DNA of 64,000 nucleotides from Enterococcus mundtii. GTDB taxonomy: Bacteria; Bacillota; Bacilli; Lactobacillales; Enterococcaceae. The notes beneath the pieces were generated by a model. That model made no database searches and was not told the DNA's origin. It saw only the letters and a program-made list of their open reading frames with translations. Of the stretch, positions 1 to 64,000 are shown piece by piece. The stretch's first letter is position 1. Every line of letters begins with the position of its first letter. The DNA lies in the NCBI RefSeq assembly GCF_003957375.1, contig NZ_CP025473.1, positions 2,319,501-2,383,500 on the forward strand, in the 5' to 3' direction. The position numbers were made by a program, and so were the translations under genes.

Positions 1-920
1 CGATCAAAATATCGAACATTGCCTAACGCGCCACCTAGTTTGCTGACATAAGGAAAACTGTCCGTAAAAATATTGTTTGGTTCATCAATCGTCGGTAAAT
101 CTCCTCTAAAATCGACGATCTGATTTTCTGAATGGATCGTCATTGTTTCATTGCCATCATAAAAAATCAATTCCATACTTTCATCATTGTTTTTAACAGT
201 GTCTGGCTGGGAAAAAAAAGCATTCCGAAAGACGGTGTATGGTTGCTGAGATAAGATATAACTGTATTTTTTTAGTTTCATTGGTTCTTTGATACTGTGC
301 TGTGTTTCAATACTTTCTGGCGTTCTGAATACAGGTGTCCAGTTGACATCTGAAGAATTCAAATCATGTTCTATTTCTTTCCAATCCATCGATAGACTGG
401 CTTCATAAATCGTCCGCTGATCATAATCAATAAAACTAACTTTTTCGTCTTTTAGATCAAATTGGACACTCGTAAAATAGACATCTTCATTTTGGACTGA
501 ACCTAGATCAATATTCAATCCAAATGCTTTCACATAGCCACTGAGTAGATAAGGTGCGTTATAAGAGAATTCGATTCCTTCATTGAGAGACTTCTTTTGA
601 TTGAACTTCTCTTGGTCTGCTTCCACGACTTCTGTCAGCTTGCCAAAACGAGCACCTTCGATCAACCCATGTATTTGAGAGATCAGGTTCTCACTATTCG
701 TTTCTTTCACTGTATCTGTTTGAAACCATGTGAGGTGTAAAGGCAAATAAATTTCTGATGCTTTACGATAGCTTTGTGATTCAATCACTTGTGAATTGCT
801 CTCTTCTAAGTTGATTGAAATTTTCCCTGCTGGACTCAACCAAATTGCATAAGAGAAGTACAGGCTTAATGCAACCATCAAGATCAAACCAATTCGTATA
901 AATTTTTCAGAAATCTTCAT
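1..920 (-). CDS. walH: WalH/YycH regulatory protein, C-terminus cut by window edge
   Basis: The frame is open from an ATG at 920 to the window edge, giving the first 306 or so residues. An N-terminal membrane segment (about residues 7-27, IRIGLILMVALSLYFSYAIW) is followed by an extracytoplasmic region, as in YycH. Its ATG overlaps the walK stop as ATGA, so the two are translationally coupled. In Bacillus and Staphylococcus YycH interacts with WalK at the membrane and tunes its activity. Identity rests on the walR-walK-yycH order plus topology; the sequence itself is weakly conserved. The C-terminal third lies outside the window. Confidence 0.85.
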   Translation of the reverse strand, partial: MKISEKFIRIGLILMVALSLYFSYAIWLSPAGKISINLEESNSQVIESQSYRKASEIYLPLHLTWFQTDTVKETNSENLISQIHGLIEGARFGKLTEVVEADQEKFNQKKSLNEGIEFSYNAPYLLSGYVKAFGLNIDLGSVQNEDVYFTSVQFDLKDEKVSFIDYDQRTIYEASLSMDWKEIEHDLNSSDVNWTPVFRTPESIETQHSIKEPMKLKKYSYILSQQPYTVFRNAFFSQPDTVKNNDESMELIFYDGNETMTIHSENQIVDFRGDLPTIDEPNNIFTDSFPYVSKLGGALGNVRYFD

Positions 921-2758
921 TCCCACCATTCCTCCTCATACGGTTCATAAGGTAAAGAAATATAGAAGGTTGAACCTTTTCCCTCCTTACTTTCTGCCCA
1001 GATTGCGCCATGATGTGCTTTCACTACTTCGCGAGAGATTGCTAAGCCTAATCCTGTTCCACCTTGCGCTCTAGCTCTTGCTTTATCCACTCGATAAAAA
1101 CGTTCAAATACACGATTCAAATCTTTTTTAGGAATACCTAGCCCTTGGTCTGTAATACTTAAAATCACATTGTTATGTGTTTCAAGCAACCGGCAAGTAA
1201 TTGTTCCCCCATCGGGTGAATATTTGATCGCATTATTCATGATATTGTCAATAACTTGGATGATTTTATCTGTGTCGATCTCGACCCACAGATCTCGTTG
1301 CGTAAATTCTCGACGGATCGTATAATTTTTTTCTTGATTACCAACCATCATATCAAAACGATCTAACACAAAATTAACGAGTTCATTAAAATTGACATAT
1401 TCTAATTGTAATTGAGTATTCCCCGTATCCATGCGAGATAGATTCAGTAGATCATTGATCATGCGGATCATACGATCGGTCTCATCTAAGGTCACTTTTA
1501 AAAAGTTCGGTGCGACTTCTTCGTCCTTCCAAGCACCCTCACTCAGTGCTTCGATATAACTACGCATACTTGTTAAAGGCGTACGCAACTCATGGGAAAC
1601 GTTCGATACGAACTCACGACGTTCCCGTTCTGTTTTCTCTTGTTCCGTTACATCATGTAAAACTGCAACCAACCCACTGATAAAGCCAGATTCTCGACGG
1701 ATCATCGAAAAATCGACGCGTAAAATCATCTGGTCAGCTTCTCTCGCTCCAGTTGATCGATCTAAAATCATTTCATTCGGATCTTCTAACAGTTTTCGTA
1801 ACGTGTATTCTTCTTCAATTGCTAAAAGAGTCAAGATTGACTGTCCGATTGCTTCTTCTTTTTTCAAGTCTAATAATGAGACAGCCATATCATTGATCGT
1901 AATGATCTTCCCACGACGATCGGTTGCAATAACGCCATCTGTCATATGTGACAAAACGCTGTCTAACCGATTTCGTTCAGCTTCCATCGTATCTTGCGCT
2001 TCCTCGATCCGTTCTGCTAATTGGTTGAACGTTTCAGCCAACTGACCTAATTCATCTTGACCATGGACCTTTACTTTACGGCTATAATCACCACGCGCAA
2101 TGCGGATCGCTTGCTCACGCATTTCACCGATCGGTTGCGTAATGGAACGTGCGACCAGAACAGACACAACCATTGAGATGAATGCAGCAATTAACGAAGC
2201 AGTAAAGAAAATCAGTGCTGTATTATTGATTTCTGAATATTTTTGTTCGATATCACTTTTGACGTAAAGAGCCCCGATGACGGCGTCGCCGGTCGGGGAC
2301 AAAATCGGTTGAATATTGATATTTACTCGTTTTCCGTCATCATCTAATGCGACATATCGTTTGGTTGTAAAATCATTCATATCGACGTAATCATTCTTTT
2401 TGCCGACTGAACCTTGTTCGCTTACCTCTGTCGTTGCTCGAATGATGCCTTTTTCATCCACGACACGAATCTCAATGATATCACTTGAAGCACTGGTCTC
2501 AATAAAACGTTTGATATTCCCATTGACATCATCGATAGTCGCACTTTCATTGCCTTTCCCATTCAGTTCTGGACTGATCGTTGTCGCTAATGTTTCGACT
2601 GTTTGGTTCATATCTTTGATAAAGGTATTGATCGTTGAACGTTCCAATCCTCTAATAAAATAAGCACCTATAATTTCAATTGAGATCAGTAAAATCAAAA
2701 TAAATGTAATAGCTATTTTGAAGTTTACTGATCGAAAAAAACGGACTTTTCCTTTCAT
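917..2758 (-). CDS. walK: Sensor histidine kinase WalK (VicK/YycG)
   Basis: Membrane sensor kinase controlling peptidoglycan hydrolases and cell-wall homeostasis. The order is TM1 (about 14-34), an extracellular PAS-like sensor, TM2 (about 181-203), HAMP (to about 255), cytoplasmic PAS (about 262-372), HisKA with the phospho-acceptor H389 in VSNVSHELRTPLTSMRSY, then HATPase_c with N-box NNAIKYSPDGG and G-boxes DQGLGIP and GGTGLGLAIS. The 613-residue length is normal. The PAS domain keeps H271, D274, H368 and E372, which line up with the zinc ligands reported for S. aureus WalK. It lies 4 bp after walR and overlaps walH by 4 bp, so the three form one operon. Confidence 0.97.
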   Translation of the reverse strand: MKGKVRFFRSVNFKIAITFILILLISIEIIGAYFIRGLERSTINTFIKDMNQTVETLATTISPELNGKGNESATIDDVNGNIKRFIETSASSDIIEIRVVDEKGIIRATTEVSEQGSVGKKNDYVDMNDFTTKRYVALDDDGKRVNINIQPILSPTGDAVIGALYVKSDIEQKYSEINNTALIFFTASLIAAFISMVVSVLVARSITQPIGEMREQAIRIARGDYSRKVKVHGQDELGQLAETFNQLAERIEEAQDTMEAERNRLDSVLSHMTDGVIATDRRGKIITINDMAVSLLDLKKEEAIGQSILTLLAIEEEYTLRKLLEDPNEMILDRSTGAREADQMILRVDFSMIRRESGFISGLVAVLHDVTEQEKTERERREFVSNVSHELRTPLTSMRSYIEALSEGAWKDEEVAPNFLKVTLDETDRMIRMINDLLNLSRMDTGNTQLQLEYVNFNELVNFVLDRFDMMVGNQEKNYTIRREFTQRDLWVEIDTDKIIQVIDNIMNNAIKYSPDGGTITCRLLETHNNVILSITDQGLGIPKKDLNRVFERFYRVDKARARAQGGTGLGLAISREVVKAHHGAIWAESKEGKGSTFYISLPYEPYEEEWWE

Positions 2759-2762
2759 CCAA

Positions 2763-3467
2763 TTACTCCTGTTCTTGATTACGCAAGTAATACCCTACGC
2801 CTCGGCGTGTAACTAAATAGCTAGGATGACTTGGATTATCCTCGATTTTTTCACGCAAACGACGAACGGTCACGTCTACTGTACGAACATCACCAAAATA
2901 ATCATAGCCCCAGACGGTTTGTAACAAATGTTCCCGTGTCATGACTTGACCAATGTGTTTTGCTAAATAAAAGAGCAGTTCAAACTCACGGTGAGTCAAT
3001 TCAATCGTTTCGCCACGTTTCGTCACCATATACGCATCGGGATGGATCGTTAAGTCCCCAATGATCAGTTCAGAAGGTGTGACTTCTTCCACTTCTTTGG
3101 TAGCAGAAGCGCCACGTCGAAGATTTGCTTTCACACGTGCCACTAATTCACGATTAGAGAACGGTTTGGTCACATAATCATCTGCTCCCAGTTCCAAGCC
3201 TAACACTTTATCGATTTCAGAATCCTTAGCTGTCACCATGATGATCGGCATATCAAACGTTTTTCGTACTTCACGAGCCACTTCTAAGCCATCCATTTTT
3301 GGCAACATCAAATCTAGTAAAATCAAATCAGGTTCCACTTCGGCTACTTTTGCTAAAGCTTCTTCCCCATCATATGCTGTATAGACGTCATAGCCTTCTT
3401 TTGCTAAGTTAAATTTGACGATATCCGAAATCGGTTTTTCGTCGTCGACAACTAGTATTTTTTTCAT
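2763..3467 (-). CDS. walR: Response regulator WalR (VicR/YycF)
   Basis: OmpR/PhoB-type regulator of 234 residues. The receiver domain (1-120) has the acidic pair D9/D10, phospho-acceptor D52 in [11 protein letters not shown] and K102 in the DYVTKPF motif; the winged-helix effector domain follows (about 135-232). An upstream in-frame ATG at 3497 would add ten residues ([10 protein letters not shown]), but the ribosome site AGGTGGC at 3473-3479 fits the ATG at 3467 and family alignments start at [10 protein letters not shown]. It is the first gene of the walR-walK-walH operon and essential in most Firmicutes. Confidence 0.97.
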
Positions 3468-3505
3468 AAAGAGCCACCTCTTAGTTAGTATTGTCATTCT
3501 GCTCT

Positions 3506-3511
3506 ATTATA
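3506..3511 (-). promoter_or_regulatory. Probable -10 box of the walR operon
   Basis: The minus strand reads TATAAT 39 nt upstream of the walR start. No good -35 hexamer sits 16-18 nt further upstream, so only the -10 is proposed. Confidence 0.4.
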
Positions 3512-3571
3512 CCGCATTTCTTATCAGGTTTCATCTTTCTAAAAAAATAGGACGTTATTGATAAAAATTGC

Positions 3572-3709
3572 ATGATTGAACAGGCGGATTCAGATGCCTA
3601 CAAACCTCCACGAATCCCACTTGTCGCTTATCAAAGTATGCAATTAGATGATTATAAAAATAAACCGCTAACTCGGAAAAGTTATAGCGGTTTATTCTTG
3701 CTCCATTGA
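3572..3709 (+). other. 45-codon open frame, possible gene remnant
   Basis: An ATG-to-TGA frame encodes 45 residues (MIEQADSDAYKPPRIPLVAY and so on) with ordinary enterococcal codon choice. It has no ribosome site and its 3' part runs through the terminator hairpin at 3659-3696. I do not recognise it. It may be the tail of a decayed gene rather than an active one. Confidence 0.15.
3659..3696 (-). terminator. Terminator of the DUF1002 gene
   Basis: Arms AATAAACCGCTA and TAGCGGTTTATT form a 12-bp stem. On the minus strand the stem runs into TTTTTATAAT, so it should end transcripts from the DUF1002 gene about 75 nt upstream. Confidence 0.7.
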
Positions 3710-3768
3710 CTAAAGATCCATATAGGGTAGCTCAAATCAAATATTTCATACATAAAAAACTATTTCGA

Positions 3769-4776
3769 TTATTGAGAGTCTCCAGAAAACATGCCAGTGA
3801 TCGAATCCCATATGCCACTAAAGAATCCTTTGATATTTTCCCAAAGCCCTTTTGATTTTTCTTGAATTTGCTTGCTTGCCTCAGTCAAGTCTAATTCTTT
3901 CACGAAGTCTTCAAAAATATTTTTATCTTTCATTTCACTCATCAACGAAGTTATTTCTGTGACTTGATCGCTTGTCATTACATCTTCTAGTCCATTATCC
4001 TTCAGAGCTTTTTCTACTGTCGTTTGAATATCCGCTTGTGTCAGTGCTTTGCCATCAGCAGTCTTAGCTGCTAATTCTTCTTTTGCTTGCTCCTGTGCTT
4101 TATTTAATGCTTCATCGGAATAGCCATCTTTGTCTTTGTTTTCTTCTGTGATAGACGATAAAACAGCCATCTCATTTTGAGCCACGCTGACACGGTCTTG
4201 ATTAATGATGCCCCCTGACTCTTCTACGATTTTGTACACACCAGCTAAAGCACCTGAACCATCGATTGGTACTGCAGATGCGACCGTCAATTTTGCATCG
4301 GTGATCCCAGCTGTTAACGCTGCATTTTGATACTGAGCGGCTGTGATTCGTGTGATATTTTCTGGTGTCGCGATATCAACAGTGATCCCTTCGCCTTCAG
4401 CGAGCGTCTGCATACGTACAGAACTGTAAACTGCCCAGTCTTTGGTAAAACCACCGTCAGGAATATAGGACATCAAGTCTGTACCGGACGTTTTATAGAT
4501 CGGTGTTTCTCCTTTGATCCCTAATTTATCTAATGTATAAGTTTCTTGTTCTTTCGTTAACGCATTACCAATTGCTACTGCATTGATCTGTAATCGTTCA
4601 CTAGAGCTGGTTGTCGTTGTTGAATCGGAAGAATCCGTAGCAACTGTCGAGTCAACCGTTCCTGAAATTGGGACAATACTTTGCGTTGTTGCCGTCTCGT
4701 CTGCTAATACGATTGGTGTTGCTAGTAAAACTTGGCTTGAGACCAAGAGAGTGGCAATAAGTTTTGTTTTCTTCAT
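3769..4776 (-). CDS. Secreted DUF1002 family protein (YpuA-like)
   Basis: A 335-residue exported protein. It has a signal peptide (KTKLIATLLVSSQVLLATPI, cleavage near residue 25), a Ser/Thr-rich linker (about 38-60), and a DUF1002 domain (about 65-270) with the family-typical IGNALTKEQ and PIDGSGALAGVYKI-like segments. The C-terminal 60 residues are helical and end in an amphipathic Trp/Phe-rich stretch (GLWENIKGFFSGIWDSITGM) that could contact the membrane. DUF1002 proteins (YpuA in Bacillus) are linked to the envelope, but their molecular role is not known. It is monocistronic with its own terminator. The ATG at 4776 has ribosome site GGAGG nearby. Confidence 0.85.
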   Translation of the reverse strand: MKKTKLIATLLVSSQVLLATPIVLADETATTQSIVPISGTVDSTVATDSSDSTTTTSSSERLQINAVAIGNALTKEQETYTLDKLGIKGETPIYKTSGTDLMSYIPDGGFTKDWAVYSSVRMQTLAEGEGITVDIATPENITRITAAQYQNAALTAGITDAKLTVASAVPIDGSGALAGVYKIVEESGGIINQDRVSVAQNEMAVLSSITEENKDKDGYSDEALNKAQEQAKEELAAKTADGKALTQADIQTTVEKALKDNGLEDVMTSDQVTEITSLMSEMKDKNIFEDFVKELDLTEASKQIQEKSKGLWENIKGFFSGIWDSITGMFSGDSQ

Positions 4777-4940
4777 ACATAACCTCCATGTAGCTGTTTT
4801 CTGTTTTAAACATTGTACTATAAGGTCTATAAGATAACCTACACCTCAAGGCTGATTTGAAAAGAATCTTATACTATCTTTTAAGATTACGAGTGTTTTC
4901 TTAGCTATTCCAAACTTTTTAGACTTTATCTTTCATCAAA

Positions 4941-4976
4941 AAGCCCAACCTCCGAATATATCCGAGTGTTGGGCTT
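4941..4976 (-). terminator. Terminator after the release-factor homologue
   Basis: Stem AAGCCCAAC / GTTGGGCTT with inner pairs and an imperfect loop. The minus strand continues into TTTTTGAT. It lies 57 nt after the stop of the gene at 5033. Confidence 0.75.
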
Positions 4977-5032
4977 GGGCCATCTCCTTATTCTTCTAAG
5001 CTTCCTAGTTTACCATTTGTATGAATCGATTT

Positions 5033-6103
5033 TTAATAGCGTAATTGCAGCAGGATCGGCGATTGATTTTCTAATACTTCTGTTTCAGCAAAGATAACTT
5101 CTCCTCCATAACGCATGACTTCATAAATGATTTCATTTACGATATCTTCGACGTAGCCTTCGTCACTCGGTGAGATATCTACTAATTTGACTTGATGATC
5201 TCTAATCACTGCCTCTTGATAGTAGGCGTGATCCACAATCAATTTTTGTCCTTTTCCTTTAATTACTTGTCTGTAGATATTGGCTACATCACGCTCTACA
5301 CGCCCTTGGTTTTCCATCCCTACTATAGTGTGTAGTATCGTCTCTTTTTGATGACGAATATATTCTTGAATCACCTGATTTGCTTGCTCTCCTATCGCCA
5401 ACTCATTTTCGCCACTATCAGCTGTAAAGTTCCCATAGATTTCTCCAACAATCAGTTCATCTTTATGTGAAATCTGTTTATATGTCGCAATATTTTCTGT
5501 TGTTCCAGCTAAAATGATTGGGCGTGGATGACGATTCAAATAAGGTTGTAACTCAGAATCAATCCATTTGAAGAACTCTTTTTTGTAATTCGTTTGAACA
5601 CTTCCCATTGAATTCAATACGCGGTCTTTTGTCCAGTAGCCTTTATTCCTGATTGGGAAATGTGCGTCTTTCACTTCTTGTATCAGCATATCATCTACAT
5701 ATTCTAGTAGACGTGAACAATCCATCCCAATCGTTAACACATAATAATGGTTCATTTTACTTTCACTTCGTAAGATTTCTTTTGTATGGAAATACGCATC
5801 AATAACAAATTGACTCTCCAACACAAACGGTACTTCGATTTGTTCATTGACGCTTGGCGAAATAAAATAGACAATGCTTCCTCTTTTATGCGTAGGTTGA
5901 AAGTCTTTTAACACTTGATCGATTTTACGAATCGTTGTTTTCGCCGCTGTTGCTTCCCTTTCTTCTAACTCTAAAATAATCTGTTTTACTAGATTTTTTA
6001 ATACTAGTTTATATTTTTCAGCACTTTTCTCGTCATTTGGCATCCCTAACATGATCGTTACTGCTGGATTTTCTCTGTGGGCACTTAATTCTAAATAATT
6101 CAT
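5033..6103 (-). CDS. Bacterial archaeo-eukaryotic release-factor homologue (baeRF/Balon-like, possible ribosome hibernation factor)
   Basis: 356 residues resembling the bacterial aeRF1/Pelota-like (baeRF) group found in Lactobacillales. The N-terminal part (about 1-135, with AVTIMLGMP and HKRGSIVYFISP) is followed by a middle domain (about 140-260, with PIILAGTTENIATYK) and a C-terminal L7Ae-like domain (about 270-356). No GGQ peptide-release motif is seen, so peptidyl hydrolysis is unlikely. Balon, a relative from Psychrobacter, binds the ribosomal A site in dormant cells; a hibernation or rescue role here is inference. The ATG at 6103 has the ribosome site AAGGAG. Its promoter is of MerR type (6184-6214), shared with the catabolic locus near 31 kb, which hints at stress induction. 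Confidence 0.75.
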   Translation of the reverse strand: MNYLELSAHRENPAVTIMLGMPNDEKSAEKYKLVLKNLVKQIILELEEREATAAKTTIRKIDQVLKDFQPTHKRGSIVYFISPSVNEQIEVPFVLESQFVIDAYFHTKEILRSESKMNHYYVLTIGMDCSRLLEYVDDMLIQEVKDAHFPIRNKGYWTKDRVLNSMGSVQTNYKKEFFKWIDSELQPYLNRHPRPIILAGTTENIATYKQISHKDELIVGEIYGNFTADSGENELAIGEQANQVIQEYIRHQKETILHTIVGMENQGRVERDVANIYRQVIKGKGQKLIVDHAYYQEAVIRDHQVKLVDISPSDEGYVEDIVNEIIYEVMRYGGEVIFAETEVLENQSPILLQLRY

Positions 6104-6183
6104 TTTTAAACTCCTTCTTTCTACCTAAAAATAAACTGGCATAGTGATCAATCGATATGATCCGCATTTCTATGCCTACTTTA

Positions 6184-6214
6184 ATGATATTGGTTAGAGC
6201 GATTCTAAGGTCAA
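6184..6214 (-). promoter_or_regulatory. MerR-type promoter of the release-factor homologue
   Basis: On the minus strand -35 TTGACC (6209-6214) and -10 TATCAT (6184-6189) are separated by exactly 19 bp. The spacer is TTAGAATCGCTCTAACCAA, which contains a dyad (TTAGA/TCTAA). Over-long dyad-filled spacers are the hallmark of promoters controlled by MerR-family activators. The same arrangement is found at 31108, 31240 and 34443. Confidence 0.8.
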
Positions 6215-6320
6215 CCTAATTTTTTATACAAAATCAAAAATGCCGGAATAGTGTTTTTTCTTCTCCAAAAACTCTTGAAGCATGTTCCATTAAATTTAAA
6301 AATTAAATTTCCCCATAAAA

Positions 6321-6372
6321 AATCCCGCCCTAGAGAAGTCAGACCAATATCTAACTTCTAAAGAGCGGGATT
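6321..6372 (-). terminator. Terminator after degV
   Basis: Stem AATCCCGC / GCGGGATT extended by TAGAAGT / ACTTCTA. The minus strand then runs into TTTTTTAT. Confidence 0.8.
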
Positions 6373-6466
6373 CTATTTGCGATTCTTTTAGTGTCCACTA
6401 TTTTTTTCTAATTATTTTAGATAAAAAATAATACTGTTCTTTGATGATCACTTAGCTTCGATCATA

Positions 6467-7324
6467 CTATGCTTCAAGTATTTGCACACCAATCCCTAAT
6501 AAACCTGGGCCAGTGTGGACCACCAATGCCGGTGAGATTTGTCCAAAATAAATCTCTTGGGCATTAGGGAATTCACGTTCAAAGCGAGCCTTCATTTCAA
6601 TTGCTTCTTCTTCCGCTGCACCATGTGCGACTGCCAAGTTGAAGACTTTTGCATCCCCGACAGCTTCTTTCACATAGGACATTGTTTTGTCTAGACTTTT
6701 CTTTCTGCCTCGTGCTTTACCTACTGTATAATAGATGCCCTCTTCATTACAAGAGATGATAGGATTCAATTTTAAGGCATTTCCTAAAATTGAGGCAACT
6801 AGACCGATACGTCCGCCTTTTTGCAGGTATTCAAGTGTTGCTACATTGAAAAAGACTTTCGTGCGTTCAGCTAATGCAACTAATTCATCGATCAGCGTGT
6901 CCCATTCCATGCCTTCTTCGATCCATTTTGCGGCTTGGATTGCTGTAAAACCAGCGCCAATACCAATATTTTTAGTATCTAATACATGTGTTTGGATTCC
7001 TTCTTGTTCTTGTGCGACAAGACGAACCACATTATTCGTTCCGCTCAAACCACTTGAAATAGTGATTGCTAGAACTTTATCATAGCCATCATTTTTGATT
7101 TGATCAAAAATTTTAGTGATTGATTCTCCATCAGGTAACGAGGTACCCGGAATTTCCTCAGGTAAACGCTTATAAATCTCTTCAGGAGTAATATCGACTT
7201 TATCTGTATATTCTCTATCTTTATAAATGATTTTCAAAGGGATCACATAAATATTGTACATATCGATGATTTCTTGTGGCACATCTGTTCCTGAGTCTAC
7301 TAAAATCGCAATCTTATTCTTCAT
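6467..7324 (-). CDS. DegV family fatty-acid-binding protein (FakB-like)
   Basis: 285 residues covering the whole DegV fold. The N-terminal IAILVDSGTDVP motif, TSLPDGES near residue 62 and ITISSGLSGT near 88 form the lipid carboxylate-binding site; the C-terminal part holds the GKARGRKKS segment (about 203). DegV/FakB proteins bind a fatty acid and present it to the kinase FakA, which makes acyl-phosphate for phospholipid synthesis. No fakA is in the window. The start overlaps the end of the DUF1836 gene by 11 bp, so the two are co-transcribed. Confidence 0.9.
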   Translation of the reverse strand: MKNKIAILVDSGTDVPQEIIDMYNIYVIPLKIIYKDREYTDKVDITPEEIYKRLPEEIPGTSLPDGESITKIFDQIKNDGYDKVLAITISSGLSGTNNVVRLVAQEQEGIQTHVLDTKNIGIGAGFTAIQAAKWIEEGMEWDTLIDELVALAERTKVFFNVATLEYLQKGGRIGLVASILGNALKLNPIISCNEEGIYYTVGKARGRKKSLDKTMSYVKEAVGDAKVFNLAVAHGAAEEEAIEMKARFEREFPNAQEIYFGQISPALVVHTGPGLLGIGVQILEA

Positions 7325-7889
7325 TTTCTGTCTCCTTTTTTGCCTCTTGTAAATATTCGCTTTCTAAACTGATTGTTTTTTCTGCTAGTAGCTTCATTGC
7401 AAAAGAAATCGTCGCTGAACGTACAGCAACATATTCTAATGGAAGTTCTTGATTCAATAATTGTTCATGTTGTTTTCCTTGGGCTAATTGACTGACCATT
7501 CGTATCGCATTTTCTTGTTCATCACAAAAAAGATTGTATGCTTCACGGATGCCCACTGTTTTTCCTTGAAACAAAATTCCTTCTTTGATTTCAGGAATTG
7601 TCAACACTTGTTTAAGTGTTGTGATAGCAATCAGAAATGCCACATGTTGTTTGTTGTATCGCTTTTTGATTGGCGCCGGTACTAAACCTAGTTTCACATA
7701 ATTATTAACCATTGAAGAAGTTAACAAAGGATGTTTTTCTCCTTGGATAACTGGTGATAAATGACGATCTACTAGTGTCTTGACTTGATCCATGTATAGC
7801 TCCAAGTCTGGAAGTTCTTCCCAATGTGGTAAATGAAACGTTTCGATACTGACAGCCCAATCAATTAATTGCTGGCGCATTTTTTCCAT
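7314..7889 (-). CDS. DUF1836 domain protein, MerR-like HTH
   Basis: 191 residues. The DUF1836 region (about 20-130) includes a predicted helix-turn-helix (LTSSMVNNYVKLGLVPAP, about 57-74) resembling the MerR DNA-binding fold, followed by helices. Function is not established; these proteins are thought to regulate transcription and are often next to degV. It precedes degV with an 11-bp overlap. A perfect 8-bp inverted repeat directly after its own -10 box (7948-7968) suits self-regulation. ATG at 7889 with ribosome site AAGGAG. Confidence 0.8.
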   Translation of the reverse strand: MEKMRQQLIDWAVSIETFHLPHWEELPDLELYMDQVKTLVDRHLSPVIQGEKHPLLTSSMVNNYVKLGLVPAPIKKRYNKQHVAFLIAITTLKQVLTIPEIKEGILFQGKTVGIREAYNLFCDEQENAIRMVSQLAQGKQHEQLLNQELPLEYVAVRSATISFAMKLLAEKTISLESEYLQEAKKETENEE

Positions 7890-7947
7890 TATGAAAGCTC
7901 CTTTAGTGTTCTCATTAACATCTTATCAAAGTTTTCAAAAACATTCA

Positions 7948-8000
7948 ATCTAGTTACTCAAACTAGATGTATTAATAACAAAATCAAACATCAATATCAA
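7948..8000 (-). promoter_or_regulatory. Promoter and palindromic operator of DUF1836-degV
   Basis: Minus-strand -35 TTGATA (7995-8000), 17-bp spacer, -10 TATTAA (7972-7977). Immediately downstream, at the expected start of transcription, ATCTAGTT-N5-AACTAGAT (7948-7968) forms a perfect palindrome well placed for repression. Confidence 0.65.
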
Positions 8001-8040
8001 GCGTTTAAACGAGGATTGTTCTAGATTCTTCTTGGAATAA

Positions 8041-8068
8041 AAAAAAGACCCGCCATTTTCATGACGGG
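8041..8068 (-). terminator. Minus-strand terminator next to a small ORF
   Basis: CCCGCCAT, loop TTTC, ATGACGGG: an 8-bp stem with one mismatch. On the minus strand it leads into TCTTTTTTTTATT, a strong U tract. No annotated minus-strand gene lies just upstream, so it may end an unannotated small RNA. On the plus strand it precedes the ribosome site of the 26-codon ORF. Confidence 0.55.
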
Positions 8069-8083
8069 AAAAGGAGTAAAAAA

Positions 8084-8164
8084 ATGAAAAAGTGTTATGG
8101 GTTGTTCTTTTGCAAGAACTTTATTGGTTGGGATACATTTATCATAACGGTCATTTATGAATAA
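8084..8164 (+). CDS. Putative 26-residue peptide
   Basis: ATG to TAA, 26 codons (MKKCYGLFFCKNFIGWDTF then IITVIYE). The ribosome site AAAAGGAGTAAAAAA is near-ideal for this start. The peptide is hydrophobic with two cysteines and has no recognised family. It lies between a hairpin (8041-8068) and the tRNA-Lys promoter. The good initiation region is the only real support; it could also be a leader peptide or chance. Confidence 0.35.
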   Translation: MKKCYGLFFCKNFIGWDTFIITVIYE

Positions 8165-8223
8165 ACTATGAATGAATTTCTAGGAAGTAGTAAAGTTTTC
8201 GTAGATTTTTTATTGTACGTGCC

Positions 8224-8252
8224 TTGCATTTTAAAATGCTTAGTGCTACTAT
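8224..8252 (+). promoter_or_regulatory. tRNA-Lys promoter
   Basis: -35 TTGCAT (8224-8229), 17-bp spacer, -10 TACTAT (8247-8252), then 20 nt to the tRNA 5' end. Confidence 0.7.
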
Positions 8253-8272
8253 AATAAAGTACTTTTTCATAC

Positions 8273-8345
<73 letters not shown>

Positions 8346-8362
8346 TTGGGTGCCAAACCCAC

Positions 8363-8420
8363 GGAACAGGTAAATGTTGGTGCGAAAGCATTTCGAAAAC
8401 ATTTATGCTGTTCCTTTTTT
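8363..8420 (+). terminator. Terminator of tRNA-Lys
   Basis: GGAACAG...TAAATGTT pairs with AACATTTA...CTGTTCC, followed by TTTTTT at 8415-8420. Confidence 0.9.
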
Positions 8421-8421
8421 G

Positions 8422-8461
8422 TTTTAAACCTTTTTTAGATTACCTTGAAAAAGGTTTAAAA
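8422..8461. repeat. Perfect 14-bp inverted repeat
   Basis: TTTTAAACCTTTTT (8422-8435) and its exact complement AAAAAGGTTTAAAA (8448-8461) are separated by 12 bp. It directly follows the tRNA terminator and could act as a back-up terminator in both directions. Confidence 0.6.
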
Positions 8462-9060
8462 GGGATTCCTTATCCCCGCTTGATCATTAAGATGCTTACA
8501 TGATTATCATTATCTTCCATACTTACCTATTTTCCCCCAACATTTCGCCTCTAAGTAGTTAATCTATGATCTTTTCAGTAATCAAAATACTTCAGTCTAA
8601 ATTCTTAAAATGAATTCCCACTTTTCGGGTATCTTTCAAAGATAGATTGCCACCATATCTTTCAAAAATATTAGGAACCTTTTGATTCAAAAAAGACACA
8701 CTCCTTATCCAGTTAACTTTAAACTAAATTAATTACACTTCGTGATTTTGTTATTAACAAAGTACAGTAGATTTTAGTAACTATTTAAGTCATTTCAAAG
8801 CCTTACACTTTTTCTTTTCATTTTCTACTTCAACTCCATCTTTTACCATATTGGTGAGGATCAGTGGTTCCTTATTTTTTCTGATCCAAGCGCCAGTTAC
8901 CCTTATTTGAGTTCGATCCATTTTTTTCAGTTATTTTTGTGCTGAAGTCATGAGGACGTGACATAAGTTAACTAGTTACGCTTTCCAGATTTGATTTTGC
9001 ACAACTTATTAGTCCTTATTGAAAAAGAGTCAGATTCTTGCTTGTTTCGCATTAGTAAAC
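8462..9060. other. AT-rich intergenic region with a possible gene remnant
   Basis: About 600 bp between the tRNA and the mannosidase terminator. No credible gene. On the minus strand 8921-8790 is a 43-codon frame (begins MDRTQIRVTGAWIRKNKEPL) with protein-like composition but no ribosome site and a stop just upstream. I do not recognise it; decay of an older gene is plausible. Confidence 0.4.
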
Positions 9061-9103
9061 AAAAAGGTTCGTAAGTTCTTTCATACGACTTACGAACCTT
9101 TTT
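9061..9103 (-). terminator. Bidirectional terminator after the GH38 gene
   Basis: A perfect 16-bp stem, AAAAAGGTTCGTAAGT / ACTTACGAACCTTTTT, 58 nt after the mannosidase stop. Both strands carry a T run. Confidence 0.9.
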
Positions 9104-9160
9104 CGCTTTTCTCTCTCATAAGCAGACTCACTACTTCGCGTCACTTTTTCTCAGTAGCGA

Positions 9161-11836
9161 TCATTCCACATACAATGTCACAAATTTTGCGTGGTCAATC
9201 TTTTCAAGATTGACGGCATTCTTTTCCACTAGAAGTGCTTCTTTCTTAGCTTCTTTTAGATTGACTATTTCTACTACGTTCACTGGATGGTTGAAAGTGA
9301 TAGTCGCATGCCCCACTTCATCTAAAAGCCCATTGTATAGACGCAAAATGTAGCCTGAACGCTCTTCCGACTTTTTCAATACACTCAAGGTTAAATTACC
9401 ATTGATCTCAAAAAGACTAAAGTTTGTCGGCAAAGTTGGCTCAACCGATCCCAAAGTAAAAATCAATCGGGAATTCAGGAATTCTGCGTATTGATAAAGA
9501 GTGATCGGTGTTGCTGCTTGTTTGGCACATTGTGCAACATTTGCTTGATCAAATCCCTGAGCAAAGTAAGCAATGGAGAAATCAAAATGCATTGTTTTAT
9601 GGCACTGTGCAGCTGGTGTCTCAATCACTGATTCTCCTGAAGCACGCCCTGGACGATACAGTAGATTCTCTTTCCCCATAAAGCCATAGGTCCGGAAAAT
9701 CGTTAAGCGAATCGTATCAAACGCTTCCCCCACAATCTCATATTCACGTACCCCTTGAGGCATGACTGCTACGCCATGGGACGCATCGAATAAACCAACA
9801 AAGGATTGACAAGTTTCTATGGCGATCGGTTGCTCATTCCATTGCTCTTTATTGGCTTCCCAAAGGGCCATTTCTTTTTCAAATACAACTGGGCGCTCCA
9901 ACGTACCAAACTGTTGGTCAGCAAGTGAAAATTTCGAGGAAATCCCAGTATTAAATAGCACACATACCCGATGGCTGTCCACTTGTTGGTTTTCAACCGT
10001 TAATTTGAAATCAATTTGTTGTGATTGTTTTTTCAACACAATCGTCAATTGGATCGGCAGTAAAGATGAGACTTTCTTTTCTGCACGTTCAGCTAAATCC
10101 TTCGGAACCTTCAACGTGTAAGCTACATGGATTTTCTGATAAATCTCTGATTGCTGAATGGTGATCGTTGGTTGCGCATCAATTGATGAAATCACAAAAT
10201 CTTTCACAGGTGGTGAATAATTGAATGAATCACCATCGTCGCCATTTTCTTCAATGATTCCTTGGTTTTGGTAAAGCACTTGATTGGTTTTATCAAGAAT
10301 ATCCAAAGAACCATTGTTATTGACAGTGATCTGATAGTACTCATTTTCAACCGTATTGGTTTTGACATCCTGCAATGGTGCGCTTGTATCACCTTTCAAA
10401 TCAACCGTTAGCTGGGTATACCCCATACTCGGCACATCCGTCGTTTCTAAGGCAATTTTCGCTTTATAGACTTTCTCCGGCAAATAGATTTCCTTGACTG
10501 GATTCAAAATATTTCCTTGATTCAAAACATACTCCGTTTGGTCGGTAAGCTCTAAAATCGTATAAGGCAACGCCTGACCAGCTTGATCAAGAATCGCAAA
10601 CTCTTTTTGTGGCAAATAAACCTCTGCTTCAATGACCCCATTGCGCCTTGTATCATAGGTATTGAAGAGCGTGAAAGTAATTTCTTGTGCTTGTGGGTTA
10701 TTGATTGCAATAGAAATCTGTCGTAAAGTCAATTCGACAAGATTCATGGAAATATCTCGCGCTTGCTTATAGCGCATATAGATATCTTCATTGGTCGTAT
10801 CAGAAACACAAGAACCAATCGAATCATGCGCCGCATTTTCAAACATCAACTTCCAAATCTCTATGACTGTTTCCACGGGGTACTCAAAGCCTAATTGCAT
10901 GGCCATCGTCAAGATAGGCTCCATGACATTGACTAAGTAATGTTGGATCTGAGTGTTCATCGCCTTCAAATCAGGACGTGAAGAAAAAATCGTTTTATGG
11001 ATTCGCATCAATTTGCCATTGATCAGTTCACCGGCGATTTCTTCCAACTCAGGATGGCGTTCTTTGACTGCGGCAATGTATTTTTCAATCGTTGAAAACT
11101 GTAGCTCATACTCATCCTCATAAAGTTGATTCATTCGATCAACTAATTCTGGAAGATTTTCTCTGACTGGTGCTTGGTCGAAACCATTTGGAAAATACAC
11201 TTGATCCGTAGCACTGCGTCCCCAAGTCGTTTTAAACGGTTCTTGATGTAAGAACTCTGCTAATTCTGCTTCTCGTTCAGGAATAGCACCGCCAATGTAG
11301 TACCCACTTGGGATCTGGTAGACATTGACCACCGAACCATCTTCTCCACGCCATGTGTACTCTGTATGTTTAACGTCGTCATCACTGACACCACGCCAAA
11401 ACATCGTATCATTGATGTCAAACTCACGATAGATTTGTGGCATACTGGCTGCTTGGCCGAAAGAATCTGGGACGTACCCAACATTCATGTATGTCCCGAA
11501 TTCTTCACAAATTTTCATGCCGTATAACATATTCCGAACAATGCTTTCTCCCGAGATCACTAATTGATCGGTTTGAGTGTACCATGGACCAATGATCAAC
11601 TTCCCTTGTTGAACAAGTTGTTGAATCCTTTCTTTGTCCTGCGGGCGCCACTTCAAATAATCATCTAACAGCGAAGCCTGTCCATCTAAAATGAAGCTCT
11701 CATAGAGATCATCCTTTTCTAGTTGTTCAATGACTTTTCTTAAATCGTGCATCAAATAGATTTTCGAGCGACTTGTAGTAAAATACCATTCGCGATCCCA
11801 ATGACTGTGGGGTACGACATGTACTGTTTTTTTCAT
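9161..11836 (-). CDS. mngB: GH38 alpha-mannosidase, probable mannosylglycerate hydrolase (MngB-like)
   Basis: 891 residues, full GH38 length and cytoplasmic. The metal-site motif PHSHWDREW (H12, D14), the nucleophile-bearing PDSFGQAA (D124) and a late zinc histidine in ENAAHDSIGS (H337) are all present; the C-terminal half is the mannosidase beta-sandwich. In E. coli, MngB splits 6-phospho-mannosylglycerate brought in by the fructose-family PTS MngA. Here the gene follows an EIIA-EIIB-EIIC set of that family, so the same substrate is likely; another alpha-mannoside phosphate is possible. It is 265 nt after the EIIC gene with a hairpin terminator between (11865-11895). Ribosome site GGGAGAGG. 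Confidence 0.88.
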   Translation of the reverse strand: MKKTVHVVPHSHWDREWYFTTSRSKIYLMHDLRKVIEQLEKDDLYESFILDGQASLLDDYLKWRPQDKERIQQLVQQGKLIIGPWYTQTDQLVISGESIVRNMLYGMKICEEFGTYMNVGYVPDSFGQAASMPQIYREFDINDTMFWRGVSDDDVKHTEYTWRGEDGSVVNVYQIPSGYYIGGAIPEREAELAEFLHQEPFKTTWGRSATDQVYFPNGFDQAPVRENLPELVDRMNQLYEDEYELQFSTIEKYIAAVKERHPELEEIAGELINGKLMRIHKTIFSSRPDLKAMNTQIQHYLVNVMEPILTMAMQLGFEYPVETVIEIWKLMFENAAHDSIGSCVSDTTNEDIYMRYKQARDISMNLVELTLRQISIAINNPQAQEITFTLFNTYDTRRNGVIEAEVYLPQKEFAILDQAGQALPYTILELTDQTEYVLNQGNILNPVKEIYLPEKVYKAKIALETTDVPSMGYTQLTVDLKGDTSAPLQDVKTNTVENEYYQITVNNNGSLDILDKTNQVLYQNQGIIEENGDDGDSFNYSPPVKDFVISSIDAQPTITIQQSEIYQKIHVAYTLKVPKDLAERAEKKVSSLLPIQLTIVLKKQSQQIDFKLTVENQQVDSHRVCVLFNTGISSKFSLADQQFGTLERPVVFEKEMALWEANKEQWNEQPIAIETCQSFVGLFDASHGVAVMPQGVREYEIVGEAFDTIRLTIFRTYGFMGKENLLYRPGRASGESVIETPAAQCHKTMHFDFSIAYFAQGFDQANVAQCAKQAATPITLYQYAEFLNSRLIFTLGSVEPTLPTNFSLFEINGNLTLSVLKKSEERSGYILRLYNGLLDEVGHATITFNHPVNVVEIVNLKEAKKEALLVEKNAVNLEKIDHAKFVTLYVE

Positions 11837-11864
11837 TCAATCATTCCTCTCCCGTGATTAAAAA

Positions 11865-11895
11865 AGGCACGTAACGATAGTTGTCGTTCGTGCCT
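11865..11895 (-). terminator. Intercistronic hairpin between EIIC and mngB
   Basis: AGGCACG with AACGA pairs with TCGTT-CGTGCCT, and the minus strand continues into TTTTTT. It lies inside the apparent PTS-mngB operon, 29 nt before the mngB start, so it could attenuate mngB expression. A second copy of GGCACGA lies upstream in the same transcript (12055-12063) and could compete for the CGTGCC arm. Confidence 0.6.
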
Positions 11896-12101
11896 ATTAA
11901 TTTTTCTTAATTTTTTACCATCTGGTACGCATAATTTGTTCCTTTCATAAAATACTTCGAATTTTGAAAATCGTTTCTCTTCAAATACTCTTGTTTTCTT
12001 ACCCAAGTTTTTGTCATTGTCATACAAGCTAAAAGCGTTCTTAGAAAATCATCTGCTCGTGCCTTTTCTTTCACTACTATTTAGCTAATCGGCTTTGTTA
12101 C

Positions 12102-13205
12102 TCAATTTTCAAAGCTCAATTCGATATCATCGAGCGTAATGTCTTCTTTTTGTTCTTCTTGCTTATTGAAATTCACAAATAAAGGAGCGACAAAACCGAT
12201 GAAAGCAGCTCCTGCAAATAGTCCAATCAAATACGCCCAACCGTTCCCAACGGTGAAGAAGCCGTAGATCCCTCCAACTGGTGGCATTTTGTCATACATT
12301 CCTAACGCGATCCCCAAACCTGAAGCGATTGCTCCTCCCAACATGTTGATTGGTACGAGCCGTAATGGATTGACTAATGTAAAAGGAATTGCTCCTTCTG
12401 TGATTCCAATGAAGCCCATAATAAAGTTATTACGACCAGCATCTAATAGCTCTTTATTGAATCGATTTTTGTGGAACAAAGTGGCTAGGGCATATCCAAA
12501 TGGCACCGCACAAATCGCAACATTTACAATAATTGCTGGTAAATACACTCCTTCAGCTAATAAAACATTTCCTGCCATCCAAGCAGCTTTATTTACAGGC
12601 CCCCCTAAGTCAGAGCCAATCATTGCCCCCATGATGACTGCAAGCAAAATTTTGTTGACGTCGTTTTCAATCATGGTTCGAATCCAATCAACCAAGCTAG
12701 TATTGATCCACGCCAATGGCTCAGAGAGTAATGCGCCCATGACGATCGCTACGGATAATGTAGCGATCAAGGGTAAAATGACCAGCGGCATCACTCCTGC
12801 AAATGACTCCGGTAATTTGATATGTTCTTTAGCCCACTTCACTAAGTATCCTGCTAAGAACCCAGCAATAACTGCCCCTAAAAAACCAGCATTTGTGCTG
12901 GAAGCGACTGCACCGCCGATAAAGCCAGCCCCTAAAGCAGCTTTATCTCCAACAGAATACGCTATAAACCCAGCTAAGACAGTATTGATCAAACCAATTC
13001 CTGTCCACCCTACTTGTTCAATCAAATAAAGCGCATGTTTAAAGCCTTCAGTGCCAGCATAAGGATCTAAGCTTGTTATCCCCATACCAAGAGCAATCAT
13101 TTTCGGAATGGCAACAACTAGTGAAGCGCCAATAATCAACGGCAATACAAAACTAATTCCACTCATCAAGTGGCCTTTTACATCTGCTAGAACTCTTTTC
13201 ATCAT
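12102..13205 (-). CDS. PTS fructose-family EIIC permease (mannosylglycerate-type)
   Basis: 367-residue polytopic membrane protein of the fructose/mannitol PTS superfamily. About nine hydrophobic segments are visible, with the sugar-site motif GITEGAIPF near residue 268 and GSDLGGPVNKAAW near 200. It carries the substrate across the membrane while EIIB phosphorylates it. The gene is 15 nt after EIIB. In E. coli MngA all three domains are fused; here they are separate proteins. The last 20 residues are acidic and cytoplasmic. The start is one of two adjacent ATGs (13205 or 13202). Confidence 0.9.
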   Translation of the reverse strand: MMKRVLADVKGHLMSGISFVLPLIIGASLVVAIPKMIALGMGITSLDPYAGTEGFKHALYLIEQVGWTGIGLINTVLAGFIAYSVGDKAALGAGFIGGAVASSTNAGFLGAVIAGFLAGYLVKWAKEHIKLPESFAGVMPLVILPLIATLSVAIVMGALLSEPLAWINTSLVDWIRTMIENDVNKILLAVIMGAMIGSDLGGPVNKAAWMAGNVLLAEGVYLPAIIVNVAICAVPFGYALATLFHKNRFNKELLDAGRNNFIMGFIGITEGAIPFTLVNPLRLVPINMLGGAIASGLGIALGMYDKMPPVGGIYGFFTVGNGWAYLIGLFAGAAFIGFVAPLFVNFNKQEEQKEDITLDDIELSFEN

Positions 13206-13220
13206 CCTTGCCTCTTTCTT

Positions 13221-13544
13221 TTAGTTTGCGTTTCTTTGTTCCACAGCTGCGACACATTTCTTTAGCACCGCTTCCGGTGCTTTGATACACGTATTGATAT
13301 TTACCCGAATTTGCGGTTTTCCTTCAAACCGTTCCATCCCAACAACTTTTTGATCAGTCGCTAAAAGCAAGAAATCTGCTTCTTTTGCTTCTGCTGCAGT
13401 GATCTCGTTGACTTGCCCTAACGAACCTTGCTGTTCGATTTTGACCTCATAGCCCAGTTTCACACCAGCTTTTTCTAAAGCTTTTGCGGCCATCGGTGTA
13501 TGTGCCAATCCTGCTGGACAGGCGGAAATCCCTACTATTTTCAT
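13221..13544 (-). CDS. PTS fructose-family EIIB component
   Basis: 107 residues. The phosphocysteine loop is VGISACPAGLAHT with active C9, as in fructose-type IIB domains. It receives phosphate from EIIA and passes it to the sugar in EIIC. Its ATG overlaps the EIIA stop (ATGA, 13541-13544), so the two are coupled. Full domain length for a stand-alone IIB. Confidence 0.93.
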   Translation of the reverse strand: MKIVGISACPAGLAHTPMAAKALEKAGVKLGYEVKIEQQGSLGQVNEITAAEAKEADFLLLATDQKVVGMERFEGKPQIRVNINTCIKAPEAVLKKCVAAVEQRNAN

Positions 13545-14002
13545 ATGATTTTCTCTCCCATCATTTCCTTTTTGATCAATTCTGCTAAATAAGCTTTATC
13601 TTTTGATTGTTGAATCTGCTGAATGAATATCTCTTCAAGCAACGCTGTTGCTAGGCGACTCAACATTTGTAAATGCACCGTTCCTTCATCTTTTTTAGGA
13701 ACCATCAAAGCAAACACATTTTTGACTGCAGAATCATCGAAGGTTTCCCATTCGATAGCTTGTTCTAAGCGAATAAACAAAACGGTCGGTTCCAAAACCG
13801 GTTCAGCTTTTGCATGAGGAATAGCAAAGCCTTCTTGTAAGCCGGTTGAATATTGTGCTTCCCGTTCAATGAATGCCGCACATGTGTCTGCTGCATCGGT
13901 AACGATCCCGGATTCATAGGCATGATTCGCAATTACGTGAAACAGTTCTTCTTTTGATCTAACAGCTACATTCAAAAGAATATTTTTTTCCTGAAAATCC
14001 AT
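13541..14002 (-). CDS. PTS fructose-family EIIA component
   Basis: 153 residues, a single EIIA type-2 domain with the phosphorylated histidine H63 in EGFAIPHAKA. It takes phosphate from HPr. It is the first gene of the EIIA-EIIB-EIIC-mngB unit, facing away from the PRD regulator across a 250-bp promoter region. Ribosome site AAAGGAG lies upstream of the ATG at 14002. Confidence 0.93.
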   Translation of the reverse strand: MDFQEKNILLNVAVRSKEELFHVIANHAYESGIVTDAADTCAAFIEREAQYSTGLQEGFAIPHAKAEPVLEPTVLFIRLEQAIEWETFDDSAVKNVFALMVPKKDEGTVHLQMLSRLATALLEEIFIQQIQQSKDKAYLAELIKKEMMGEKII

Positions 14003-14107
14003 CTCATCTGCTCCTTTCCTTTATTCTGAAACCATCATAGTAATTCGTGTGGTTTATTTTCTGTACACGTTTAATTTACGGTTTCTAATACACGATGTAA
14101 ACACATC

Positions 14108-14178
14108 AAATTTCCAGTTCAAGTGGCAATCATTAGTAAAGCGTTTTCCAAGATGACTGCCAACTCTTCTGGAAATTT
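14108..14178. promoter_or_regulatory. Large dyad with central cre-like site between the PTS operon and its regulator
   Basis: Arms AAATTTCCAG (14108-14117) and CTGGAAATTT (14169-14178) are perfect; inner arms AGTGGCA and TGCCAACT extend the dyad. The loop contains GTAAAGCGTTTTCC (14136-14149), close to the CcpA cre consensus. This fits one site for the PRD activator and one for catabolite repression. Confidence 0.6.
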
Positions 14179-14249
14179 TCAGTACTAGTGAAGCATTTCA
14201 TTCTTATTCTTTCTATTGTATGATGGGGAAGAGCACGGAGGTGAAACAA

Positions 14250-16184
14250 TTGTCAAAACTTGCTTATCAGCGATTAGATGATTTATTGGAAGTATTAATT
14301 AGACAAACGGTGCCGCTACCAATGAAGGAACTAACGAAAAACTTCTCGATTTCTGAACGAACGGTTCGGACAGACATTGCAAATTTGAATGATTTATTAA
14401 CAAACGTGGGAGCCTCCATCAAGTTGATTCGAGGGCAAGGCTATTTGTTGTCCATTGGTTCAAAAGAGCAATTTCATGACTGGTGGACAGAAAGTATGTC
14501 GACCACAGAGTCCTTTTTAACCACTAGTGAAGAACGACAAACCTACCTACTTTTCCTATTATTCAAGAATGAAAACCCTTTATCCTTGGATGATTTTCTT
14601 GATCGGTTATTTATTAGCAAAAACACCTTTTACTCATACTTAAAAACGGCTAGAGACAATTTAGCCACCTATCACTTAAAAATAGTAAATCGTCCAAATA
14701 TTGGCTTTGAAGTCTTGGGTAACGAATTCGCCAAGCGTCAGGCTATCAGTGATCTGTTGATTGAAAAAGATCTACAAGAGTACTTGATCGGTTTTACAGA
14801 AATGGAACTTGAGTTGTTTGATACGATCAATCTAGTCCACTTACAAGAATTGGCATTAAATCATCTGTCATCCTTAGACTTGTTAGACTCTGACTACTAT
14901 CATAAAAACATTCTTTCTCATTTTGCTTTAGCAATCAGCCGCTTTATAGCTGGCCATACGATCAACGAATTTCCCTTGCACGTGCCTGCGCTCAAAAAAG
15001 ACGCTCAGAAAGTAGTTGGTCATTTCTTAGAAGAAATCGATCAGGCATTTGATATAGAATTGACTGCAGGAGAAAAACAATACTTTATTTACTATCTTGC
15101 GATGAATGCACCACGTTTAGTTGAAACTGGCGATGCAAACGATTCTTCCACAGAAACTGCTAAAGCCATCGTCGAAGAATTACTAACTGCGATCAAACAG
15201 ACGTCAAACTATGCATTAGAGACAGATAAGATGCTAATAGAAGATCTGACTTCTCATATAGAAGGTTTTATCAATATGAATCTGATGGATGCACGCCGCA
15301 GCAATCCATTACTGGCAACGATCAAAAAATCTTTTCCACAGGCTTATGATTTATGTTTGACTCATTTAGAAACGGTAAGCATGAAACATGGTTTTTATTT
15401 TTCTTCTGATGAGATCGGTTATATTGCTTTGCACATCGCAGGTGCTATGGAAAGGAGTTCCCTCAGAAATCATCATAAACATCGCGTCATCCTTGTTTGT
15501 GGAACCGGTCGAGCCATGAGCCGTATTATTGAAGCGAAAATCATCAAGCACTATCAAGAAACGATCGAAGTCGTTGATCGCTTTTCTTATGTTGAGCTAC
15601 AACAATGTGATCTTTCTGCGATTGATTTTGTAATTACAACAGTTCCATTAGAGCAGTTTTCTGTTCCTTCAATTTATATCAACATGGCCAAACTAGACAA
15701 GGAAATTAGCAAAATCGAATCGTTCATTGAAACGCTAAGCGAAGCAAAAAACGGCATCTATTCATTGTTTCAAGAAACATTTTTTCTTCATGAAAATCAT
15801 GCAGATAAAGAGACCCTGTTAAAGAAAATGGCACAACAATTGTACCAAAAAGATTTTGTGCCAAAAGATTTTTATGACAGTGTGAAGAAACGAGAAGCAA
15901 TCAATCAGACGAATATCAACGAGTGGTTAGCTATCCCCCATCCCATGACATTGATGGCGAAACGCTCGGTTGTATCAGTGGCAATCATTCCTAATGGCGT
16001 TGATTGGGGAAATGGTGACTTGGTTAGATTTGTCTTTCTCTTTGCGATTCAAAAAAACGAATATGAAGATACAGAAGAAATCTATAGTCTTTTATTAGAG
16101 TTGATGGATCGTGAAGATGTTCAACAAGCAATCTTGCAAAAAAGTGATTATCATCACTTTTTGAGTTGTATGAAACAATTATAA
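14250..16184 (+). CDS. PRD-containing transcriptional activator (MtlR/LicR type), regulator of the mannosylglycerate PTS
   Basis: About 644 residues from a TTG at 14250. The ribosome site GGAGGTG (14237-14243) lies inside the longer frame that starts at ATG 14220, so TTG is preferred. Domains: HTH_11 (about 5-60) and an Mga-like HTH (about 80-160), two PRD modules (about 170-410), an EIIB-like domain (VILVCGTGRAMS, about 415-500) and an EIIA type-2 domain with WLAIPHPM near 565. This order marks a DNA-binding activator controlled by PTS phosphorylation rather than an RNA antiterminator. Divergent from the PTS genes it probably controls. Confidence 0.88.
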   Translation: MSKLAYQRLDDLLEVLIRQTVPLPMKELTKNFSISERTVRTDIANLNDLLTNVGASIKLIRGQGYLLSIGSKEQFHDWWTESMSTTESFLTTSEERQTYLLFLLFKNENPLSLDDFLDRLFISKNTFYSYLKTARDNLATYHLKIVNRPNIGFEVLGNEFAKRQAISDLLIEKDLQEYLIGFTEMELELFDTINLVHLQELALNHLSSLDLLDSDYYHKNILSHFALAISRFIAGHTINEFPLHVPALKKDAQKVVGHFLEEIDQAFDIELTAGEKQYFIYYLAMNAPRLVETGDANDSSTETAKAIVEELLTAIKQTSNYALETDKMLIEDLTSHIEGFINMNLMDARRSNPLLATIKKSFPQAYDLCLTHLETVSMKHGFYFSSDEIGYIALHIAGAMERSSLRNHHKHRVILVCGTGRAMSRIIEAKIIKHYQETIEVVDRFSYVELQQCDLSAIDFVITTVPLEQFSVPSIYINMAKLDKEISKIESFIETLSEAKNGIYSLFQETFFLHENHADKETLLKKMAQQLYQKDFVPKDFYDSVKKREAINQTNINEWLAIPHPMTLMAKRSVVSVAIIPNGVDWGNGDLVRFVFLFAIQKNEYEDTEEIYSLLLELMDREDVQQAILQKSDYHHFLSCMKQL

Positions 16185-16327
16185 AAAACTGGGATCACCG
16201 CTAGTAGCTTTACAGGTCTAAATCAATCAGATGACTGAAACAGTCTAAAATTTGGCACAATGATTTTATTAGCTAGAGCGGTTGATGTAACACTGCATGT
16301 ATTCGTTAAATAGTTACAAACAAAAAA

Positions 16328-16359
16328 GAGTCTTCTGCCAATTAAATGGTTGAAGGCTC
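16328..16359. terminator. Terminator between convergent genes
   Basis: GAGTCTTCTGCCA pairs imperfectly with GGTTGAAGGCTC. An A run on its left gives a T tract for the minus strand. It lies between the convergent PRD regulator and HAD phosphatase genes. Confidence 0.6.
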
Positions 16360-16386
16360 CTTCTATGAAATCAACTCACTGGGTTT

Positions 16387-17190
16387 TCATACTTGTAAAG
16401 CAATCATTTTTTTGATGGTATGAAGTACAGCATCTTCATCGTTCGACTTTGTCACAAATTGCGCAACTTCTTTGATTTGCTCAAAGGCATTACTCATCGC
16501 AAAGCTATAAACTGCACGTCCTAATAATTCCATATCATTTAGACCATCACCAAATGCCATGGTTTCTTCTGGTGTGACGTTGAGGATTCTTTGCAGTTCT
16601 GCGACTGTCGTCCCTTTGTGGACATTATGATTGGAGATATCGATCCAAGCAGCTTCTGAAGCAACAATATAGGCTTGTTGTTTAAATTCTTCTAACTGTT
16701 TGACATGCTCAAAACATTTTTTTTGTGGATCAAAAACGGTGATTTTTACAAAGTCTTCTGCCATTTCCTTTAGACTCTCAACCGTCTTAACCTTAGCATA
16801 GGAGCGACGAATCACTTTAGCTTCTTCTTCAGGTACAGTATTTTTGATGACTGCTGCACTCGGTGTGCAAGCGATGATCGTATATTCATCAGAGATTTCC
16901 TCTAGTTTTTGAAGGATTTCAGTTCCGACTTTATTTGGCAATAAAGATTCGTAAATATATTCATCTTTGTGCTTGATTCTAGTAGCACTATCTCCTAAAA
17001 TCCATAAATCTTTTGAAAACTCTGGACCGAATAATTCTTCGACACGTTCACACTGTTTGCCCGTACACGGTGCAAAATAGATATTTTGTTCATCCATAAG
17101 CGCTTTCACTTCTGTATATAAATCTTTATCAAACGCTCCTTTACTATTTAAAAATGTTCCATCTAAGTCCGTTAATATCAATTTGATCAT
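16387..17190 (-). CDS. HAD-superfamily Cof-type sugar-phosphatase
   Basis: 267 residues, HAD subfamily IIB. Motif I is LILTDLDGTFL (D8, D10), motif III is a Lys in VHKGTTV (about 190), and motif IV is AFGDGLNDMELL (about 213). The C2 cap sits between. Such enzymes dephosphorylate sugar phosphates or flavin precursors; the substrate cannot be read from sequence. It is divergent from a ROK repressor and shares its promoter region with paired inverted operator copies, so a sugar-phosphate substrate under ROK control is likely. Ribosome site GGAGG. Confidence 0.88.
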   Translation of the reverse strand: MIKLILTDLDGTFLNSKGAFDKDLYTEVKALMDEQNIYFAPCTGKQCERVEELFGPEFSKDLWILGDSATRIKHKDEYIYESLLPNKVGTEILQKLEEISDEYTIIACTPSAAVIKNTVPEEEAKVIRRSYAKVKTVESLKEMAEDFVKITVFDPQKKCFEHVKQLEEFKQQAYIVASEAAWIDISNHNVHKGTTVAELQRILNVTPEETMAFGDGLNDMELLGRAVYSFAMSNAFEQIKEVAQFVTKSNDEDAVLHTIKKMIALQV

Positions 17191-17222
17191 CTGAGACCCT
17201 CCTAATTCTATTTAATTAATCT

Positions 17223-17245
17223 CCTTTATTAAGTTTTTCAATTAA
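17223..17245 (-). promoter_or_regulatory. ROK operator copy 1 (HAD side)
   Basis: The 23-bp element contains CCTTTATTAAGT and ends in AATTAA. Its inverted copy lies at 17334-17356, with only three mismatches over 23 bp. It is directly upstream of the HAD phosphatase. Confidence 0.7.
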
Positions 17246-17305
17246 TAGGTGGACGTCAAGTATTAAATGAGAGAAATAGGTTGGTTTGACTATTACAGCT
17301 ACATA

Positions 17306-17356
17306 TTTACATTTATACTTGCGTCCGCTATACTTAATTAAATAACTTAATAAAGG
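17306..17356 (+). promoter_or_regulatory. Promoter and operator copy 2 of the ROK gene
   Basis: -35 TTTACA (17306-17311), 17-bp spacer, -10 TATACT (17329-17334). The second operator copy (17334-17356, ACTTAATAAAGG core) begins at the -10 box and covers the start of transcription, the expected place for autorepression. Confidence 0.75.
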
Positions 17357-17368
17357 AAAACCTCAATA

Positions 17369-18367
17369 ATGACAATCAATAAAAATCTAATACGTCAAAC
17401 AAATTTAAATCGAGTGATCTCTTTACTATTCCAACATCAAAAACTATTTTCTTCCGAAATCGTAGAAGCAACAAAGATCAGTATGGTGACGACCAATTCC
17501 TTGGTGAAAGAGTTGGTGTCTGAGGGTTTTTTATTTGAACATCCTAACAAGCCAAGAGAGATTGGTCGTCCAGCAACGCAATATGAATTCAATTATGATA
17601 GAAAACATTCACTGCTCTTTGTTTTTCGAGAAGAAAACAAGCAATTATATGTAGATATTTTTACGATTGACTTAAAAGGGGACCGATTAGCAAAGCATAC
17701 ACAACCTTTTTATGAGATCTCTCCTTCTGCCTTCCAACTGTTGCTTTCCAATCATTTGAAGAGCGCATCAACTATTTCCTCTATTGGATTTTCAATTCCT
17801 GGTAAAATCTCAGAGGGCGTAATCACTTCTAGTTGGTATAAAAAAATGGATCGTTGGCCTATCCATCAATTGATTGAAGAAGTGACTGATCTTCCTTACT
17901 ATATCCAAAATGATGCCCATCTTTTTACGATCGGTCATTGTCTTTTGAAACAACTTCCATTATCTGAAACGATCGTAGGCATCTATTATCCACAAAATAG
18001 TATGCCAGGTGTCACGTTACTTGCCAAATCAGCTTTGATCGAAGGACATGACTCGCTAGCTGGTGAAGCAAAATATTTCCCTTTATTCTTAGATCAAGGG
18101 AGTCCTGATACACCTGTTGAACTTGCTAAAAATCTTTCTTCTTTGATTATTACGTATAATGCTTTGATTGCTCCAGACAAGTTCGTCTTAGCTATTGACC
18201 CAGATATTAAGCCGCTCGTAGAGGAAACTTTAGCGCAAAATCGTTATTTGCCGAAACAGCCCAATGCTCCTGTATTCAGCTATCTGGATGATTTAGAAAG
18301 CAGTATCGTTTTAGGACTGCATTGGCTGATGTATCACCATACGCCTTTTGATCTCGCATACTATTGA
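17369..18367 (+). CDS. ROK-family transcriptional repressor
   Basis: 332 residues. The N-terminal winged helix (about 8-75) ends in GRPATQYEFN, the classic NagC/XylR-type link. The ROK domain follows, with SSIGFSIPGKISEG and YIQNDAHLFTIGH (about 175), but lacks the usual DxGGT nucleotide motif and the CxCGxxGCxE zinc motif. It probably senses a sugar without kinase activity. ATG at 17369 lies close to two operator copies, so self-control and control of the HAD phosphatase are likely. Confidence 0.82.
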   Translation: MTINKNLIRQTNLNRVISLLFQHQKLFSSEIVEATKISMVTTNSLVKELVSEGFLFEHPNKPREIGRPATQYEFNYDRKHSLLFVFREENKQLYVDIFTIDLKGDRLAKHTQPFYEISPSAFQLLLSNHLKSASTISSIGFSIPGKISEGVITSSWYKKMDRWPIHQLIEEVTDLPYYIQNDAHLFTIGHCLLKQLPLSETIVGIYYPQNSMPGVTLLAKSALIEGHDSLAGEAKYFPLFLDQGSPDTPVELAKNLSSLIITYNALIAPDKFVLAIDPDIKPLVEETLAQNRYLPKQPNAPVFSYLDDLESSIVLGLHWLMYHHTPFDLAYY

Positions 18368-18383
18368 ATTTTTCACAAAAAAA

Positions 18384-18424
18384 GTGTTACCGAAACATCT
18401 CATTTGTTTCGGTAACACCTTTTT
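18384..18424. terminator. Bidirectional terminator
   Basis: Perfect 14-bp stem GTGTTACCGAAACA / TGTTTCGGTAACAC flanked by A and T runs, between the convergent ROK and OpuA genes. Confidence 0.92.
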
Positions 18425-18434
18425 TATATGGTAT

Positions 18435-20165
18435 TTAATTTTTCCAGCTTGCAACTTTTTCTTGGTTCTTATCGATCCATTCTCTTGCTGCTTCTTGTGG
18501 ATCTTTACCATTGTTGATTTCTAACATGACTTCTTCCATGTCTTTTTCTGTCCAGTTGAATTTGTCCAACACAGCATATGCTTCTGGTTGATCTTCTTTT
18601 AAGCCTTGGCGGACGATGGTGTGTATTTCTTCTGCATCTCCCATCGCATTTTTTGGATCTTCTAGATATTTCAAGTCATACTTTGCAAACATCCAGTGTG
18701 GCGTCCAACCAGTAAAGACGATTGGTTCTTGATTTTTGATTGCTTGTCCTAATGCAACCGTCATCGCACCTGAAGAAGAGGTCTCAACTGTCCACCCCTC
18801 CAGATTTGGATATTGGGCAATCGTATTTTCTGCAGCATTCACCACACCTGCGCCAGGTTCGATACCGGTGATTTTTTTGCCTGCTTCATCGGTTAGATCA
18901 GCGATCGAATTAACCTCCATATATGCTGGAACAGCTAATCCGACTTTGGCACCTTTCAAGTTTGCACCTAGATCATCAACTTGATCTTTGTATTGTTCAT
19001 ATTGAGAACCATGCGTCTTCGGTAACCAAGCAGCCACCATCCCATCTGATTCTCCTTTTGCAACAGATTCCCACATGATCGAATTATCAAGAGGGGTCAC
19101 ATTGACATCGTAGCCCATCTCTTTTAAGACTTCTGCTACGACATTCGTTGAAGCAACTTCTGTATCCCATTCCACATAAGAAAGATTGATGGTGTTTGTT
19201 TCTTTTGTTGAAGAACTAAAACTTCCAATACCGATCGCACCTAATAAAACGACGACTACTGCACCAATGATCAATCCTTGATGCTTTTTATTTTTTTGTT
19301 TAACCGTACCTGCTGCTTTTTCGTGATTCGGTTGATTCAAATGTTGTGTAAAACGATCAATAATAATCGCTAGGATTACTAATGCTACCCCATTTACAAA
19401 GCCATTCCCAACTTGTGCACGTTGTAAAGCGGAAAGAACGCCACGACCTAAACCAGGCGCTCCGATCATTGAGGCGATAACAACCATAGAAAGGGAAAGC
19501 ATAGTCGTCTGATTGATTCCTGCCATGATCGTACTTTTTGCTAATGGTAACTCAAGCTTCACTAGCTTTTGCCAACTCGTACTACCAAATGAGTCAGAAG
19601 CTTCCACTAACTCGGTTGGTACTTGACGGATACCTAGGTTCGTAAAACGAACGGTTGGTGGTAATGCAAAGATCACTGAAGCAAATACCCCTGGAACCAT
19701 ACCAATTCCGAAAAAGGCAACTGCTGGGATCAAATAAACAAAACCTGGCATTGTTTGCATAAAGTCAAGAATCGGTTTAATGATTCCTTGTGCTTTACCA
19801 TTTTTTGCCATTAAAATACCAAGAGGTACACCAATAATGATCGAGATCACACTAGATAGTAACACTAATGTGACAGTATTCATCAAATCTGACCATAATC
19901 CTTGATTATAAATGAACCATAGGCCGATCAACGTGAATAATGTCAACCCCGGACGTTTTTTTGAAATAAAGAATGCTGCGACTGCCATTAAAAGAATAAA
20001 TAATGGTGCTGGTATCACTAATAAAAGATTCGTGATAGCTGTCATCACTGCTTGACCAATCGTTTGAAGGAATGAGAACAGTCCTGCGAACGTTGTTGTC
20101 AACCAATCAGTGATCGTTTCGACCCAGTCAGCGACGGGTACTTGATAGTTCAATAAATTATTCAT
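18435..20165 (-). CDS. opuAB: Glycine betaine ABC transporter, fused permease and substrate-binding protein (OpuABC/BusAB type)
   Basis: 576 residues. The N-terminal permease (about 1-290) has several membrane segments and an EAA-like loop around [17 protein letters not shown] further membrane segment (about 297-315) tethers a periplasm-type binding domain (about 330-576) on the outer face, with Trp residues such as in EWDTE and [10 protein letters not shown] forming the betaine cage. This fused layout is that of Lactococcus OpuABC/BusB. With the ATPase at 20158-21351 it imports glycine betaine or proline under osmotic stress. The start overlaps the ATPase end by 8 bp. Confidence 0.95.
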
Positions 20166-21351
20166 GTTCGCTCACCTCACTAGTTGCTGATAATGCTTCG
20201 ATCACGCTACCTCGGATAACAACGCCTTTTAATTTTCCGTTGTCAACCACTGCTAATGGAGTTGGTGAATCATAAATAATATTGAAGATATCACTAACAA
20301 GCATATCTTTCCCAATCACTGTGACATTTTCATCAAGGAAATCGATTAAAGGACGTTTTTGACGTCTTGCTTCTAATGCTTGATCTGCTGTAATGATCCC
20401 TTTTAAGTTTCGTTTCTTATCAACAGCCATCAACATGCTGACTTCTTCGTTACGCATACGTGTCAACGCAACGTTTGGACCATCTGATTCGATATTTGTT
20501 GTTAATGCTGGCACCATGATGTTTTGAGCTGTCAAGACTTTCGAACGGTCCACTTCTTCAACGAACTCTCTCACGTAATCATTGGCTGGATTTGTCAATA
20601 TCTCTTCTCCAGTACCGATTTGCATGATTTCGCCATCCTTCATCAACGCAATGCGATCGCCGATACGCAATGCTTCATTTAAATCATGTGTGATGAAGAT
20701 GATCGTTTTTTGCACATTAGATTGTAGTTCCAATAATTCATCTTGCATTTCACGACGAATCAATGGATCAAGTGCTGAGAAAGCCTCATCCATCAATAGG
20801 ATCTCTGGATCATTTGCCAATGCTCGGGCTAACCCTACACGTTGTTGCATCCCCCCAGATAATTGACTAGGATATTGATCTTTAAAGGATAACAAGCTTG
20901 AGTTCTCTAACGCTTTTTCTGCTTTAGCTTGACGTTCTTCTTTAGGAACACCGCGAACTTCAAGACCATATTCTGTATTTTCTAAAATCGTACGATGCGG
21001 GAATAGACCGAAGTTTTGGAAAACCATGTTGATTTTGTGACGACGAACTTCACGAAGTTCTTCTTTGCTAAGTGTTGAGATGTCTTCCCCATCAATCAAG
21101 ATATTTCCAGATGTAGGTTCAATCAAACGATTCAATAGACGGATCAAGGTTGATTTCCCACTCCCAGAAAGACCCATGATCACGAAGATCTCACCTTCTT
21201 GTACATCAAAACTCGCTTCATATACCCCGACAGTTGCGCCAGTTTTTTGTAAAATCTCTGTTTTCGATTGGTGCTTTTTCATCATTTCCAAAGCAGTTTG
21301 TGTTCGTTTACCAAATATTTTCGTTAAGTTTTTGACTTCTACTTTTACCAA
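20158..21351 (-). CDS. opuAA: Glycine betaine ABC transporter ATPase with tandem CBS domains (OpuAA/BusAA)
   Basis: 397 residues. ABC domain with Walker [10 protein letters not shown] (about 60), signature LSGGMQQRV, Walker [14 protein letters not shown]; the C-terminal third holds two CBS motifs (about 280-390). In Lactococcus OpuA the CBS region senses ionic strength and binds c-di-AMP. Start codon is TTG at 21351 with ribosome site AAAGGAG (21359-21365) seven bases away. The promoter upstream carries a BusR-type operator. First gene of the opuAA-opuAB operon. Confidence 0.95.
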
Positions 21352-21394
21352 ACAAATTCTCCTTTGTATGTAAATTCATTTTTCTTTCTGAAAA

Positions 21395-21436
21395 AAGTGA
21401 CCACACTACGATAACACCATGTAGTCACTTTGTCAA
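21395..21436 (-). promoter_or_regulatory. opuA promoter overlapped by a 22-bp-spaced BusR operator
   Basis: Minus strand: -35 TTGACA (21431-21436), 17-bp spacer, -10 TATCGT (21408-21413). Two half-sites AAGTGAC (21395-21401) and GTCACTT (21424-21430) are separated by exactly 22 bp, the spacing reported for the bipartite BusR operator in S. agalactiae. One half-site lies in the spacer next to the -35 box, the other just downstream of the -10. Confidence 0.85.
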
Positions 21437-21477
21437 AATTCAAGCATCTCTATTCTTAGTGAAACGATACAAAAAAA

Positions 21478-21510
21478 TGGTCAATCCCTTATCAGTATAG
21501 GGATTGACCA
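21478..21510 (-). terminator. Terminator of busR
   Basis: Stem TGGTCAATCCC / GGGATTGACCA, then TTTTTTT on the minus strand, 38 nt after the busR stop. Confidence 0.9.
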
Positions 21511-21547
21511 AAATTAGAATTAAATGAGATTCTTCTTATCCGCTCGT

Positions 21548-22183
21548 TCACTGCCCATCTGGATAAAAAAAGTTTGTCATCCGTTGCAGCGTATACTCGT
21601 TCCCAATAAAGTGGACAGTATCCCCCGCTGAAAATTTCGCATATGGACCAGGCGAGACCAACAGTTCTTGATCGTGGGAAATGGCAATCACTGTTGCACC
21701 AGTAGCTTGCCAAATATTCAATTCGCTGATGGATTGGTTTAAGTGAGCCGCTTCCTCTGTCAAAGCAAGTTCAAAAGGCAGAAGTGGATTCATCTTATGT
21801 ATTCGTTTCGTTTGACTCACCAGTTGATCCAATAGTTGTGAAAAATGGTTCAATTCTTCTTGTTGTTTTTTCACGCTTTCCATGATTTCTGCTTTTGTTT
21901 CTTGGATCGATTGCACATCTTGGTATTGTAAAAGGAAATCCTTTGCTTTTTCTTTAGATGCTACAAACGCACCACTGCCATGACGGACTTCCATGATCCC
22001 CAGATCGACCAAAACATTGATTGCTTTACGAGTCGTTTCTGGAGAAGCGTTATACGTGCTTGCTAAAGTGGATCTTGCATGAATCTTCTCGCCGATTTGA
22101 TAACGATTTTCTACGATTCGTTCAGCCAAATCAACAGCAATCTGTTGATAACGTGGGCGAACCAGTTTGGTTTTTTCACTCAT
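21548..22183 (-). CDS. busR: BusR, c-di-AMP-responsive GntR-family repressor
   Basis: 211 residues. An N-terminal GntR winged helix (about 8-80, with SPETTRKAINVLVDLGIMEV) is followed by a long coiled coil (about 85-125) and an RCK_C/TrkA-C domain (about 130-205, with GATVIAISHDQ and SAGDTVHFIGN). This architecture is specific to BusR, which binds c-di-AMP and then represses the betaine transporter. It sits just upstream of opuAA in the same direction with its own terminator, and a matching operator covers the opuA promoter. Confidence 0.93.
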   Translation of the reverse strand: MSEKTKLVRPRYQQIAVDLAERIVENRYQIGEKIHARSTLASTYNASPETTRKAINVLVDLGIMEVRHGSGAFVASKEKAKDFLLQYQDVQSIQETKAEIMESVKKQQEELNHFSQLLDQLVSQTKRIHKMNPLLPFELALTEEAAHLNQSISELNIWQATGATVIAISHDQELLVSPGPYAKFSAGDTVHFIGNEYTLQRMTNFFYPDGQ

Positions 22184-22348
22184 TTTATTCTTCCTCTTTC
22201 ATCTACTTGTCAGCTAACATCTTACTATGGACGCTTTAAAGAAGCAAAAGTAAACTGGTTTTATTTTTTCTTCTATACAAGAAATCCGGTAATTATCAGT
22301 TGATTTCCCAAACTAAACAGTTCGTATCACTCACTTCGAGAATAAAGC

Positions 22349-22390
22349 GACAACCACGAAAATTTTTTTGATTTTCGTGGTTGTCTTTTT
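22349..22390. terminator. Terminator after the GH25 gene
   Basis: Perfect 15-bp stem GACAACCACGAAAAT / ATTTTCGTGGTTGTC with a 7-nt loop. The plus strand has TTTTT; the minus strand, which carries the gene, continues GCTTTATT. Confidence 0.8.
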
Positions 22391-22418
22391 GTTTCTTGCG
22401 CTAAAAAACAAATTTCAT

Positions 22419-23237
22419 TTAGCTTGTAAATTTTTTCAAATAGTCACTACTTACATCAAAATGACGGGTAGGAAATTCTGGGAAATAAAGATCACTTGCC
22501 CACTGCCAAGCTGCTGTATCTGTATGCAAAGGATTTTTATCAGAAGGATCGTACGGCCACTGTGCAACCCAACAATTTTCTTTTCCTAGACGTGTCATAT
22601 CCAATTTGTTTTCGGTGAACCAAGAAGCACTCGAATAGTGGACGACGTTTTGATAGCCTCCCTGTTGGATCGCTTTTTGGAAAATCAATGCATTATCTGT
22701 CACTTTATCCACGTTCATCTTTGGATTTTCGCTATCGTTGACAACAACAGTTGATGATGGCAGGTTCAACTCTTTCATATACTCCAATAAAAACTGAGCT
22801 TCCCCTTTTGTGTCAGCTTCTTCATTGAACCACGCATAATGGTAGACACTTACTTTTAGGCCTGCCGCAACGGCTGAAGCAATCTGTTCAGGAGCAAGCG
22901 GATTTTTATACGAGTCTCCTTCAGTCAATTTTACGACTACCCCTTTAATGCCGTAGTTTTTCATCGTTTGAAATTCTTCACTCGATATCTTGTCATTATT
23001 GGAAGATATGTCAATAAAATCTTTAGCTGGTCTTCCTGGTTCTGCAGCGGAGATTCCTGAATCGTCTGTCAAACTTCGGGTGAGTGATTCTGAGAATTGG
23101 CTGCTACTACCTAACACATGTTGATTTTTTTCAGTAATCATAGGTTTGATTGGAATCGAAATTGCCTCTGCTGTTCCTCCAACGTAAACTAGTAAAGTAA
23201 AACAAATAACACCTACCCATTTGATCATTGTACGCAT
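22419..23237 (-). CDS. GH25 family muramidase, secreted
   Basis: 272 residues. The N-terminus has a signal sequence or anchor (about 5-25, WVGVICFTLLVYVGG), then a linker to about 70. The GH25 domain (about 73-272) begins KDFIDISSNN, has VVVKLTEGDSY near 100 and the catalytic acid stretch VVVNDSENP near 165. These enzymes cut the MurNAc-GlcNAc bond of peptidoglycan; a wall-remodelling role is likely. No wall-binding repeat is present. Monocistronic. The ATG at 23237 has ribosome site AAAGGAAG; a second ATG three codons later is possible. Confidence 0.88.
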   Translation of the reverse strand: MRTMIKWVGVICFTLLVYVGGTAEAISIPIKPMITEKNQHVLGSSSQFSESLTRSLTDDSGISAAEPGRPAKDFIDISSNNDKISSEEFQTMKNYGIKGVVVKLTEGDSYKNPLAPEQIASAVAAGLKVSVYHYAWFNEEADTKGEAQFLLEYMKELNLPSSTVVVNDSENPKMNVDKVTDNALIFQKAIQQGGYQNVVHYSSASWFTENKLDMTRLGKENCWVAQWPYDPSDKNPLHTDTAAWQWASDLYFPEFPTRHFDVSSDYLKKFTS

Positions 23238-23763
23238 CTTGGATCGCTTCCTTTTATTGAATTTTCAAAGCATCAACAAGACGTCCTGTTGGCTCTATTT
23301 AAACAAAAATCTAGGAATTAAAAAACAGATAACATGACAATTAACCAATTTTTAAACATAACATCGTTATTAAAAAATTAAAAAAATATTGTTAGTTAAA
23401 TTTTTACAACATTTATCTTCTTACTACTATACATAGTGAGTACTCTTTTGACTTTTGCTATTTTGATTCGAGTTTCTCTTTTAGATGCTCCTTAAACGCT
23501 TCATGATCATTTTTCTTTTTGTGAAAAAATTTCTATCTCTAAAATGTATAAATACCTTTTTCTTCTGGTTTTGATCTGCATTTATTTCTCTTCTTCTTTC
23601 CATCATTTTGCATACTTTTTTCGTTTGTGATTTTTCAATCGAACATTCATTTATTGGCCAGCAAAGGTTAAAAAAATATTTTTTATTGGAGTTTTCCACA
23701 AGCATTTCTGTACTAACACAAGCGAATTTGCATGAGATGCTTGTTTTCACTGTTTTTCAAAAA
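23238..23763. other. AT-rich intergenic region
   Basis: About 525 bp between the divergent GH25 and nrdH genes, very AT-rich. I see no supported gene, RNA or repeat; a minus-strand frame at 23481-23750 starts with GTG, has no ribosome site and a skewed composition. Confidence 0.5.
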
Positions 23764-23810
23764 CCACAAAACATAGTATTCCACAATTTCCACAACACAA
23801 GATGTAGTGT
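23764..23810 (+). promoter_or_regulatory. Tandem NrdR boxes upstream of nrdH
   Basis: Box 1 CCACAAAACATAGTAT (23764-23779) and box 2 ACACAAGATGTAGTGT (23795-23810) match the NrdR consensus (ACACWATATATWGTGT) at about 12 and 14 of 16 positions. Starts are 31 bp apart, three helical turns, the classic NrdR layout. They lie just upstream of the -35 box, so NrdR should repress in response to dATP/ATP. Confidence 0.85.
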
Positions 23811-23817
23811 TTGTTGA

Positions 23818-23847
23818 TTGACTTTTTTACTAATAGATTTATACTAT
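23818..23847 (+). promoter_or_regulatory. nrdHEF promoter
   Basis: -35 TTGACT (23818-23823) and a -10 at 23840-23847 (TATACT or TACTAT, spacers of 16 or 18 bp), about 40 nt before the nrdH start. Confidence 0.7.
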
Positions 23848-23887
23848 TGATTATAGAGAAAACACATGGGCAAGGAGGCAAACAATA

Positions 23888-24112
23888 ATGAACGTAAAAA
23901 TCTTTTCTAAAAATAATTGTATGCAATGTAAAATGGTGAAACGCTTTTTAGCTGAAAATAAAATTGACTTTGAAGAAGTAAATATCGATGAGCAACCTGA
24001 AGCAATCTCATGGTTAAAAGACCAAGGATTCCAAAGTGTTCCAGTCATCACTTCTGACGCAGCAACTGTCATCGGCTTCAGACCAGATCAACTACGTCAC
24101 TTAGCTAGCTAA
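23888..24112 (+). CDS. nrdH: Glutaredoxin-like NrdH redoxin
   Basis: 74 residues with the redox motif CMQC (residues 11-14) and the conserved SVPVI and GFRPDQL segments. NrdH reduces the class Ib ribonucleotide reductase NrdEF, taking electrons from thioredoxin reductase. Ribosome site AAGGAGG lies 7-10 nt before the ATG at 23888. It leads the nrdH-nrdE-nrdF cluster behind tandem NrdR boxes. A terminator-like hairpin separates it from nrdE. Confidence 0.96.
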   Translation: MNVKIFSKNNCMQCKMVKRFLAENKIDFEEVNIDEQPEAISWLKDQGFQSVPVITSDAATVIGFRPDQLRHLAS

Positions 24113-24141
24113 GAATCATTCAAACAGTTGTCAAATAGATC

Positions 24142-24220
24142 GAGGATCAACTTGGTCCTCTGCCACCATGGATTTGATGGACTTACGGCTCTTGTCCGTA
24201 ACCTCCCCAAATCCTTTTTT
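24142..24220 (+). terminator. Terminator-like attenuator between nrdH and nrdE
   Basis: A hairpin at 24142-24160 (GAGGA/TCCTC) precedes a long stem, GGATTTG...TTACGG pairing with CCGTAA...CAAATCC (24170-24214), followed by TTTTTT (24215-24220). ATCAA at 24146-24150 could instead pair with TTGAT inside the left arm, so two exclusive folds are possible. It should lower nrdEF relative to nrdH. Confidence 0.65.
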
Positions 24221-24293
24221 ACAGCAATGAACACCACTATATCTTGTGGTCAAACACGTATCATCAAAATCAAAAAGAAGGTTGGGCGTATGT

Positions 24294-26453
24294 ATGAGTC
24301 TTAAAAATCTAAAAGATGTCAGCTACTTTAAGCTGAATAATGAAATCAATCGACCAGTCAACGGGCAAATCCCTTTAAATAAAGATAAAGAAGCTTTAGC
24401 TGCTTTTTTTGAAGAAAATGTCAAACCAAATACGATGACGTTTCCAACAGTGATCGACAAAATCCAGTATTTGATCGACAACCAATATTTAGAAGCAGAG
24501 TTCATTCAATTATATAGTAGTGAATTTATTGAAAAACTTTATCAATTCCTATTCGAACAAAACTTTACATTTAAATCATTCATGGCAGCCTATAAGTTCT
24601 ACTCTCAATATGCGTTAAAAACAAATGATGGTTCTGCCTACTTGGAATCTTATGAAGATCGTGTCGCATTCAATGCGTTGTATTTTGCGAATGGCGACGA
24701 AGAACTAGCCTTAGCTTTAGCTGATGAAATGATCCATCAACGTTATCAACCAGCAACCCCTTCATTTTTGAATGCTGGCCGTAAACGTCGGGGTGAACTT
24801 GTTTCTTGTTTCTTGACTCAAGTAACGGATGATATGAATTCGATCGGTCGTTCGATCAACTCTGCCTTACAACTTTCACGAATCGGTGGCGGTGTTGGGA
24901 TCACTCTTTCTAACCTACGTGAAGCCGGAGCGCCGATCAAAGGCTACGAAGGTGCAGCTAGCGGTGTTGTTCCAGTAATGAAATTGTTTGAAGATAGCTT
25001 TAGTTATTCGAACCAATTAGGACAACGTCAAGGTGCGGGTGTCGTTTATTTAAACGTCTTCCACCCAGACATCATGATGTTCCTTTCAGCAAAAAAAGAA
25101 AATGCAGATGAAAAGATTCGTGTGAAGACTTTATCACTTGGTGTGATTGTCCCAGATAAATTCTATGAATTAGCACGTAAAAACCAAGAAATGTATCTAT
25201 TCAGCCCATACAGTGTGGAAAAAGAATATGGTGTGCCATTTTCTTACGTAGATATCACTGCGGAATATGACAATTTAGTCGCAAATCCAAATATCCGTAA
25301 ACAAAAAATCAAAGCCCGTGATTTAGAAAACGAGATTTCTAAATTACAACAAGAGTCTGGTTATCCGTATATCATCAATATTGATACGGCAAATCGTGAA
25401 AATCCTGTAGATGGTAAAATCATCATGAGTAACTTATGTTCTGAGATTTTACAAGTGCAGACACCTTCTGTCATCAATGGCAAGCAAGAATATGAAGAGT
25501 TAGGGACAGACATCTCATGTAACTTAGGTTCGACAAACATCGTCAATTTGATGGATAGCCCTGACTTTGGTCGTTCTGTCCGCACGATGACTCGTGCTTT
25601 GACTTATATCACTGATGCTTCAGATATTGATGTCGTTCCTCCAATCCAAAATGGGAACAAGTTGAATCATACGATCGGGCTTGGTGCGATGGGCCTTCAC
25701 ACTTACTTTGCTAAAGAACAAATGGAATATGGTTCTGAAGATTCGCTTGATTTCACGAATGTCTATTTCATGTTGTTGAATTACTGGACACTTGTTGAAA
25801 GTAACAATATCGCACGTGAAAGAAAACAAGTCTTCCATAACTTTGAAAAATCAGCTTATGCAGATGGCACGTATTTTGATAAATATGTCACTGGCGAATT
25901 CCAACCAAAATCTGAACGAGTTGCTGCTTTGTTTGATGGTATCTTTATTCCGACTGCCCAAGACTGGGAAAACTTGAAGCAAGCAATCATGAAAGATGGT
26001 TTGTATCACCAAAATCGTTTAGCTGTAGCACCTAATGGTTCTATTTCTTATATCAATGATACGAGTGCAAGTATCCATCCGATCACTCGTATGATCGAAG
26101 AACGCCAAGAAAAGAAAATTGGGAAAATCTATTATCCAGCGCCTTATTTATCAAATGAAACAATTCCATATTACACTTCTGCTTATGATATGGATATGCG
26201 TAAAGTGATCGATGTTTATGCCACAGCACAAAAACATGTGGATCAAGGAATGAGTATGACGTTGTTTATGCGTTCAGAAATCCCAGAAGGTTTGTACGAA
26301 TGGAAAGAAACAACAAAACAATCCACACGTGATCTAAATATTCTAAGACACTATGCTTTCCACAAAGGAATCAAATCGATTTATTATGTCCGTACGTTTA
26401 CAGACGATGCAGAAGAAATCGGCAGCAACCAATGTGAAAGCTGTGTGATCTAA
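24294..26453 (+). CDS. nrdE: Class Ib ribonucleoside-diphosphate reductase alpha subunit
   Basis: 719 residues from MSLKNLKDVSYFKLNNEIN; an in-frame ATG at 24246 would add 16 residues absent from the family and has no ribosome site, so 24294 is chosen. Visible are the NrdE N-terminal domain, substrate-site ATPSFLNAGRKRRGELVSCF (first redox Cys), the NLCSEI radical-site stretch (Cys near residue 380), the Tyr pair of the radical path late in the chain, and the C-terminal SNQCESCVI redox tail. It reduces ribonucleoside diphosphates with NrdF. No nrdI is found in the window. Confidence 0.96.
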   Translation: MSLKNLKDVSYFKLNNEINRPVNGQIPLNKDKEALAAFFEENVKPNTMTFPTVIDKIQYLIDNQYLEAEFIQLYSSEFIEKLYQFLFEQNFTFKSFMAAYKFYSQYALKTNDGSAYLESYEDRVAFNALYFANGDEELALALADEMIHQRYQPATPSFLNAGRKRRGELVSCFLTQVTDDMNSIGRSINSALQLSRIGGGVGITLSNLREAGAPIKGYEGAASGVVPVMKLFEDSFSYSNQLGQRQGAGVVYLNVFHPDIMMFLSAKKENADEKIRVKTLSLGVIVPDKFYELARKNQEMYLFSPYSVEKEYGVPFSYVDITAEYDNLVANPNIRKQKIKARDLENEISKLQQESGYPYIINIDTANRENPVDGKIIMSNLCSEILQVQTPSVINGKQEYEELGTDISCNLGSTNIVNLMDSPDFGRSVRTMTRALTYITDASDIDVVPPIQNGNKLNHTIGLGAMGLHTYFAKEQMEYGSEDSLDFTNVYFMLLNYWTLVESNNIARERKQVFHNFEKSAYADGTYFDKYVTGEFQPKSERVAALFDGIFIPTAQDWENLKQAIMKDGLYHQNRLAVAPNGSISYINDTSASIHPITRMIEERQEKKIGKIYYPAPYLSNETIPYYTSAYDMDMRKVIDVYATAQKHVDQGMSMTLFMRSEIPEGLYEWKETTKQSTRDLNILRHYAFHKGIKSIYYVRTFTDDAEEIGSNQCESCVI

Positions 26454-26503
26454 TTTCACTTAGTGATAGAACCGTTACTGGATTTTAATAAAGGAGCATT
26501 CTC

Positions 26504-27469
26504 ATGTCAGAAACTTATTATGCAGCGATAAACTGGAATGAAATTGAAGATATCATTGATAAATCAACTTGGGAGAAACTAACCGAGCAATTTTGGTTAG
26601 ATACACGTATCCCTTTGTCAAATGATTTAGACGATTGGCGTACACTTTCTCAATTAGAAAAAGATACAGTTGGTCACGTATTCGGTGGACTGACTTTACT
26701 TGATACCGTCCAATCAGAAAGCGGCATGGATCAATTACGTAAAGATGTCCGCACGCCCCATGAAGAAGCAGTATTGAACAATATCCAATTTATGGAGTCT
26801 GTCCATGCGAAAAGTTATTCTTCGATCTTTAGTACATTGAATACAAAAAAAGAAATCGAAGAAATCTTTGAATGGACGAATACGAATCCTTATCTTCAGA
26901 AAAAAGCAGAGCGTATTAATGAAATCTATAAAAATGGTACGCCGTTAGAGAAAAAAATCGCGAGTGTCTTTTTAGAAACCTTCTTATTTTACTCAGGATT
27001 CTACACCCCACTTTATTATTTAGGGAATAATAAATTAGCCAATGTAGCAGAGATCATCAAGTTGATCATTCGTGATGAATCTGTCCATGGCACATATATC
27101 GGGTACAAATTCCAATTAGGCTATAACGAATTACCTGAGGAAGAACAAGAAACATTAAAAGACTGGATGTATAATCTTTTATATGAATTATACGAAAATG
27201 AAGAACGCTATACGGAAGAACTGTATGACCCAATCGGTTGGACGGAAGAAGTCAAAACATTCTTGCGCTACAATGCAAATAAAGCATTGATGAATCTAGG
27301 AATGGATCCTCTATTCCCTGATACAGCAAACGATGTCAATCCAATCGTCATGAACGGGATCTCTACTGGAACAAGTAACCATGATTTCTTCTCACAAGTC
27401 GGAAATGGCTACCTATTAGGTAATGTAGAAGCGATGAAAGATGAAGATTACTTGATTGGTTTAGACTAA
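26504..27469 (+). CDS. nrdF: Class Ib ribonucleoside-diphosphate reductase beta subunit
   Basis: 321 residues. Metal ligands of the dimanganese/diiron site are visible as the Glu/His of IQFMESVHAKSY and the Glu/His of IRDESVHGTYIGYK, with the radical-bearing Tyr close to the first pair. The acidic C-terminal end (DEDYLIGLD) is the part that docks on NrdE. It generates the tyrosyl radical, normally with the flavodoxin NrdI, which is not encoded here. Gene lies 50 nt after nrdE with ribosome site AAAGGAG. Confidence 0.96.
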   Translation: MSETYYAAINWNEIEDIIDKSTWEKLTEQFWLDTRIPLSNDLDDWRTLSQLEKDTVGHVFGGLTLLDTVQSESGMDQLRKDVRTPHEEAVLNNIQFMESVHAKSYSSIFSTLNTKKEIEEIFEWTNTNPYLQKKAERINEIYKNGTPLEKKIASVFLETFLFYSGFYTPLYYLGNNKLANVAEIIKLIIRDESVHGTYIGYKFQLGYNELPEEEQETLKDWMYNLLYELYENEERYTEELYDPIGWTEEVKTFLRYNANKALMNLGMDPLFPDTANDVNPIVMNGISTGTSNHDFFSQVGNGYLLGNVEAMKDEDYLIGLD

Positions 27470-27471
27470 AC

Positions 27472-27510
27472 AAAAAAAGAGCTTGGATGTTCAATCCTCG
27501 CTCTTTTTTT
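27472..27510 (+). terminator. Terminator of nrdHEF
   Basis: AAAAAAAGAGC...GGAT / ATCC...GCTCTTTTTTT. It starts 3 nt after the nrdF stop and is symmetric, so it can also end the convergent operon at 27546. Confidence 0.9.
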
Positions 27511-27545
27511 GTTTCTCTTTCTTCAACTGACAAACTTAGTTCTTC

Positions 27546-28580
27546 TTATTTATTATCTAAATAAAGATGTGCTGGGTAGGTCATATATTGGACAGGTGCC
27601 AATTGATCGATCGTGACATAACCTGCGGCAGAGTTGACCACCGTTGGTATACGGTTGATCAAGGTTGCACACGTATGTTTTGGTGTATCTGGTTTTGTTA
27701 CTTCAAATTGCATACTTGGCGTTCCTTCGATCGACCAAGTACATAGATCGCCCTCGCCTGCTTGATACACTTTTCCAGTACAACCAACTTCAACGATTGG
27801 TCCTTGGATCGTTTCAACAGTCGCCACAGCAGACATCCCGATTGCTTCGCCTGCTCTGATCGTACGTTCCATTGTTTTCGACGAAATAGCTTTATCTAAA
27901 ACAATTGGAACATTCTTTTGAGTAATACGTTTGATCGACCAATTCATTTTAGAACAGATTGCTTCTGCCGTCATCCAAGAATACGACGGTAAATCGGTCG
28001 CGTTCGCAATTTCTTTTGCAAATTTCTCTTGATCATATCCGACCCCATGGGCTTCAGCTAACGCTTTGCCATAGTGTTCGACATCATAACTAACTTCACC
28101 GCTAATTTTTTGTACATCATTCATCCCAGCAGCCATCAAGGCTGGGAACAACACCCAGTAAATATCTTGCATTCCTGTACCTGAAATTGTGACGTTGTTG
28201 GCTTTTGCGATTTTATCTAGACGGTTAGTTTCTGCAACCGAAGTCGTCCAAGGATACAAAGCTTCTTCGCTGATCGTTAAAACATTGACTCCATAAGTTA
28301 AAGGAATCTCTAAACTTGGCATGAAGTCTTTGATATAACTAGCAATCGTTACTAAAGCGACATCTGCATCACAATTTTGAAAAACTTCGTGGGGATCATT
28401 AGAGATTTTCACTCCTAAGGCTTGGTCATATCCTAGATATAACCCTAGATCCTGACCGATTGCTTCGGGTCGATTGTCAACCGCTCCAACGATTTCAATC
28501 CCTTTTTCCATGGCATATTTGATAATCTCTTTCGACATTTTTCCACAGCCAACTTGTACCATACGAATCTTTTTATTCAT
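27546..28580 (-). CDS. 2,4-diaminopentanoate dehydrogenase-like NAD(P)-dependent oxidoreductase
   Basis: 344 residues resembling the Clostridium ornithine-pathway enzyme Ord and dihydrodipicolinate-reductase-fold proteins. The Rossmann motif is MVQVGCGKMSKEI (about 7-19); ISGTGMQDIYWVLFPALMAAG (first 20 residues shown near 152) and the C-terminal GYVTIDQLAPVQYMTYPAHLYL segment are typical. Ord deaminates 2,4-diaminopentanoate oxidatively, but no ornithine mutase or thiolase genes are nearby, so the real substrate is unknown. It is third in an operon with an aminotransferase and alanine dehydrogenase driven by a MerR-type promoter. Gap to the preceding gene is 29 nt. Confidence 0.75.
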   Translation of the reverse strand: MNKKIRMVQVGCGKMSKEIIKYAMEKGIEIVGAVDNRPEAIGQDLGLYLGYDQALGVKISNDPHEVFQNCDADVALVTIASYIKDFMPSLEIPLTYGVNVLTISEEALYPWTTSVAETNRLDKIAKANNVTISGTGMQDIYWVLFPALMAAGMNDVQKISGEVSYDVEHYGKALAEAHGVGYDQEKFAKEIANATDLPSYSWMTAEAICSKMNWSIKRITQKNVPIVLDKAISSKTMERTIRAGEAIGMSAVATVETIQGPIVEVGCTGKVYQAGEGDLCTWSIEGTPSMQFEVTKPDTPKHTCATLINRIPTVVNSAAGYVTIDQLAPVQYMTYPAHLYLDNK

Positions 28581-28609
28581 TTCATTTCCCTCACATTTCT
28601 TTAAAATCT

Positions 28610-29710
28610 TTAAATTAATTCACGAACATCAGCAACTGTTCGCTCAAACACTTCTCCTACTTCAAGGCAGGTCAATTTTCCGTCAAGTGTGCTGATACCC
28701 GGTATCAGTTCTGGATAGGTTTGGATCACGTCAGTCAATGATTGAGAGGCTAATCCTTTGATATATCTCATCGTGACATTCGTCAAAGCAAGCGTAGACG
28801 TTTGGGGCACTATTCCTGGCATATTTGCTACAGAGTAATGGATTACGCCATGTTTAACGAAAGTCGGTTCTTCATGGGTGGTTGGCTGGCTCGTTTCAAA
28901 ACAGCCGCCTTGGTCAATCGCAATATCCACCAAGATCGTTCCTTCTTTCATCTGCTTCACCAATTCTTCTGTGATAAGATGAGGTGCTTTTTTACCTGGT
29001 AATAAGACTGAACCAATCACAATATCACTAGTCAATGCCATTTTCTCAATATTCGCTGGGCTTGAATAGAGCGTTTTTACTTGCCCATTAAACATCTCTG
29101 ACAATTCACGTAAGCGGTCGACATTGATATCTAAGATCGTCACATCTGCTCCTAATCCATGCAAGTAATGCGCCGCACTCACTCCGGCGATCCCACCACC
29201 TAAAATAGTTGCCTGAACCGGTAAAACACCTGTTACACCTGAAATCAATTTTCCACTTTGCTTCGCTAAAATCTCTGCACCCAATAGACCGCCTAAACGG
29301 CCAGCGACTTCACTCATTGGTGCGAGTAATGGGAATGCTCCGCTTTTCGTAACCATTTCATAGGCAATCGCTGTTGTTCCAGACTTGATCAATGCTTCGG
29401 TCAATTCAAGATTTGCGGCTAGATGCAAGTACGTAAATAAAATCAAATCTTTTCTAAAGTATTGATATTCTGATGGTAGTGGTTCTTTGACCTTGACGAC
29501 GAGTTCTGCCGACCAGATTGTTTGTGGATTCGCTTTGATTTGAGCGCCCGCTTCACGATATTGTTCATCTGTAAAGCCTGATCCTTCCCCTGCACGTTCT
29601 TCCACATAAACGATATGACCTGCTGTTACTAACTCTTTGACTCCTGCAGGTGTTAAGCCTACACGTTTCTCTGAATTTTTTATTTCTTTTGGTACGCCAA
29701 TGATTGTCAT
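28610..29710 (-). CDS. ald: Alanine dehydrogenase
   Basis: 366 residues. It begins MTIIGVPKEIKNSEKRVGLT as in Ald, has the pyruvate-site AYEMV and the NAD-binding ATILGGGIAGVSAAHYLHG (about 167-185), and the APMSEVAGRLGG segment. It interconverts alanine and pyruvate plus ammonia with NAD. Next to an omega-aminotransferase that uses pyruvate as amino acceptor, it would regenerate pyruvate, a pairing known from taurine and beta-alanine use. Ribosome site AAAGGAGG. Middle gene of the operon. Confidence 0.93.
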   Translation of the reverse strand: MTIIGVPKEIKNSEKRVGLTPAGVKELVTAGHIVYVEERAGEGSGFTDEQYREAGAQIKANPQTIWSAELVVKVKEPLPSEYQYFRKDLILFTYLHLAANLELTEALIKSGTTAIAYEMVTKSGAFPLLAPMSEVAGRLGGLLGAEILAKQSGKLISGVTGVLPVQATILGGGIAGVSAAHYLHGLGADVTILDINVDRLRELSEMFNGQVKTLYSSPANIEKMALTSDIVIGSVLLPGKKAPHLITEELVKQMKEGTILVDIAIDQGGCFETSQPTTHEEPTFVKHGVIHYSVANMPGIVPQTSTLALTNVTMRYIKGLASQSLTDVIQTYPELIPGISTLDGKLTCLEVGEVFERTVADVRELI

Positions 29711-29727
29711 ATTGATCCTCCTTTAAA

Positions 29728-31068
29728 TTATTGCTGCTTTTGCCATTCCTCAAATCCCATGTGAATGGCATCAAATAGTTGATCTGCATTTTCTTTTGAG
29801 AATGTCAATGATGGTGAAATGATAATCGTTTGTAATTCATCACGTAGCAAGACGCCTGCATTGATAGCATAATCAGCAACGGCTTGTACATTCTTTGATG
29901 TTTGTTCCACATCATATTTCCCGGTATTCTCAAAATCGATAGCGATCATCAAACCTTTTCCACGAACATCACTAATACAGTCATATTTTCCTTCAAGACC
30001 TTTTAGGCGTTCCAATAAATATGCACCGACTTCACGGGCATTCTCAACTAGATTTTCTTCTTCCACAATCCGTAAAGCTTCTAATGCTGCCACACAGCCG
30101 AGCGGGTGTCCACCGTAAGTATGCCCATGGATAATGACATTAGCTCCATTGGTCGCTGATTCGATGCCTTCAACGATGCGTTTATTAAAAACAGTAGCCC
30201 CTAGTGGAACATATCCTGAAGATAATCCTTTGGCTAGAACCATGGCATCTGGTTTGATGCCCCAGCCACGACTACCAAAAAGATGCCCTGAACGGCCAAA
30301 TCCTGTCACCACTTCATCCGCAATCAATAAAATATCATGATTGTCACAGACTTCACGTAAAGCTGGCCAGTAAGAAGTTGGTGGAACAATGATACCACCA
30401 GCACCTTGGATCGGTTCAGCAATAAATGCAGCAATATTATCTGCACCCACTTGCTCAATTGTTTCAACTAATTCAGCGATACAGAGTTTTGTCAATTCTT
30501 CTGGATCTTGGCAATTCCATTTATTTTTCTTCAAATGTGGGGAAGAAACACGCACACAATCTTGTAGACCAGGCCCGATAAATTCCCGATAGATCGGGTT
30601 ACCACCTATCGACGTTCCACCATAATGCATCCCATGATAGGCTTTTTCCAATGAAAGAAATACTTTCTTTGTCGGTTTACCTACTGCTTGCCAGTATTGT
30701 CTTGTAATTTTTAAAGCAGTATCTACTGAATCACTTCCTCCAGAAGTAAAGAATACTTTCGCCATCTCTTCTTCTTGCATCATTTGAATGATTTTTTCTG
30801 CCAAGTCATATGCCTTGGGATGGGCAATATTCGTAAACAATTGATAGTAAGATAATTTTTCCATTTGATCAGAAATTGCTCGATTCATTTCAGGGCGATT
30901 ATGACCAACGTTCATACACCATAATCCACCGACACCATCGAGTAATTTTCTTCCCGTGTCATCATAGATAAAATTCCCATCACCACGTTCGATAACGATT
31001 GTTTCTTCTTCACTTGCTCGAGTATCCGTCATTGGATGCCAAAAATACTTTTTCTTGCGATTGTTCAT
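29728..31068 (-). CDS. Class III omega-aminotransferase (pyruvate-dependent type)
   Basis: 446 residues, PLP fold type I class III. It has the opening YFWHPMTDTR, GGSDSVDTALK for phosphate binding (about 110), D251 in ADEVVTGFGRSG and the Schiff-base lysine K280 in MVLAKGLSSGYVPLGA. WHP(M) starts and this length are typical of beta-alanine/taurine/amine:pyruvate transaminases. The amino donor is not readable from sequence. First gene of the aminotransferase-ald-dehydrogenase operon; promoter at 31108-31138. Ribosome site AAAGGAG upstream of the ATG at 31068. Confidence 0.88.
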   Translation of the reverse strand: MNNRKKKYFWHPMTDTRASEEETIVIERGDGNFIYDDTGRKLLDGVGGLWCMNVGHNRPEMNRAISDQMEKLSYYQLFTNIAHPKAYDLAEKIIQMMQEEEMAKVFFTSGGSDSVDTALKITRQYWQAVGKPTKKVFLSLEKAYHGMHYGGTSIGGNPIYREFIGPGLQDCVRVSSPHLKKNKWNCQDPEELTKLCIAELVETIEQVGADNIAAFIAEPIQGAGGIIVPPTSYWPALREVCDNHDILLIADEVVTGFGRSGHLFGSRGWGIKPDAMVLAKGLSSGYVPLGATVFNKRIVEGIESATNGANVIIHGHTYGGHPLGCVAALEALRIVEEENLVENAREVGAYLLERLKGLEGKYDCISDVRGKGLMIAIDFENTGKYDVEQTSKNVQAVADYAINAGVLLRDELQTIIISPSLTFSKENADQLFDAIHMGFEEWQKQQ

Positions 31069-31107
31069 ATTATTCTCTCCTTTATATGTTTTCCTGTTTA
31101 CATGTTA

Positions 31108-31138
31108 AGACTAAAGGGTAGAACAACTCTAAGGTCAA
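31108..31138 (-). promoter_or_regulatory. MerR-type promoter of the aminotransferase operon
   Basis: Minus strand -35 TTGACC (31133-31138), exactly 19 bp (TTAGAGTTGTTCTACCCTT), then -10 TAGTCT (31108-31113). The dyad is TTAGA/TCTA, matching the copies at 6184, 31240 and 34443. Confidence 0.8.
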
Positions 31139-31158
31139 TCTTTTTCTTATCATTTCGA

Positions 31159-31172
31159 TAAAACCGCTTACA
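31159..31172 (-). promoter_or_regulatory. Candidate cre (CcpA) site
   Basis: Minus strand TGTAAGCGGTTTTA matches the cre consensus TGWAANCGNTWNCA at nearly all positions. It lies between the two divergent MerR-type promoters, so carbon catabolite repression of both arms is plausible. Confidence 0.5.
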
Positions 31173-31239
31173 TCAGAAAAGTAAAAAATCACTTATATAG
31201 AAGAAAAAATACTTTTGTGATTTTATTTATAAAGCATAT

Positions 31240-31270
31240 TGACCTTAGAACGATTCTAACCTCTAAGATG
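31240..31270 (+). promoter_or_regulatory. MerR-type promoter of the AEC permease operon
   Basis: -35 TTGACC (31240-31245), exactly 19 bp (TTAGAACGATTCTAACCTC), -10 TAAGAT (31265-31270). The TTAGA-N5-TCTAA dyad fills the spacer. Confidence 0.82.
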
Positions 31271-31354
31271 TAATTGAGGAGGATTGGTAAACATGCACAA
31301 CTGATTCAAATAAACAAATTAAAACATTCACAAGGATTGAGGAGGAAAATTTAA

Positions 31355-32383
31355 ATGTCACTATCAGAAACATTAAGCAATGTCATCAACATAGAAATTA
31401 TCAGTGCGATCACTTCCACACTGTTTATTATATTATTAGGTTACTTTTTAAGAAAGCATGAGGTTTTCTCATCAGATGTCGGAAAGACTTTGTCTAAGGT
31501 CGTCTTAACTGTCGCAATTCCTGCATTAGCTTTTAATTCGTTTATGCAGGACTTGAATGATGAAGTATTGAATCAAGGAATCAACATTTTGATTCTCGGA
31601 ATCTTGGTCCACGTTTTCTTGATTTTTCTAAGTAAATTCTTCTATTTTAGATATGCACCAAATAAAGAAGACACATTGCGTGTACTCTCTATTTTCGGGT
31701 CAACAACATTTTTCGGTATTCCTGTTGTCGGTGCAGTCTTTGGCGCAGAAGGGATTTTGTACGCATCGATTTTTAACATTGGTTATCGTATCTTTTTATA
31801 CTCTTATGCTTATTTAAAAATGAGTGGATTGAAAATGGCACGCGAGAATATTAGAGAAATGATCTTGAACCCAATCGTATTGGCAACTTTTATCGGATTA
31901 TTTATTTGGCTCTTCCAAGATAGCTTACCTCAAATTGCTCAGTCTAGTTCTGAATCTGTTGCTTTTTTAAGAATCGATCAGACGTTGCCATGGCTATTTA
32001 AACCTTTGACGTTCCTCTCTAGTTTAGCCTCCCCACTCGCTTGGTTGGCAATCGGGATCACATTAGGCGATCTTCCATTCGGAAAAACCCTCAGCAGTCA
32101 TACCGCTTGGTACTATTCATTCATTAAAGTCATTGTCTTCCCACTTGTGATTTTACTTTCAATTTTACTGTTGAACGCAATGAATATTTTACCAGTGAAT
32201 TCAGTTGGTCTAAGTACAATGATCATTATGATGGCTACTCCAGCTGCAACAGTTGCGGTTGCTTATGCCATAAACTTTGAAAAAGAAGCAGTACTTGCCT
32301 CTAACGCCTCTTTACTTTCTACACTCTTCTCGATCGTCTTAATCCCTATCTGGATCATCGTCTTAAACTTGATTGGAAATTAA
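31355..32383 (+). CDS. AEC family transporter (auxin efflux carrier/malate permease type)
   Basis: 342 residues with about ten hydrophobic helices in two five-helix halves, the AEC layout, including VVLTVAIPALAFNSF early and MMATPAATVAVAYA (about 290) late. Bacterial AEC members carry organic acids such as malate, malonate or lactate. It heads an operon with a D-2-hydroxyacid dehydrogenase (36 nt gap), which suggests import or export of a hydroxy or keto acid. Ribosome site GAGGAGG. The promoter is MerR type, divergent from the aminotransferase operon. Confidence 0.87.
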   Translation: MSLSETLSNVINIEIISAITSTLFIILLGYFLRKHEVFSSDVGKTLSKVVLTVAIPALAFNSFMQDLNDEVLNQGINILILGILVHVFLIFLSKFFYFRYAPNKEDTLRVLSIFGSTTFFGIPVVGAVFGAEGILYASIFNIGYRIFLYSYAYLKMSGLKMARENIREMILNPIVLATFIGLFIWLFQDSLPQIAQSSSESVAFLRIDQTLPWLFKPLTFLSSLASPLAWLAIGITLGDLPFGKTLSSHTAWYYSFIKVIVFPLVILLSILLLNAMNILPVNSVGLSTMIIMMATPAATVAVAYAINFEKEAVLASNASLLSTLFSIVLIPIWIIVLNLIGN

Positions 32384-32418
32384 AGCACATTATATAATTA
32401 ACGAAAGGAAACTATACT

Positions 32419-33435
32419 ATGAAAAATTTAAATGTTGTATGTTATGGTGTTCGTCCTGCTGAAAGAGAGCTCTTTCAGCAGTTGAATGTCCACGGATTCA
32501 ACTTGAAACTAGTAGAAGATTTATTAAATGAGACAAATTACACAGAAGCAAAAGGAATGGATGCCGTCATCGTTCGAGGAAATTGTTTAGCAAATCGTAT
32601 GAATATCGAACGCTTTGCCCAATTCGGGATCAAGTTCCTACTCACGCGTACAGTTGGGACAAATCATATTGATATAATGGCAGCTCACGATCATGAAATG
32701 CAAGTCGCGTATGTACCATTTTATTCACCAAATGCAATCGCTGAATTATCTGTTACTTTAGCAATGATGCTTTTACGTAGAACAACTCATACAACGAATA
32801 AAACAGCTTCTTATAATTTTACGATTGATCGCTTTATGTTCAGTAAAGAAGTCCGAAACTGTACAGTTGGAATCATTGGCGTGGGGAACATCGGACTAAC
32901 AGAAGCAAAACTTTTCAAAGGATTAGGTGCAACGGTGATTGGTAATGATCTATATCCAAGCGAAGAAGCAAAAGCATTCATCGAATTTAAGTCGCTTGAT
33001 GACTTACTGGCAGAAAGTGATATCGTCAGTATCCATATTCCTTACATCCCCGGTAAAAATGAACGTTTCATTAATAAAGTTTTTATCGGAAAAATGAAGG
33101 ATGACGCGATTTTGATCAACACTGCTCGAGGGGAATTACAGGATAATCAAGCAATCCTTGATGCGTTGACGAGCAAAAAACTAGCTGGATTTGGTACAGA
33201 TGTCTTACCTAATGAAGCGCTGATTTTCAACAAAAATTTTGATGAAGATCCATTATTGATCGATGCAACAGCTAAGGCGCTGATCGATATGTATCCGCGA
33301 GTAATCATTACACCGCATATCGGTTCGAATACCGACCAAGCAGTATCAAATATGATCGAAACAAGTTTTGACAATCTCTATAAAATGTTCAATCAATTGG
33401 ACTGTGCCAACATACTTTCCACTCAGGCTGGATAA
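32419..33435 (+). CDS. D-2-hydroxyacid (D-lactate-type) dehydrogenase
   Basis: 338 residues. NAD motif GIIGVGNIG (152-160); catalytic R237 in NTARGEL, E266 in DVLPNEAL and H300 in ITPHIGS. LTRTVGTNHID (about 75) is the substrate-side signature shared with D-lactate dehydrogenase and VanH. It reduces a 2-keto acid to the D-hydroxy acid using NADH. It shares an operon with the AEC permease; paired with the aminotransferase, which generates keto or aldehyde products, it may act as a redox sink. It is not next to any van gene, so a resistance role is not indicated. Confidence 0.85.
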   Translation: MKNLNVVCYGVRPAERELFQQLNVHGFNLKLVEDLLNETNYTEAKGMDAVIVRGNCLANRMNIERFAQFGIKFLLTRTVGTNHIDIMAAHDHEMQVAYVPFYSPNAIAELSVTLAMMLLRRTTHTTNKTASYNFTIDRFMFSKEVRNCTVGIIGVGNIGLTEAKLFKGLGATVIGNDLYPSEEAKAFIEFKSLDDLLAESDIVSIHIPYIPGKNERFINKVFIGKMKDDAILINTARGELQDNQAILDALTSKKLAGFGTDVLPNEALIFNKNFDEDPLLIDATAKALIDMYPRVIITPHIGSNTDQAVSNMIETSFDNLYKMFNQLDCANILSTQAG

Positions 33436-33462
33436 TCGCCTCAAAGAATCAGCGATCCGATA

Positions 33463-33554
33463 TTGCACCGAAGTGTTTAGCCTCATGAAATAAGGTGATA
33501 GCTACAAAAATTACTCTTCCAATTTTTGTAGCTGTTGCCTTATTTTCGAAGAGG
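33463..33554. repeat. Dispersed hairpin repeat, copy 1
   Basis: GAAGTGTTTAGCCTC precedes AAATAAGG, a long inner stem (AGCTACAAAAATT / AATTTTTGTAGCT), then CCTTATTT and GAGG. The left flank matches the complement of copy 3 (GAAGTGTTCAGCCTC). It also serves as a terminator for the hydroxyacid dehydrogenase operon. Confidence 0.7.
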
Positions 33555-33645
33555 TTTCGTTGATTCTTGCTGTTGATTTGTTTTTATGGTCACAGACAAA
33601 AGTGAATCTTACGTTTGTTTTAACTACTTTCCTTTCGATCATCAC

Positions 33646-33725
33646 AAAAAATAGTAAGACAGAATCCCCAGAAAATCTAAGAATACTTTCTGGGGGTCCT
33701 GCCTTATTTTCAAAGCTGAAAATTT
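33646..33725. repeat. Dispersed hairpin repeat, copy 2
   Basis: CCCCAGAAA / TTTCTGGGG inner stem, outer GTAAG...CAG / CTG...CTTA, ending CCTTATTTTCAAAGCTGAA, which matches the right flank of copy 3 (CCTTATTTCTCGAGGCTGAA). It precedes the convergent end of the NAD(P)-binding gene. Confidence 0.6.
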
Positions 33726-33743
33726 CTATCAAACCTCAATTAT

Positions 33744-34376
33744 TTACTCGTGTATTTTCCCCTTTGCTGTTAATGCAATAGAGTCATACATATGAGTAGT
33801 TGGCTCGTTGATCAAAGTTGCTAAGTATTTTCCTACAGTTTGTCGGCTGATTTCACCAATGTAACTTTTTCCGTTTCTATTCTCGATACGAATATCCTCA
33901 ATGATCTCTTTATCGGTTAACCAATTAGGGCGGATAATGGTAAAGTCTAGATGACTGTTCTCAATCAAATCTGCTGCAATACGCTGATCCCCTAAATAAG
34001 TATCAGGATCGCGATAGTCGCCCAACTCTGCAATTGCTTCTTCGTCATTAAAGTCAACTTCACCGTAGATCCCAAGTGTTGCCATCCAATATACGCGTTT
34101 GATCTTATTCTGGTTCATCGCCTCGATCATATGTTTAGCTAAAGGCACCATATTGTAAGGACCTAAGCAAGAATAGACGATATCAATGCCTTTCATTGCA
34201 TGAACCAAATCATCTAGATTCATCGCATCACCAATGATACTTCGTTCCTTATCAAAGACTTTATCCGGATTTCTCAAAAATAAAGTTACATTCACAGTAG
34301 GATCATTTTTTAAAAATTCATAGCTATATCTAGCAATTGGTGCTGATGCACCAAGAATCAATACGTTCTTTTTCAA
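33744..34376 (-). CDS. NAD(P)-binding SDR/NmrA-like protein
   Basis: 210 residues with a Rossmann fold. It opens VLILGASAPIARYSYEFL, where the usual GxxGxxG is GASAPIA, and has DIVYSCLG (about 66), YWMATLGIYG (about 95) and a Tyr/Lys-poor active site, so it may be an atypical reductase or a redox sensor like NmrA. Single gene with a MerR-type promoter at 34443-34473, the same type as the neighbouring catabolic operons. Convergent with the hydroxyacid dehydrogenase. Confidence 0.8.
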   Translation of the reverse strand: MKKNVLILGASAPIARYSYEFLKNDPTVNVTLFLRNPDKVFDKERSIIGDAMNLDDLVHAMKGIDIVYSCLGPYNMVPLAKHMIEAMNQNKIKRVYWMATLGIYGEVDFNDEEAIAELGDYRDPDTYLGDQRIAADLIENSHLDFTIIRPNWLTDKEIIEDIRIENRNGKSYIGEISRQTVGKYLATLINEPTTHMYDSIALTAKGKIHE

Positions 34377-34442
34377 TCTATTTCCACCTCTAGTTTTGAT
34401 TTTTTATTTGTACAACGCTCCTCCTTTGAGTAAGATGATTAA

Positions 34443-34473
34443 AGTATAAGGCTTAGAACGACTCTAACCGCAA
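34443..34473 (-). promoter_or_regulatory. MerR-type promoter of the NAD(P)-binding gene
   Basis: Minus strand -35 TTGCGG (34468-34473), exactly 19 bp (TTAGAGTCGTTCTAAGCCT), -10 TATACT (34443-34448). The dyad TTAGA/TCTAA is the same as at the other three sites. Confidence 0.8.
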
Positions 34474-34548
34474 GTATTTATTCGCATCTTTTATTACAAT
34501 TAATATGATTCTCAAAAAAGCATTTATTCCAGAAAGGATTTTAGTTAT

Positions 34549-35457
34549 ATGAAAAATACACAAAAAATAAAAAAATTATTAACCGCCTCCATCATTGCAG
34601 GAACCGTTTATGGTCTTTTAGCGCTACTTACGGGATTGATGATCAATTACAACGTCCTCTTGCTTGATGGTGTCTATACGATGGTCGGTGCGCTGATGTC
34701 TCTGATCGCATTATATATTGCTAAGTTTATCCAGACACAAGATTTTGAACGTTTTCCATTTGGAAAGGAATCACTGATGCCCTTGGTTGTTTTTATCCAA
34801 TACAGTGTCATCCTATTGATTTCTTCCTATGGCCTGATTGAGTCTTTTTTCAGTTTGCTTTTTGCAGATACCTACGTTGATTTAGCGATTGGCTTGCCCT
34901 TTTCTTTATTTGGGACACTCTTTTGTTTTGTTTTTTATCTTTATTTGAAAAAAAATCCAATCAATCATTCCTTTTATAAGGTGGAGTTGGAACAATGGCG
35001 TTTCGGGTTTCTGTTTAGTTTAGGGGTAGTGGTTTCCATCATTGCCTCTGGGTTGCTCGCAAAAACATCTTACATTGCAATCGCCCAACTGATCGACCCT
35101 GTGATTTCCATTGGAATCACTATTTTCTATATTTATCTATCGGTGACTGAAATCAAAAATGCCACATTAGAACTTACTTATGCACCCCCAAAATATGAAT
35201 TACGCGAAAAAATATTGTTTGTAGTTGATAAGCTCTTGCAAAATATCGCCATCGAAACCTATGTCTTACGAATCGCAAAAGTCGGGGATCAAGTCATTCT
35301 TGAACTAGATATCGTGATTTTACCCGACAGTGAATTAGATAGTATCCGCGCGCAAGATCATCTAAGAGATAAACTCAACCACAAAGTAACTGAAGGTTTC
35401 TCTGACTATTCTTTATGGCTGAATATCAACTTTATCGGCGATCTCAAATGGGCATAA
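34549..35457 (+). CDS. Cation diffusion facilitator-like protein with altered metal site
   Basis: 302 residues. Six membrane helices (about 10-205) are followed by a cytoplasmic domain with the alternating pattern of CDF tails. In classic CDF proteins TM2 has DxxxD and TM5 HxxxD. Here TM2 reads LLLDGVYTM (D40 kept, the second Asp is Thr44) and TM5 reads AQLIDP (Asp kept, His replaced by Ala). Metal transport is therefore uncertain; the substrate may differ. ATG at 34549 with ribosome site AGAAAGGA. Single gene divergent from the NAD(P)-binding gene. Confidence 0.75.
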   Translation: MKNTQKIKKLLTASIIAGTVYGLLALLTGLMINYNVLLLDGVYTMVGALMSLIALYIAKFIQTQDFERFPFGKESLMPLVVFIQYSVILLISSYGLIESFFSLLFADTYVDLAIGLPFSLFGTLFCFVFYLYLKKNPINHSFYKVELEQWRFGFLFSLGVVVSIIASGLLAKTSYIAIAQLIDPVISIGITIFYIYLSVTEIKNATLELTYAPPKYELREKILFVVDKLLQNIAIETYVLRIAKVGDQVILELDIVILPDSELDSIRAQDHLRDKLNHKVTEGFSDYSLWLNINFIGDLKWA

Positions 35458-35471
35458 GAGAGCATATTTAT

Positions 35472-35526
35472 AAAAAAACAGAAACTTCTCCAATAAGAAA
35501 ACGTTTGGGAAGTTTCTGTTTTTTTC
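35472..35526. terminator. Bidirectional terminator
   Basis: AAAACAGAAACTTC pairs with GAAGTTTCTGTTTT, with A and T runs on either side, between the convergent CDF and PL8 genes. Confidence 0.88.
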
Positions 35527-35564
35527 AATTGATCTGTGTTTGATTATGACCTAGAAAGGTAGAG

Positions 35565-38500
35565 CTATTTGACAACGATCTCTTTGCTTTCGAATTGACC
35601 GAAATCAATGGTAAACGTATTGGTTTGACTATCATAGACAATCCCCTCACTCATAGACACCACGTCAGTAAAATCACTTGATAAACGAAGCGTTACTGGT
35701 TCAGTTTGTTGTGTCGGATTAGCAAGTGTATAAACCGTTTGTTCTGACTTCATTTGTTTCAATAAAGAAACTGGTTTATTCGTTTTGATCCCAGCAATTT
35801 CTCCACCTTGTCCTTGCCAAAAATTGATACCTAAATAACCGGATGTTTTTACTTCTACTGCTTGGATTTCTTTAGTATTTTGTATAATGTCGACTGGCTG
35901 TTCTGCCACATACGTTTCTAATTCCGATTGAGTCGTTCCTGGCAACATCACATAAGCATAATCCGCATCTTTAGGTTGTTGGCCATGATTGATCGAGAAG
36001 GTTCGATAGTCACCAGTATATTGCGTATCACTAGGGAATGCTTCGTTAATTTCTTGATAAGACCCTGTACGTGTCTCGCTGATTACATCCACTGTTTCTT
36101 TCTGTGGGAAATAATAACCGATCGACGCATGTTGATGATCCGATTCAAGCAATAACCACGATGTCTCCTTCGTTTGTTGTGACTGATCAATCATTCCTTC
36201 ATCCGAAAGTACTTGATACTTATACGAATCATTTAATAAACGATTATCGACGATTGTTTCGATTGAGGCAGTTGTATCTCCTGTAATACCGGCACCTAAG
36301 GCAATGATTTGCCCATCCAATGTAAACCATGACTTCTTCCCTTGTACATTCATCGGCAAGGTCGTGCCATTGTTCTTTGTTCCTGCTTTGTTAAGAGCCA
36401 TCCCTACTACACCTTGATCTCCAGCAGCGGTCCCGCCTACCCATGTTTCATTTGAAGTCACTGTAGTAAATGCTGAAATTTCATCTGCTAAAGGTACTGT
36501 ATCGATGGTCGTGCCAGGTAAACGATAAGGATCGACGGTTGGCCAATAACTCGGACCGAATTGGACTTGGTCATCATTGTAAAGATAAACCATTCCATCT
36601 GAGGTATGCCAGCCTCGTTGATTTTCCAGATTTCCTGCTTCAAATGAAGAGATTCGCTTCGAATACATGCTTAATCCTAAATGGTAATTCTCTGTTCGTT
36701 GGACAAACCGATCCATTGCATGATACATCTTCGTTCCGATGAACGGTAGCTGATTGCCTACGATTGTTGCATCTTCCAATAAGTTGGTTGTCATCATCAG
36801 ATCATTGAAATCTCTCGGATTTGTCAAATAATAGTCAGGATTAGACAGCATCCAATATTTCACTGCTTCTTTTAATGCTTTTTGCTGTGTTTCAGGTGCA
36901 AATTTTGCCACGATCAATAAATTGTACATGGTTGTCGAGCCGTAACCATTTTTTGTTGCAGCTGGTGCTCGAGAAATGGAGCGACCATTGACTAAAGGCA
37001 ACATTTCACCTTGATATACTAATGGGATAAATGCCGATTGGACATTATCAACAAACGATTTGATCTGCTCTGCTGTCAAAGTATAGCGGGATTCTTTGAC
37101 AATCGATAAAATTTGTCCTACACCTTTGACTAGTACATTGCCATAAGAACCTGTATATGGAATCGTTTCATGCTGGATAAATGAACCATCTTGATAAAAT
37201 CCATCGCCATGTGTCACTAGTTTGAAGACATCAGTAATACTTTCAACTGCTTGTGTGACTTTTGCTGGGTCATTTTGTAAGAGACCTAGTCCTAAGACAG
37301 TTTGCGCTAAATCTGTGCGATTCGCACCAGTCGTTGAAAAATTTGGTATAAAATCAAGCGCGACAAAAGTTCCTTGTGGTTTTGTGTAGAGTTGTTTAAA
37401 TGGATCGGGTACATATTTACTCAACACACTCGTATACTCTTGAAGTTTCTCCTCTGGCACGTTTTCATCCAGTACCATCAAAATCGCCACAAATTTTTGA
37501 GCTACTCCGATTTGCCAATCCCACCAATTACCATGATACTTTGTGCCATCATAGCCTTTTTTTGTGATCATAAAATCTAATCCACTTTGAATCGCTTGAC
37601 TGACGACTTCATCTTGATAAAAAATTGTCCCATTCGTTCCGTATGCTAACGCTAGTTTTTGCAACTTTGTAAATTGCGTGGTTAAATCTGCCGAAGCGGT
37701 ATTTCCAGATTCTAATGGCCATAGATACGTGCGGTCAGGATCTTGATTCATTGTCTTGTAAAGTTTTTCTGCTTCGTTAGAAAGAGCGCTTACATAATTA
37801 GCAATCGCTGGATTGGCTAAATCGGTCGTTGTTGACACAAGTTGATCTTTCCAGCTTGCTTTCATTGTTTGAAATTCTTCTGTCGGTTCTTCTACTTGCA
37901 GACTATTGACCGCTCCACTACGCATGGAATAAATAGTTAATTTACTTTCATTCCCAAATAACCGAATCCCTGAATAACCTGACCAGTCCCCATTGATCGT
38001 TGTCCCATCAGTATAAAAAACTTCTTGATTTTCATACAACAAATGGTCGTTCAAATATGCTTGGAACGATGTTCCTTCATATCTTAGTAACAATTTATAG
38101 GTTTGTCCTGGAATCAGTGTAGGGCCTTTGATGGCTGTCAACCACTTTCCCCCAGGCTGCCCCAATTGCCATTCACCATCGCGCATATAGGCAAACGATT
38201 GCCAGTTCGATATCGTCTGATCGTTCCCTCGAAAAACTAGTCCAAAATTGGTCTGTCCCTCATATAGAAACGTGTATTCTAGATCACCTGAACTGCGGAC
38301 ACCTGCATCTAATAATAACGACACAGACTCAAATTGTTGATTGACTTTCTGATTTGCGATCTGTAACCCATTCTCGTTGGTATATTTATCTGCTTTTCCA
38401 ACAATGTCTTGCCAAGTACCTAAATGCTGCGAAAAATCTGACTCATAGTTTTCTGATATCATATTTTTTTGTATGTCTGTCTGTGTTCCTTCTGCACCGA

Positions 38501-38582
38501 CTTGTTGACTGTACCCTAACCCAATACCAACGAATAAACTACACCCTAATGTCACCACTAATTTTGTTGACCAACGCTTCAT
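35565..38582 (-). CDS. Polysaccharide lyase family 8 (hyaluronate/chondroitin lyase type), secreted
   Basis: 1005 residues from MKRWSTKLVV; a longer frame to 38633 is rejected because AAAGGAG fits the ATG at 38582 and a signal peptide (to about residue 30) then leads the protein. A jelly-roll module (about 50-225) precedes the alpha/alpha toroid with NWWDWQIG (352-359) and the catalytic triad N421 (TTGANRTD), H471 and Y480 (QHETIPYTGSYG), spaced exactly as in pneumococcal HylA. The C-terminal beta-sandwiches follow. No LPXTG anchor. It cleaves glycosaminoglycans by beta-elimination to unsaturated disaccharides, substrates for the GH88 enzyme at 42563. Confidence 0.93.
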   Translation of the reverse strand: MKRWSTKLVVTLGCSLFVGIGLGYSQQVGAEGTQTDIQKNMISENYESDFSQHLGTWQDIVGKADKYTNENGLQIANQKVNQQFESVSLLLDAGVRSSGDLEYTFLYEGQTNFGLVFRGNDQTISNWQSFAYMRDGEWQLGQPGGKWLTAIKGPTLIPGQTYKLLLRYEGTSFQAYLNDHLLYENQEVFYTDGTTINGDWSGYSGIRLFGNESKLTIYSMRSGAVNSLQVEEPTEEFQTMKASWKDQLVSTTTDLANPAIANYVSALSNEAEKLYKTMNQDPDRTYLWPLESGNTASADLTTQFTKLQKLALAYGTNGTIFYQDEVVSQAIQSGLDFMITKKGYDGTKYHGNWWDWQIGVAQKFVAILMVLDENVPEEKLQEYTSVLSKYVPDPFKQLYTKPQGTFVALDFIPNFSTTGANRTDLAQTVLGLGLLQNDPAKVTQAVESITDVFKLVTHGDGFYQDGSFIQHETIPYTGSYGNVLVKGVGQILSIVKESRYTLTAEQIKSFVDNVQSAFIPLVYQGEMLPLVNGRSISRAPAATKNGYGSTTMYNLLIVAKFAPETQQKALKEAVKYWMLSNPDYYLTNPRDFNDLMMTTNLLEDATIVGNQLPFIGTKMYHAMDRFVQRTENYHLGLSMYSKRISSFEAGNLENQRGWHTSDGMVYLYNDDQVQFGPSYWPTVDPYRLPGTTIDTVPLADEISAFTTVTSNETWVGGTAAGDQGVVGMALNKAGTKNNGTTLPMNVQGKKSWFTLDGQIIALGAGITGDTTASIETIVDNRLLNDSYKYQVLSDEGMIDQSQQTKETSWLLLESDHQHASIGYYFPQKETVDVISETRTGSYQEINEAFPSDTQYTGDYRTFSINHGQQPKDADYAYVMLPGTTQSELETYVAEQPVDIIQNTKEIQAVEVKTSGYLGINFWQGQGGEIAGIKTNKPVSLLKQMKSEQTVYTLANPTQQTEPVTLRLSSDFTDVVSMSEGIVYDSQTNTFTIDFGQFESKEIVVK

Positions 38583-38625
38583 TTTGTTCTCCTTTATGAT
38601 TATAGATATTTTTTGAACTAAAAAA

Positions 38626-38674
38626 ATCTGCAAGAAAGGCGCATTCTTATTTCGAACGATTCTTTCTTGCAGAT
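38626..38674 (-). terminator. Terminator between PTS EIID and the PL8 gene
   Basis: Perfect 13-bp stem ATCTGCAAGAAAG / CTTTCTTGCAGAT and TTTTTT on the minus strand. It separates PTS transcripts from the lyase gene 44 nt downstream, so the lyase depends on read-through or its own promoter. Confidence 0.85.
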
Positions 38675-38719
38675 CAGATCACGACCTTACGATCACTTCA
38701 TTCATTTTTTATGAATCAG

Positions 38720-39526
38720 TTAAGCTAAAATCCCAGCAGCACTTAATGCAATTGAAAGAATCAAAATAATCCAGATCACGCGAGTTGAATTCAATTTCTT
38801 CTGCCCTAACATCCAGTATGTCAATAAGACTAATAAAACCGGTACTAATGAAGGTAAGATCGCATCTAATGTGTCTTGAACAACTAACTCCACCCCATTT
38901 TGTTTATAAATGAAAGGAACCGTTGCTTTGATAACAGAAGGAATCAAGGCACCAATAACTGTGATCCCTAAAACAGTTGCTGCGTTGGTGAATGCAGTTA
39001 GTTTATTTTTCAGAGTCGTAACTAATTTAACTCCTTGCTTGTAGCCAAGTGGTAATAATGCTGCTCGTCCAAAAAGTAAAGCGATATTGGCAATGATCCA
39101 GATCACACAGCCCACGACTGATCCGCTTTGTGCCAATGTACCCGCAATTGAACCAAAAATCGTTCCCCAGATGACATGGAATAATGAATCACCTACCCCT
39201 GCTAATGAACCCATCAACGCTGTTTTCAACGCGACGATCGTATCTTTTGCTTTGTAACCATCTTCTTCTTCAATTGCCACATCGATCCCCATGATCAAGT
39301 TCCCAAAAATCGCATTCGTGTTGAAAAATTGATTATGGGTATTCATCATATCTTGTAATTGTGATTTGTCTTCCCCATAGAATTTTTTCAGTACAGGTAA
39401 AATACCATAGAGATAACCGGTACTCATCATACGCTCGTAGTTCCAATTCAATTGGCTACCCAGGATATAGCGCCAACTGATGACATTCAATTCTTTTTTC
39501 GTTAACTTTTGATTACTCATCGCCAT
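38720..39526 (-). CDS. PTS mannose-family EIID component
   Basis: About 268 residues. The family opening KLTKKELNVISWRY and the SQLNWNYERM motif are followed by GSLAGVGDSLFH and several C-terminal membrane helices. With EIIC it forms the membrane channel. The ribosome site AAGGAGG suits ATG 39526; an ATG at 39541 is upstream of that site. It overlaps the EIIC end by 14 bp. In this family and context the substrate is probably a glycosaminoglycan-derived disaccharide or N-acetylgalactosamine. Confidence 0.92.
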   Translation of the reverse strand: MAMSNQKLTKKELNVISWRYILGSQLNWNYERMMSTGYLYGILPVLKKFYGEDKSQLQDMMNTHNQFFNTNAIFGNLIMGIDVAIEEEDGYKAKDTIVALKTALMGSLAGVGDSLFHVIWGTIFGSIAGTLAQSGSVVGCVIWIIANIALLFGRAALLPLGYKQGVKLVTTLKNKLTAFTNAATVLGITVIGALIPSVIKATVPFIYKQNGVELVVQDTLDAILPSLVPVLLVLLTYWMLGQKKLNSTRVIWIILILSIALSAAGILA

Positions 39527-40310
39527 CAAAACCTCCTTCAAGTGTTCCAGTGGTTGTCACTATTTGAGCAGTTGCTTCTTTTTCGTTATCTCGTTTGAAT
39601 ACTAACAATGCAGCAATAACACCAACGATTGAAATACCAAGCATTGGTACTTGTAGATATGCTGATAAGAAAAACCCTAAAAGTAAGTAAGGAATATACT
39701 GTTTTGCTGGTAAATAATGTAAAAGGATAGCCACACCGACAACTGGTAGTACACCACCTGCTGTACGCAATCCATTCATCAACCATTCAGGTGTATTTTC
39801 TGTGATTGTTGAAACTGCCGCATCACCGACTAGTAACATCAATAAGATCGGGATTGCTCGAGAAAGCCCCCATAGGAATGAACCAGATAATACTAACCGT
39901 GGGATACTGTTGATACGCATATCTTCAATCGCACGATCGACACGGTGAAGCAAAAAGACATTACAGAAGCGAGCAACGACATCAAGCTGTAGCATCAGTA
40001 ATGATACTGGTACAGCTAGACCGATCCCATATTCCGCCCCTTTACCAGAAATGACAGCAAACGCCGTTCCTAATACAGCACCAGTAAAGAAGTCGGGTAC
40101 AGATGCACCTCCAAAAGCTGCGATCCCTAAACGCATCAATTGCAGGGTTCCTCCTACCATCAAGCCAGTTTCTAAATCTCCCATGATCATCCCGGAGATC
40201 ATTCCCGCAATGGCTGGTTGTGTCAACGTATTTGAAATAAGTGAATCATTGATTGCGATAAAAGCATAAACTGTAATAAGAATAATTTGATACATGGCTA
40301 GATGTTGCAT
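39513..40310 (-). CDS. PTS mannose-family EIIC component
   Basis: 265 residues with about seven membrane helices; motifs include GGTLQLMRLGIAAFGGASVPD (first 20 residues shown near 55), typical of the mannose/sorbose/N-acetylgalactosamine EIIC group. Forms the sugar channel with EIID. It is 17 nt after EIIAB and overlaps EIID by 14 bp. ATG at 40310 with ribosome site AGGAGG. Confidence 0.92.
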   Translation of the reverse strand: MQHLAMYQIILITVYAFIAINDSLISNTLTQPAIAGMISGMIMGDLETGLMVGGTLQLMRLGIAAFGGASVPDFFTGAVLGTAFAVISGKGAEYGIGLAVPVSLLMLQLDVVARFCNVFLLHRVDRAIEDMRINSIPRLVLSGSFLWGLSRAIPILLMLLVGDAAVSTITENTPEWLMNGLRTAGGVLPVVGVAILLHYLPAKQYIPYLLLGFFLSAYLQVPMLGISIVGVIAALLVFKRDNEKEATAQIVTTTGTLEGGFDGDE

Positions 40311-40327
40311 GATTATTTCCTCCTAAA

Positions 40328-41251
40328 TCACTTTCTTAGTTTTTCCATAAAATCGATGACTGGATCATTTGGTACCAGTTGAGCGGTCACCGTTATGTCT
40401 TTGGCTGCGATTGCTTCAAACACTGCTTCTTCTTCTTTCATGACCTTGATGCTTTTCGTGATTTCTCTCGCACCTTCTTTATGACTCATGTTTCCTACAT
40501 TGATTGCAGCCAGCTCACCGCCCGCTTCTAAATACCGCAAGACATCTGTTGGATTTTTAAAAAGTAAAAAAATACGTTGTTTGCCGTATTTTCCAGATTG
40601 AACATTTTTTGCCGCCGCAGCAACAGTTAAAACGGATAGCCGCATAGATGTAGGCGCTGCCATTCTTAATGAAGATTTTTGTAAAGAATCCATTGCTGCC
40701 TCATCATTGATCACAATGATCCGTTGTGTATTCAAACTTGTGGACCAAATTCCTGCAACTTGACCATGAATCAAGCGTTCATCAATCCTTACATTGACAA
40801 TATTCGCTTTGCCTTTAAATTCCTTATATTGTGCTAGATCTCCCTCTGCGGCTTGCGTTTCTTCCGCTTCCGTTGCGATCATCTTGTTTTTGATATCTAC
40901 GATACCCCCGCATGCTAAATCGATCAACGCCTCGATCGTTGCTTGTGGATTAAGGGTCGCTTCCATGACTAAAGGTAAAGACATCCCAGCAATAATTGTA
41001 ACTTCTTCATCTTCTAGGTAATTTTTTAGTGCTGTGTTACATGGTGTCCCACCTAGCAGATCTGCAATAATCAAGGTCGAACCGTTAAGGGCTTTCATTT
41101 TCTCAGTTAATTCGTGTTCAAATTGTAAATTATCACCATCTGATCTTAAAGAAAGTGTGTGGACATGTTCTTGCGCGCCAACGATCATTTCTAAACTGGC
41201 TTTGACTCCATCGGCCATGCTACCATGACTGACCAATAAGATATTTCTCAT
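40328..41251 (-). CDS. PTS mannose-family fused EIIA-EIIB
   Basis: 307 residues. EIIA (1-120) has phospho-H9 in LLVSHGSMADG; an Ala/Glu-rich linker (about 125-145) leads to EIIB (148-307) with phospho-H162 in RIDERLIHGQV. Phosphate goes HPr to EIIA to EIIB to sugar. It heads the EIIAB-EIIC-EIID operon. Upstream are TAACATGTTA-type sites for the divergent GntR regulator. Fused IIAB like E. coli ManX; many streptococcal glycosaminoglycan PTSs keep these domains separate. Confidence 0.93.
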   Translation of the reverse strand: MRNILLVSHGSMADGVKASLEMIVGAQEHVHTLSLRSDGDNLQFEHELTEKMKALNGSTLIIADLLGGTPCNTALKNYLEDEEVTIIAGMSLPLVMEATLNPQATIEALIDLACGGIVDIKNKMIATEAEETQAAEGDLAQYKEFKGKANIVNVRIDERLIHGQVAGIWSTSLNTQRIIVINDEAAMDSLQKSSLRMAAPTSMRLSVLTVAAAAKNVQSGKYGKQRIFLLFKNPTDVLRYLEAGGELAAINVGNMSHKEGAREITKSIKVMKEEEAVFEAIAAKDITVTAQLVPNDPVIDFMEKLRK

Positions 41252-41283
41252 CTCTCTTCCCCCTTAAATAAACATCTAAGCTA

Positions 41284-41424
41284 CTTAACATGTTAGCTAT
41301 TGATTACGTACACTATATCACATATCAACTCAAACGTAAACCTAACATCTTAACATATTATATTTTTTTCTTGAAAAATTTAGTTCCAAAATTAATCCAT
41401 TGCCACAAACAAGTTAACATGTTA
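41284..41424. promoter_or_regulatory. Cluster of GntR operators between PTS and regulator
   Basis: Three related palindromes: TTAACATGTTAG (41285-41296), TTAACATATTA (41350-41360) and GTTAACATGTTA (41413-41424). A fourth (GTTAATATGTTAAC) precedes the GH88 gene. Such a spread suggests that the GntR protein controls the PTS, itself and the hydrolases. Confidence 0.7.
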
Positions 41425-41465
41425 TGGTAAAATTAATTGAATACCGCAAAAAAAGGAGGTCTCAT

Positions 41466-42176
41466 GTGGTGATTCCCAAATATGAACAAATTAAGCAAGA
41501 ATTATTAGCTGAAATCAAAAATCATTTATTTGTTCCTGGAGATAAGTTTTACTCAGAAGCAGATATCAAGAAAAAATATTCTGTCAGCTCGATCACAGCC
41601 GTTAAAGCATTGAATGAACTTACAACTGCTGGCTATCTCTATCGCGTCCAAGGTAAAGGAACCTTTGTTTCTAAATCAAAAGTCTCTCAATCAGTCAAAT
41701 TCTCAGATATCGAATTACATTCATTAGATAAAGAGAAGGTCAAGGTCGTTTCAATAGAAGAAGAGCAAGAACCTGATATTTTAGAAGAACTTGGACTACC
41801 AAAAAATGGTTCTTATTATCGCATCAAACGAGTGCGGTATTTTGAGGATATCCCTTTCCTTGTGCATATCACTCATTTGCCAAAACGCCTGGTCAAGGAA
41901 CCTATTAGTAAAGACTTATCTCAATACTCCAGTATCTACGAGAGAGTGAGAAAAGATTTTGGGATCGACCTCTTCTCTCTTTCATCTGTTGAGACGAATG
42001 AAATCGTCTTTCCCGATGATCCAGAATTATTGAACTTGTTAAAGTTAAGCTTTCGCGAACCAGTCGTCAAACAAGTCAAGCATTCTTTTCTTGCCGATCG
42101 AAGCGTAGCCGAATATATCATTAGTTATAAGCACTGGAAATATTTCAAAACAAAAATCGAAGTAGAAGCAGAATAA
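41466..42176 (+). CDS. GntR/HutC-family regulator with UTRA domain
   Basis: About 236 residues. An ATG at 41424 lies upstream of the ribosome site GGAGG; the start fitting that site is GTG at 41466 (or 41469). The winged helix (about 3-70, with SSITAVKALNELTTAGYLYR and GKGTFVSK) is followed by a UTRA sensor domain (about 85-230). Such regulators sense sugar phosphates. Sits between the PTS operon and GH88-GH35 with shared operators, so it very likely represses this locus. Confidence 0.88.
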   Translation: MVIPKYEQIKQELLAEIKNHLFVPGDKFYSEADIKKKYSVSSITAVKALNELTTAGYLYRVQGKGTFVSKSKVSQSVKFSDIELHSLDKEKVKVVSIEEEQEPDILEELGLPKNGSYYRIKRVRYFEDIPFLVHITHLPKRLVKEPISKDLSQYSSIYERVRKDFGIDLFSLSSVETNEIVFPDDPELLNLLKLSFREPVVKQVKHSFLADRSVAEYIISYKHWKYFKTKIEVEAE

Positions 42177-42281
42177 GTAGAACGGTAATAGCCGTAATTT
42201 CGTACCCCTTGAATAAAATAAGAAAAACCAGAAGGAATTGGGACATTCGTTCTCTCCCACCACCTAAAACCGAATAAACGG

Positions 42282-42388
42282 CGGGAACAGAAGTAACCTC
42301 TTCGGAAATAAGGCGCTATCCACGAAAATTGTTCTTCAAACTTTTGTGGATGGCGCCTTATTTCTCGAGGCTGAACACTTCTGTCCCG
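42282..42388. repeat. Dispersed hairpin repeat, copy 3 (longest)
   Basis: A roughly 107-bp palindrome: CGGGAACAGAAGT, CCTC, GAAATAAGGCGC, ATCCAC then loop, and the mirrored GTGGAT, GCGCCTTATTTC, GAGG, ACTTCTGTCCCG. It shares the AAATAAGG core and the GAAGTGTT(C/T)AGCCTC flank with copy 1. It follows the GntR gene and can also end transcription. Confidence 0.8.
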
Positions 42389-42517
42389 GCCTCTTCTTAC
42401 TATATGCCTCTGTCCAAGATCAGAGTTACCTACTTCAAAAAAATAAAATAAGGTTATTTATTTTTTGATTTTTCTGTTTTTTTAATTTTGCCATTCGCTT
42501 TTTCTGATTATTTAGGT

Positions 42518-42545
42518 TATACTAGCTTAAAGTTAATATGTTAAC
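42518..42545 (+). promoter_or_regulatory. -10 box and GntR operator of GH88-GH35
   Basis: TATACT (42518-42523) lacks a good -35. GTTAATATGTTAAC (42532-42545) just downstream resembles the sites at 41284-41424, well placed to block initiation. Confidence 0.6.
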
Positions 42546-42562
42546 AAATTAAGAGGAGTGGT

Positions 42563-43729
42563 ATGATGGGATTACAACAAACAAAAGTTTCCCTTATTTC
42601 CATAAGTAAGTCTGTCGATAGCGCCTGGCTAGCGAAGCAAATTGATTGGTGTTGCCAAAAAATCGAACATAATATGACACGCTACGGTCTAGACTTCCCG
42701 TCGGCTTGCGCAACAAATGGGATCTATCGGATCAAACCTAATGATGACTGGACGAATGGCTTTTGGACTGGCATGTTATGGTTGGCTTATGAATGGACTG
42801 GCAAAGAGAAATTTCTCGTACGTGCCATGGAAAATATCCATAGTTTCAAAGAGCGTTTAACCACACATCACGTGCTAGATCATCATGATATTGGTTTCTT
42901 ATATAGTTTATCTGCTGGTGCAGGCTATCGGTTAACCAACAGCTTATTATGCAAAGAAGAATTGCTTCAAGCCGCAGATGTCTTACTTGCACGTTTTCAA
43001 GAAAAAGGACAATTTATCCAAGCCTGGGGCGCGTATGGCGATCCAAAAGAATATCGCTTGATCATCGATTCATTGATCAACTTACCTTTATTGTTCCAAG
43101 CTTCTGAGATTTCAGGTAATGATCATTATCGAGAAGTAGCAAAGAAACATTACGAAACAGTGTTACGTACCGTTGTTAGAGAAAACGCAACAACTTTCCA
43201 TACGTATTATTTTGATCCTTCAACCGGTACACCAACTCACGGTGCCACACATCAGGGAAATAGCGATGCGTCGATTTGGGCACGTGGCCAAAGTTGGGCT
43301 GTTCTTGGGATTCCTTTAAATGAAAGTTATTTAAAAACTTCGTCTTTACCTACAAATTATGAAGCAATCGTGGATGTCTTTTTGGCACATTTACCAGAAG
43401 ACCTTGTTCCTTATTGGGATTTTGATTTCACAGATGAACATCCTTCTGACAAAGATAGTTCAGCCTTAGCGATCACCGCCTGTGGATTATTAGAAGCCGC
43501 AAATATGGAAGCGTATCCTCAGTCTGAAGAATTAGCGAAAGGAATGCTCTACCAATTAAGCGAACATTACACATCTTTGTCCGAACCTGATAATGAAGGT
43601 CTATTACTACATGGCGTATATGCCCATGCAGAAGGTAAAGGAATCGATGAACCTAATCTTTGGGGCGATTATTTCTATCTAGAAGCTCTGATGCGTTTAG
43701 CAAAACCCTCGTGGAAAAAATATTGGTAA
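42563..43729 (+). CDS. GH88 unsaturated glucuronyl hydrolase
   Basis: 388 residues, single (alpha/alpha)6 barrel domain. Conserved Asp residues D109 (LDHHDIGF) and D169 (LIIDSLINLPL) match the two catalytic aspartates of Bacillus UGL in spacing; HQGNSDASIWARGQSW (about 235) and DSSALAITACGLLE (about 312) are family signatures. It releases the 4,5-unsaturated uronic acid from disaccharides made by PL8 lyases, in the cytoplasm after PTS import. 12 nt before the GH35 gene. Ribosome site AGAGGAG. Confidence 0.93.
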   Translation: MMGLQQTKVSLISISKSVDSAWLAKQIDWCCQKIEHNMTRYGLDFPSACATNGIYRIKPNDDWTNGFWTGMLWLAYEWTGKEKFLVRAMENIHSFKERLTTHHVLDHHDIGFLYSLSAGAGYRLTNSLLCKEELLQAADVLLARFQEKGQFIQAWGAYGDPKEYRLIIDSLINLPLLFQASEISGNDHYREVAKKHYETVLRTVVRENATTFHTYYFDPSTGTPTHGATHQGNSDASIWARGQSWAVLGIPLNESYLKTSSLPTNYEAIVDVFLAHLPEDLVPYWDFDFTDEHPSDKDSSALAITACGLLEAANMEAYPQSEELAKGMLYQLSEHYTSLSEPDNEGLLLHGVYAHAEGKGIDEPNLWGDYFYLEALMRLAKPSWKKYW

Positions 43730-43741
43730 GGAGAAACCAAC

Positions 43742-45529
43742 ATGCAAACTTTTGAAATAAAAGAAGACTTTCTTTTAGATGGGCAGCCAATTAAATTGAT
43801 CAGTGGCGCCATCCACTATTTCCGTCTTCCTCAATCGCAATGGGAAGATAGCTTATATAACTTGAAAGCATTAGGCGCAAATACTGTCGAAACCTATATT
43901 CCTTGGAATATCCATGAACCCAAAGAAGGACAATTCAACTTCGAAGGAATGAATGATTTCACTGCTTTTGTTGCACTTGCTCAACAACTTGGCTTGATGG
44001 TCATTTTACGCCCTTCTGTATATATTTGTGCAGAATGGGAGTTTGGCGGTCTACCCGCTTGGTTGTTAAAAGAACCAGGTATTCGTTTGCGTTCGACGGA
44101 TGAACGATTTATGACAAAAGTCAAAAAATACTATGATGTCTTACTGCCCAAGATCCTCCCTTTACAAATTTCAAACGGTGGCCCTGTTATCATGATCCAA
44201 ATCGAGAATGAATATGGTTCTTATGGGATGGAAAAAGCGTATCTACGTAAAACGAAACAACTACTAGAGAATGCCGGCATCACTGTTCCTCTATTTACTT
44301 CCGATGGTGCTTGGAATGAAGTATTGGATGCTGGGACCCTGATTGAAGATGATGTATTCGTCACTGGTAATTTTGGTAGTCATTCTAAAGAGAATAGTGC
44401 GGTCTTGCAAGCTTTTTTTGAGAAACATGGGAAAAAATGGCCCTTGATGTGTATGGAATATTGGGATGGTTGGTTCAATCGCTGGGGCGAACCGATCATC
44501 AAACGAGATGCTCAAGACCTAGCGAATGAAGTCAAAGATATGTTAGAAGTTGGTTCTTTGAATCTGTACATGTTCCATGGAGGCACCAATTTTGGTTTTT
44601 ATAATGGCTGTTCCGCTCGTGGAAACACCGATTTACCACAATTGACAAGCTATGACTACGATGCGTTACTCACTGAAGCTGGTGAACCTACAGAAAAATA
44701 TTATGCTGTCCAACAAGCAATCAAAGAAGTTTGCCCCGATGTATGGCAAGCAGAACCACGTACAAAACATTTAGAGTCTCTTGGTAGTTACCCAATTGAT
44801 ACTAGCGTTTCTTTACTAAACACAAAAGAAACACTAGCAAAAGCAGTACCTACCGCTTATCCTATGACGATGGAACAAGTCAGCAATGGATATGGCTATG
44901 TCTTATATTCCTTAGCTCTGAGAAACTATCACCATGAAAACAAAGTTCGGATCATCGAAGCAAGTGATCGAGTTTCCGTTTATGTGGACGAAACCTATCA
45001 ATTGACGCAAGAACAAACAACGATAGGTGAAGAGTTCATGATCCAAGGAAAGACAGAAAATGAAGAAATCCAATTAGATGTACTAGTAGAAAATCATGGA
45101 AGAGTCAATTATGGCTCAAAATTGAATAACCCGACCCAAACAAAAGGGATTCGTGGCGGAATCATGCAAGATATCCATTTCCATCAAGGCTATTTACATT
45201 ATCCTTTGTCACTATCAGCCGAGCAACTTCAGCTGATCGACTATCAAGCTGGCAAAAATCCAGCTCATCCTTCGTTTTATCACGTATCATTTGATGTAGC
45301 CGAGCCGATAGATACGTATATCGATTGTTCCAACTATGGTAAAGGAGTGATTTTTGTCAATGGGATCAACCTTGGCCGCTATTGGAATCGTGGACCGATC
45401 TATTCACTTTATTGTCCAAAAGATTTCCTTAACCAAGGGACAAATGAAGTGGTGATCTTCGAAACAGAAGGTGTCGAGATCCGCTCCTTAGATTTTCTTG
45501 CAGAACCGAAACTTGAGCAAAGTGTTTGA
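43742..45529 (+). CDS. GH35 beta-galactosidase (BgaC-like)
   Basis: 595 residues, no signal peptide. Acid/base E157 (IQIENEYGSYG) and nucleophile E239 (MCMEYWDGW) are in place, with SGAIHYFR and AEWEFGGLPAWL as family signatures. GH35 enzymes of this size in Firmicutes often hydrolyse Gal-beta-1,3-linked sugars. That is unusual beside a uronic-acid pathway and suggests the locus also takes galactose-bearing host glycans. Follows GH88 in one operon. Ribosome site AAGGAG. Confidence 0.93.
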   Translation: MQTFEIKEDFLLDGQPIKLISGAIHYFRLPQSQWEDSLYNLKALGANTVETYIPWNIHEPKEGQFNFEGMNDFTAFVALAQQLGLMVILRPSVYICAEWEFGGLPAWLLKEPGIRLRSTDERFMTKVKKYYDVLLPKILPLQISNGGPVIMIQIENEYGSYGMEKAYLRKTKQLLENAGITVPLFTSDGAWNEVLDAGTLIEDDVFVTGNFGSHSKENSAVLQAFFEKHGKKWPLMCMEYWDGWFNRWGEPIIKRDAQDLANEVKDMLEVGSLNLYMFHGGTNFGFYNGCSARGNTDLPQLTSYDYDALLTEAGEPTEKYYAVQQAIKEVCPDVWQAEPRTKHLESLGSYPIDTSVSLLNTKETLAKAVPTAYPMTMEQVSNGYGYVLYSLALRNYHHENKVRIIEASDRVSVYVDETYQLTQEQTTIGEEFMIQGKTENEEIQLDVLVENHGRVNYGSKLNNPTQTKGIRGGIMQDIHFHQGYLHYPLSLSAEQLQLIDYQAGKNPAHPSFYHVSFDVAEPIDTYIDCSNYGKGVIFVNGINLGRYWNRGPIYSLYCPKDFLNQGTNEVVIFETEGVEIRSLDFLAEPKLEQSV

Positions 45530-45547
45530 TAATTATATCTAAACAAA

Positions 45548-45581
45548 GACGAGGATCATCATTTGATGATCCTCGTCTCTT
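45548..45581. terminator. Terminator of the GH88-GH35 operon
   Basis: Perfect GACGAGGATCATCA / TGATGATCCTCGTC stem followed by TCTTTT, between convergent genes. Confidence 0.88.
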
Positions 45582-45592
45582 TTCGTTGACAG

Positions 45593-46729
45593 TTATTCAT
45601 GTTCTAATTCAATTTTCTTGGGTTGTTCTTCTGCTGGAACTTGTTCAAACTTCCGCAATAAATAAATCTTACGAATATTCAATACTAATGTTTTGATCAC
45701 CGCATACACAGGGATACAAATCAACATTCCCATGATCCCAGCAACACTTCCTGCACCGATCAATACTAAAATGATCGTTAGCGGATGAATGTTCATTGTT
45801 TTTCCGAAGAGTAATGGCTTGATCACATTGCCATCCAATTGTTGGATAACAAGAATGGATAATGCCATGTATAGTGCTTGAAATGGCGAAATAAACAGTC
45901 CGACAATAATAGCTGGTACTGCACCAATAAAAGGGCCCACGTACGGTATGATATTCGTCACTCCGCAAACGACTGCCAGCAACAAACTATAAGGCTGCTT
46001 GAAAATCGTCATTGCAATAAAGCTCATCACGCCAATGATCACTGCATCCACAATCGTGCTACTGATGTAAGCAGATAACGTTTCATTCAACTCTCTGACC
46101 GTTTGTCGTAATTCTCCTCGGATTGCTTGAGGAAAGAAAGGCGATAACGCATCAATAAATTTATGTCCATCTTTGAACATGAATAATAAGATGAATGGGA
46201 CAGTAAACAATAAAATAAAGAATTGCATCATAAAAGAAAGAATTCTTGAAACGCTCCCTGTCAGACTAACCAACAAGATATTGAATAAGTTGCTCAACGA
46301 CAAGTTGGCAGACACAAACTGTTCTTCTAGATTCAATGAACGAAACTCTTCTCTTTGCATGATCTCAGTCAACCAACGACTTGTTTCGTCTGCATATGCA
46401 GGGATACTGCTGGTTAATTGCACTGCTTGATCAACCAATTGAGGCAAGATGTTCATGATGGTCAAAAAGACGATCACTAATAAAACGATCAATGTCAATA
46501 GATAGCCCAACACGCGTGGTACTCGATGTTTTTCTAAAAACAAGACAACTGGATTAAACATATAATAGAAAAATCCAGCAATGATCAATGGCATAATGAT
46601 TGCAGATGCCATTCTCAAAATCGGGTGAAACACATTTGGCATACGTAAAATAAAGAAAACGCCAATAATCGTTAAGACTAATTCCACTGTCCAAAACAAT
46701 AATTTTGACTCTTTGAACCTTGAATACAT
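45593..46729 (-). CDS. AI-2E family transporter (YdbI/PerM type)
   Basis: 378 residues with about eight membrane helices and a central amphipathic region (about 150-190). The late GVTNIIPYVGPFIGAVPAII stretch (about 240-260) is the signature of the AI-2E/PerM group. Members export autoinducer-2-like molecules or exchange ions; the cargo here is not readable. The C-terminal tail is charged (PAEEQPKKIELEHE). Monocistronic, convergent with the GH35 gene. Ribosome site TGGAGG. Confidence 0.88.
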   Translation of the reverse strand: MYSRFKESKLLFWTVELVLTIIGVFFILRMPNVFHPILRMASAIIMPLIIAGFFYYMFNPVVLFLEKHRVPRVLGYLLTLIVLLVIVFLTIMNILPQLVDQAVQLTSSIPAYADETSRWLTEIMQREEFRSLNLEEQFVSANLSLSNLFNILLVSLTGSVSRILSFMMQFFILLFTVPFILLFMFKDGHKFIDALSPFFPQAIRGELRQTVRELNETLSAYISSTIVDAVIIGVMSFIAMTIFKQPYSLLLAVVCGVTNIIPYVGPFIGAVPAIIVGLFISPFQALYMALSILVIQQLDGNVIKPLLFGKTMNIHPLTIILVLIGAGSVAGIMGMLICIPVYAVIKTLVLNIRKIYLLRKFEQVPAEEQPKKIELEHE

Positions 46730-46835
46730 AGATATCCTCCAAATTTCATGCTTACAGATACTCTTATTTTATCATTTATTCATCGATAAAGCGCTATTTT
46801 TTCTTTTATTTCTTGTTATTTAAAAAAATGGTCAC

Positions 46836-47549
46836 TCAGGTAGATAAACTAACCAGATGTAAGTTAGTAATATTTTTATACGTGGATAATTCTTCGATCA
46901 CTTCTGCATACGTCAATCCTTTTGGTAAATCGATCGTATAAACATTTTTATAAATACGGTAATCATCCACAAATTTTACATCAAAATTGACATCCTCGAT
47001 CGTAATGTTTCTTTTTTCAAAATAATCATTCAAGAAATCCTTGGTTTCTTTTCGATGAATAAATTGGATCACTAATTTTTTTGTTGTTGGTACATGGATG
47101 ATGCGCTTCACCACAGTCAATGCAAACACAATACCGACGAAACTAGTTAGTGCAATGGCATAAAAACCCATTCCGATTGCAATACCCAATCCTGCGATTG
47201 CCCAAAGTGAGGCTGCGGTCGTTAATCCAGTCACTGATTGTTTCGTAACAATGATCGTACCTGCTCCTAAAAAACCGACGCCACTGACAACTTGTGCAAT
47301 CAAACGAGCTTCATCTGAACGGAGGGTCCCAACTAATTCAGGATACTCTAATGCATTTCTCAACGCACCACTGGCAATTTCCACTTGGATCAAGGCAATA
47401 ATACAAGCCCCCATACAAACCAAAATATGTGTACGCATCCCTGCTGGACGGTTTTTATATTGTCGCTCAAAACCAATTGCTCCGCCAAAAAGCAATGCGA
47501 TACTCAATCGTATAATAATTTCTGGTATGGATAAAACCATATCCTCCAT
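46836..47549 (-). CDS. MgtC/SapB family membrane protein
   Basis: About 237 residues from MEDMVLSIPE; the ATG at 47549 has the ribosome site GAGGGGG, whereas the frame extending to 47597 has none. Hydrophobic N-terminal domain (about 5-140) with the MgtC hallmark GGAIGFERQYKNRPAGMRTH and a helix pair containing GVGFLGAGTII. The C-terminal region (about 150-237) is a cytoplasmic ACT-like domain. MgtC proteins are linked to magnesium limitation and membrane ATPase control; here the role is inferred from family only. Confidence 0.9.
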   Translation of the reverse strand: MEDMVLSIPEIIIRLSIALLFGGAIGFERQYKNRPAGMRTHILVCMGACIIALIQVEIASGALRNALEYPELVGTLRSDEARLIAQVVSGVGFLGAGTIIVTKQSVTGLTTAASLWAIAGLGIAIGMGFYAIALTSFVGIVFALTVVKRIIHVPTTKKLVIQFIHRKETKDFLNDYFEKRNITIEDVNFDVKFVDDYRIYKNVYTIDLPKGLTYAEVIEELSTYKNITNLHLVSLST

Positions 47550-47621
47550 GAATATCCCCCTCTTATCAAATATAGCATGACTAAAAAAAACAAACAAAAT
47601 ATAACTATTTTTTATGACCTA

Positions 47622-47674
47622 AAAAAGCCACTGTGCCAGATCATCTGATAAAAACCAGATGATCTCCAGTGACT
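47622..47674 (-). terminator. Terminator of nagB
   Basis: AGCCACTG...CCAGATCATCTG pairs with CCAGATGATCT...CAGTGACT, ending in TTTTTT on the minus strand. Confidence 0.85.
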
Positions 47675-47687
47675 GAAATCTTTTCTA

Positions 47688-48389
47688 TTATAATTTGCTT
47701 GCTGCTGCTTCATCAACAATGACTATCACGTCATCATGCTTTTGCAAAGCACTTGCTGGCATATCTGTGGTAACCGGTCCATTGATCATTCCTTTGATTG
47801 CTTCTGCTTTACTTTCGCCATAAGCCATCAAGACGATTTTTTTACCGTTTAGAATTGAGCCGATTCCCATAGAAACTGCTTTCGTTGGGACGTCTTCCAC
47901 TTTATCAAAGAATCGTTTATTGGCATTGATTGTTGATTCAGTTAAATCAACAACACTTGTTTTTCCATCAAATGGAGCACCAGGTTCATTAAAACCGATG
48001 TGACCGTTTTGACCGATCCCTAAAATTTGGATATCGATTGGATGTTCTTCAATGATTTGGTCGTAGGATTGACAAGCTTGTTCTAAATCAGCTGCTTTTC
48101 CATCAGGTACGAATGTTTCTTTAAATGGTTTCTTGTCGAATAATTCAACATTCATAAAATGGCGGTAGCTTTGATCATCTGAGCCACCTAGTCCAACATA
48201 CTCATCCAAGTTAACAGAAGTCATGTTACTGAAATCCATGTCGCTTGAAGTCATTTCTTTATATAAAGTGATTGGCGTACTTCCTGTTGCTAAACCTAGA
48301 ACTTTCGCACCATTTTCCATTCCATTTTTAATTATCTCAAAAGCTTTTTTTCCGCCTTCTTCAGCATTTTTCACACGAATGATTTCCAT
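47688..48389 (-). CDS. nagB: Glucosamine-6-phosphate deaminase
   Basis: 233 residues, the short Firmicute form. [16 protein letters not shown] (about 35-50) binds phosphate, NLDEYVGLG (about 66) carries the catalytic Asp, and [14 protein letters not shown] (about 130-143) the ring-opening His. It converts glucosamine-6-P to fructose-6-P and ammonia, feeding amino sugars (for instance from glycosaminoglycans) into glycolysis. Promoter flanked by NagR-type operators. Ribosome site GGGAG near the ATG at 48389. Confidence 0.96.
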
Positions 48390-48409
48390 AACGATTACTC
48401 CCTTTTATT

Positions 48410-48467
48410 TTGGTATAGCCCAATTATAGCACCTTTATTTCAAAATGACAATATCTGTATAGACCAA
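48410..48467 (-). promoter_or_regulatory. nagB promoter with NagR-type operators
   Basis: Minus strand -35 TTGTCA (48446-48451), 17-bp spacer, -10 TATAAT (48423-48428). Operators TTGGTATAGCCCAA (48410-48423) and TCTGTATAGACCAA (48454-48467) flank it and resemble the NagR/YvoA dre site TTGGTATAGACCAA. Confidence 0.75.
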
Positions 48468-48531
48468 ATATACGATAATTATCAAAATATTATTGATTTC
48501 ATCAAAACGTAACTAAAAGTTCCAGAATCAA

Positions 48532-48576
48532 AAAAACGATCAAAGTCATATATTTCTGATGACTTTGATCGTTTTT
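48532..48576 (-). terminator. Terminator after the MFS gene
   Basis: Perfect stem AAAAACGATCAAAGTCAT / ATGACTTTGATCGTTTTT. Bidirectional form, between the MFS gene and the nagB promoter. Confidence 0.88.
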
Positions 48577-48612
48577 ATAATGCCATAGTTTCTGTCTTAA
48601 TAGCATTTGGGG

Positions 48613-49821
48613 TTATAGCGATTGTTCCAAATTATTTCTACGAGTAGAGAAATAATATTGAAAGAAAAAAGCGCACAATTGGAAAATCAGTCCCGTAACA
48701 GTCACACCTACCCAACCATAATGCTGCCACATCACTGAGCCTAATAAAGAGCCTGTTGCTCCACCGATAAAGTACATAAACATAAAAATCGTGTTGTTGC
48801 GATTACTTGTTGCTTCGCCAAGACCTTGTACTCTGCTTTGATTCGCTACTTGCCCGAACTGGTTTCCAACATCTAATAAAATGATTGCAACTAATAGGAC
48901 AGCAACATAGTCACCCGCAACAAACAAAGCGAGAAAACTAATTGTCTGCATCCCTAAACCCATACCAACAATCCGTCTTTCCGAATAAGTATCGGCCAAG
49001 CGACCAACGATCGGTGCAGCTACTGCTCCCGACAAACCAAAGATCGCCAGGATTCCTGCTTCAAAAGTACCCCATCCATAAGCTGGGCTACTGATATAAA
49101 AGATCAGCGTTGACCAAAAAAGCGAAAAAGTTCCAAACATAAAAAAGCCATTGATTGCAGCTTCACGTAACAATCGTTGTTCTTTGACGAGTTTTGGTAA
49201 ACTTTGTAATGAAGCAAGATAAGAGACTGTAGATTCTTTTTCCAACGTTCCTTGTGTTCTTGGTAATTTTAAATAGAGTAGCACAGTGAGCGCCCCCACC
49301 AGACAAAGGGCAAATAAATAAACACTGCGCCAAGAAAACCAACTAGCAAGAAGTCCCGAAACAGTTCGAGAGAGCAAGATTCCCATTAGTAAACCACTCA
49401 ATAAGATCCCCATGGTTTTTCCTCGCGCTGCTGGTCCTGCAAGTACGGCGCCGTAGGGAATAATGATTTGCGGAACGATCGATAGTAGACCAATCAAGAA
49501 AGAAGCAACTGCAAATAAAGCAAAGTTTGGTGCAAAAAAGGCTGCTAATAACGATAGTGCAGATAATCCCGCCATGCGAATGATCAATTTAGGTCGATCG
49601 ACGACATCCCCTAACGGAACTAAAAATAACAATCCTAATGCATAGCCTAATTGAGTCAGCATCGTCAACAAACCTACAGCACTCGTATTGACTGATAAAT
49701 TTGCTGCTACTTTTGTGCCAATTGGTTGGATATAATACATATTTGCGACGACTACCCCACAGGTGATCGCTAATAATAAAATCAATGATTTCGAAAGCGG
49801 TGTTTGCTTATTCATTTCCAT
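48613..49821 (-). CDS. MFS transporter (12 TM)
   Basis: 402 residues with twelve hydrophobic segments. The loop 2-3 signature is GDVVDRPKLIIR-like, and GRLADTYSERRIVG (about 270) is its second-half counterpart. It opens with NMYYIQPIGTKVA as in the YgaY/YtbD/YnfM group of putative exporters. Substrate is unknown. Single gene with its own terminator; start at ATG 49821 with GGGGGA upstream, or two codons later. Confidence 0.85.
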   Translation of the reverse strand: MEMNKQTPLSKSLILLLAITCGVVVANMYYIQPIGTKVAANLSVNTSAVGLLTMLTQLGYALGLLFLVPLGDVVDRPKLIIRMAGLSALSLLAAFFAPNFALFAVASFLIGLLSIVPQIIIPYGAVLAGPAARGKTMGILLSGLLMGILLSRTVSGLLASWFSWRSVYLFALCLVGALTVLLYLKLPRTQGTLEKESTVSYLASLQSLPKLVKEQRLLREAAINGFFMFGTFSLFWSTLIFYISSPAYGWGTFEAGILAIFGLSGAVAAPIVGRLADTYSERRIVGMGLGMQTISFLALFVAGDYVAVLLVAIILLDVGNQFGQVANQSRVQGLGEATSNRNNTIFMFMYFIGGATGSLLGSVMWQHYGWVGVTVTGLIFQLCAFFFQYYFSTRRNNLEQSL

Positions 49822-49901
49822 CGGATTCCCCCATTTCCTTTCTTAGTTTACAACTTCTTAGAATAATTGAAAACAGGGAGGCTCAAATAAAATAAATAAG
49901 G

Positions 49902-50579
49902 TTATTTAACTAAATGTTTTCTTCGATCATGATAGATAATAAACACCAATACTGTTAAAACTAACACACTAGCAACCAAAACAAGTGCTTTTATATGTTC
50001 CCCATGAAACAATGCTTCTCCACCACACGCATATAAAAGGGAAGATGGCACTACACCGATAAGGATCGATAATAATAACTCACGAACCGAAAGATTTAAG
50101 GAGGTTGCGGCAAAGTTCACGACAGAAGACGGAATCACCGGTACCATATAGCCAATCATGACTCCTATTTTTGGATGCTTCATCCGACGTATTGCTTTGA
50201 CCCAACGATTCTCTTTTTTACTATGATCCATAAAGGATAAATGTTGCATCAAAACAATTGATAAGATATTTCCAATTGCATTGCCTGTTACATTGATAAC
50301 TGTTCCTAGAAATGGACCATAACTTAGGCCGACGACCACACCGATTACAGAAGTAGGAATACCTGGCACCGCACACATCAAACTGATCAACAGCGTCAAA
50401 ATAAACGCAGCAGATACTCCGTGTGAACGAATTTCTCGCATCCATTCTTTGCGGCTTGCCTGTGGATCTAGTAATAAGTGGATATCTGGTCGATACTCTA
50501 AATAAAGTTGATAGCCAACAAACAAAATCAGCAGTAATCCTAAACCAATCAATGTATTACGTATATATTGCTTTTTCAT
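49902..50579 (-). CDS. TVP38/TMEM64 (DedA/VTT domain) membrane protein
   Basis: 225 residues. The VTT core (about 55-180) has PGIPTSVIGVVVGLSYGPFLG, GNAIGNILSI and MVPVIPSSVVNFAATSLNLS-like stretches (each under 20 residues as given). Flanked by an N-terminal helix and two C-terminal helices. VTT proteins are lipid scramblases or undecaprenyl-phosphate flippases in some bacteria; the role here is inference. Monocistronic. Ribosome site GGAGGAG upstream of the ATG at 50579. Confidence 0.87.
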   Translation of the reverse strand: MKKQYIRNTLIGLGLLLILFVGYQLYLEYRPDIHLLLDPQASRKEWMREIRSHGVSAAFILTLLISLMCAVPGIPTSVIGVVVGLSYGPFLGTVINVTGNAIGNILSIVLMQHLSFMDHSKKENRWVKAIRRMKHPKIGVMIGYMVPVIPSSVVNFAATSLNLSVRELLLSILIGVVPSSLLYACGGEALFHGEHIKALVLVASVLVLTVLVFIIYHDRRKHLVK

Positions 50580-50930
50580 AGCGACTTCTTCTCCTCCTCA
50601 GACTTACTCACTGTTAGTGTATCATTAGATGAGGAAACAGAACAAACGTGAAACTTAAAATACCAGACTTTCTATCACTATTATGCTAAACATGCTGAAG
50701 GCAAAACAATTTGCTCAAAAAATACTGAAACCACTCATATCGAAGACTTCGGTGCATAAGAATGAATAGAAAAGATTTAATTACTTTTACTTTGCAATAA
50801 TTCACTGCTTTTAGTTTACTTTGGTTGCTTTAATATCTGGCTTTTTAATTTTTCATTAATTAATATTTCCTATTTCTTTCTACATCGTAAGAGGATTTTT
50901 TCGATTCATCAGACTGTACTATCAGAGGAT
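50580..50930. other. Intergenic region, nothing recognised
   Basis: About 350 AT-rich bases between the DedA-type gene and the small accessory genes. No open frame with a ribosome site, no hairpin terminator and no repeat is seen. Confidence 0.5.
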
Positions 50931-51191
50931 TTATTGTACATAAAGTCTATAGCTACGTTTAAATTCAATATTTGCCATTTTCATCACTGCTTTTATTGCT
51001 TCATCTGAAGAGTCGAACTCATACTTACTCTTTTCGAATCCATCTTCAACTATTGTATATCGTTCTTGATCATAACTGATAAGTAAATAGCGATCTTTTT
51101 TGAACGTAAGAATTTTTAACTTAAAACAATCCTTCGATTTAAATTTTCTTTTCAAAAATTGCTTTAATTGCTTTTTACAAATCATGTTCAT
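50931..51191 (-). CDS. Small protein of unknown function, second gene of a toxin-like pair
   Basis: 86 residues, basic at the N-terminus (KKQLKQFLKRKFKSKDCFKL) and acidic in the middle. A pattern of IVEDGFEKSKYEF and NIEFKRSYRLYV resembles small proteins seen on Firmicute mobile elements, but I cannot name a family. The start (51191) lies 4 bp after the stop of the RelE/HigB-like gene, whose last codons supply a weak ribosome site (AGAGG). Order and spacing make it a candidate antitoxin or partner; no DNA-binding domain is visible. Confidence 0.65.
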   Translation of the reverse strand: MNMICKKQLKQFLKRKFKSKDCFKLKILTFKKDRYLLISYDQERYTIVEDGFEKSKYEFDSSDEAIKAVMKMANIEFKRSYRLYVQ

Positions 51192-51195
51192 TTTA

Positions 51196-51546
51196 CTATG
51201 CCTCTACTTTCTTCATAGACTTAGTAACTCTGTGATTTTTATTGAATCGATGAACAACTCTATTTACTTCTTTATCAAATAATTCTTTCTTTAACGTTCG
51301 ACTAATATAAAAAACTTGTACCCTCTTATCCTCTATTATAAATGCAATTCGAAAATTTTCTTTTCCTAAGCGGATTTTCATTTCATAAATTGATTGTTTT
51401 ACAGGTGCATCAACACGTTTGATTCGATAAAAGTTGTGCATCAAATACTCTTTCAATTTATATAAGATTATTTCTTGATACCTTTTTGATTGATTCTCAG
51501 AAAATATATTCAGAATTTCTTTACTGACTTTAACCTCATATGTCAT
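51196..51546 (-). CDS. RelE/HigB-like toxin-family protein (putative)
   Basis: 116 residues, basic. The centre has the RelE/ParE-type strand pattern (QSIYEMKIRLGKENFRIAFI then DKRVQVFYISRTLKKE), with an Arg in the strand and a Lys-rich C-terminus (HRFNKNHRVTKSMKK). Gp49/HigB toxins cut mRNA on the ribosome; whether this one is active is not known. It is followed after 4 bp by the 86-residue gene. Ribosome site GAAGGGA near the ATG. Toxin-first order is the HigBA order. Confidence 0.6.
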   Translation of the reverse strand: MTYEVKVSKEILNIFSENQSKRYQEIILYKLKEYLMHNFYRIKRVDAPVKQSIYEMKIRLGKENFRIAFIIEDKRVQVFYISRTLKKELFDKEVNRVVHRFNKNHRVTKSMKKVEA

Positions 51547-51669
51547 GCCTATCCCTTCTTACATATATTTTTAAAGTTTATCTATCCACATTTTCTCACT
51601 GATAAGCTTTATGAAATTAAGCACGTGTTGTCCTTCTATTGCTTTGTCTGGTTAAAGTTTCAATCATTT

Positions 51670-51864
51670 TCACTTTTCTATGATAGTGACATTTGCTTTT
51701 CCACAAGTTAATTCTTGTTCTAATATTGTCTTTATTTGCAATGCACATTCTTTTGAAAATGGTTCAGCTTCTTCCCATGATCCTAATAATGGATAATTAT
51801 GGCGTACTGTTTTAACATACTGTTTATTTTTTACTCCTCGCGTTTGGACTTCTACATAATACAT
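51670..51864 (-). CDS. Hypothetical 64-residue protein
   Basis: 64 residues from ATG 51864 with ribosome site GAAGG seven to eight bases upstream. It begins YYVEVQTRGVKNKQYVKTV and has a mixed alpha/beta pattern. I do not recognise a family. It precedes the toxin-like pair by 123 nt in the same direction, and may belong to the same accessory block. Confidence 0.5.
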   Translation of the reverse strand: MYYVEVQTRGVKNKQYVKTVRHNYPLLGSWEEAEPFSKECALQIKTILEQELTCGKANVTIIEK

Positions 51865-52436
51865 AACTATACCTTCTTTGTTAAATTATTTATGTAAAGG
51901 CTACTCTTTCAAGCAGCTTAGAAAAAAGTGGCAGAAAACACAGAAGATCTGGCGAGATTAATTGGGGGTTACAACGACAAGCCTTTTGTCCTACAAGTTG
52001 GATAGACGATCATGTACCACAACATAATTATAATCTATAAAAACAAGGATTTTTATTCGTTTTATTTATATCTGCCATAAAAAATACCATCCGAAGATGG
52101 ATAGCGCATAAGCTTTTACCTGTATTTTAATTTTATAATTATTGATGGCTTCTATTCACTTCAACTACTTTAATATCAAGCTTTTAATAATTAAAAAAAT
52201 TACTAATAGTTTCTGTGCTTTAATGAAAATTACTATCATTTTTAGTTACTCCACCAAAGTATAGCTCAGAAACCCACCACTTTTTCAATCAAATAATCCT
52301 ATGGAGGGCAGGAACTATCAATTGTTGAGTTCTTCTTGTCCTTTATGCAAATAAACATATATAAGTGTTTTATTTTTGAAAAATTAATGGCAACGTCCTA
52401 TACTTAAATTATCAAATAAAAAGGACGTGAAGATAA
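51865..52436. other. AT-rich intergenic region with a possible remnant
   Basis: About 570 bp. In the plus strand near 51929-52000 a short frame without start or ribosome site reads VAENTEDLARLIGGYNDKPF and stops a few codons later; it looks like the tail of a lost gene. TATACT near 52400 may be the -10 box of the next gene. Nothing else is supported. Confidence 0.35.
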
Positions 52437-52694
52437 ATGTCAGATTTAGAACACAAAGAAGAAAAAGCTTTAGACAAAATTGTTGCTGCAGTCAATAAAC
52501 TGGATAAAGAATTAAATGAACTTGATACGTTATCTGAAAATCCAGAAAAAAAACACAATCTAAAAAAATGGTTAGTTGAACGTAAGGCGATTCATGAAAT
52601 CAAAAAAATTCTTCATGAAGCTGATAAATACGAAAAATATGATGAAAAAGAACTTGATAAAGAATTTAAAGAAATTAATGATCTATTACAATAA
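52437..52694 (+). CDS. Small coiled-coil protein of unknown function
   Basis: 85 residues, strongly charged (Lys and Glu dominate), predicted all-helical with heptad-like repeats (DKIVAAVNKLDKELNELDTL, about 13-32, and EIKKILHEADKYEKYDEKEL). No family recognised. AGGACGTGAAG precedes the ATG with a slightly long spacer. A terminator follows directly, so it is a free-standing gene. Confidence 0.6.
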   Translation: MSDLEHKEEKALDKIVAAVNKLDKELNELDTLSENPEKKHNLKKWLVERKAIHEIKKILHEADKYEKYDEKELDKEFKEINDLLQ

Positions 52695-52701
52695 TCTGTT
52701 C

Positions 52702-52729
52702 AAACGACTCATTTTGAGTCGTTTTTTTT
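52702..52729 (+). terminator. Terminator of the coiled-coil gene
   Basis: AAACGACTC, loop ATTTT, GAGTCGTTT then a run of T. Starts 8 nt after the stop. Confidence 0.9.
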
Positions 52730-52975
52730 ATACAAAAACACACCAGAATGCGTCTGGATAATAGTTGACTTACAAGAAGATTGTACACGTACCTAAATTA
52801 CTTTTAGCTACTGTTATCTATCGTCAACTATATCTAATAACGAATAAGTTTTAGCAATTGACTTGATAAACACCTTTCTTCTCTCCTACTCCTCATGTTT
52901 AAATGATGTTTATATTTTTACTTGTATTACCACGAGTTAAACTAGAAACACAGTGTATTTCAATAAACAAAAAAA
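52730..52975. other. Intergenic region, nothing recognised
   Basis: About 245 bp between two terminators. A TTGACT near 52763 and several AT blocks are visible but no gene or RNA can be supported. Confidence 0.5.
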
Positions 52976-53006
52976 GCTAAAAACCTTAATAAATAAGGTT
53001 TTTAGC
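52976..53006 (-). terminator. Terminator of rplJ-rplL
   Basis: GCTAAAAACCTTA / TAAGGTTTTTAGC, 13-bp stem, followed by TTTTTTG on the minus strand. Confidence 0.92.
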
Positions 53007-53025
53007 CGATCGAAAATCAATAAAA

Positions 53026-53394
53026 TTATTTAACTGTTACAGAAGCGCCAACTTCTTCAAGTTTAGCTTTTAATTCTTCAGCTTCTTCTTTAGAAACGCC
53101 TTCTTTAACTGGTGCAGGAGCGCCATCAACTACAGCTTTAGCTTCTTTCAAGCCTAAGCCAGTTGCTTCACGAACTGCTTTGATAACTTTAACTTTTTGG
53201 TCTCCAGCTGCAGTTAATTCTACAGTGAATTCAGTTTGTTCTTCAGCAGCAGCACCGCCACCAGCAGCAACTGCAGCTACAGGAGCAGCAGCAGATACGC
53301 CAAATTCTTCTTCAATAGCTTTAACTAGGTCGTTAAGTTCTAGGATAGTTGCTTCTTTTAACTCAGCAACGATGTTTTCAATGTTCAATGCCAT
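53026..53394 (-). CDS. rplL: 50S ribosomal protein L7/L12
   Basis: 122 residues from [10 protein letters not shown]; the longer frame to 53409 is rejected because the ribosome site GGAGG lies within it. N-terminal dimerisation part (1-30), Ala/Gly hinge ([17 protein letters not shown], about 35-52), C-terminal globular domain (about 54-122) with [17 protein letters not shown]. It forms the ribosomal stalk that recruits translation GTPases. Second gene after rplJ. Confidence 0.98.
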
Positions 53395-53451
53395 TTTTGT
53401 TTCCTCCATTTTAAATGTTCTTTTTTTATTTATTGTTATGCTATGCGGCGA

Positions 53452-53955
53452 TTAAGCTGCATCTCCATCTTCTTTGTCTGCGACTGCTTTGACAGCGTAA
53501 GCCACGTTGCGGACTGGCGCTTGTAGTACAGATAGCAACATAGATAGAAGTCCTTCGCGGTTTGGCAATTTTGCCAATGCTGTGATTTCTTCCAATGTAG
53601 ATACTTTACCTTCGATGATACCGCCTTTGATTTCTAATGCTTTTGCATCTTTAGCAAATTCGTCCATGATTTTCGCTGGTGCTACTACATCTTCGTTACT
53701 GAATGCAACGGCTGTAGGGCCAGTGAAAACTTCGTCCATGCCTTCTAGACCGGCTTTTTTCGCTGCACGTGAAAGGATTGAGTTTTTGATAACTTTCATT
53801 TCAACGTTAGCTTCACGAAGTTGTTTACGTAAGCGAGTTACTTCATCAACAGTTAATCCACGGTAGTCAACTACGACTACAGAAGCTGCTTCAGTAAATT
53901 TTGCACTTACTTCGTCAACGATTGCTGCTTTTTTTGCGATAATTGCTTCACTCAT
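53452..53955 (-). CDS. rplJ: 50S ribosomal protein L10
   Basis: 167 residues. It starts [20 protein letters not shown] (from residue 4), has [18 protein letters not shown], and a C-terminal helix that carries L7/L12 dimers. It autoregulates by binding the leader at 54056-54160. Ribosome site AGGAGGTG. The rplJ-rplL order is universal; rplK-rplA lies upstream. Confidence 0.98.
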
Positions 53956-54055
53956 TTTTGAGTTTCACCTCCTGAATTTTGATGGAAGAGTTTTTACGAC
54001 TGAATCGTTTGTTCATCATCTAATCACTGCGTTCTTAGTGATTCACAACAAAAAA

Positions 54056-54160
54056 CTCTATGCCACCGTAGACATAGAGGGACTATTGAATATATTCAAT
54101 AAACGTCCTCGGTAGGAAATTAAGGCTAAGCCACCTACTGTCTTCGGTACAAGTTAATTA
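54056..54160 (-). ncRNA. L10 leader (ribosomal protein L10 autoregulatory leader)
   Basis: On the minus strand the leader has GACAGTAGGTGGC and CCTACCGAGGAC segments typical of the L10 leader, then a terminator-like hairpin CTCTATG / CATAGAG (54056-54079) followed by TTTTTTG. L10(L12)4 binding would favour termination before rplJ. Confidence 0.85.
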
Positions 54161-54165
54161 TTAAC

Positions 54166-54197
54166 CTCAACTAGCTTAGCACGCTAAACTAGTTGAG
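54166..54197. terminator. Stable hairpin between rplA and the L10 leader
   Basis: 15-bp stem CTCAACTAGCTTAGC / GCTAAACTAGTTGAG with one mismatch and a tiny loop. It has no U tract, so it may be an RNA-processing site or weak terminator rather than a strong one. Confidence 0.4.
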
Positions 54198-54244
54198 TCA
54201 AGAATTATTTTTCAGTTGGATCAATCAACGTCCTAATCGTTGGA

Positions 54245-54934
54245 TTAGAAAGAAGCTTGGTCTACATGGATACCAGGTCCAAATGTTGTTGTTACAGTAA
54301 TGTTTTTCATGTATTGACCTTTAGCTGCAGATGGTTTAGCTTTCACTAATACATCATGGATCGCAGCAAAGTTTTCAACTAATTTTTCGTTGTCGAAAGA
54401 AACTTTACCGATTGGTACGTGGATGTTTCCAGCTTTGTCAACGCGGTAAGTTACTTTACCAGCTTTTACTTCGTTGATTGCTTTTGTAACGTCCATTGTT
54501 ACAGTACCAGTTTTAGGGTTTGGCATTAAGCCTTTAGGTCCTAATACACGTCCTAGACGTCCAACAGTAGCCATCATGTCAGGTGTTGCAACAACTACGT
54601 CAAAGTCAAACCATCCGTTTTGGATTTTTTGAACCATGTCGTCGTCACCAACGAAGTCTGCACCAGCTGCTTCAGCTTCTTTTGCTTTGTCTCCTTTAGC
54701 AAATACTAAAACAGTTTGTGTTTTACCAGTTCCGTTTGGTAATACAACAGCTCCACGAATTTGTTGGTCTGCTTTTTTAGGGTCTACGTTTAGACGGTAT
54801 GCAACTTCAACTGTTGCATCAAATTTTGCAATGTTTGTTTCTTTCGCTAATGCTACTGCTTCAGCGACAGAATAAACTTTACTTGAATCCACTTTTTTCA
54901 ATGCTTCTTGCATTTTTTTGCTCTTTTTAGCCAT
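54245..54934 (-). CDS. rplA: 50S ribosomal protein L1
   Basis: 229 residues, normal length. Two-domain L1 fold with [20 protein letters not shown] (about 43-62) and [18 protein letters not shown] (about 130). It binds 23S rRNA at the L1 stalk and represses its own operon by binding mRNA. The stretch before it contains ACGTGGGAGG, repeated in the rplK leader. Ribosome site AAGGAGG. Confidence 0.98.
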
Positions 54935-54970
54935 TTTGGTTCCTCCTTGATTGTGGTTATAACGGTTGTA

Positions 54971-54980
54971 CCTCCCACGT
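54971..54980 (-). promoter_or_regulatory. Candidate L1-binding motif before rplA
   Basis: Minus strand ACGTGGGAGG in the rplK-rplA spacer is identical to the sequence in the rplK leader at 55510-55519. L1 represses its operon through an rRNA-like mRNA site; these two copies are candidates. Confidence 0.4.
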
Positions 54981-55035
54981 GTCCTATACCTTTCAATACA
55001 GGGCCAACTGAGAAGCTACTTTCTTAGGGTGCAGA

Positions 55036-55457
55036 TTATTCTACAGTGATCCCCATGCTTCGTGCAGTTCCTTCAACCATGCGCATTGCTGCTTCAACGT
55101 TTGCTGCGTTTAGGTCTTCCATTTTTAATTCAGCGATTTCTTTTACTTGATCGCTAGAAACTTTAGCAACTTTATTTTTGTTTGGTTCGCCTGAACCTTT
55201 TTCGATTTTCGCTGCTTTTTTCAATAAGACTGCAGCTGGTGGTGTTTTTGTTACGAATGTGAATGAACGGTCTTCGTATACAGAAATCACAACTGGAATG
55301 ATCAAACCTGCTTGATCAGCTGTACGAGCATTGAATTCTTTTGTGAATCCCATGATATTGATACCCGCTTGACCTAGTGCAGGACCTACTGGGGAGCTGG
55401 AGTTGCTTTACCTGCAGGAATTTGCAATTTAACGATTTTTTCTACTTTCTTTGCCAC
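55036..55457 (-). CDS. rplK: 50S ribosomal protein L11, read interrupted by an apparent 1-base deletion
   Basis: The true start is GTG at 55457 (ribosome site AAGGAGG), giving [20 protein letters not shown] as expected. The frame then breaks: the plus strand has GGGG at 55391-55394 where a fifth G would restore [20 protein letters not shown]. From 55353 the normal L11 resumes ([16 protein letters not shown] to the end). The span of 422 nt is one less than the 423 needed for 140 residues. L11 binds the GTPase centre and RelA. The break sits in a homopolymer, so a consensus error is the likely explanation. Confidence 0.9.
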
Positions 55458-55776
55458 GAGACATACCTCCTTAAGTCCGTGATGTGGTTAATTGGAGATG
55501 CATATTTCTCCTCCCACGTATTGTCAGTTGATCTTAAAATCAATTGACATATCATGTACATAACGAATGCACACTGATACAGTATAGCAAATTTTTCTTT
55601 TTTTTCAACAATTTTTTCTGATTATTTTCACCTTTATCCAAAAAAAGCTAAATATCTGGTTAAAACGTGAAGAAATCTCTTTATAGATCGCTTATTTATG
55701 CTAAACTTACGCCTGTATGAACCTAATACATAATATATATAGTAAATAAATTCTTCTATTCTAATGAGGTGAAATA
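55458..55776. promoter_or_regulatory. Divergent promoter region of rplK-rplA and sdaAB
   Basis: Minus strand -35 TTGAAA (55603-55608), 16-bp spacer, -10 TATACT (55581-55586) drive rplK. The transcribed leader contains ACGTGGGAGG (55510-55519), a candidate L1 site. The plus side before sdaAB is AT-rich with no clear promoter. Confidence 0.55.
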
Positions 55777-56444
55777 ATGAAAGATCTAAAATACAGAAGT
55801 GTATTTGATATTATTGGTCCTGTCATGATCGGACCGAGCAGTTCGCATACCGCTGGAGCAGCAAGAATCGGAAAGATCGTCCGTAGTATTTTTGGCGATC
55901 AACCAGATTCTGTTGACATCTACCTATATGAGTCTTTTGCCAAAACCTATCGTGGACACGGTACTGATATTGCCTTAGTTGGAGGATTATTAGGCATGGA
56001 ACCTGATGATTCTCGTTTAGCAGATTCGTTAAGGTTGGCTCATGAAGCAGGTATGGAAGTATTATTCGTACCTAAAAGTGAAAAAGCCGACCATCCTAAT
56101 TCCGTCAAAATGTTGTTGAAAAAAGGCAGTCGAAAGCTTTCGGTTACAGGCATCTCAATTGGTGGGGCAACATCCAGATTTCTGAATTGAACGGCTTCAA
56201 GATCTCATTAAGCATGGGAACACCGACCTTGATCATCGTCCACCAAGACGTTCCTGGCATGATTGCTAAAGTCACCAATATTCTTTCAGAAACTAATACC
56301 AATATCGGTACAATGACAGTGACTCGTGAGTCAAAAGGTGAAAATGCTATTATGATCATGGAAGTGGACGATCCTCAAGTAGAAGATACCGTAAAAAAAC
56401 TAAAACAGTTACCAAATATTGACAGTGTCAATTATTTCGAGTAA
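55777..56444 (+). CDS. sdaAB: L-serine dehydratase beta subunit, read interrupted by an apparent 1-base deletion
   Basis: ATG 55777 (ribosome site GAGGTGA) begins KDLKYRSVFDIIGPVMIGPS with the conserved PSSSHTAGA. The frame breaks at GGTGGGGC (G run 56164-56167): one extra G would read GISIGGGNIQISELNGF and join to the downstream ACT-like part (56187-56444). The 668-nt span lacks one base for 222 residues. It provides half of the iron-sulfur serine dehydratase that turns serine into pyruvate and ammonia. sdaAA follows after 15 nt. Probably a sequencing error. Confidence 0.9.
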
Positions 56445-56459
56445 AGGAGCAGACGAGGT

Positions 56460-57332
56460 ATGTTTTTATCAATTGAAGAATTAGTCCAACAAGCACAAGA
56501 CTACCCTAGCGTTGCCGAATTAATGATCGCAGTTGAGATGGAGATGAGCGGTCGTTCTCGTGAGCAGATCATCAAGATCATGGAAAAGAATCTAATCGTG
56601 ATGGAACAATCTATCGCAGAAGGAAAAGCCGGCGTAACTTCTGTCACAGGAATTACTGGCGGCGATGCCAAAAAGATGGACAACTATCTTTCTCACGCTG
56701 ATTTCCTTAGTGGCGAAACAATCTTAACCGCGGTACGTAATGCGATTGCTGTGAACGAAGTCAATGCCAAAATGGGATTGATCTGCGCAACACCTACTGC
56801 GGGCAGCGCAGGAGTTGTCCCTGGTGTCTTGATGGCCGTACGTGATCGTTTGCAATTAACCCATGAACAACAACTCGACTTCTTATTTACAGCTGGCGCT
56901 TTTGGCTTGGTCATTGCAAACAACGCATCGATCAGCGGGGCTGAAGGTGGTTGTCAAGCAGAAGTCGGATCAGCGAGTGCGATGGCTTCGGCTGCCTTGG
57001 TTTGTGCAAAAAACGGCACAGCTCACCAAGCCGCCCAAGCTGTGGCAATCACGCTTAAAAATATGATGGGTTTGATCTGCGATCCTGTAGCTGGTCTCGT
57101 CGAAGTCCCTTGCGTTAAAAGAAATGCTTTAGGTTCGTCACAAGCATTCATCTCAGCTGATATGGCTTTAGCTGGCATCGAAAGCGTGATCCCACCTGAT
57201 GAAGTAGTCGCTGCCATGTACCAAGTGGGCAGACAAATGCCTTCGATTTTCAAAGAAACCGCAGAAGGCGGTCTTGCAGTGACACCTACCGCGAAACGAT
57301 TAACGAAAGAAATCTTAGAAAAACAAACATAG
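56460..57332 (+). CDS. sdaAA: L-serine dehydratase alpha subunit
   Basis: 290 residues. The catalytic core has CATPTAGSAGVVPG (about 109) and cysteines within GAEGGCQAEVGSA (about 162) and GLICDPVAGLVEVPCVKRNA (about 200-219) that ligate the 4Fe-4S cluster. Together with the beta subunit it deaminates L-serine to pyruvate. Fifteen nt after sdaAB, with ribosome site AGGAG. Confidence 0.95.
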   Translation: MFLSIEELVQQAQDYPSVAELMIAVEMEMSGRSREQIIKIMEKNLIVMEQSIAEGKAGVTSVTGITGGDAKKMDNYLSHADFLSGETILTAVRNAIAVNEVNAKMGLICATPTAGSAGVVPGVLMAVRDRLQLTHEQQLDFLFTAGAFGLVIANNASISGAEGGCQAEVGSASAMASAALVCAKNGTAHQAAQAVAITLKNMMGLICDPVAGLVEVPCVKRNALGSSQAFISADMALAGIESVIPPDEVVAAMYQVGRQMPSIFKETAEGGLAVTPTAKRLTKEILEKQT

Positions 57333-57395
57333 TTACTTCTTATATCAAAAGCTGAATCAGACAATGCACAAAAATTCGTTATCGCCAAAGATATG

Positions 57396-57443
57396 CCGAA
57401 GAACCAAGGCAGCAAATTTGCTACCATGGTTCTTCGGTTTTTT
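57396..57443. terminator. Bidirectional terminator
   Basis: CCGAAGAACCA / TGGTTCTTCGG with inner pairs and TTTTTT. Ends sdaAA and abuts the convergent mtaD-like gene. Confidence 0.88.
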
Positions 57444-57444
57444 C

Positions 57445-58755
57445 TTACATCCTCCGCCTTGCTTCAAACACAAATTGCCCCATTTGTTCATAGAGATCAG
57501 CTTTGATTTGTTTAAAATCATGATGGACTAACTGGTGATCACGTACGAGTTGTCTGCCATCCACCCATACATGGGCCACATTGGAAGCATTCGCTGAATA
57601 AACTAAGGCAGAATATGGATCAAAAATCGGAAACATATTCACAGACTGCGTCTCAACGATAATAAAATCTGCCTTGTTCCCTACAACAAGCTGCCCCGTC
57701 TCTTTAAAATCTAACAATTCCGCCCCACCTCTAGTGGCTAAACGGACAATTTCCTTCGCTGGGAAAAGCGCACGATCTTTTTCAAAGGTTTTATGAAAAT
57801 TGGCAAATAGCTTCATTTGTGCAAAAAGGTCTAAAGTGTTGCCACTACTTGGACCGTCTGTACCTAAACCGACAGTTAAACCCGCAGAAAGCATAGCTTT
57901 AACTGGCGCGACACCTTTCGCTGATTTTGTGTTGGCACCGATACAGTGCGCTATTCCAACTTGCTCTCCTTCTGTAGCGACTAAAGCAATATCTGCTTCC
58001 GTCATATGGATACAATGGGCCATGATCAACGGTCTGTTCATAAAACCTAAATCTTTCAACAACTCGAATGGGGTTTGTTGATACTGCTTCGCTAATTCCT
58101 GCATTTCATAGTCCATTTCTGCCACATGCAAGGTGATCGGCGCATCGAATCGTTCACTCAATTCAACTGTCCGCTTCAACCCTTCATAGGTATTGGTATT
58201 TGGCGCATGAGGAGCCAACGCAGGTGTAATCAATGGATGATCTTTCCACTTTGGCAGGAATGTCTCACAATAAGTCAAGCCGCCAGAAGGCTCTACATTA
58301 TCACACACAGGCATATCAATGATCGTTTCACCAAGGATCGCACGAATCTTAAACTGATCACATACTTGCGCGACTTGATCTTCGAAATAATACATGTCAC
58401 AAAAACCTGTCACACCACTAAGCAACATTTCACTAATTGCATATGCTGTACTCGCTGCCACTAACTCTGGAGTCATGAACGCTTCTAATGGAAATAAGAA
58501 CCGGCGCAACCGATCCGGTACATCATCTCCTAAAGATCGAAAAGGAATCATCCCAGCATGGGTATGTGTATTCACAAAACCTGGCAACAAGATGCCGTCT
58601 GCTCCATCGATGACTTCCTCCGCAGAAGCCATGCCTTCCTGCCATTCTCCTATCTCAATGATGCGATTTTCTTCAATCCGTACATACCCGTTTTTGTATT
58701 CAGTCAATTGATCATCCATTGTTAGAACGTGGACATTTTTTATCAATGTACTCAT
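57445..58755 (-). CDS. mtaD: Amidohydrolase, MtaD-like 5'-methylthioadenosine/S-adenosylhomocysteine deaminase
   Basis: 436 residues, amidohydrolase TIM barrel. Metal residues are seen in NTHTHAGM (about 62), LHVAEM (about 208), AHCIHM (about 241) and LGTDGPSSG (about 299). This set, with the SSxxN-type tail, points to the MtaD/SsnA/TrzN group that deaminates adenine-ring compounds such as SAH or MTA. Substrate specificity is inferred. Overlaps ade by 4 bp (ATGA) and ends the Pot-ade operon. Confidence 0.85.
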
Positions 58756-60476
58756 AATAAAACACCATCACTTGGAAAAACCAGCGGATAAAATTCCTGC
58801 GTTTTCGTATTCATCATTCCTTTATCTGTCATTTTGATTGCAGGTGAAACTGGTAATGATAAAGTAGAAAAAGACATGATCTCATTCATATTTTTGTAGC
58901 CTAGATTTTGCATTTCTCTACGCACATTTTTTAAGTCTTGGCCTAACTCTTCAATTGGCGCTTGTGAAACGATCCCGCCAATCGGTAGCGGGCAAGTTGC
59001 TGTTAATTTGCCCTCGTTAACTACCACATAGCCACCTTGTAATTTCAGCAATTTTTGCTGAGCCAGCAGAATGTCTTGGTAGTTATTCCCCATCACCATC
59101 ACGTTATGATGATCATGCGCCCAAGTCGTCGCAATACTTCCTGGTTTTGAAATGGGTTCTTCCATCAAAGCATACGCCACATTGCCATTCTTTCCATAAC
59201 GTTCCATCACGAGCAATAAGGCGCAATTTGAATTTTCCCAATCGAGGTACCCATCTTTCACCGGAATTTCCTTCGTGATCCGTTCTGTAAACGTACCAAC
59301 CTCATGTTTACGAATAACATTACAACGAACACTTGCCAAATCCGTTTTGACTGGCAACCTTAGATCGTCTAAAGAAAGCTTTTTACAATGGACCGTTTGA
59401 CTGTATGAATCAGGAAATTGTTCGATTTTTTCTGGATAAGTGATCGCCTCACCTTGCCTGTAGACTTCTTTGCCTGATTTAAAGACCGCAGAAATAGCGA
59501 ATGTGGATAAATCATCTAACAAAATAAAATCAGCCACTCGTCCAGGTCCAATCAATCCACGATCATTCAAACCCATTCTACGTGCAGGCGTATAAGTCGT
59601 CATATAGATCGCTTGTTCGACCGGTAACCCCACCTCTACTGCCTTCTTCAAATTTTCATTTAAATGCCCAGTGAGTAAATCATCTGCCATCACATCATCA
59701 GTGATGAGACAAGCATAGTCATAATATTCATTTTCTGTAATCACCGCCATATTTTCCGGTGTGATCGACTTATTTTGGAATTGGATGAACATACCGTTCT
59801 CAATTTTTTCTGCTAAGGATTCCGGAAACTGATGTGTATGATCAGAAGAAATCCCGCTATACATAAATGATGCCAATTCTTCTTCGTAAATTTTAGGACA
59901 ATGTCCTTCTAACGGCATCGTCGGACGTTTTTCTTTACATAGGTCAATAATTTGGCGAATTAGCGAAGTTGGTTCATGGGCAATACCGTGAAAATTCATT
60001 GCTTCGCCTAAACAAAGCACTTTTGGATTGTCTAACAGTTTTTCCGTTTCAGCTAATCCGATGATGCCACCGGTAGTTTCTAGTTCAGGTGTAGTGGAAG
60101 GAACGGACGATGGGATTGCATGGAAAATATCTAACTCCGTTTCTGCATCCATAAATTCAGTCAACCCTTTAAGCCCAAAAACATTTGCCATCTCGTGCGC
60201 ATCCGCAATCACTGTAGTCACACCAAATGGTAAAACGGCCTTTGAAAAAATACTTGGCGTGGTCATTGAACTCTCAATGTGCATGTGGCTGTCAATCAAG
60301 CCAGGAATCATGTATTTCCCTCGGCCATCAATTTCTTGAAGGATCTCCAAATGACTCAAATCCTTTGTTGTGATGTAATAAAATTTTTCACCGCTGACTG
60401 TGACATGTTTCTTCTCAAAACATTGTTTGGCTGTGTTATACACTTGAGCATCTCTAATCAATAAGTCAATCTTCAC
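58752..60476 (-). CDS. ade: Adenine deaminase
   Basis: 574 residues, full length for Ade[11 protein letters not shown] (about 64-73) supplies the metal histidines; [15 protein letters not shown] and the C-terminal [10 protein letters not shown] and [10 protein letters not shown] segments are typical. It converts adenine to hypoxanthine and ammonia. It follows a Pot-type ABC transporter (108 nt gap) and overlaps the MtaD-like gene, forming a purine-salvage unit with deamination. Weak hairpin only in the gap, so read-through is likely. Confidence 0.94.
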
Positions 60477-60584
60477 ATTTTTCCCTCACTTTTATTATCC
60501 TTAGACACGAATAGGGGCTGTGCACTTCCGACACAACCACCCCAATGTTTATTTTTTAAATGATTTCCCGTTATAGGAAAATGT

Positions 60585-61646
60585 TTATTGGTTGATCAAA
60601 CGATTCCAACGATCGATCCAGTCAGTCATTTGACGATTAACGAAATTAAAGTCGATATTTTTTGCTCGGTCAGCAATTGCCCCATACGTCATATTACCAG
60701 CTTCTTCTTCACTCAACTCCACTTTATCATTCGTCGGTGCTTCATTTAATGAAAGTGCCTTTGTTTTTTGTGATTCTTCGCTAATTCTATAGTTGATGAA
60801 TGAGTAAGCCAATTCTTTATTCGCTGCTTCTTTTGGAATATTGATCGTATTGTAGTTCGCATATGTGCCACTCTCAGGGACCACGTATTCGATCGTGTCA
60901 GAATCCCCTTTGACGATATCATAAGCAAAATCCATCACGATCGCTGCTTCGATTTCTCCTGCTTGGAACATGTTTGCTAGGTCAGAAGATCTTGCATAGG
61001 TCTTAACGATATTTGGTTTCAATTCTTCTAAGGCTTCAAATGCTGCCTCGCCATTGTCATCTTCAATTGCTACACCCGCATGATCACTTGCAATATACAT
61101 CATCAAAGGACCGGCAGTCGTCGTAATTTCCGGGATCGAGATTTTTCCTTCTAACGCTGAATCCCAAAGATCTGACCAGCTAGTAATTTCTTTTCCAACT
61201 TTTTCTCTGTCGTAAACAATACCTACACTGTTTACAGCAATTGGAACACCTGCACCATTATCAAAGACTTCCTTCGCTCCTTCAGTTAAGTCCGCTAAAT
61301 TCGGGATTTTTGATTCATCTAGTTTTTCAAATAATTCTTGAGAAGCGCCATCCGCTGAGTTCGCTTGAGCTAACTCAATAACGTCGATTCCTCTAGGATT
61401 ACTGATTAATTTGTTGAAGCGATCGCCACTGTTCCCTAGATCCATTGTGATCTTCGCATCGAATTCTTTTTCAAAAGGATCCATTACATCGCTTTTCACG
61501 ATATCTTCGCTTAAACCAAATGTTGATACAACTAGATCTTTTGACTCTTTCGCTTCGGAAGAATTAGATTCAGATCCTCCACCGCAAGCTGTCAATACAA
61601 ACATACTCGCTAAAACTACTGAACTTACTAGAAAGCCTTTTTTCAC
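60585..61646 (-). CDS. ABC transporter substrate-binding lipoprotein (PotD-like)
   Basis: 353 residues. Signal peptide with the lipobox LTACGGG (Cys21) anchors it to the membrane. The mature part is a class-II solute-binding fold: LVVSTFGLSED, PFEKEFDAKITM, NPRGIDVIELAQ, ISIPEITTT, and EVSQQ-like tail. It resembles spermidine/putrescine and related binding proteins. Adjacent adenine deaminase and MtaD-like genes suggest a nucleobase, thiamine-like or polyamine ligand; unresolved. Upstream ATPase is 22 nt away. Confidence 0.85.
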   Translation of the reverse strand: MKKGFLVSSVVLASMFVLTACGGGSESNSSEAKESKDLVVSTFGLSEDIVKSDVMDPFEKEFDAKITMDLGNSGDRFNKLISNPRGIDVIELAQANSADGASQELFEKLDESKIPNLADLTEGAKEVFDNGAGVPIAVNSVGIVYDREKVGKEITSWSDLWDSALEGKISIPEITTTAGPLMMYIASDHAGVAIEDDNGEAAFEALEELKPNIVKTYARSSDLANMFQAGEIEAAIVMDFAYDIVKGDSDTIEYVVPESGTYANYNTINIPKEAANKELAYSFINYRISEESQKTKALSLNEAPTNDKVELSEEEAGNMTYGAIADRAKNIDFNFVNRQMTDWIDRWNRLINQ

Positions 61647-61668
61647 TGATTTTTCCCCTTTTCTTTGC

Positions 61669-62709
61669 TTATTTATCTTCCAAAAGAACGATTTTATCTT
61701 TTGGGAAATGCAGGTTGATTTGATCCCCTGCTTGGTAAATTTGTTTATCCGTACCGTTTACTAAGAACTTACTTAAAGCCGTTGTCACTTCATACTGGTA
61801 ACTTTTCCCTAAAAATGTTCTGACTTTTACTTCACCTTTTATAACGTTATGTGTCACATCAGAGGCAATCTCGATATCTTCGGGACGGATCGTCGCTACT
61901 AATCGCTCTGCTATCGGTTGCTCATAAGGTGTCTCAATGACATTCCCTGCAGCTTGATAGCGGATGCCTTCGATTTGTTCAACTGGAAAGAAATTTTCAA
62001 AACCGATAAAATGTGCAACAAAACGAGTTTTAGGATGTCGATAGATTGTTTCCGGTGTATCATATTGCTCGATAACACCATTATTCATGACCGCGACTTT
62101 ATCCGAGATCGAAAAGCATTCTTCTTGATCGTGAGTCACAAAAACTGTTGTGATACCAAGTTGTTGTTGGATACGTTTGATCTCGATCCGCATTTGGACA
62201 CGTAGTTTCGCATCTAAATTACTTAATGGTTCGTCTAGGAGTAGTAACTTAGGTTCAATAACCAATGCTCGAGCCAAAGCCACTCGTTGACGTTGCCCCC
62301 CTGACAGTTGTTTCGGGTAACGATTACCCAATTGTTCCAATCCACAGATCGCTAACATATCTGCTACTTTTTTGGTGATATCCGCTTTATTTTCTTTACG
62401 CAATTTCAAACCGAAAGCGACATTCTCAGCAATCGTTAAATGAGGAAACAACGCATAGCTCTGAAATACCATACCAAAATTACGTTTATGCACAGGAACT
62501 TTCACTAATTCTTGATCTTCCAGAACAAAAGAGCCCTCATTCGGCGAAATCAATCCAGCAATCACACGTAGCGTCGTTGTTTTACCGCAACCACTGGGTC
62601 CTAATAAAGAAACTAGCTCTCCTTTTTCCATTGAAATAGACAAATCTTCTAATATATTTTGTTTTCCGTCATAACTCACACGGATATTGTTCAAATTTAC
62701 AAAACTCAC
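61669..62709 (-). CDS. ABC transporter ATP-binding protein (PotA-like)
   Basis: About 346 residues. The ribosome site AGGGGG fits a GTG at 62709; an ATG at 62724 lies at that site and is less likely. Walker A GPSGCGKTT (about 35), signature LSGGQRQRV (about 130), Walker B LLLLDEPLSNLD, and a C-terminal TOBE/OB domain (about 240-340) as in PotA/MalK-type ATPases. It powers the PotB-PotC permeases. Second to last of the transporter genes before potD. Confidence 0.92.
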   Translation of the reverse strand: MSFVNLNNIRVSYDGKQNILEDLSISMEKGELVSLLGPSGCGKTTTLRVIAGLISPNEGSFVLEDQELVKVPVHKRNFGMVFQSYALFPHLTIAENVAFGLKLRKENKADITKKVADMLAICGLEQLGNRYPKQLSGGQRQRVALARALVIEPKLLLLDEPLSNLDAKLRVQMRIEIKRIQQQLGITTVFVTHDQEECFSISDKVAVMNNGVIEQYDTPETIYRHPKTRFVAHFIGFENFFPVEQIEGIRYQAAGNVIETPYEQPIAERLVATIRPEDIEIASDVTHNVIKGEVKVRTFLGKSYQYEVTTALSKFLVNGTDKQIYQAGDQINLHFPKDKIVLLEDK

Positions 62710-62770
62710 GGTTCTCCCCCTCATAGTTTCCAGTCATTCTCAAGTACGGTTCGATTTCTTCACTCAACAG

Positions 62771-63550
62771 TTAAGCAATCGAAGCCAATCCTAACGTTTT
62801 CTCAATAATAAACATCAAGAAAACTGTTAATACCATGATCATTACTGAAATCGCCGACACAGTCGGGTCATACGTATATTCAATGTAGCTCAACAATGAA
62901 GTGGGCAACATCGTTACTCCTGGTCCAGATAAAAACATTGAAACTGGCACATTATTGAATGAGTTGACAAAAGCCAACATAAACGCCGCAAATATACCAG
63001 AAGAAACATTTGGTAAGATGACTTGCATAAAAGCACGGGTTTTGGTACAACCCAACGTCCAGGCAACTTCTTCAATCGAAAAATCTAATTGCTCCATGCT
63101 TGAACCTACGACGCGAATGATATACGGTAGGCTGATCAAAAAATGACCAATCAATAAAGCTTGGATCACCGGCAAGTTAAACTTGATCACAATGTATTGG
63201 AACAAGGAATAGCCGACAACGATACCCGGAATCATCGTTGGTGACAAAAAGAAATTTTTAAAAAGCTGTTTACTCTTCATGTGGTAACGAGAAAGTGCGT
63301 AAGAAGTCGGCACGCCCACTAATAAAGCTAACAGAGTAGCCCCTACACCAATACTTAAACTCAATTTAAAGCTATTCATAAATGTTTCAGAACTTAGCGC
63401 TTTCGTGTACCACTCTAATGAGAATCCATCAATCGGAAATTGTATCGTCGATGATTGTCCAAAAGACGTTACAACAATAATCACTAATGGTAAAAACAAA
63501 AACGCAAAAACTAATACTGCGATGATCGTCATCCCTTTTTGCTTACGCAT
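62771..63550 (-). CDS. ABC transporter permease (PotC-like)
   Basis: 259 residues with six membrane helices and the EAA loop EVAWTLGCTKTRAFMQVILP (about 163-182). It forms the inner-membrane channel with the PotB-like subunit, whose end it overlaps by 8 bp. The start ATG (63550) has ribosome site GGGAAATG, weak, so coupling probably matters. Confidence 0.92.
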   Translation of the reverse strand: MRKQKGMTIIAVLVFAFLFLPLVIIVVTSFGQSSTIQFPIDGFSLEWYTKALSSETFMNSFKLSLSIGVGATLLALLVGVPTSYALSRYHMKSKQLFKNFFLSPTMIPGIVVGYSLFQYIVIKFNLPVIQALLIGHFLISLPYIIRVVGSSMEQLDFSIEEVAWTLGCTKTRAFMQVILPNVSSGIFAAFMLAFVNSFNNVPVSMFLSGPGVTMLPTSLLSYIEYTYDPTVSAISVMIMVLTVFLMFIIEKTLGLASIA

Positions 63551-64000
63551 GATTCATTTCCCTCCGATCTAAACGTGCAGCAATCATATTCAATCCTTTA
63601 TTCACGATCAGAGTCGTGACGATCATGATCAATGCAATGACACTTGCTGAAGTCCAATCACCTAAAGTCGATGCTTTCTGGTATAAGAAAGTCGCCATCA
63701 TCATATTTTGGTTCCCACCTAAAAGTTGTGGTGTCGTATAAGCCGTCAACGTGCCTGTAAATACTAAAATACTGCCAACGATCACTCCAGGTATACAAAG
63801 TGGCATGACAATTTTATAGAACGTTTTGAACGGACTCGCACCTAACGTTTCGGCAGCTTCCAGTGTTTCTTTCTCAATATTTTCCATCACGCCGACAAGT
63901 GTCATGACCATGGTAGGTAAGAACAAATAGACAGACCCGATAATAATTGCAAACTCCGTATATAGTAAGGCGATGGGTTGTTCGATCAGTCCTATGCGAA
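63543..64000 (-). CDS. ABC transporter permease (PotB-like), N-terminus cut by window edge
   Basis: The frame is open to the window end, giving the C-terminal 152 residues from RIGLIEQPIALLYTEF. The EAA loop is LEAAETLGASPFKTFYKIVM-like, followed by helices. An internal TTG at 63926 is not a real start because homology continues upstream. Pairs with PotC-like permease in the same operon. Confidence 0.9.
   Translation of the reverse strand, partial: RIGLIEQPIALLYTEFAIIIGSVYLFLPTMVMTLVGVMENIEKETLEAAETLGASPFKTFYKIVMPLCIPGVIVGSILVFTGTLTAYTTPQLLGGNQNMMMATFLYQKASTLGDWTSASVIALIMIVTTLIVNKGLNMIAARLDRREMNHA

Follow-up and report, generated by a model that had tools for sequence, protein, structure and literature searches.

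A BmrR-like MerR protein as the probable regulator of five dyad promoters in Enterococcus mundtii

Four promoters in a 64,000-nucleotide stretch of the Enterococcus mundtii genome (the window; sites A, B, C and D) and a fifth elsewhere in the same 2.83 Mb genome (G000; site E) are, we are fairly confident, operators of one BmrR-like MerR protein encoded at G000:C1:1127148-1127933. In the proposed mechanism, a MerR dimer would sit on a TTAGA-N5-TCTAA dyad between the -35 and -10 boxes, and the 19-bp spacer would keep RNA polymerase alone from engaging both boxes. A small ligand filling the GyrI-type domain would then lead the bound dimer to kink and untwist the spacer, such that the promoter fires. 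We infer activation, the direction of control and the distortion of the DNA from promoter geometry. Sections of PMC9909328 and PMC7722741 describe MerR regulators as seated on an over-long promoter that is kinked in response to the ligand, which allows the polymerase to use both boxes. In this lineage the operator would also have come to control four units of the window beyond a P-type ATPase gene, namely two operons, one for an amine aminotransferase and alanine dehydrogenase and one for an AEC transporter and a 2-hydroxyacid dehydrogenase, and two further genes, for a baeRF protein and an NAD(P)H-binding protein. A first-pass annotation of the window had proposed MerR-type promoters with one regulator for all four; this is supported, and the pairing of operator and regulator is strengthened by the finding that the two tend to occur together in the 105 family genomes. 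The four promoters of that annotation are all retained, but the regulon comprises five.

Promoter architecture in the window and in the genome

Promoters B and C form the two arms of 31108..31270. Promoter B (31108..31138, minus strand) consists of a -35 box TTGACC (31138-31133), a dyad (31132-31118) and a -10 box TAGTCT (31113-31108), and promoter C (31239..31269, plus strand) of TTGACC (31239-31244), the dyad TTAGAACGATTCTAA (31245-31259) and TAAGAT (31264-31269), each with a spacer of 19 bp. The TTGACC boxes, the spacer lengths and both -10 boxes originally described for these arms hold, but the dyad is not exact in both, as direct reading and location by script give TTAGAGTTGTTCTAC in promoter B (the dyad at 31118), with one mismatch to TTAGA-N5-TCTAA. 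The same design had been claimed at 6184 and 34443. Promoter A (6184..6214, minus strand; -35 TTGACC 6214-6209, dyad 6208-6194, -10 TATCAT 6189-6184) and promoter D (34443..34473, minus strand; dyad 34467-34453, -10 TATACT 34448-34443) do have dyads in 19-bp spacers, but the -35 box of D is TTGCGG (34473-34468) instead of TTGACC. At all four sites the 15-bp dyad begins at the base directly 3' of the -35 box, and TANNNT follows 19 bp past that box. The distance from the -35 box to the central base of the dyad is seven bases, which is the rule given for 21-bp MerR-family sites in a section of PMC5045206; spacers of 19-20 bp are named as a hallmark of the family in parts of PMC9909328 and PMC7722741.

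Several of these promoters can also be read with a 17-bp spacer. A rival reading on this basis, in which the dyads are operators of a non-MerR repressor over ordinary promoters, is one that we consider very unlikely. By letters shared with TATAAT, the 17-bp reading is the better one at site B (TTTAGT, 4, versus TAGTCT, 3, at 19 bp; scored in the own genome and G007) and at site E (TGTAAT, 5, versus TAATCT, 3), and the two readings tie at site C (4 versus 4). These scores, together with the weak -35 box of D, are also points against a MerR regulon. The letter score favours 19 bp at A, at D and at five of the seven distinct relatives' sites scored, and in eight of twelve genomes the gene adjoining the operator is itself a merR. 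All five own sites are readable at 19 bp with TANNNT, and only under this reading are the second-position A and the last-position T of the -10 box kept in every scored promoter.

Among 15 genomes of the genus, the window promoters are present in the own genome and two close relatives only, and promoter A in two of these three. Promoters B and C are kept in both relatives (G007 and G008) and promoter D is identical at all 31 bases, while A is kept in G007 and is missing, together with its gene, from G008. A six-codon micro-ORF (TTG GTA AAC ATG CAC AAC TGA; 31284-31304, plus strand) follows a GGAGGA in the interval from promoter C to the AEC transporter gene, and is kept in G007 and G008 with one codon changed.

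The dyad by itself was rejected as evidence because its frequency is at chance level: with up to two mismatches it occurs 52 times in the window versus 50.7 expected, and the exact dyad is found at seven places in the genome versus eight in the reversed control. Three of the seven exact dyads were rejected as sites of this kind. These lie at 91683, which we take to be the end of an rplQ-like gene, at 493137, presumably a PerR-like box, and at 1450185, in a terminator-like hairpin. The second of these (G000:C1:493137-493151, L032; TTAGAATGATTCTAA) lies 5' of what we read as an NADH-oxidase/peroxidase-like gene.

The full architecture, searched as TTGN3-TTAGARN3YTCTAA-N4-TANNNT with up to two mismatches, gave five matches in the own genome (four with none and one with one mismatch) versus one in the reversed control. 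Rather than the many random matches that the annotation had named as grounds for abandoning it, the five are the four window sites and site E, 1.2 Mb away, and all are coherent promoters. Over the 105 family genomes, 24 matches were found versus three control matches. The earlier statement that chance is unlikely is thus borne out for the whole architecture, though the dyad alone occurs at chance frequency. The idea that the sites are AT-rich palindromes lying by accident beside -35-like words draws on that frequency of the dyad, but has a negligible probability given the counts for the whole architecture and the coupling of the operator, at genome level, to one MerR. Chance is refuted for the set; it could still account for D alone, with its departing -35 box.

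Searching the own genome for TTGACC and dyad without the -10 box gave three exact matches, one intended match with one mismatch and one other such match at 1553861. The stricter architecture search of this genome recovered none of the two-mismatch TTGACN-dyad matches located elsewhere, and a weakly conserved sixth member of the regulon could have been missed. Within the genus, genomes without this MerR have 0-2 architecture matches each, all at two mismatches, and the reversed controls reach 0-6 per genome (six in G014), so that matches at two mismatches are noise when taken by themselves. Those with no or one mismatch in the 15 genus genomes all come from MerR-bearing genomes.

The candidate regulator and its co-occurrence with the operator

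Site E (G000:C1:1128030-1128060) reads TTGACC-TTAGAGTTACTCTAACCTG-TAATCT and is located between the MerR gene, on the minus strand, and a P-type ATPase gene on the plus strand. This MerR is very probably the regulator that had been postulated but not seen from the window. A MerR-family gene with this operator therefore exists in the genome, and the operator lies 97 bp from its start codon; it points toward the ATPase gene and so is not evidence that merR controls itself.

The predicted protein has 261 residues, with an N-terminal MerR winged helix-turn-helix (PF13411, 64.0 bits; PF00376, 54 bits) and a C-terminal GyrI-like domain (PF06445, 30.2 bits, cut-off 26). Its closest PDB sequence over the full length is BmrR (E 3.4e-17, residues 4-261), and BmrR chains occupy all of the first eight Foldseek rows for its predicted fold (mean pLDDT 86.9; TM 0.67-0.73). 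Conserved ligand cysteines are a defining feature of thiol- and metal-sensing MerR regulators. The own MerR contains no cysteine, its 14 homologues contain 0-3, and the NCBIfam metal-sensor models score far below cut-off; the metal-sensor reading was accordingly rejected. Residue E238 aligns with Glu253 of BmrR, and 14 of 14 homologues carry it unchanged. Removal of this pocket glutamate from BmrR led to unpredictable changes in ligand affinity, according to a section of PMC3048380, and the conservation of E238 is for this reason weak evidence for a cationic ligand.

A rival reading is that this MerR acts on the neighbouring ATPase gene alone, and that the window promoters answer to another regulator that recognises the same DNA. 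The own genome has ten MerR_1 matches, one of them (2310072) just 9.4 kb upstream of where the window starts, and four of the five sites are clustered within 28.3 kb, far from merR. Such a division is nevertheless improbable. A scan for dyad promoters with 18-20-bp spacers, covering nine of the ten MerR loci (L030 left out), found a TTAGA-type dyad near the MerR at 1127148 only, and the protein at 2310072 was rejected as the regulator with no TTAGA dyad nearby. The other MerR proteins of this genome are distant, scoring no more than 33.6 bits against the query. In addition, TTGACCTTAGA and TCTAACC are shared without a single difference by the window operators A and C and the ATPase operator E. 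Near G000:C1:1878900 (L028) there is a 76-residue truncated MerR frame with a separate candidate 19-bp dyad promoter, TTCACT-TGATTTTAAATCAAAAGGA-TAAGGT, upstream.

The assignment to one MerR is consistent with the distribution of operator and protein among relatives. Within the genus, the exact TTGACC-dyad occurs in G000, G005, G007 and G008 and one-mismatch forms in G003 and G013, and these six are the genus genomes with a MerR relative of at least 46% identity. In the family (105 genomes), the operator pattern is found in 15 genomes, the MerR profile (E<=1e-40) in 15 and both in 12. The hypergeometric P is 9.7e-11 with three other operator genomes counted as misses and 2.3e-13 otherwise, values that ignore kinship among the genomes and so overstate independence; six of the twelve genomes bearing both also supplied the sequences for the profile. 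The family pattern itself demanded TA at 19 bp, and for sites known from this search alone the spacing is therefore not independent evidence.

The operator adjoins merR in eight of the twelve, divergently in G000, G005, G007 and G008 and straight after merR in G020, G057, G077 and G081. It lies within 3.4 kb of merR, on the far side of the ATPase gene, in G003, G047 and G048, and on a different contig in G013. The three operator genomes lacking this MerR (G001, G011 and G012) have TTAAAG-CTA-CTTTAA beside a different MerR. There (L157, L162 and L164, around position 1500) the promoter TTGACC-TTAAAGCTACTTTAACCTG-TATACT has the same geometry with another half-site, and the gene that follows is, by our reading, ABC-transporter-like. 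In the three MerR genomes lacking an operator at two mismatches (G014, G026 and G033), more strongly diverged dyads with 19-bp spacing adjoin merR, and in G026 an operator at three mismatches precedes an amine-oxidase-like gene. In the MerR tree, ATPase-linked proteins are separate from those linked to amine oxidase or GNAT genes, with the deep forks left unsure by the long branches of G014 and G033. The MerR frame of G048 (G048:C11:262332-263107) is interrupted by a TGA into two overlapping pieces, and operator and ATPase gene remain.

Target genes and the possible ligand

The first gene after promoter B (29728..31068, minus strand) encodes a class-III (omega/amine-type) aminotransferase (PF00202; NF005683 over cut-off), whose best solved relative is the omega transaminase 5lh9 (E 5e-153). 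It is followed by genes for alanine dehydrogenase (28610..29710, minus strand; TIGR00518, 482.9 bits, cut-off 391.85) and an oxidoreductase related to 2,4-diaminopentanoate dehydrogenase (27546..28580, minus strand; PF19328 over cut-off). Identity of the latter with 2,4-diaminopentanoate dehydrogenase itself was rejected (NF040740, 160 bits, cut-off 400). Promoter C precedes genes for an AEC-type transporter (Mem_trans, PF03547; 31355..32383, plus strand) and a D-2-hydroxyacid dehydrogenase (PF02826 and PF00389; 32419..33435, plus strand). Promoter D precedes a gene for an NAD(P)H-binding oxidoreductase-like protein (PF13460; 33744..34376, minus strand), and promoter A one for a baeRF-family protein, a relative of ribosome hibernation/release factors (5033..6103, minus strand; PF18845 over cut-off; NF052287, only 214.9 bits, cut-off 330).

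Among the 15 genus genomes, the aminotransferase after B and the protein after D occur in three each and the protein after A in two, all of them from a single close trio. This distribution suggests that the promoters of the window expanded within one lineage around a pair of MerR and ATPase that is older. In 1-kb steps the GC content ranges over 0.33-0.42, which is uninformative about whether the catabolic locus was acquired recently.

The class-II P-type ATPase gene beside site E (L038:6097-8688, plus strand) is the recurrent target in the genus, following the operator in G000, G003, G005, G007, G008 and G013, and is probably the ancestral one. The gene after the operator in G047 and G048 is, we assume from reading, also ATPase-like, and in G013 (L165, 1485-1575) twin divergent operators separate the P-type ATPase gene from a pair of DUF1576 genes and serve both. 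The closest solved relative of the ATPase is the Ca2+-ATPase LMCA1 (Listeria Lmo0841; E 8.5e-162). None of the NCBIfam Ca2+-ATPase models searched reaches its cut-off (TIGR01522, 587.5 versus 798.3; TIGR01116, 520.3 versus 703.4; TIGR01517, 444 versus 507). The M6 aspartate of LMCA1, which we take to be an ion-binding residue, is replaced in five of five ATPase sequences examined (M6 NLVASITLSY in the own protein). Given the missed cut-offs and the replaced aspartate, the sequence does not make a convincing Ca2+ pump.

Elsewhere in the family, the operator stands before a flavin amine-oxidase-like gene in G020, G077 and G081 and before a GNAT gene in G057. The G020 and G081 proteins, which were scanned, both match PF01593, and the closest solved relatives of the latter are monoamine oxidase 8p84 (E 1.9e-76) and putrescine oxidase 2yg7. 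The amine-type targets comprise the amine oxidase (PF01593) genes, possibly the GNAT gene, and the omega-transaminase-like gene with the pyruvate-regenerating alanine dehydrogenase.

An organic cation, for instance a biogenic amine, may tentatively be proposed as the ligand, given the conserved pocket glutamate and the repeated presence of amine-converting enzymes behind the operator; the cysteine-free GyrI domain argues against metals. Neither the ATPase nor the baeRF protein has an evident link to amines, which counts against this proposal. The best reading is of a MerR regulon that responds to cations or amines and into which an amine-transaminase locus was drawn. An extended version, which we regard as rather unlikely, is that the MerR senses amines or organic cations and the core ATPase subfamily, having lost the class-II Ca2+ site, exports them. 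Enterococcal lineages would each plug an amine-destroying enzyme of their own (amine oxidase, GNAT, or transaminase with alanine dehydrogenase) onto the operator, and a ribosome-hibernation-type factor would also be called up.

Known systems and biological meaning

The closest known system is BmrR of Bacillus subtilis, which shares the MerR-type winged helix-turn-helix, the GyrI-like ligand domain (∼22-24% identity over the full length, fold alignment) and the pocket glutamate. Its promoter Pbmr also has a 19-bp spacer, as given in a section of PMC7722741. The BmrR target, however, is a drug efflux pump, whereas here a P-type ATPase recurs, with added enzyme operons; the dyad found here, TTAGA-N5-TCTAA, is a further difference. 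In the BltR locus of B. subtilis, the blt and bltD products export and acetylate spermidine and spermine. Both genes are regulated by BltR, according to part of PMC9909328. As a MerR regulator of an amine-handling locus, BltR is a precedent for MerR proteins and amines, but neither a Blt-like pump nor BltD was found at the own-genome sites, which involve a transaminase and dehydrogenases instead, with amine oxidase in relatives. The metal-sensing CueR, ZntR, CadR and MerR likewise use 19-20-bp dyad promoters. P-type ATPases are targets in the CueR-copA and ZntR-zntA pairs. The MerR described here differs in having no cysteine and a GyrI domain in place of the metal loop, and its ATPase is class II, not of the heavy-metal type. 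This ATPase has the M4 PEGL motif in common with LMCA1, but in M6 LMCA1 has NLVND where this protein and the orthologues examined have NLVAS.

No published description of the regulator, operator or gene set was found in the literature, as far as titles and the beginnings of abstracts indicate. The type of switch is well known; the regulator-operator pair, its target set and the amine hypothesis appear to be new.

Our results turn an impression from sequence into a testable regulon with a named candidate regulator and five defined promoters. Enterococci are common amine producers in food and gut, and amine production by lactic acid bacteria is the subject of PMC6351943. If the amine reading is true, enterococci would gain a dedicated amine sensor, and a substrate class would be assigned to a group of P-type ATPases without the usual Ca2+ ligand. 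One operator appears to have been re-used around different enzymes in different genera, with the regulator and the promoter geometry remaining fixed.
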